DNA of 28,000 nucleotides from Asterionellopsis glacialis (taxonomy: Eukaryota > Bacillariophyta > Plagiogrammaphyceae > Rhaphoneidales > Asterionellopsidaceae): assembly GCA_014885115.2 (NCBI GenBank), contig WKLE02004176.1, forward strand, positions 1 to 28,000, given 5' to 3'. The notes beneath the pieces are model-generated. The model ran no database searches and was not told where the DNA came from. It saw nothing but the letters and a program-made list of their open reading frames with translations. A program made the translations under genes and the position numbers. Numbering within the stretch: position 1 is the first letter of the stretch; each line of letters starts with the position of its first letter. This document shows positions 1-28,000 of the stretch, one piece after another.

Positions 1-713
1 ATTTTTCGGTGAATACACATCCATGGAGAATTGCCAGATTCTTGCGCTTGAGACCCGAACGTCGATGCAAGCCATCTACATTCTGAGTTATGCAAAACTG
101 GACAATTCCATCATTTATTAGCCGTGTAATTGCTCTATGAGTCAATGTTGGTCTAGCCGATGCAAAATCATTTTCGTGACTGTGGAAGGACTCCATTTCA
201 GAACGTGATCTTTTCTTTAGAGATAATAGTGAATTTGATGTTTCCTTTTCATTATCGCTATTGCAAACGCTACTCTGTTTGCTCTTCTGGTTATCGTTCG
301 CATTTTTTTTCAACTTTTTCTCTCGTTCCCTTTCCAATGTCCAAACTCCCTTTGGACCGCGAAAATCGGAAATACCAGCACCTGTGGAAATGCCAGCCCC
401 TGTCAAAATTACCACATGTTTGGCTTCTTCAATAAGTTTAGCTAACTTCTTTAATTTCAATTCAAGAGCCCTCTTTGAATCACAATACTCAGGTAGACCA
501 CAGACCCCCTTTGAATGGTAATGGTAAATATTTTTAAAAAAGTACGTGCTAAGCTTCAATGATTCATCTGGAGAGGGGAAACACACACGAGGTACCCTAT
601 AAGCACTAGAGACATATTGCAGTCACTATACTAAGAGTTTTGCAAGCATTATTAAGATCTGTACTTACTTTGTTGCTATAAGCCGAAAGACGGGAAGCGT
701 ATCCTGTCGACAT
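1..713 (-). CDS. SIR2-family NAD-dependent deacylase (SIRT6/7-like), 5' part
   Basis: This is a spliced minus-strand gene cut by the left window edge. Exon 1 (713-669) encodes 15 residues, MSTGYASRLSAYSNK. A GT-AG intron (668-509, donor GTAAGT) follows, then exon 2 (508 to beyond 1). Visible sirtuin motifs are CGLPE at about residues 18-22, GAGIS at 52-56, GISDFRG at 60-66, TQNVDGLH at 156-163, and LHG with the catalytic His at 177. The start and the CGLPE junction resemble SIRT6, whose N-terminus has the same pattern. The family removes acyl groups from lysines using NAD, usually on chromatin. A charged insert at roughly residues 72-130 separates the NAD loop from the ARPTLTH helix and is longer than in animal SIRT6. 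The usual Pro of GIPDFRG is Ser here. The zinc cysteines should lie beyond the window. It is divergent from the gene at 1303. Family assignment is strong; the SIRT6 versus SIRT7 subtype is inferred. Confidence 0.9.
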
Positions 714-1302
714 CGAAGACCTTGGTTGATGGATTAGACTATGAAGAGGATTCTGTCTTGGGTTTGCGCTTTTGGCGCTGTTTTTCAATCTTGCTCCGTG
801 TGAAAACCCCTAACAAAAACTGGGGTGAGGAGTGAGGAGTGTTTTTCAATGTTGGCCTCTCGAGCCGATTCAAGCTCGAAGATTCTGAGCGACTGACAGG
901 CGTTAACGTGTAGGAGTCGAAGATGGGAGTGAGGAGCCACATGATTCAAAAAAAAATGATTGATTTTTCTGAATGTTTGATGTTTTTGAGTTGAAGTTGG
1001 ATGGCAAGACGGAAGGTACCGTACGTATGTATGTACGTCCTACTCTGCAAGCACCTCTACCGGAAATCTCGGTCTAGAGAGGATGACGCAAAACCACCTC
1101 GGAGGGAGTCTGCATCGTCGGCACATCATCTCATCCATCAAGAACAAGCAGCTTTTGAAAAAGAATCGCATGGACAGTCATTCATAAATAGCAAGCCTAT
1201 AACTTTAGAGTCTAATTGGATTGTGCCGGTGCAGTGTAAAAAATCAAAGTTTTTAGTAGTTGAAGGCACAAAATAGTTAAGAAAGTTAGCGTCTTTGTAA
1301 CT
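714..1302. promoter_or_regulatory. Shared upstream region of two divergent genes
   Basis: This gap of about 590 bp lies between the sirtuin start (minus) and the DUF501 start (plus), so it presumably holds both promoters. It contains a short TGAGGAG repeat near 826-840, the decamer GTTTTTCAAT at about 780-789 and again at 841-850, and a dense GTAC/ACGT cluster at 1015-1038. I see no convincing TATA box and no further exon. Confidence 0.4.
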
Positions 1303-2022
1303 ATGGGTCTTTCCAACTTTGGTAGGCTGCAAGTGTGGTGCTTCTGCATCCTATCGTTCGTATTCGAATTCCAAGAGACTGGCGCCTTGGTATCACCCCA
1401 ATCTTCAGCTTCAGATCAGAATTTAGTCGAACAACAGCTTGGGTATTTACCGCCCAATTTCTTGCGCGTGTCAGCTTGGACAAGTGATAATTCACCTATT
1501 GCCATTCAGACATACCCTTTACATGGTGGTGCTCCAAGGAGACAAGCCAAGGCAACTGCAACTCCTACACCTGCACTACTTGGAGCTCCCTTACCTACTC
1601 TTTACTGGCTAACTGGTCCTGCAATTTCCCGTGCTATTGCAGAACTTGAGAGGAAAGGCTGTATCGTTGAATTTGAGAAAAGACTAAACAATGAACCATT
1701 GGAAGCTGAAAGGTTTATTTCTTGTCACAAGCAGTACGCAAAGGCGCGATGGAATTCCTTGAAGGAGGAAGATCGTTCTTTACTTACAATGGATAATTCT
1801 TCTATAAAACGAATGCGCAATATGCTAGAATTCTCTGGTGTGGCAGGGACTGATTTTTTATCTCAGCAGTTGGAGGATGGGTCTTTTGTTGCCTCAGTCA
1901 AATGTTTACATGCTCACTACGCACATTATCGAAGCACTTCACCAAATGAGGAAGTACACAATCCAGTTGGATTTTGGATCCACGAAATATTGCAGGAAAA
2001 TTTTCCTGATGTGGTTCTATAG
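1303..2022 (+). CDS. DUF501-family protein with N-terminal signal sequence
   Basis: A 239-residue single-exon ORF beginning at ATG 1303. Residues 1-28 look like a signal peptide: a hydrophobic core VWCFCILSFVF, then ETGA|LVS. A Leu after the cleavage site is tolerated in some diatom plastid presequences, so import to the plastid is possible but not shown. The mature part carries blocks I associate with DUF501: PTLYWLTGP at about 98-106, a Gly-rich GVAGTDF at 179-185, KCLHAHYAHY at 200-209 and NPVG at 220-223. DUF501 is described mainly from bacteria, where it often neighbours cell-division genes; its biochemical role is unknown. Residues 30-95 are poorly conserved and linker-like. Length is plausible for a bacterial domain of about 150 residues plus a targeting leader. 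The family call rests on motif recall. Confidence 0.75.
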   Translation: MGLSNFGRLQVWCFCILSFVFEFQETGALVSPQSSASDQNLVEQQLGYLPPNFLRVSAWTSDNSPIAIQTYPLHGGAPRRQAKATATPTPALLGAPLPTLYWLTGPAISRAIAELERKGCIVEFEKRLNNEPLEAERFISCHKQYAKARWNSLKEEDRSLLTMDNSSIKRMRNMLEFSGVAGTDFLSQQLEDGSFVASVKCLHAHYAHYRSTSPNEEVHNPVGFWIHEILQENFPDVVL

Positions 2023-2465
2023 AAATATCCTGATGCGGATACATTTTGGTTGCATTTGAACGGAATTCAAAGGAATTGCGCTTGTTTATCTTTTAAGTGA
2101 AGGAGTCATGGAAATAGAGTTACTATGCATAGCTGTAACACACCACGTGTTTGATATATGAAACAAATCAGGTAGTCCGGTATTGTCATATCAAATTTCA
2201 ACGTTATTTTTTATGATTTCTAGATAGAACTACTTTCTAGATAGAACTACTTTTTAAAGCATTTTAAGCAAATATAGACGAGACATGCAAATAGTGATTG
2301 CAAGTGTGTAGATGCTGAAAATTTCCATTGGTAGCATTGCGCATGAGCTAAAAATATAAAGACTTCTCCGCAGGATTTCCCTGGTGCAAAATCACGAATG
2401 AAAAATTAAAATAAACTGGAACAAATAAATCTCACATGACACGTACCCCTTACTTTTGGGCCCTG
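2023..2465. other. Gap between convergent genes
   Basis: This AT-rich stretch of 443 bp lies between the stop codons of the DUF501 and CBS genes and should hold both 3' UTRs. A perfect 17-bp direct duplication (unit TCTAGATAGAACTACTT) occupies 2219-2252. No coding potential was seen. Confidence 0.5.
2219..2252. repeat. 17-bp perfect tandem duplication
   Basis: Two head-to-tail copies of TCTAGATAGAACTACTT, at 2219-2235 and 2236-2252, with no mismatch. They lie in the 3' gap between convergent genes and look like a recent replication slippage event. Confidence 0.9.
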
Positions 2466-2909
2466 TCACTGCTGAGCAGGAAGTGCCCTGCCGCTAGTAG
2501 ACACGGAACGATTCCAAGGCCATGCCTTGCTGTCTAGCGAAAGTTCTTTGGCAATGTCAAGCGCGCTGATGATTCCAGCGAACTTTCCATCATCTTTCAC
2601 AACGACAACGTGGTGAATCATATTCTTCTCAAACATGCCCGCGGCAATGTCCCGTGAAGCCCTATCACTCACCGTCTTGAGTTGCTTGGACATGATAGAA
2701 TCAACTTTTGTATCGATTGGAAGACTTTCCTGATAAGCCTTGAGGAGATCAGTCTTGGTAACTAATCCCACTGCATTATCAGTGTCGCCCATGACAACCA
2801 CAGAACCGACGTGCATTTCTAAAATTTTGTTCAACACCATGCTGATGTTATCTGTCACCACACACGTGACGACCTTGTCGCGAGGAGTCATAAATGCAGA
2901 AACAATCAT
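2466..2909 (-). CDS. Small protein of two CBS domains
   Basis: A 147-residue single-exon ORF starting at ATG 2909. Two cystathionine-beta-synthase (CBS) repeats form nearly the whole protein. The first spans about residues 7-62, with the MTPRDKVV entry and VGLVTKTDLLKAY exit. The second spans about 68-130, with IMSKQLKTV entry and FAGIISALDIAKELS exit. Stand-alone CBS pairs bind adenosine nucleotides and act as energy sensors or regulate partner enzymes; no catalytic domain is fused here. The frame is open for about 30 codons upstream of the ATG, back to an in-frame TAG, but holds no earlier ATG. A longer N-terminus made by splicing therefore cannot be excluded. A 15-bp near-perfect duplication lies just 5' of the start (about 2911-2940). 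Transcribed divergently from the SLC4 gene. Confidence 0.85.
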   Translation of the reverse strand: MIVSAFMTPRDKVVTCVVTDNISMVLNKILEMHVGSVVVMGDTDNAVGLVTKTDLLKAYQESLPIDTKVDSIMSKQLKTVSDRASRDIAAGMFEKNMIHHVVVVKDDGKFAGIISALDIAKELSLDSKAWPWNRSVSTSGRALPAQQ

Positions 2910-3484
2910 TGCAAGTTGTGGTGATGCAAGTTGTAGTGATGCGGGAGGAGCAGAACGAAGAAACTTTTTAATGAATCTTTACCCGCTGGGAGTAATGGTA
3001 TCTACTGCTTGTACGTGCCCTAACTTGCATCTTGTTTCCTTGCATTGTATTTCTCTAGTGGGAATGCGAAGGGTTCGCATTTTTAGGCGATCTTGACAAG
3101 ATCTTGATGTCAAATGCTGACACTTCCATCAACCAGGGATTCAAAAAACATCGACGTGGCTGCCCTCCGGTAAGCTGAGCCGCTTTGCGTGATCATGCGC
3201 GACATAAAAACAATATCATTACAATACAGGTAGAAATGACAAATGTTTATGAATCGACGTCATCCTATAATTGATGTGATTCCCCATGACGTTTGATAGA
3301 TAATAAAACTGGTTGAAGATCCAGAATTCGGGGAGTTCTCCTCTCTTACATCTACTGGGGGTGCAATCTTGAAATCTGAAATCTGAATCTTTCGACCTCC
3401 ACCAAAGCTAAAAGGGGTGTCAAGGGTCAAGAGGGTCCCAGTCAACGCCTAAAAGCTGTGTTCTTTGGCAGGACAAAAGCTAAG
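2910..3484. promoter_or_regulatory. Divergent upstream region, CBS gene and SLC4 gene
   Basis: A 575-bp gap between two divergent starts. The right half holds an ACGTCA at 3257-3262 and a TGACGT at 3287-3292, inverted relative to each other, about 195-230 bp before the SLC4 ATG. These match the core of the CO2/cAMP-responsive elements described upstream of a diatom carbonic anhydrase gene. No other gene is visible. Confidence 0.45.
3257..3292 (+). promoter_or_regulatory. Inverted pair of TGACGT-type (bZIP/CCRE-like) elements
   Basis: ACGTCA (3257-3262, inside the palindrome GACGTC) and TGACGT (3287-3292) are separated by 24 bp. TGACGT/ACGTCA is the core of CO2/cAMP-responsive elements known from the Phaeodactylum beta-carbonic anhydrase promoter and is bound by bZIP factors. 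Two hexamers in about 0.6 kb are only mildly unexpected by chance, so function is inferred from the neighbour being a probable bicarbonate transporter. Confidence 0.35.
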
Positions 3485-5480
3485 ATGTTGTTGCTGCGAA
3501 ATCAAGCTCTCGCCTTGGCGGCTTTTGTCGCCTTCTTGTGTACTTCCGTATCCGCATTCTCGACTCCAGCAAGTTCTCTGTCACGTTCTATCACTGCGAA
3601 CAATGTTGCGTTCGCACCCTCATTCAATTCCAAAAGTCGGTCCACCTCTGTGTCGATGAGTGAGGCTGCTACAGCTGCCGGTGACGAAAAATTGTTCGAG
3701 TCATTTGGAAAGGGTATTAAAAGGGACTACAAAGCACGTCTTCCTCTTTATAAGTCTGACATTAAGGATGGGTTGAACAATCAGGTACGGTAAATTTATG
3801 TAATCGCTGGAACAAATACAACAAATCTGATGCATAATTGCTCACTAACTCTTTTTGCATAATCATGGGCATATAGTGCCTAGCTGCGATTCTTTTCTTG
3901 TTCTTTGCTTGTCTTGCACCAGCAGTAGGCTTTGGAGGCTTGTTTGGTGCAGCTACCGATGGAGGTAAGTTTTGGGGCAATTTCATACACAAACTCTTCT
4001 ATCCAGAATTAAACAACATGTCATTCACAAGAATCTTTTTGCATTTCATTTCTTCAAAGCAATTGGAACGATGGAGATGGTTAGGTAAGTGGTTGATGCC
4101 GCTACTATTAATTTTTAATGTTTTGATGGATCGAAAAAATGTATTAATATAATTTTTGTTTGTTTGTTTGGCAGTTCCACCGCACTTTGCGGCTTCATCT
4201 ATTCTATCTTTTCTGCTCAGCCACTCACCATTATTGGTTCCACTGGTCCAGTGTTGGCATTTGTTGCAGTTTTGGCTCAATTTGCAAAGAAGCTGTCACT
4301 CCCATTTCTCCCTCTTTATGCATGGACTGGCCTGTGGACGTCGGGAATTCTACTGTTGTCATCTGTTACGTCTGCATCCAACCTTGTCAAATATTTGACT
4401 CGCTTCACTGATGAAATTTTTTCTGTGCTCATCAGTTCAATCTTTGTCATTGAAGCGGTGTCCGATATTGGAAGGACTTTTGCTTCGCCTGCATCAACTT
4501 TCACGAAAGCTCTTTTGACCATGACACTAGCACTTGTCACCTTCTCCGTGGCAACAACCCTCAAGGGACTTCGAAAAACTGTCTATTTTACCAAGAGAAT
4601 TCGTGACAATCTCTCCAACTTTGCCCCTACAATTGGTGTGGTTACAGCCACTTTGATTGCTCGGTGGGCACGATTAACACAGGGTGTTGCCACAGCTGGT
4701 CTACCGTCTCTAAATCTCCCTCTCACCTTTGGTACTACGTCTGGAAGGCCTTGGCTTGTGCCATTGACCGATTTACCTGTTTGGGCCCGCTGGGGTGCAT
4801 TTGTACCTGCTCTTATGGCGACAGTCCTCCTCTTTTTAGACCAAAACATTACTGTTCGTGTTGTCAATAACCCTAGCTATAAGATGAAGAAGGGCCGTAG
4901 AGAAGGGAGCGTCCTCGATGGTATGCATGCCGATATGCTTGTGATTGGCATTTTAACTGGTTTTACCTCTATTGTTGGTCTACCCTGGCTCGTAGCTGCA
5001 ACTGTGCGAAGTATTTCTCATGTTCGTGCTTTGTCAAAATTTGATAAGGATGGAAAAATTGAAGGGACCATCGAACAGCGTGTGACTGGCATGTCTATCC
5101 ACACTTTAATCGGATGTTGTGTTCTTTTCGCCAAACCTCGTAAGTTGTTGACTCAGATTCCTCTTCCTGTATTAATGGGGTTGTTTATGTACCTTGGAAC
5201 ATCAGCTCTTCCTGGAAATGAAATGTGGGAACGCATCTTGGGTTTTTTTAAAGACAAGTCTATTTCACCCAAACAGAGGTGGGACAAGGTACCAAACAAG
5301 ACCGTGAACTTATTCACTGCAATTCAAGTTGCATGTCTCGGCGCAATGTTTTGGGTGAAAGAGAGCCCTGTTGGAGTTCTTTTCCCAATTGTGATTGCGA
5401 TGCTTGCCCCTCTTCGTTTTGGATTAACGAAAATGGGCGTTATCAGCGAGGAAGATATGGAGATTCTCGATGAAGAGTGA
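3485..5480 (+). CDS. SLC4-family (bicarbonate) transporter with plastid-type presequence
   Basis: Four exons: 3485-3784, 3877-3964, 4060-4084 (25 nt) and 4175-5480, joined by GT-AG introns, giving 572 residues. Splicing restores the family core: FACLAPAVGFGG in exon 2, the microexon reading IGTMEMV, then STALCG and QPLTIIGSTGPVLAF in exon 4, followed by RFTDEIFSVLIS. These are the anion-site and helix signatures of SLC4 transporters, closest in wording to the bicarbonate cotransporter branch. Residues 1-24 are a signal peptide ending SVSA|F25, matching the diatom ASAF import motif; Ser/Thr-rich residues 25-60 resemble a transit peptide. The long cytosolic N-domain of animal SLC4 proteins is absent. 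The likely role is moving HCO3- across a plastid envelope membrane in the carbon-concentrating mechanism. Substrate and membrane are inferred; borate or another anion remains possible. Confidence 0.9.
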
Positions 5481-5491
5481 AGAGGGTTGAT

Positions 5492-5511
5492 TCAATTGCA
5501 CGTGCAATTGA
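5492..5511. repeat. 20-bp perfect palindrome centred on CACGTG
   Basis: TCAATTGCACGTGCAATTGA is identical on both strands. It begins 12 nt after the SLC4 stop codon. It could be a hairpin in the 3' UTR or a bHLH/bZIP-type site; it also sits near the 3' end of the convergent LIN37-like gene. The rest of 5481-5699 shows no gene. Confidence 0.8.
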
Positions 5512-5699
5512 TTAACTTGTGATTTCATTTTAGGGAAGCATTCTGGGGCATTCCAAACGTTACAGAGAATATCTGCCGAAGAAAATGTCAATTTATAGCG
5601 GTAAAGCACACAATGTGCCAAAAACCTATAATTTTTTGTTAAATATCTACAATTCTATTGTCATTTTTGTCAGTCATCCATTAGGAATTATTCATGATC

Positions 5700-8249
5700 T
5701 CATAAAGTATTCTGAGGAGCAGGAGGTAAGAAAATACCCAGGCTCTTCAGACGCTTCATAGCGTGGGCGTCTCTTTTGGTCCGTTCTTTTCGCTTTTCCC
5801 TCTTGATCCGTTTTGCCTTTCTGATGATTTTGCATCGCAATGACTCAATTGTTATTTCATCCTTTTTGGCTTCATCGACTTTAGCGAAGACGTCGCAAGG
5901 CAATAGCTTCCTCTTTTTTGTCTTCCTTGCGTCCGCAATTTGCACTTGGCATCTGACTGATGGCAGTGGTACATAGTCTAGTAAATTAATCTCTTGAGGT
6001 GGGATTTGTCTATATGGGTCGTCCTGAACCCATGCACGCAAAAGAGAATAGAAAGATGTGTCCGGTGGAAAATTATCAAAGTTTATCCTCCGATCTAGGA
6101 TATGGAAAATTGCTGACGCATTTTCTGGTATCCCATTTTCGATTTCCTCTGGTGTTATTTTTGGGGCGTTTGTTTTTGCAGACTGGGTTTTATGTGAGTA
6201 GTGATGGCCCAACGGGTTGTTGCCCTTGTCTGTTTGTGAAATACTCGTTGAACGAACGGTTTTTACCGAAGCATTCATGCCAGGGGCTGTCGATTGAATT
6301 TCAGGCGCATTTGATTGAGTTGGTGTGGTGAGAATTGGAGCCCTTGTTGAACTTCCTGAAATTGTCGGTTGCGTACTAGTAGCTTGTTCTTTACTCGAGG
6401 AAAATATGTGTGAAGGGAGTTTAGACCCAGCTGTATCTGGCAATGGCGTTGCGATCGGAACGAAATTATTACTGTCGCCGTTGTTTCCTGTGTAAGAAGC
6501 AACTCCTTTTGGTTGCTCAAAAAAAAATTGCGCGCAATCAGCAGGCCTTGCTACTGTTGTGGGATGATTTGACGAGAAGGAATTGTTAATCTCGTGCGAT
6601 CCTGCGTTGCCGGGTCCCATATTCTTGATACCCAATTTTTGTGCGACTTCGTCAGATACGCTTTTCTGCTTCACTAAATGAGCTTGACCAATATGGTTAA
6701 TCTTATCGGTGACCGATTTTGGCTGATTTTTTCCGACGTCTGTTGAACCTTTTTTTGCTGCCGGAGCACCGGTTATGCTGTCAGAAGGTTCGGCGCTGAT
6801 TTGCGACGTTGAAGCTTTAATAGATTTATATACACTCTTAAAGTATCTTGTGTTTGGTGCAGATTTGACTGTAGTCGATGTCCTCAACGATGCCGATTTC
6901 GATGTGGATGTGTCGATCACTGGTGTGGTGTTAGATTTATGCATGTCATTTTTTTCTCGTGTCATATCCACTGCATCATGAACCACGATAGATTTTCCTT
7001 GTGATGATGAAGGTCCAATTGTCATTTTTAGATTTGGGTCTTCAAACGTGCCAATGTCTTCTTTGAATCCATGATTTCTGGGTGCAACTGGAATACAATG
7101 TGAATTTTTCTGTGACTTGGAACCACCCAATGTGCCACTATTTGGCCCAGACTTCGGCTTTGAATTTGAAATAGTCTTTTTCGGTTTATTGGTAAACGCG
7201 GGGCTCTTTGTAGACTGAGCCTCGGTTGGTGTTTTTGATACGGGCCAAGTTTTAGCCCTACTTGTCTTCACCTCCTGCGCACTTCCCACAGAAGATGATC
7301 TAGATGCAATATTTCCGGACAAGAATTGCGTGGTTGGAGCTGAATATCTTGACGTAACAAGATTAGTTGAAGTTATCATGTTTCTGTTTTGTAATGTAGC
7401 ACCATCGGCCGATTTCACACCTTGGAGAACTGCTGCCATGTTCACTTTTAAAGGAATTGATGTGCCCGATCCCGTGATACTTGGTCCTGGAAACTGCGCC
7501 ACTGAAGGAGCGAATCCTTTGGCATTTCTATCTGCAACAACTCGTTTTGAAACTCTGGGTGACTTGGATAAATCAATGGATTTAACATCTCTTTGTGTCA
7601 TCGGGATATTTTGCAAACTGCTGGGAGGCTGGGAGTTCGACGTCGGGCTTTGTCGGGGAGATGGTACAGAAATGGCCGCTGGTGTCAGTGATGATATTTG
7701 TAGGTTTGGATCTACATTCAATGCTGCAGTCAACGAAACTCCTGGAAAAGTTGGATTGGCATATACAGCATGCGATATTGGGAGTGCATATGTGTTGCCT
7801 CTCGCGTCGCTAATGTTGTGTATGTGGACTGGTGCGGACGGGAAAATTGTAGGTGCAAAAGTGCTGCCTGCAATACCTTTTTTTTGTTCACTTTGAACAA
7901 AGTTGTTTGCAATTGCTACTGCTGGTCGGGCCTGCTCTGTCGGGTTTGAGAGCAATGTTCTATCAGAGTTTTGATGATGAGTTGTCTGTTGTGGTGAACT
8001 TAAAGGATTCGAAACCCCGATAATAGCAAAAGAAGGTTGAGGCAGCACTGCTATAGACAATGCCGCAGGCCAGTTTGTTATTTCCGGTTTCATCCCTCCT
8101 TGTCCTGTAGGAGGCACGAGACCGCCGTTCATAGCCGATCTCTGCTCTCCAGGTTGATTTAAAGACGAGGCTTCAAAGGCTGACATCTCTTCGCGATTTT
8201 TCTCGTCAATGTCCGACTCGTCAACTAATTTGCTTTGACCGAATGGCAT
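5700..8249 (-). CDS. LIN37-like protein (putative DREAM/MuvB complex subunit)
   Basis: A single-exon ORF of 849 residues from ATG 8249. Residues 1-700 are low-complexity, rich in Ser, Thr, Pro, Asn and Gln, and look disordered. The C-terminus is different. Residues about 717-745 read ILDRRINFDNFPP, then SLLRAWVQDDP, which aligns with the LIN37 core of animals (LFDR...DL..F...T.LY...RAW....P). A strongly basic helix follows at about 795-838. LIN37 is a non-enzymatic subunit of the MuvB core, which with E2F/DP and Rb proteins or B-Myb represses or activates cell-cycle genes. The protein is much longer than animal LIN37 (about 250 residues) owing to the N-terminal extension. The C-terminal match is clear by eye but short; no other domain was recognised. 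Confidence 0.7.
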   Translation of the reverse strand: MPFGQSKLVDESDIDEKNREEMSAFEASSLNQPGEQRSAMNGGLVPPTGQGGMKPEITNWPAALSIAVLPQPSFAIIGVSNPLSSPQQTTHHQNSDRTLLSNPTEQARPAVAIANNFVQSEQKKGIAGSTFAPTIFPSAPVHIHNISDARGNTYALPISHAVYANPTFPGVSLTAALNVDPNLQISSLTPAAISVPSPRQSPTSNSQPPSSLQNIPMTQRDVKSIDLSKSPRVSKRVVADRNAKGFAPSVAQFPGPSITGSGTSIPLKVNMAAVLQGVKSADGATLQNRNMITSTNLVTSRYSAPTTQFLSGNIASRSSSVGSAQEVKTSRAKTWPVSKTPTEAQSTKSPAFTNKPKKTISNSKPKSGPNSGTLGGSKSQKNSHCIPVAPRNHGFKEDIGTFEDPNLKMTIGPSSSQGKSIVVHDAVDMTREKNDMHKSNTTPVIDTSTSKSASLRTSTTVKSAPNTRYFKSVYKSIKASTSQISAEPSDSITGAPAAKKGSTDVGKNQPKSVTDKINHIGQAHLVKQKSVSDEVAQKLGIKNMGPGNAGSHEINNSFSSNHPTTVARPADCAQFFFEQPKGVASYTGNNGDSNNFVPIATPLPDTAGSKLPSHIFSSSKEQATSTQPTISGSSTRAPILTTPTQSNAPEIQSTAPGMNASVKTVRSTSISQTDKGNNPLGHHYSHKTQSAKTNAPKITPEEIENGIPENASAIFHILDRRINFDNFPPDTSFYSLLRAWVQDDPYRQIPPQEINLLDYVPLPSVRCQVQIADARKTKKRKLLPCDVFAKVDEAKKDEITIESLRCKIIRKAKRIKREKRKERTKRDAHAMKRLKSLGIFLPPAPQNTL

Positions 8250-8417
8250 GATTCGACAATGTCTCTCTCCATTTCTAGATGGGTTTTGGGACCCAAACTA
8301 CTATTCACTGAAGAATGCGGTCGTGCTTTGGCTTGGAACCTCTTCCTTACGGATATGTTCAGATTTCTCAAATCACTACAAAAGCCTTCTCGCAACAGCT
8401 TCTGTATGCGTTTCGTG

Positions 8418-8520
8418 CGGACTAGTCTACTAACTAGTCCGAACTATCCTAGGACTAGGAACTAGTTGTAGAAGGATCCTCCCTAGAGAGAGCTACTTTT
8501 TAGGACTAGACGAGCTCTGC
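8418..8520. repeat. CTAG-rich palindromic tract
   Basis: Contains a perfect hairpin with 9-bp arms, CGGACTAGT at 8418-8426 and ACTAGTCCG at 8433-8441, separated by 6 nt. It also has TCCTAGGA at 8448-8455 and further CTAG units through about 8510. Lies about 170 bp upstream of the LIN37-like start. Confidence 0.75.
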
Positions 8521-9158
8521 TGGAGCACTGGTTCTTAGGGCCTCTTCGGAGTCCTCCAGAGACCAGAGAGTGATTCGTTCATGCTGTAGCAGAGCCAGGA
8601 CGGATGCTTTCAGGCGCCAAAGCAGATGGCAAAAATTTTTTTACTACAACCCAGTTGAAGCATAAAAATAATATAGGTAGTGGAAATCGACGTACAAGAT
8701 GTACAGTCGTGAAGGACTGAGGAAAAAACCATTGCCTGGGGCAGTAGTGCATGAGTCACACACGTTTCGGGATACGAAAGTTTGTTCAGGGACAAAATCT
8801 ATCAAAGAAATATCTTAAGGAAAGATAAGTACATCAATATCTATACTGATTAAATCGTCTCGATAAGAGTAAGACTAGATACATATTTTTTGTTTAGCTC
8901 ATCTCGGTGAGGGGGGTTATGGTACTTGACATATTTAGCAAATTGATACACATCATATTTAATGATTCTTTTGTATTACTGGAGTATATTTTTAAAAACA
9001 TGTCGTAAACTATTCAAAAAGCCTCTTATTTCGTCGATCTCCCTAAGTACTAAATGGGAATACCATGTGTATTGTATGTACTGCCCGTATGTTGATCAGT
9101 ACAGTTTTCTTTCTACAGCTCATAATCCAGAGAAGCAACTATAAGATGTATAATACGA

Positions 9159-9206
9159 GTTGTTGTTGTTGTTAACTCGGTCTCCAGTTGTTGTTGTTGT
9201 TGTTGT
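9159..9206. repeat. Two (GTT)n microsatellite tracts
   Basis: Runs of GTT of five to seven units at about 9159-9174 and 9187-9206, separated by a short unique spacer containing AACTCGGTCTCC. Intergenic. Confidence 0.85.
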
Positions 9207-9748
9207 ACAGTACGTAGTATCAATGAATCTGATCATATTAAGGCAGGGTCTTTCAAGTTATGGGATTAGTCACAAACTGCTCGTTTATAATTTTTAGCTA
9301 CAGTGCGTACGAACATGCTCTATTTTTCTTGGACGGCTGTGAATTCCAACAAACATTTACTCTTTTAATTTTTTCTTTATCACTCAGTCTCAGAGTAATA
9401 TTTCTAATGCGTTTGTGAATAGCTTTCCTCGGACCGCTGATAGAAAACAGGTCAAATCAGCGTTGAGAATTTGTTGGCTGCAGAATTGTATTGTTCACCT
9501 TGAAACTCGTGTTGATAGAGCATACATATTTCAAAAAACTTTTAGATACTTTATAGAAGCATCCAACTATAATTTGAAACGTAGCACCAAAGGAAACAAA
9601 GGAAAAGTCATATTCAATAGATTTTTGGTGCTTGTCCTGGCATTCTCACTTGAACCCAAAGACCAAATAAGAGCAACCATCATCGTCATTATCAATGCTA
9701 AACCAAATCTTTATCAATTGTCAGAAAAATTTGCTTTTAGCATGTCAT

Positions 9749-10488
9749 TCAACGTGATCTTTTGTAAAAAAATATTGCCCTGCTCACAGAAGCAATGGTT
9801 AGGATTCCCTTCCTCGACCATTCAATGGGTCGTAGTTCATCTTGCACAATCACATAAGCATCTGGATTTAATTACTTTTTCCACTCCTTTCATTCGTGCC
9901 CAATCCCTGGTCTTTTCTTTGCTTTTTGAGAAAAAATACATCAAGATTCACTTCTCCGTCACGATACTCCCATTTTTCCCGCTTCAGACGGGTAATGCGA
10001 TCCTTATTATGAAGTGGACAAGCATACATCTTTTTTCCGTCTACAAAGGGAATGTAACCTTTTTTGCAGGGTGTAAATGGGAGTGTTAGTCCGTCTCCAA
10101 ATTTAATTGCTGCCACCTTCATCGCCTTTCCCTGTGGTGTCATCGAACCTGATGCTAATTCCAAATAATGACTTCCTCCGTACAAGTCACCATTCGAAGT
10201 TGGATAACCACAAACGAAGCCCCATGGAACATCCTTTAACACACTGTTTGCAATCAGATATCATTCGCTAGGCAGAATCCCGCAATCATTTTTGAAATTC
10301 GTTGCACCAGCATGCGGTCTATGACTTGATCTGGGGCATAGAGCTTCATCCCTTTCGGCACGACTCCGCTTTGTTGCTAAACGAGACGATGATCGAACTG
10401 CCCTCGATGACTGTTCCTGGGGGTCTGAGATAGTCTCTTTCTTATGACCTGCATTCGCGGTTGAGGCATGCTGGCCGACAGCTGCCAT
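9749..10488 (-). pseudogene. Broken coding region of unknown family
   Basis: Protein-like sequence on the minus strand switches between frames. From ATG 10488 a basic Ser/Arg-rich start (SSRAVRSSSRLATKRSRAERD) gives way in another frame at about 10355-10265 to KLYAPDQVIDRML and ISKMIAGFCLAND. After a TGA (10263-10261) the first frame resumes as VLKDVPWGFVCGYP and continues to KMYACPLHNKDRITRLKREKW before a TAA near 9868. A third frame then reads DAYVIVQDELRPIEWSRKG to about 9749. Several frame breaks with plausible protein on both sides suggest a decaying gene, a mobile-element remnant, or introns I could not place. No family was recognised. The 124-codon open stretch lacks its own ATG near the start. 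Confidence is low. Confidence 0.35.
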
Positions 10489-11197
10489 TGCCTAGTCACT
10501 GGTGTCGGTGCTTTTCGCTTCGTTTTTGGAGAATACTTCTTGTGGGTTGGGGTCGTCCTCTACCGGTAGCCGAGTACTACTAGTACCGGTAGGACAAGAA
10601 TGTTCAGGACCGGGGTATTTCCCATTGTTTCTGTACAGTACCTGATATACGGTACCTGGGAAGACCTACGAGTACCAGGTACTCGTACTTGGTACCAGGG
10701 GTACCGTAGGACTAGGGACCTATGATTCAAATCCCACAGATCTGTCACTTGCTAGACTTAGGGACTACAAGGAATATTTTATGGTACATCTCATACAAGG
10801 TTCTTAGTGGATAGGACACTTAGGTCCTAATCAACTACTCTATAAAATATGATTTCAGCTTGACCAAACGTGAAAAAAATTTGGAGCATCGAAGATCAAA
10901 AACTAATTAATAACTGGGTATGGTACTCTGAAATAACATCAAGATGATTTATATCAAGGAGTATTGGGCTTCATTCCTGTCAGAAAGTTTCAAACTATGG
11001 CTTTCATGCCCCATTGAGTTTACCAAGATCTTCGACAGAGTCAAAATTTCCTCTTGCAAAAATGACTTCAATGCGGTTGTATTTTCAATGGCATGGAATG
11101 TATTAGGTGTAGTTTTAGAAACAACCCTAGTGAACAGAACGGAACGATCATTGAGAAAAGTTGATATTAAGTTTATGTTTGTTCTGTACATCACAAC
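10489..11197. other. Gap with GTAC palindromes and AT-rich filler
   Basis: A 709-bp gap. The left part (10560-10705) is a GTAC-rich palindromic tract; the remainder is AT-rich and ends at the ENTH gene stop. Two overlapping opposite-strand open frames of about 80 codons (10944-11201) have no recognisable content and I do not call them. Confidence 0.4.
10560..10705. repeat. GTAC-rich palindromic tract
   Basis: Many copies of GTAC within GGTACC or TACCGGTA contexts. They include the perfect inverted repeat GAGTACC-A-GGTACTC at 10670-10684, two TACCGGTA-type sites near 10561-10590, and GGTACC twice within 10690-10705. Located just 5' of the broken gene at 9749-10488. Confidence 0.75.
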
Positions 11198-13066
11198 CTA
11201 AAAAGCCGGGGGGGGTGGGGGGGGTGCAGCGGGAGCTTCGCCCATGGGTACTAGCCCAGAGCCTGCGGTACCTCCCATGACAAACCCTGAGTCTGAATCA
11301 TCATCATCGCCGTAGTTATGATTTTGCATGCTAGCATCCATAGCACCAAATGTCTTTCCCATTCGCAAAGAGCTGTCCGTTGGAATGACGGGGGCTTCCA
11401 TCATGGGTTGCACCGCTAACCCTGATAATCCATTTAATTCGTCGACACCATTTTGCATTTGTAGCGTATGTGGTGGGAGTTCAGGTGGGGGCATAGGTGG
11501 GGGCATAGAAGGAGGCATAGGGGTTGGCTGTGAGCGTTGATGCACGGCTTCGTCAATTTTCTTTTTCATGGCTTCGTCTTCGGCCGTTGGCGTAGCAACA
11601 GTCACAACAGACGGGTTTGATGGGGCAGATTTCCCTTCTAAAATGCGTTTCATAGCATCATCCGCTGATGACACCAAATTCGCCATACCAAAAGACGCAT
11701 TCTCTGCAGGTCCTAGTTCGTCCAAAGCTGAAAACCTATCCAAAGTTGAGCTCATGACAGGTTTCTTTTTCATTACTGGTGCCAGAACACTTTCGGTCGG
11801 ATGAAAAACTGGTTCGTATTCGTTCTTTGGTGTGGGTACTTCCTCATCAGCCTTCACAGAAGAAGACGGGGCAACAGTCATCAGACTTAGCAAATCTGTG
11901 GCTCCTTCAACTATGTCCTTGGTTGACACGGATGTTGAATTTCCAAGCAAGTCGGTAGTAGGATTGGTAGAAAAGGGGTCAGTTTGGGTGCTACTGCTGC
12001 TAAACGGGTCGTGATGTGTAGGTTGGCTCCCTGTACCAAGCAAATCCGTAGCCGCTTGGCTGTTACCGAAAGGATCATGTTGAGCAGGCTGGCTAACGAT
12101 TCCAGTACTGATCAATTCAGATGAAACTGTAACGCTTGCAGTTTCTGCGCCTCCAGAAAAATCCAAGAGATCAACTTCAGCGGCAGGCTGTGCAGGTTCG
12201 CTGAAGTCGAGCAAATCCACCGCTGGAGCAGGGGTTGGAGCCGGAGCCGGAGCCGGAGAAGAAATTGCTTCTGATGTAAAATCAAATTCGTCGGGTTCAC
12301 GTTTATGTATCGGTCCATCGTCCGTGTATCGTTTCTTTTCGCGTTTGGAAGCTGCCATCATTTCGTCGATTCCGTGAGCTGCTCCGACTACCTTTTTCCC
12401 GTCTTTGGTCGAACACCCACCACCAAATCCACCATCTGCTTTTGCGAGGTTACTCTTTGTCCGGATTCCCAACTGAGTTTCCATGCGTTTTTGCAATAAG
12501 TAATGCCGCACTTCATCGCTCACAAATGCCACCTTTTTCTGATCTCCAACGGGCACTAAGGAATCTGGATCGGCTTTTGCGTTTCGTACTACTCGAATTT
12601 GATCCCTGCTTTGGAGCAACTCTTGTAAATCTTCGGCTGCCTGTCGCACTGGCATTCCCTTGTCGACACCGCCACCTTTGACACGCTGCCACCAACCTTC
12701 CGGATTTCCGGCTTGTTGCGCCAAAAAGACTGTGTTGAAGTCACGGAGTTCATTCACATATCGACCCAACCCCCACGCGCTATTAACGGATTTTTCTGAG
12801 CCGTAAATTAAAATATGTTTGGTAATCACCAGGGCCTTTTGAATCGTTAATGGAGTGTACTTAAGTTTATTGGCCATAACCTCTTCCAACATCTCGAAGA
12901 TTTCATCGCAAACCTCGTCGCCGTACGACAACGACGCCATCTGGTTAAGTTCGAAGCTGCTCAATACTTGGACGTCATCGTTCAGGAGAAACTCTGCAAG
13001 CTTTCTTTCTGTATCACTACCTTCAAGATGAGCTTTGCCCCTTACCAACCAACCCGCCGGCTTCAT
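11198..13066 (-). CDS. ENTH/VHS-superfamily clathrin adaptor (epsin-like)
   Basis: A single-exon ORF of 622 residues from ATG 13066. Residues about 17-160 form an ENTH-like alpha-helical domain, with LTIQKALVITKHILIYGSE at about 73-91 and GVDKGMPVRQAAEDLQELL at 133-151. ENTH domains bind phosphoinositides and bend membranes. The rest is a flexible tail with typical adaptor motifs: DLLDF at 284-288 and 299-303 (clathrin-box-like), and DPF at 331-333, 353-355 and 363-365 (AP-2 appendage binding). There is a Pro/Met stretch at about 511-532 and a C-terminal run of prolines encoded by two G8 tracts. It probably recruits clathrin and adaptors at the plasma membrane or endosomes. I see no ubiquitin-interacting motif. 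Distinction between epsin, epsinR and tepsin types is not possible by eye. Confidence 0.8.
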   Translation of the reverse strand: MKPAGWLVRGKAHLEGSDTERKLAEFLLNDDVQVLSSFELNQMASLSYGDEVCDEIFEMLEEVMANKLKYTPLTIQKALVITKHILIYGSEKSVNSAWGLGRYVNELRDFNTVFLAQQAGNPEGWWQRVKGGGVDKGMPVRQAAEDLQELLQSRDQIRVVRNAKADPDSLVPVGDQKKVAFVSDEVRHYLLQKRMETQLGIRTKSNLAKADGGFGGGCSTKDGKKVVGAAHGIDEMMAASKREKKRYTDDGPIHKREPDEFDFTSEAISSPAPAPAPTPAPAVDLLDFSEPAQPAAEVDLLDFSGGAETASVTVSSELISTGIVSQPAQHDPFGNSQAATDLLGTGSQPTHHDPFSSSSTQTDPFSTNPTTDLLGNSTSVSTKDIVEGATDLLSLMTVAPSSSVKADEEVPTPKNEYEPVFHPTESVLAPVMKKKPVMSSTLDRFSALDELGPAENASFGMANLVSSADDAMKRILEGKSAPSNPSVVTVATPTAEDEAMKKKIDEAVHQRSQPTPMPPSMPPPMPPPELPPHTLQMQNGVDELNGLSGLAVQPMMEAPVIPTDSSLRMGKTFGAMDASMQNHNYGDDDDSDSGFVMGGTAGSGLVPMGEAPAAPPPPPPAF

Positions 13067-13787
13067 GTTGGAACAGCAGTTGGAACCGTCGCTATTCTAA
13101 TGCACCGCAGGAGCAACGTCGGTGATCAATACACAAGGCTGAGTTTGCCTCTGTCGACAACTCCCAGAAATCTTACGACTTCTGGAAATCAGGGCATTTT
13201 CCTTTTGGACATAATATTATTCTGGTCCAGTATATATTTCACGTACGTAGGACAAGATGACTGGGGACCCGTAGACCTAAAAAACTACGGAACTAAGAGA
13301 CACTGACAAGAAAATTCAAAGAACACAGACTCACAGACAACTTTGTCTATTGGGATGACTGATGATGACAAAAGAATTTTTTGGATTATATTTGTTAGAG
13401 CTAAAGTTAATTTTACTTGCCTGCCTGTTCGGCGTACGTATTACACTCCCTAGCAATCAAAAAATAATACATTGGACAAGAGAAAGCTGTCTGATGGTCT
13501 ACAGTCCAGATGCTAGAAAATGTGGGTCTCCCAGATCTATCTTCGAAACTGAGTTCAGATTGAGGAGTGTTTCCACAATGTTATTGAATCCATCGCGATG
13601 ATTGTTGGCCGAGATTGACCACGGACCGGCAGAAAAGGTGTTTATTCCCATGGCTCGAAGACCCAGGCTCTTTTGATACTTCACCGAATATTTTTGATTT
13701 GGAAGACGTTGTTGTTTAAATTGAAAAGAGTTTCTCACATCATTTATACCGTGGTCCATTCTTCGCGAAAATTACAACCCAGAGACC
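13067..13787. promoter_or_regulatory. Divergent upstream region, ENTH adaptor and SNF2/AP2/FHA gene
   Basis: A 721-bp gap between two divergent starts, expected to hold both promoters. It includes scattered ACGTACG and TACGTA motifs around 13240-13250 and 13430-13440. It is less palindrome-dense than the other 5' flanks. No gene was recognised. Confidence 0.4.
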
Positions 13788-16700
13788 ATGGAACTCTCAG
13801 AGACAGCCGAGCAAAATGACATTTTTTCGTGGAACTGGAGGACACGTGATTCTGTTCAGGAGTTATTTGCTCAACGAGACATTCCAATCGCGAGCGTGGA
13901 TACAGCTAAATCGACTATTGCAGCTTCGCTATCTTCTCAATTTGATGTAGACACTTCTTTTGCACGGATTCGACGAGATAAGGCAATTGTGGTCCGTACC
14001 ACGTTTGGTGCAGCCGCCACTGCCGTCGTTCATGCGCTAGCAAAAGCCGAGGATGATCATGGGGACGATGCGGATGGAGATTCACCAGTTTCTCAGGATG
14101 AACTACCTCCTTTGTCTTCGCGATGGAAGGAACTAGAAGAAATGCGATCGACTAGTTTAAAACGAGCTCATGAAAACAAAGAAGTGAAAAAGAATAAGGT
14201 TGCTGTAGGAGGTGCAACTAGTACTGACGGTGCCTCCACCTATGTGGCGATCAAAAGTAAAACAAAAATTACGATCAGAACAGCGGATTCTGCCACCAAA
14301 ACTAAAAAGGCAGCTGACAATAAGGCTACCCCCGATAAAAGCACAAAATTTTCTGGAGGGATAACAACTGCCACATCAGGACCATCCGCAGCCGTAGATT
14401 CAAGATCTGTCGCCTCGAGGGCGGTACTGTGCACCGCCGCATCTATTGCATTCGATAGGCTAACGCCTATATTGGATGATAGAGAAATCGATGTATTGGA
14501 TGTGCCTCAAAATACTGCTCGGAGCGAGGGCGGTGCGGACAATTCAATCCCCGAGAATACGCCAACTTCCTCGGGTTCATCTCAAAACACGTCTACTCCT
14601 GTGGTCAACATGGGAGCAGTTTCATTGCAGGCGAAAACAATTGGCGAAAGAGCGTCCTACCTCGCCAAGAACGCTGCTCGGAGGTCTCGACAACGTTACG
14701 ATTATCGGCGCGACAACGCTCAGTATGAAAAGGAAAAGAATGCATTTAACTTTTGTTTATCAAATCCATTTGCCTGGAAACCAGAGAATTGCACAAACGA
14801 TAGCGATGATGAAGAAGGCGAATTAATAGCGGAGCCCGTCATACCTACAAACAAACCTTGTGACCCTGTCAAAAGATTGACGACTGTGTGGAAGGAAAAA
14901 TGTTTGCCACGACTTTCGTCCATTTTGGGAGAAGGGTCTGGAAACGCAGTTTACTGCGATATGGACTGGTCCACTCGTCATGGGCGTGTAGCCAATCTTT
15001 TGCAACAGCTTGCAGATGAAGACGATAATTACGGATTGCATCTAATTGTAACTACACACCCCCAGGTCGAGTGCTTTGCACAAGAATTTGATGCCTCTGA
15101 TCCCCATATGAATTATGCCTCCTCGTCTTCGAAATCGCAGCGACTGCGAATCTTGACATATGCCGGTACGACATCTGAGCGTCGCAAACTTCGCGGACAA
15201 TTTGAGGATGCTACAGGCTTAGCAGATGCAAGCTTTCATGTTCTGGTTATGTCCTATTCATCCTTTTTGAAGGATTATCTTCATATATGCCAGGTTCCCT
15301 TTCAAGCTGTCATACTCGATGAGGGATTGTCTTGGATGGGTGTTGCGAGTGCTGATCCCAATGGTTCAATAGGTAATATGTGGGATAATGGTGTTTGGAG
15401 TTCAAGCGACCAGAACATTGGTCTTGCAGGAACTTCACACCACCAGGAGTGGGATTTTTCGTGGAAGAAAATACCAGAAGAGCACTTAAAGAGTGCATGC
15501 ATTGGTTTAACTGCTCGGCATCGGATCGTCACAGCATCTTCAATGTCGGTTCGTCTTCGTGACACGCTACATGCAGCACCTGCTGCGAGTCTCGTAAGTT
15601 TCTTTCTTCCTCAATTTACTGATGTCGTAAGAGAGGAATGGGACCGAAGCCGTATCGCAAGTGATCCTGCAAGCATGGATCACATGCGTAAACTTTTGAC
15701 AAGATCTGTTGTAGTACATGACCCGTCAAGCAACGAAAGTTTGTACGAACTTGCAATTAGTGCAATGACTGGCAAGTTGTCAACATCAATACAAACTGCA
15801 ACTGCTCCCCATGTTCCCGATGAAATCGCAGACGAAACCTTTGTGATGGATGGCAAGATTTCGCAATCTCGTCGTTTCTCCCTTGCTTGGCTTGGTAAGG
15901 CTTCACACTCCTGGCTCCGTTACGAATTAGGTAGCGCATCATTACTACCATTATTACATGCTATGAAACAATCTGCTACTCACGGGCACGTGTGTGAGGA
16001 AGTGGTCACAGCGTCTTCCACCACTTCGTCTGGTGCAGGCGGTACCGTGAGTGGAACCCAAGCTTACCGACTGGCCTTGAGATGTGGTCGAAACTTTGGT
16101 TCTGAACAGGGATTGAGGCAGCACATGGCGGCTCTCCATGCTCCTCCAGGCACATGGCTTTGTCGAACCTGTGGTGGAGACTGCGGTACGTCTCAAGCAA
16201 GAACGCATCATGAAAGGTCTTGCGGTCAACCAGCAGCAGGTGCTCCTGTAAGTGGTGCTGCTCCGGGGGCGACTGCGAGTGGTGGCGCTTCTACAGTTGG
16301 ACAAGGAGTCGGGGCAGGTGGAAAGTCAGTTGGCCCAACAGGCACAGTCGGCAAGAAGGGTAAAACAGCTGGAAAGACGTCTGCAGCTGGTGCTGTTGGG
16401 CCTAAAGATAAAGATAAGGACGGATCTTTTCGTGTTCCTGGATATCGAGGTGTATGGTTGAATACAGCAGGTAAACATTTTGTCAAGATCAATGGAGTGC
16501 GTCTTACCAGTAAAGGAATTGTAGCAGACGAAAAGGGTGACGATGTCTTGTTATTTGATGCAGTTGATGACGCTGCGCGAAAGCACGATGAATTCGTTTC
16601 GAAGTCAAGCGACGCGAAAGGAGGTGAGCTGAACTTTCGTCCAGATGGTAGTCGTATTGTATACGAAGATAGCACAGCGGCGGCAGCAGCAGGGAGGGGA

Positions 16701-18032
16701 CTCGAGATGCTTGGTGGCGGTGCTAGTAGTGTTGTTCCTGCGCTGTCAGTGATTAATATCAAGGATCTTCCTTCACATGTACGACCTTTACTTCGAGATC
16801 CAAGGCAAACCAGTAGAACTGGAGGTAACTCAAAACGGCATGTATATGCCTACCGCGGGGTTTGCAGGCAAGCTCGTAAAGGTCATGATCGATGGCAAAG
16901 TCAGATATCATTTGGAGGGACTAATCATTACCTCGGCACGTTTGATTCTGAGTGGGATGCTGCTGCAATTTACGCTTGGGCACATCTCATTCTCTACGGT
17001 GAAGAAGCTACCAAAAAAGCTCAAAAAGAAGGAGAAGAAGCTGCTGAAGCTTATGAGCAAGAAAAAAGAGATATTGCTGCTGGGAAAATTATAGTTCCTC
17101 CACCTAAAGCACCAAAAAAAAAGAAAGAAAAAAAAGCAAAGGAGCCAAAAAAAGATGAAAAAGGATCTGCAGCCAAATCGAAATCTACAAAAAAGGAAGG
17201 TGACGATAACAAAACCCCAAAGAAACGTGCAAGTAAGGACCTTCCTTCTGCAGCAAAGAAGGCCAAGGTCGTTTCGTCTGCTAAGAATGATAATGCAAGT
17301 TTGGCTCCATATCTTTCGCGAGGTGTTGTGGCAGCTCCCGTCCTTGCGCCTAGGAAAACTTATAAAGCCATGACTGAAGATGAACTGATAAAGTCCGTCT
17401 CTACACGCATCCATGCAATACGCGGTAATGGCTACTTGGTGTCCGATGATGTTTTGCCTCCACCTGTGGTACAGGAGTTGCGCCCTTGTGCTCCAATACC
17501 AACATCTTCAGATACGTTCCCGACGGGATGTGCGATGTTGATGGGTCTCGCTGCAGACTGGTTTGGTTGGGATGCAGAAGCTTTCATTGGATCCTGTAAC
17601 TGGGATTCTATTGAAGAATCTGATTCCGCATCTGCTTTGCTCGATGAGGAATTCGGTGATGGTGGCATTAATGAAAGTTTCCGAACGATAATGCAAGGAA
17701 CTATGTGTGTCATCGGAAGAGCAGGGAAAAGCTTAGAGAGAGCTGCAAATGCTCTCGGCATGGGTCCAGTGCCTCTTGGAGGAACAATTGGTGATCTAGA
17801 TTGTAATATTGGAGGAACTCCTGACTCGTGCAGTGAATCTGCGGCAGTTATACAATATTCTCCAGCAGGTGGGAGTGATTTCCAGTTCTCGGCTCTATCT
17901 GGCGCTGAAGATCTTGTGACGCTGAATGGCCAGAGGATCACATCAAGTATGGGAAGCTTCCCATTGTTCAATGAAGATGTATGTTCAGTTGGAGCTCGAG
18001 TCTTCGTATTTTTGCTTCCCACAGACAATTGA
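13788..18032 (+). CDS. Multidomain nuclear protein: degenerate SNF2-like lobe, zinc-finger-like region, two AP2 domains, FHA domain
   Basis: A single-exon ORF of 1414 residues from ATG 13788. Residues about 385-620 follow the order of a SNF2 ATPase first lobe: LHLIVTTHPQVECFAQEFD, ILTYAGTTSERRKLRG, FHVLVMSYSSFLKDY, AVILDEGLSWMG (motif II position) and LTARHRIVTASSMSV (where RxLLTGTP is expected). Walker A is lost (YCDMDWSTRHGR) and no second lobe follows, so ATP-driven remodelling is unlikely. Residues 766-812 hold His/Cys pairs resembling C2H2/C2HC fingers. AP2-like domains lie at about 885-936 (YRGVWLNTAGKHFVKI) and 1020-1070 (AYRGVCRQARKGHDRWQSQI to LGTFDSEWDAAAIYAWA). A Lys-rich nuclear-type linker occupies 1105-1165. 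Residues about 1303-1411 resemble the FHA domain of MCRS1 (CVIGRAGKS, GDLDCNIGG, VTLNGQRI, ARVFVFLLP). It is probably a DNA-bound chromatin scaffold; this role is inferred. Confidence 0.8.
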   Translation: MELSETAEQNDIFSWNWRTRDSVQELFAQRDIPIASVDTAKSTIAASLSSQFDVDTSFARIRRDKAIVVRTTFGAAATAVVHALAKAEDDHGDDADGDSPVSQDELPPLSSRWKELEEMRSTSLKRAHENKEVKKNKVAVGGATSTDGASTYVAIKSKTKITIRTADSATKTKKAADNKATPDKSTKFSGGITTATSGPSAAVDSRSVASRAVLCTAASIAFDRLTPILDDREIDVLDVPQNTARSEGGADNSIPENTPTSSGSSQNTSTPVVNMGAVSLQAKTIGERASYLAKNAARRSRQRYDYRRDNAQYEKEKNAFNFCLSNPFAWKPENCTNDSDDEEGELIAEPVIPTNKPCDPVKRLTTVWKEKCLPRLSSILGEGSGNAVYCDMDWSTRHGRVANLLQQLADEDDNYGLHLIVTTHPQVECFAQEFDASDPHMNYASSSSKSQRLRILTYAGTTSERRKLRGQFEDATGLADASFHVLVMSYSSFLKDYLHICQVPFQAVILDEGLSWMGVASADPNGSIGNMWDNGVWSSSDQNIGLAGTSHHQEWDFSWKKIPEEHLKSACIGLTARHRIVTASSMSVRLRDTLHAAPAASLVSFFLPQFTDVVREEWDRSRIASDPASMDHMRKLLTRSVVVHDPSSNESLYELAISAMTGKLSTSIQTATAPHVPDEIADETFVMDGKISQSRRFSLAWLGKASHSWLRYELGSASLLPLLHAMKQSATHGHVCEEVVTASSTTSSGAGGTVSGTQAYRLALRCGRNFGSEQGLRQHMAALHAPPGTWLCRTCGGDCGTSQARTHHERSCGQPAAGAPVSGAAPGATASGGASTVGQGVGAGGKSVGPTGTVGKKGKTAGKTSAAGAVGPKDKDKDGSFRVPGYRGVWLNTAGKHFVKINGVRLTSKGIVADEKGDDVLLFDAVDDAARKHDEFVSKSSDAKGGELNFRPDGSRIVYEDSTAAAAAGRGLEMLGGGASSVVPALSVINIKDLPSHVRPLLRDPRQTSRTGGNSKRHVYAYRGVCRQARKGHDRWQSQISFGGTNHYLGTFDSEWDAAAIYAWAHLILYGEEATKKAQKEGEEAAEAYEQEKRDIAAGKIIVPPPKAPKKKKEKKAKEPKKDEKGSAAKSKSTKKEGDDNKTPKKRASKDLPSAAKKAKVVSSAKNDNASLAPYLSRGVVAAPVLAPRKTYKAMTEDELIKSVSTRIHAIRGNGYLVSDDVLPPPVVQELRPCAPIPTSSDTFPTGCAMLMGLAADWFGWDAEAFIGSCNWDSIEESDSASALLDEEFGDGGINESFRTIMQGTMCVIGRAGKSLERAANALGMGPVPLGGTIGDLDCNIGGTPDSCSESAAVIQYSPAGGSDFQFSALSGAEDLVTLNGQRITSSMGSFPLFNEDVCSVGARVFVFLLPTDN

Positions 18033-18101
18033 GGTTCTTAGGAAAATGGTGAATGCATTGTAAATAGGCATACATTTATCTATACTGAATATTTCTATGT
18101 C

Positions 18102-20599
18102 TTAGTTGTCGTCATCGTCGTCTTCGCTGTCTTCATCATCTTCTAATGTCGTACTTTTGCTTCCGTATGTATTGTTCCAGTCTATATATACTTTAAGATC
18201 CGCTTGAGCTACACTGGGATTGGTCCCTCGTAAAGCTTTACGAAAGTGTTTGAATGTGATTGGTGGGACATCCTTTGGGTCAATTTCTAGAGCAAGCGAT
18301 CCTAGTTGCCGGATGGGTCCCATCGCGGCATCGGTGCACAAGGAACTAAGGTCTGCACCACTAAACCCATTAGTTTTAGTCGAGATCTTATGAAAGTCCT
18401 GATCTGTCAGCGAGTGACTATTTTTTTTTACCAAAGTACGTAAAAGTATTTCGCGATCTTTTTGTTCAGGTAATGGAATGTACAAGCGTTTGACGAATCG
18501 CCTTCTGGCGGCATCGTCGAGCTCGTGCGGGCGATTAGTTGCGCCAATCACAAGGACTTGGCCTTGACCGCTTGTGCCTGTCCCGTCCAATTGCACTAGA
18601 AATTCAGTTTTAATCCTTCGACTTGCTAAAAAGATGACAAAGAGAAAAGGAGAAAACTTAGACAAGAGAAAAATTCGGAAAATTAGCCCTAATACCTTCT
18701 TCTACACGTTGGAATGACTCACCTTCATTTTCATCTGCCTTCCGTTGTGTAAGGAGAGAGTCTATTTCATCTATAAAAACTACCGATGGCTGACGGTAGG
18801 CAGCAACAGCAAATAGAGTACGAACAAGCTTTTCACCTTCACCGATCCACTTGCTTGTTAGGGAAGAACTAGATATAGAAAAGAATGTAGCACCACTTTG
18901 GTGAGCAATCGCTTTACCAATCAACGTTTTGCCCGTTCCAGGTGGACCAAAAAGTAGGAGTCCATTCGGAACTTTGCGCAATCCAGTAAAGATATCGGGT
19001 CGTTTCATTGGCATGATTACAAGCTCGTTGACTATTGCTTTTGCATCCTCCAACCCCGCAATATCCTTGAAGGTAACCGGCTGTCCAGATTCGATGATTT
19101 CATTCATAATTTTGTCCACTAGTTCTTTGTCCAGCCCACGCAATTCCTCTGGCAGCTCGTCATCATCACTACTAATCGAGCAAGAAGAGCTTGGTCTAGA
19201 AGAGGTCCCTCCACCACCACCCTTGCCTGACTGACCACTTCGTTTCGTAGAACCTCGTTCTTGTTTAACGCCTCCGCTTTCTTTGCGTTTTGCCTAAATT
19301 TAGATTAAATTCAAAAAATAAGTGAGTATAGAGGCATGGGAAACGGTTCACGGCAGTATGATACGATTAATGTGGTTGTTCATGATGAATGCAATGCTTG
19401 CCATTTACCTCTTCGGGGTTGCGTTTTGGTGGTTGAAACTTTCGTTTGAGGGAATCCCGAATGTTGGGTCCCTGGATTGGCTGTCGAGAGGGGTTATTTG
19501 ACTGCTCTTGTTGAGGATCGTAAGGGTTATTGGGTTGTCGTTGATACGGATCACGAGGACCATATGAATCATTGTATTGATTGGGGTGCCGACATGGGCC
19601 TCCTTCGATTGCCCTTTGTTGTTCGTAACCATCGTTATCGTTGCCTGTCTTTCCAGAGGGATCTGAGTGAGCATAGTCACGTGCGGTTTGGAATGGGTTT
19701 TGCGTATTTTGAGCATTGTCCCAGGAGGAATTCATAGACGTATCCTGTCCTCCCCATGCAGAATTCGATACTGAATGGTTTGCAGGTTTGTGAATATTTC
19801 TCCTCATTCCGTCCACTTTTTGAGTTTGATCTTCCCATGTGGTTGGTACAGTGTTGCCATTGATTCCATGCTGACTCACTGGGCCGGTATCATGCTGCTC
19901 TTTTATCCACATACTATTTTGCTTTGTCTTAGCATAAGGATTTCTGGGTGGAGCCGACGCAATCCGTTCGCTATGGGCTTTATTGTTGCTATGATGAGGT
20001 TGTTGCAGGTCTGGTTGTCCACTTCCTGGTACAGCCGAGGGCAGTTTCGCCGGATGTATTGGAGGATGAGTCGACTTGGAGTTATATGGTTGATTTTTCT
20101 GACTTGCGTCCTCATCATCACTTTCCTCGTCATCGTCGTCGTCATCATCATCATCTGTATCACCCGAGTAACTCTGTGCACATTCTGGGTAATCATCGAA
20201 AAAGGCATCAGCTGCATCCTGACCAGAATCATTATCATTATGGATATTATCGAATTTTACATCTTTCCCAATTTCTGGTCGTCTCATTATTTCATTGAGC
20301 ATTCTAGTGTGACTGCCGGAGGCACAATCTTTGTCCAACTCCCACATTGTTTGTTCCCACAATAATGACAGGCCATCTACATCATGATTATTGTCTTTGT
20401 CATCTGCAATTGCACTTTGAATAGAAGCAAGTTTACCCACTCGAGCAATCATAAGTTTTGATAAGATATGTCTTTGCTGATGTTCGTCTGGTAGACCCGT
20501 TTCCGAGCTCAAACTTCGTTCCAAGTCACTCTTCGCATTTTTGTACTGCACGAGCCATTCTTCATAAAGGGTTGGATAGTTTGGTCTTTTCTTCGACAT
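18102..20599 (-). CDS. FIGNL1: Fidgetin-like 1 AAA ATPase
   Basis: Three exons on the minus strand: 20599-19409, 19293-18723 and 18625-18102. The introns are 115 and 97 nt, with GT-AG ends and phases that join cleanly, giving 761 residues. The AAA core has Walker A GPPGTGKT at 513-520, Walker [10 protein letters not shown] at 568-576, sensor-1 GATN ending at 618 and arginine-finger region DDAARRRF at 624-631. FIGNL1-type wording is seen in [31 protein letters not shown] and the C-terminal [12 protein letters not shown]...WNNTYG. FKRKFQPP-like residues before the core match the family's pre-AAA linker. The N-terminal 390 residues are polar with a run of Asp. FIGNL1 is a hexameric ATPase that dismantles RAD51/DMC1 filaments and limits crossovers. 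ATG 20599 is the first ATG in frame. Its 3' end faces the fusion gene 69 bp away. Confidence 0.93.
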
Positions 20600-21376
20600 T
20601 CTATTTGTTCGTTTCGATGTAATCACAATAGACCTGTTCTATCTATTGAGAGAAATCGCCAGTCATTCGATTTTTTGTGCAAAGATGCGCCCATAGAGAT
20701 GTTTTGAGTTCGATTCTGAACAGTCAACAGGCTTGACCACACCATGATGGCTCCTGCATGCACATCTCGCCGTTTTTCTAGACTAGCAAAAGCCACAACA
20801 CCAGAACTCTCAAACTCGCGCCAATTTTTTCTCCCGCCACCATCGACCTCTGCGCAACGTGGGTGCATGAAGCGAGTTGGTTTTAACCTATCCTTGCGCG
20901 GTACCTGGTACAGACCTCTACTAGAGAAACTCTCTCTAGAGAGTAGAGTGAGAGCCTCTCCTAAAAATTCTAAAACGGTTTTCTAAAGCTCTAGTAGAGA
21001 GTAGAGTCTCTCGCTAGTCTCTATTTTCTGAAAACATTCCTTGATCTCCTTAGGTCCGGGTTGCAGATCAGTCTGTCTAAAGAGTGAAGTAGAATGCAAG
21101 TCTGCTGATCCTGCAGTCTATAGTCCGTACTTTTACGGTTTAACCCTTGCAAGAGAATAATGGAGAAGATTTTTTTGTAGTTTTGAAATACAATTGCTGG
21201 TGACATGGTTGTTGTACATTTGGTTTGAATTCGCTTGATAGTACTTCAAGAAGCTACGGAGAAAACCGAAATGACTTACAAATAAAGGGTTTACAGTAAC
21301 AAAAATTTCATATTTTTAATGTACATGTCTTGAAGACAAACTGGATTACATGGGTTCGAATATCTCTGTTGATACT
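20600..21376. promoter_or_regulatory. FIGNL1 upstream region and 3' flank of phosphoglycerate mutase gene
   Basis: A 777-bp gap, containing a palindrome-dense CTAG/CTCT tract at about 20898-21025 some 300 bp before the FIGNL1 start. The remainder is unremarkable and AT-rich toward the right. No gene was recognised. Confidence 0.4.
20898..21025. repeat. CTAG/CTCT palindromic tract with long-range inverted repeat
   Basis: Perfect 11-bp inverted arms, CTCTACTAGAG at 20916-20926 and CTCTAGTAGAG at 20989-20999, enclose 62 nt. The palindrome CTCTCTAGAGAG lies at 20932-20943. GGTACC units adjoin on the left (about 20900-20912). The arrangement could fold as a cruciform. Confidence 0.8.
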
Positions 21377-23126
21377 CTATTGATACTCTTCTTTTCGCTC
21401 TTCTTCCTCTTCTTCAAAATCGAATGACAAGTTTTCGTAAAATATTCTGTGCCTTTCTTCGCTATCTACAGGTTTTAGTGCCACAAATGGCTCAACTAAA
21501 TGTCCTCTTGCATCAAAGTAGATCTTGTCTACGATGCTTTTGTATCCATTGGCTGTTAAAAACCGTTGTTTCCTTCGGAACATGAGTCCCTCCAAATAAT
21601 CTTTCATTCTCACCAAAAGTAACATATTGCAAAAGCCTGGTTCTTGCATTTTTGTATGAATTTGCCACCAAAGTTGACGTGTTTCAAAGACACGATTATG
21701 TTTACTTTCGATGGATTCTACCATCTTGTTTAGTAATACACGTTGCCAATCCCTATTTTGTGCATCACGTTTCCTTTGTATATCTTGTAACCGTTCCAAA
21801 TCGCCCAAATAAACACCATGAAACCCATGATCACGAGAGGTGGCCCAGGTGTAGCTGTACAATGAAATTCAGAAAGAGTGCTATTGTTAGTGAAAGTTGT
21901 CGAAAGCAAAATTACAGAATTTACAAAGAAAACGCAGACAATGTCTACCCGAATAGATCGTACCCTTTCGGCTCAATCATGTATCGAAATTCCAATTCGT
22001 GGTCAGGATCAACAGGTTTGAGGTTTTTGTCTAGTCGATACAGCAGAGGAATTCCAGTTGGAATCGACATCCCCTTGATGTCATGATCACTAATGTTATC
22101 TATATGCTTTATGAGAGAACGCAATGTATTCGCATGCGACACTACAAGACATTTATTTCCAGAATGTAAAGAAGGAACAACTACCGTGTTGAAAAAGGGA
22201 AGTATTCTTTCGGTTGTGTCTTTCAGCGACTCTGCACGAGTTCGTTCTAATTGGTCCAATGACATCTTTTTGTATCTAGTTATGAACAAAAAGGCAAGCA
22301 TACAAAATCTGATGAGTCCTTTCAAAAGAAAATCAAACGCAGTCCTTCTGTAAACAACTGGTTCTCACCTTCGATCATTCCCATGCCAATAGGGATGGTC
22401 ATCTTCCATTCGTGGAGGACGCGTATCGTAGCTTCTTCTCATTTCCATTACAAGTGTTTGATCCAAGTCAAGCTCTTGGTACGCTGTATCTTTGTTATAT
22501 CCTTGTAAACTCCCATAATGTCTTTCATTCAAACGCCAACTCTTGGTGATGGGAACCCAGTGTTGTTTAGCCATGTTTAGTGCCATATTTGTCGTGAATG
22601 AGGCGCGTTTCAAAACAGATGTAAAGGCGTGATCGATTTCAATATCATTTTCGAGAAGGAGTCGACCTGCGGACCGGGCTTCTACTTCACCCTTCTTGGT
22701 TAAATTGACGTCACACCAACCAGTATACCGATTCTGCCTGTTCCATTCCGATTCACCATGACGAAGCAATACTAGAGTGTAAACACTTTCTTCACCATAC
22801 TCAGCTAGGCTATATGGAGGTGGTGCAGGATCGCTTGGTACACCACCTTCGACAAAGTGAGTCGAAGAATGTTTTCCACCAGAAACTCGGCCGTTATTTC
22901 TGCCATTATTTGCTAGACCTCTACTAGAACTCGAAGAAAAGAAACCCTTGTTTGAAAAAGATCGGAAAAATGTACATTTTTGCACCGCGTTGCTATACGC
23001 CATTTCAGCTCTTGCTTCCAGTCGTTGATGTTGATGCTGTTTATGATGCAACCATCGAGCAACATGTATTGACCTGTTCGGTAATGTATGCGAGAGGCTC
23101 GCAAATCCGACTCCGACCTCATTCAT
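21377..23126 (-). CDS. Cofactor-dependent phosphoglycerate mutase with C-terminal extension
   Basis: Three exons on the minus strand: 23126-22369, 22275-21949 and 21854-21377, with GT-AG introns that keep phase, giving 520 residues. The dPGM core has LRHGESEWN at 121-129 (phospho-histidine H123), NRYTGW at 132-137, LNERHYG at 199-205, SHANTLRSL at 299-307 (second catalytic His300) and IPTGIPLLY at 324-332. The enzyme interconverts 3- and 2-phosphoglycerate in glycolysis and gluconeogenesis. Residues 1-90 are rich in His, Arg, Ser and Asn with few acids, consistent with a mitochondrial leader; lower glycolysis in diatom mitochondria is known. Residues about 360-520 form an added region with no recognised domain (many Arg, Lys and Trp, acidic end). 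The usual Gly of SHGN is Ala301. Confidence 0.92.
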
Positions 23127-23573
23127 GATTATTTTGAATTCCGAAGAAAACGTGTCGACAAGAAACTGGTTGTTGTCAGGTATACCACACGTAGTCGTAT
23201 AATCTGCATTGAATCTCTACCAGATATGATGTTTACAGGATACTCAAGCACCTGGCTGCAGCTGTCTCATGTACTGTACCTGGTACCTAGTATGGGTTAG
23301 GTGTACCAGTACCTGTACATAAAGTAATGAACAGTGGTTTGTATTCTAATGTACATTACATTTAAATGATCTGTACAAGGTACCAGAGGTAAGGTACATG
23401 TACCGTACCTGGTACCGGTACGAGTAAACCTGAATCCAGGGCAATTTGTCATGCATCTGGTGACGGGGGGGGGCGAGGTTGAACGTTGACGTGGAAAGAA
23501 GGCAAAGTTGCTGGTTTAAGCTCAGCCATCACATATTTTGACACGCCGTCAGTCCTAAGCAAAAGCAGATGCT
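23127..23573. promoter_or_regulatory. Upstream region of phosphoglycerate mutase gene
   Basis: A 447-bp gap between the minus-strand start and the tRNA. It contains a GTAC palindrome tract at 23265-23430 and a G9 run at 23465-23473. No further gene was seen. Confidence 0.4.
23265..23430. repeat. GTAC-rich palindromic tract
   Basis: More than ten GTAC units, many within GGTACC or GTACC. The perfect 12-bp palindrome GGTACATGTACC sits at 23393-23404 and is followed at once by CGTACCTGGTACCGGTACG. Located 140-300 bp upstream of the phosphoglycerate mutase start. Confidence 0.8.
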
Positions 23574-23646
23574 GGGGGTGTAGCTCAGTTGGTAGAGCGC
23601 GTGCTTAGCATGCACGAGGTCGTCAGTTCGATTCTGGCCTCCTCCA
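23574..23646 (+). tRNA. tRNA-Ala (anticodon AGC)
   Basis: A cloverleaf can be drawn over 73 nt without intron. Acceptor 5' strand is 23574-23580. The D arm is GCTC/GAGC (23583-23586 and 23595-23598). The anticodon stem is CGTGC/GCACG with loop TTAGCAT and anticodon AGC at 23607-23609. The T arm is GTCAG/CTGGC with loop TTCGATT. Discriminator A is at 23646. G3-U70 (23576/23643), the alanine identity pair, is present. Internal A box TAGCTCAGTTGG and B box GTTCGATTC are intact, and a T4 run follows at about 23653. One flaw: position 6 pairs T with T (23579/23640). Confidence 0.92.
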
Positions 23647-23989
23647 ATTTATCTTTTCTGCACCTTCAATAGGTTCGGCGCACTCTTAGCTTTTTTGGAT
23701 CATTTTTAAGATTTCTGAGCTTAGAAAATAATGTTCTCACATCACCAAAGTTATAGAGGTGACCTAAAATTAATGTCCACCAGGACCATTGAGGCCTCTA
23801 CATAGAACATTTTAACAGGCAGGGAAGTTTGTATCTGTTTTCGGTTTGCCTTTAGTTTATGATGTCACATGTATCCCCCCCTATTTTTGTTCGAAAGGTC
23901 AACTCTTTTCAATTAACCTATTCCTAATAATCTTAAAATATACTATCTATCAATTGGAAATTGTCCTTGATTGAACTCCTGGTTCTCCT
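23647..23989. other. AT-rich 3' flank of tRNA
   Basis: A gap of 343 bp following the tRNA terminator. It marks the start of the AT-rich right-hand third of the window. No gene was seen. Confidence 0.4.
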
Positions 23990-24624
23990 TCAATTATTGA
24001 TACCTGCATGTTTAATCCATGAAATCCTTGTCGTTTCACCAAATACCATTGGAGATGCCATTACCCTCTCCTTTCTCTGCCCGCCTCTTGTTAAATGCAT
24101 AATGTGTACATTTTTTGTTGAGGTATTTGGTAAGACTGAGTTGTCATTTGCTTTGCATTTGTCTTTTTTTTTCCTCTGATAAAATTTTCTCATCCTCCTC
24201 TTTTTTTTTCTTATGTTTTTTTTATGTTCCATGATACCACTTCTGGTCTTTGTATTCTATCCATTTTTTGTAAACTTCCCATGCTTTGTTCTGGAACATC
24301 ATAAATTTCATTCTCTCCAAAGGATGTTGTCTGGGGTTCTTTTCACTGTCCTTGTAGTGTTGCCTGAAGTTTTCTCCTGTCATTACTCCTTGGTTGAAGT
24401 ATGGAAACAATTCGTGATTCCTTCCTGCATCCTTAACATGACGAAACAGTACTCTTCCATGTAGGACTCTAAGCATTTTAGCTGGTTTTCCTGAAGAGTC
24501 ACCTTTCCTCAAGCTTCTTCTTCTCCTCTTCTAGCTTCTTTTTGTTGTTTTTCACAGAAATTACCTTGTTACACAAGGAGACAAGCTCTGCTTCTTTTAT
24601 CATTGCCTGGGGCAGGTTGATGTC
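23990..24624 (-). pseudogene. Decayed coding remnant with coiled-coil segment
   Basis: Three overlapping minus-strand frames carry protein-like sequence. The first (24624-24502) reads INLPQAMIKEAELVSLCNK and ends in a Lys/Glu coiled coil before a TGA. The second overlaps at 24512 and runs to 24222 (KMLRVLHGRVLFRHVKDAG to WEVYKKWIEYKDQKW). The third (24232-23990) is basic, then reads NSVLPNTSTKNVHIMHLTRGG. The order and overlap suggest one ancestral ORF broken by two frameshifts. A pyrimidine-rich CAG just 5' of the first segment could be a splice acceptor. No family was recognised; a mobile-element or gene relic is possible. Confidence 0.3.
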
Positions 24625-27600
24625 TGATGACAAAAGTTAACAAATAAATAGCAGTAATTGTGTTTTGGGGTAATGTACCAGGGTATCAAGTAATTACCTT
24701 GCACTACTAGTTAACATCCTGAAATATTACCTAGATCCACATACTGTGTCTCAATGCAGTACAGTACATAATAGCTAGGGTTAAGAATAAATTATAACGC
24801 AAGTTTTTTGAGAATATCAGCACTATCCCTACTGTTTGAAATGTGAATTGTTATCCCCTGGGGAAGAACTAAAAAAGGCTTAGTCAGTTGGTGGAGAGCC
24901 ATTTCTTGGGGGGATGAGAAAATGAGCGGTTGCTTGTTGGTCAAAGATGTCCTACGAGTATTTTTGTACCAGCCTCACTGGTCCTTGCCCACCTGACAAT
25001 TTTGCCCTTTTGATATCAAGACCCAAAATTTTAAAAATATTAAGGTTAAATTTAAGGTTATACTTGTACTTGCTTTTTAACATTAAGGATATCCTTATTC
25101 TTTCTTCCTCCATCTTCTTTCTCCCTCCACATGTCAAGCTTTGACCACACAATAACCAATAGCAATAACAAGAACCTCTAATGATATTGAAAATGGTCAC
25201 ATCAGCACTATCAATCATCACTTGCAAATGGACAACTTAGACTTCTCTTGAAGTATGGATACAAATATGGGAAGGCCATGTCAGCTTTGACAAACAAGGC
25301 ATTATCATTGATAGCTGCAATTATGGAAGAACATGTACAGATGGATCAGTACATCAAAGACTGCATTTCTTTGATATAAAACAATTGTTATTTTAAAATA
25401 GAAAGGGGTTCAACTGTTGAAACATGTTCATTTTGTGACCTTCTCCACCTTTTTCTATTACCTCAAACATTATTACATACTGTACATTAAGGGTTAACCC
25501 CAACCCTTAATTTTTCATTATCCCCCCACTTAAAAATGTACGTGATTTGTACAAGTACAAAAAAATTTCAGGTTTGGCCTTCCAGCCCTTCAGACCTCAA
25601 AATAACCCTTATCCTAATAACTTCCCCAAAAAATATTTTTGGTTTTCCAGAGAGGTGCCATTTGAAAGCCCATCTAACTACCTGTTGATTAAGCCTATAA
25701 AAAGGTGAATTGGACATAATGGGGAAAAGGTAGAATTTTTCCACAACTTATGGGGCATTACTTCAGGGTGTGCCTCCAGAGAGTGTAGTAGTATTGGGGG
25801 ATAGTTTTGCTTACAGAATGAGAAGAAGATCATATGAATGGGTGGATGTTTAATATTTTCCATGTTGGATGAATCATCTACTAGATTAAGAAGGTATTGT
25901 GAAATTACAACACAAATGATTTTTTAATCTTGGTTTTCAGGATAATATGTATATTAGAAATTCAAAAACAGTCTACTGTAGTGAAATATCTTTTTCTGTT
26001 TTTCATGCAATAATCCTTCCAAAAAAAATTCTGTTAGAACCACGAAGGTGCATGATCAAAGAATCAAAACAGGCAAAAAAAAGCTAGATTCCAAGCAAAG
26101 TTTCAAATAAGATCTAAACTTTTGCAAAACTGACAACTTTTTAAAAGCCCAGTTTTACAAAAACTGATCAATAGTGACAATTAATATGGTGCATAGGAGG
26201 AGAAGTGGTAGATATGTAGTAATCAATATGAAGGAAGAAGAACAGAACACTGAATTACTATTCCATACTATGGTATGATACTACCTAGCAACACTACTAT
26301 AGTATGCTGGTGATGACCTCATTTGGTATCAATATGTTTGACATATTCTAGCTAGAATCAAATCTTACTTGATCTCTCTTAGTAGGCAGATTTACAGTAC
26401 TGCAACATCACTACAGTCCTTTAAGCCAATTTGCTCCAATATTAGGTGTGTCTAGGCAGAAAAATCAGTCATTCCTTTCTCAAGCATATAATATCACATT
26501 TCTTCTATGTACCTACTGTTTTTTTCTTTCTTGAACAAGTCAACTTTTTTTTGTGGTATCTTTTGTGGTTTGATTTGATATGCCCATTATATCATGACAC
26601 ATTGATATTTTTACAAAATTTAAAGAGCAAGTCAGTAGGAAGAGAGAAACTATTACATTTTCTTCAAGTGTCATCTTACAGGAACACTAACAAGCAGAAA
26701 AGAATTCCTTGGTACTGAGGCCCCTGGCTTTTTTACCACAAAAAAAATTATAGTACTATTACTACTTGTTAGCAACCACAAATTTCAAGTTTGTTGAGTT
26801 TTAGTTGGTGGTATTATTAAAGATCTTCAGAGCTGGGTGGAAAGTATTTTGTATTAGTATAATAATTACCTAACAAGAATTCATTAAAAGAACTACAAAT
26901 GAGAGTTTTGTTTGTCATCCTCTTTTTGTGTACTAACAGTGCCTCTCATACTCTACTACTCAAATCCAATCATACAGTATGGTTGGTAAAAGTGAATACT
27001 TATAAGATGGTGACAATAGGACCATCAACATCTCTTATTTTAGTCTTTAAAGAGATAAAAAAAACCATTACAGAATCCATGGTGGTATAACATCAAAACA
27101 ACATTTCTACTGTCTCCTGTTGGGGTATGCTTCAAATATTTGTTAATCACTGTACTAACCAAATATATTTTATTTTGTTAGTAATGCCCTACAAGAGAAT
27201 TTTCTGATTATAGTATATTCTTACACTTGTATAACATACATGAATTGTAAATAAAACTAATATGACAGTCACTTCTTCTACCTTGGGGAAGGGGCTTCAT
27301 TTTTGTATATGAAATACTACAATATATATGAATGTGGGTTGAAGAATGAAGAGAATCATGATAACTGCACTTTGACCAAAAACCAAAAAGAGGATACATC
27401 AAAAAACTATGAACTACATATTTATTTTCCACCTAATATTAATTAGAGAAAAATGCAAAATAGATATTATGATGTAACTGTTATGAAATCCAAATGCATA
27501 TTTTAAAGTTTTGTAATACACTTCACAAAGATATACCTTTTGAGACTGAACATGGTAGACCACATTTTTTCTCTTGCATACTTAGCCTTTTAAAAGAATG

Positions 27601-28000
27601 ACCTCCAAAATACCAAATTGCATATGATGGTATATTTACTATAAAATAAAATAGCATATACAATCAACAACATGTAAATAAGAATACTGGTACAGTCCAC
27701 ACCTGGTAATAAGCAACAGCTGTTGCTAAAGGTTAATTGGAATAAGCAATTTCCTGCTTGGAATTAGAAGTGCTACTTATATGCTGACTTCATTAAACAT
27801 AAATTAAGGGGGTAGAACAATTATTCATCGAGTTTTTTCACTCCTTGGCGAAAACACCCCCTTCGGAAGAGATTTTCCCTGCTTTCATCTAGAATTTTTT
27901 TTTATTTTTTCCATTCTTTGCCCCCAACACCCTGGGAATGCTCCGTTTCATCCCAAGATTTGGTCAGAAGCTAGTATCAAACCTTTCATATCGATACATA
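24625..28000. other. Long AT-rich region without a supported gene
   Basis: About 3.4 kb with clearly lower GC than the gene-dense left part and no open frame over about 90 codons with recognisable content. A plus-strand open stretch at 25191-25379 reads like protein (LANGQLRLLLKYGYKYG, MEEHVQMDQYIKDC) but has no start context. Composition rises again after about 27820, where C-rich and T-rich runs appear, perhaps the flank of a gene beyond the window. No terminal repeats of a mobile element were found by eye. Confidence 0.4.

Follow-up and report, generated by a model that had tools for sequence, protein, structure and literature searches.

The analysed window, 28,000 nucleotides of the Asterionellopsis glacialis contig WKLE02004176.1, encodes a 1414-residue protein that we predict to be a diatom nuclear DNA-binding adaptor, a reading to which we assign a probability of roughly 55%. 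The second AP2 domain (AP2-2), aided by a pair of zinc fingers and the first AP2 domain (AP2-1), would read a DNA motif, while an SNF2-type lobe with an invariant W..R..R patch replacing the P-loop might, without any need of ATP, dock nucleosomal DNA, a remodeller or another chromatin partner. The FHA domain could recruit another protein, and the parts jointly may bring chromatin machinery to chosen promoters. The initial annotation had proposed a DNA-targeted, ATP-dead, remodeller-derived scaffold of undescribed architecture. This fits the SNF2-type lobe, the lean of its profile towards INO80, the missing catalytic motifs and the presence of AP2 domains, and the scaffold role is putative. If correct, a remodeller motor would have become a docking module that needs no ATP, built into a protein that binds DNA sequence-specifically, and there would be one concrete gene for probing diatom-specific control of transcription and chromatin. 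Judged from its sequence, this large, diatom-conserved protein, uniting plant-type DNA-reading domains, an FHA fold and an ATP-incompetent half motor, is a candidate for a lineage-specific regulator of genes or chromatin. No description of it was found in a literature search that covered few subscription papers, and it is apparently uncharacterised.

Table 1. Features of the window protein, with nucleotide positions in the window.
Feature	Residues	Position	Strand	Basis
Whole ORF, 1414 aa + stop, no intron required		13788..18032	+	One uninterrupted frame
N-terminal helices, including a 45-residue helix (275-319)	199-225, 275-319	14382..14744	+	Secondary structure, pLDDT; alignment of some VIA rows starts at model residue ~10-40
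SNF2-type RecA-like lobe 1, nearest INO80 by profile, catalytically degenerate	~360-645	14865..15722	+	Profile and predicted structure
Degenerate Walker A, remodeller GLGKT to D..W..RHGR	386-401	14943..14990	+	Alignment, column counts
Motif II remnant, VILDEG	508-513	15309..15326	+	Column counts
Motif III place, LTGTP to T-A-S-S type	580-585	15525..15542	+	Alignment, pattern counts
Zinc-finger pair	760-815	16065..16232	+	Pfam, column counts
AP2-like domain 1, divergent	~880-950	16425..16637	+	ERF096 match, Pfam, predicted structure
AP2 domain 2	1018-1076	16839..17015	+	WRI1/TEM1 matches, column counts
Lysine-rich linker, mostly disordered, NLS-like	1103-1160	17094..17267	+	Sequence; pLDDT mostly <50
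FHA domain, helical insert after first strand	~1243-1412	17514..18023	+	

An SNF2-type first lobe without Walker A and the GTP motif

Profile comparison and the predicted structure together identified a RecA-like lobe 1 of SNF2 type, and the RecA-like fold was also seen across residues 385-620, where the initial annotation had placed it. The lobe profile scored 51.7 bits with INO80, compared with 29.7 for p400, 28.2 for DDM1 and 27.8 for SRCAP; the structural Z of the predicted lobe was tied among SNF2 subfamilies, and single-sequence Pfam and PDB searches of the window protein were too weak for a decision. DBINO (PF13892) gave no match in the window protein up to E 10. The N-terminal helices presumably occupy the place of the HSA/post-HSA helices of remodellers.

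Catalytic motifs were counted in a 64-row lobe alignment (the window protein and 63 of the 120 listed relatives), in a second alignment of 17 rows, and in 77 sequences, some of them partial (the window protein and 76 relatives pooled from four alignments). Walker A (GxGKT) was absent from lobe 1 in all 64 and 17 aligned rows: the position of the Walker lysine was occupied by arginine (R397) in every one of them, short GK[ST] strings within the lobe occurred in 6/64 and 2/17 rows, never at that position, and G....GK[ST] strings were found only outside the lobe. W394, R397 and R400 were invariant (64/64 rows), as was G573; in one relative, P0042, the first residue of the D..W..R..R patch falls in a gap. 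D511, compared with motif II DE(A/G)(H/Q), was likewise present in 64/64 rows and was followed by D in 49, by E in 11 and by another residue in 4. Neither [ST]GTPxQ nor motif VI of the second lobe occurred in any of the 77 sequences, and the Pfam search gave no Helicase_C match. The picture of an SNF2-like first lobe that has lost Walker A and the GTP motif and has no second lobe was thus borne out by profile, fold and motif counts. By eye, residues ~718-742 look like the beginning of SNF2 lobe 2, but hhalign of residues 640-830 to a small SNF2 profile did not support this (0.3% with a target of two sequences, 0.1% with a target of few lobe-2 rows, a weak test).

Judged by these motifs, the lobe, which is without a partner lobe, is predicted to be incapable of forming a normal ATP site, a loss that appears family-wide among the relatives examined. 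Because the catalytic loss extends across the family while W..R..R and D511 are invariant, the lobe fold and a specific new patch appear to have been kept by selection, and the invariance within the lobe argues for a retained, as yet putative, lobe function. The lobe fold alone does not show a function in chromatin.

Zinc fingers and two AP2 domains

The zinc-finger-like cysteines pointed out initially belong to a pair of fingers, with a zf-C2H2_4 match in 9/9 members. Finger 1 is C2H2-like (C766/H779/H784, possibly also C736) and finger 2 is C2HC-like (C792, C795, C799, H808, C812). Both proposed AP2 domains were recovered by homology to plant AP2 factors. AP2-1 matched ERF096 (E 5.9e-4), and PF00847 was found in 5/11 members (best 0.0034); its predicted fold is beta-beta-beta-alpha, with pLDDT >90 in most blocks. 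AP2-2 matched WRI1 in each of its two AP2 domains (E 2.6e-12) and TEM1 (3.8e-5). The window's own pieces had no PF00847 match; the domain-piece sets comprised the window and 10/12, 8/12 and 8/12 pieces. Elsewhere in the A. glacialis assembly PF00847 gave no match at E<=0.1, but the profile overlooks the window gene as well, and the blank therefore says nothing about other AP2 copies.

Across 39 aligned sequences (the window protein and 38 relatives from the best 120 of 139 protein matches) AP2-2 was nearly invariant, and no part of the protein is better conserved than this domain and the zinc fingers. This would also be expected if the protein were essentially an AP2/zinc-finger transcription factor whose SNF2 lobe survives only structurally from an ancestral fusion, without a chromatin contact of its own. 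We consider this possible but unlikely: the undetected lobe-2 remnant (by the weak test above) agrees with it, as do some predicted relatives without AP2-1 or with broken fingers (P0087, P0263), which, if those models are correct, mean that the architecture is not rigid, whereas residues of the lobe that are invariant in 64/64 rows (W394, R397, R400, D511, G573) speak for a retained function of the lobe.

The FHA domain and MCRS1

Structural comparison established an FHA beta-sandwich fold at the C-terminus, the best rows being GarA, EmbR, MDC1 and KIF1A. The canonical FHA phosphothreonine-contact motif served as a yardstick for the residues expected to touch the ligand. In the 39 sequences S1349 was kept in 31/39 and N1380 in 37/39, position 1311 was R in 16/39, and the position of the usual histidine was A in 37/39; by this measure the phosphothreonine residues appear poorly kept.

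The domain had been described as MCRS1-like. The fold stood up, but a specific kinship with MCRS1 was not supported: the FHA profile against the PDB returned three chance-like rows and no FHA chain, PF00498 (Pfam) was found in only 3/15 C-terminal pieces (the window and 14/20 pieces, of 38 long enough), and MCRS_N (PF13325) gave no match in the window protein up to E 10 nor, with a limit of E 1, in those 15 pieces. In the A. glacialis assembly no MCRS_N gene exceeded the cut-off, and a weak match (L042) was unlike MCRS1 on reading. MCRS1 was absent among the listed structural, PDB-profile and protein-search rows, an absence that is no exclusion. As this kinship is unsupported, so is the idea that the INO80-MCRS1 pair is recapitulated in one protein. 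The FHA protein search gave 126 matches at E<=0.01 (the weakest among the best 120 of 126 at 5.1e-53), named, among the matches listed, 'hypothetical protein' or by a transcript number.

Remodeller ATPases encoded in the assembly

SWR1-, SWI/SNF- and ISWI-type ATPases are present in the A. glacialis assembly. INO80 proper was not recognised among 18 matches to a Chaetomium Ino80 stretch, part of which were typed, and an intron-split gene or missing sequence is possible; DBINO gave 3 weak matches, all on contigs other than that of the window, the best locus being ISWI-type. The top score of the lobe profile within the assembly was an SWI/SNF-type ORF (31.7 bits), not an INO80-type one, with no INO80 recognised there for comparison, and no INO80-type lobe was recognised besides the degenerate lobe of the window protein.

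The presence of these ATPases and an SNF2 homology nearest INO80 would suit a lobe that is complemented in trans, either by pairing with an active remodeller (e.g., SWR1 or SWI/SNF) or by a second polypeptide that provides lobe 2, making the protein a regulator or dominant competitor of the motor. As Walker A is missing, there is no ATP site to complement, and we regard this as improbable. Equally speculative is the proposition that diatoms no longer possess a true INO80 ATPase but retain its first lobe in an adaptor that is addressed to DNA and lacks catalysis, a 'pseudo-INO80' that, joined to AP2 and FHA domains, would handle the targeting otherwise done by INO80 and have no motor.

Conservation in diatoms and the intact reading frame

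Among the diatoms sampled, the protein is conserved from Thalassiosira-type to pennate forms. Among the matches listed, the relatives are named 'hypothetical protein', 'unnamed protein product', 'expressed unknown protein', 'AP2/ERF domain-containing protein' or carry transcript or scaffold labels. The window protein had a single match in the A. glacialis assembly, and an A. glacialis transcriptome ORF of 1416 aa is 87% identical to it. The FHA part is carried by 126 short proteins (candidates of ~125-397 aa), and the gene models of several relatives stop around the zinc fingers; such partial relatives are probably fragments or intron-split models. Viral origin was considered, and none of 8 pattern matches in viral contigs was related by tblastn.

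That two adjacent genes are misread as one ORF could be argued from a domain order uniting parts usually found in separate proteins, from many partial metagenome gene models and from one relative with the FHA part alone (P0211, a 220-aa transcriptome ORF marked complete), but is very unlikely because the A. glacialis transcriptome ORF is full-length, and the frame is uninterrupted, transcriptome ORFs from several diatoms cover the whole protein and the domain order is identical across the 39 aligned sequences. The single ORF of 1414 codons, as first proposed, was thereby upheld, and transcriptome ORFs over its full length speak against a split into two genes.

Comparison with known systems

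Compared with the INO80 ATPase, the window protein is without Walker A, the GTP motif, a detected second lobe and a DBINO match, and its lobe is instead joined to zinc fingers, AP2 domains and FHA. It shares the possession of two AP2 domains with WRI1; in contrast to the plant AP2/ERF factors WRI1, TEM1 and ERF096, its AP2 pieces lie under the Pfam AP2 cut-off and within a multidomain protein of 1414 aa. It has the FHA fold in common with GarA, MDC1 and KIF1A; unlike in FHA-domain proteins, the domain carries a helical insert and the canonical phosphothreonine-binding set appears incomplete.

DNMT5, which is present in diatoms, offers a further comparison. In green algae DNMT5 is reported to join an SNF2 helicase to a DNA methyltransferase (PMC3145265); it thus resembles the window protein in combining SNF2 parts with another chromatin domain, and differs from it in having DEXDc/HELICc, that is, both lobes. 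Oomycetes are reported to have HDACs fused to a PHD domain and a pair of AP2 domains (PMC5112689). Like the window protein, these are stramenopile chromatin proteins with two AP2 domains, their enzyme being an HDAC and not an SNF2 lobe, so that AP2-joined chromatin proteins have a stramenopile precedent. A conserved diatom AP2 protein is notable because Phaeodactylum tricornutum is credited with only 2 ERF and 0 AP2 factors (PMC4827209).

Loss of the ATP-site motifs in the SNF2-like lobe

The studied gene encodes a SNF2-like lobe 1, zinc fingers, two AP2 domains (AP2-1 and AP2-2) and an FHA domain; these parts, their order, their conservation and the loss of the ATP-site motifs are established. 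INO80 carries GLGKT, whereas the studied lobe displays D-x-x-W-x-x-R-H-G-R in the aligned region. In alignment A2 of family members, W394, R397, R400 and D511 were kept in 64/64 rows and D391 in 63/64, the remaining row being a gap, and D511 was followed by D in 49 and by E in 11 of the 64 rows. All five residues were also kept in 17/17 rows of alignment A5, which includes the most distant relatives. Neither [ST]GTPxQ nor motif VI occurred in any of 77 sequences examined, some of which are partial. No G....GK[ST] or G.GK[ST] string in these sequences was located within the lobe; one such string lies around residue 840 in the window protein. Short GK[ST] strings within the lobe (6/64 rows of A2, 2/17 of A5) never coincided with the Walker lysine position, which is R397 throughout both alignments. 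A weak test for a lobe-2 remnant detected none. Judged from the missing ATP-site motifs, motif VI and second lobe, the family cannot contain a normal SNF2 motor, in line with the initial annotation of a dead, halved remodeller lobe.

In general, AP2 domains and C2H2 fingers are DNA-binding modules, and FHA domains are protein-binding ones. We infer a mechanism, at a probability of roughly 0.55, in which AP2-2 would aim the protein, the lobe would serve for docking and the FHA domain would act as recruiter. As D391, W394, R397 and R400 are kept across A2 and A5, the P-loop replacement is fixed, not decaying. That the protein is simply an AP2 factor whose lobe is a relic is unlikely.

Integrity of the gene

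The gene comprises 1414 stop-free codons (13788-18032, plus strand) in a stop-to-stop frame beginning at 13725, and was the single match in the window's assembly, which totals 40.3 Mb in 1503 contigs. A protein search yielded 139 relatives at E<=0.01, of which 120 were listed; the closest of these was an A. glacialis transcriptome ORF (87% identity, 1416 aa). At least seven transcriptome ORFs marked complete among the listed relatives (P0010, P0015, P0027, P0030, P0033, P0048 and P0090; 1310-1764 aa) argue against a split into two genes and uphold the single gene initially proposed. However, P0211, a 220-aa transcriptome ORF marked complete, consists of the FHA part alone, and many metagenome gene models of the family are partial, both counting against one gene. 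Other short proteins also contain only the FHA part, and the models P0267, P0269, P0271 and P0275 terminate ahead of the zinc fingers or directly behind them; all of these models, P0211 included, are possibly intron-split diatom genes.

Family extent

The named relatives include Cylindrotheca, Seminavis, Nitzschia, Epithemia, Grammatophora, Pseudo-nitzschia pungens, Attheya, Thalassiosira, Skeletonema and Stephanodiscus. A second search with the core (residues 642-1445) of P0090, a divergent full-length relative, was limited to proteins of about 970-3087 aa and scored the 7992 candidates with most words in common. All 119 matches at E<=1 were listed, the weakest at E 4.8e-103, indicating that nothing lies between the family and chance among the candidates scored in this size range. 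Diatoms accounted for 17 of the 18 matches with readable organism. The eighteenth, P0252, is labelled Alexandrium tamarense (dinoflagellate), but resembles centric diatom copies, and may represent contamination or real transfer. Its identity is 54% to P0090, with 93% of the query covered, and 46% to Skeletonema. No relative was found in the viral contigs searched.

FHA and AP2 domains

The MCRS1-like character initially assigned to the FHA domain was not supported: by profile, no FHA chain in PDB was matched, MCRS_N was found in 0/15 C-terminal pieces of family members (PF00498 in 3/15), and the window's assembly contained no MCRS_N gene above cut-off. The Pfam FHA model identified seven stretches in this assembly, the studied gene not among them. 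Run on the whole assembly at E<=0.1, PF00847 recovered no AP2 domain, not even the two of the studied gene, and diatom AP2 counts based on Pfam may therefore be too low. For P. tricornutum, one study counts 2 ERF and 0 AP2 proteins (PMC4827209). Other studies describe a SNF2 helicase in DNMT5 (PMC3145265) and, in oomycetes, HDACs that combine PHD with two AP2 domains (PMC5112689); no description of the present architecture was found in the literature searched.

SNF2-type ATPases in the assembly

The Pfam SNF2 model matched 36 stretches in the window's assembly, and a Chaetomium Ino80 piece gave 18 matches, among them the studied lobe itself (E 2.7e-4). Comparison of three of the top loci with PDB assigned C731 to SWR1 (E 3.1e-41 vs 9.3e-30 for Ino80; 7.2e-22 vs 1.6e-14 in a second comparison), C959 to the ISWI/SNF2h type (8.7e-80 vs 2.7e-55 for INO80) and C774 to the SWI/SNF type (2.1e-85 vs 1.4e-54 for INO80). 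The SWR1-type ATPase is multi-exon (stretches L017, L019 and L023). That the studied protein regulates an active remodeller in trans is improbable. The exon-by-exon search and the typing of these three loci revealed no INO80 ATPase proper. Its apparent absence, only a lead, is the basis for an equally improbable reading, in which diatoms would have lost INO80 and kept its first lobe as a non-catalytic, DNA-addressed adaptor.

Neighbouring genes

The neighbours of the gene are ordinary. The 865-aa frame, judged from its LIN37-like stretch, is possibly a diatom MuvB/DREAM-type subunit.

Features flanking the studied gene
Feature	Window position	Strand	Remarks
Bicarbonate transporter domain	4119-5480	+	Upstream; E 2.9e-110
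865-aa open frame	5700-8297	-	LIN37-like stretch below cut-off; E 6.3e-5
ENTH-domain (epsin-like) protein	11198-13096	-	Just upstream, divergent
VPS4-like AAA ATPase, two frames	18102-19293	-	Downstream, convergent; 3' ends about 70 bases apart

The G+C content was 0.31-0.34 in window positions 25001-28000 and 0.37-0.51 elsewhere in the window.
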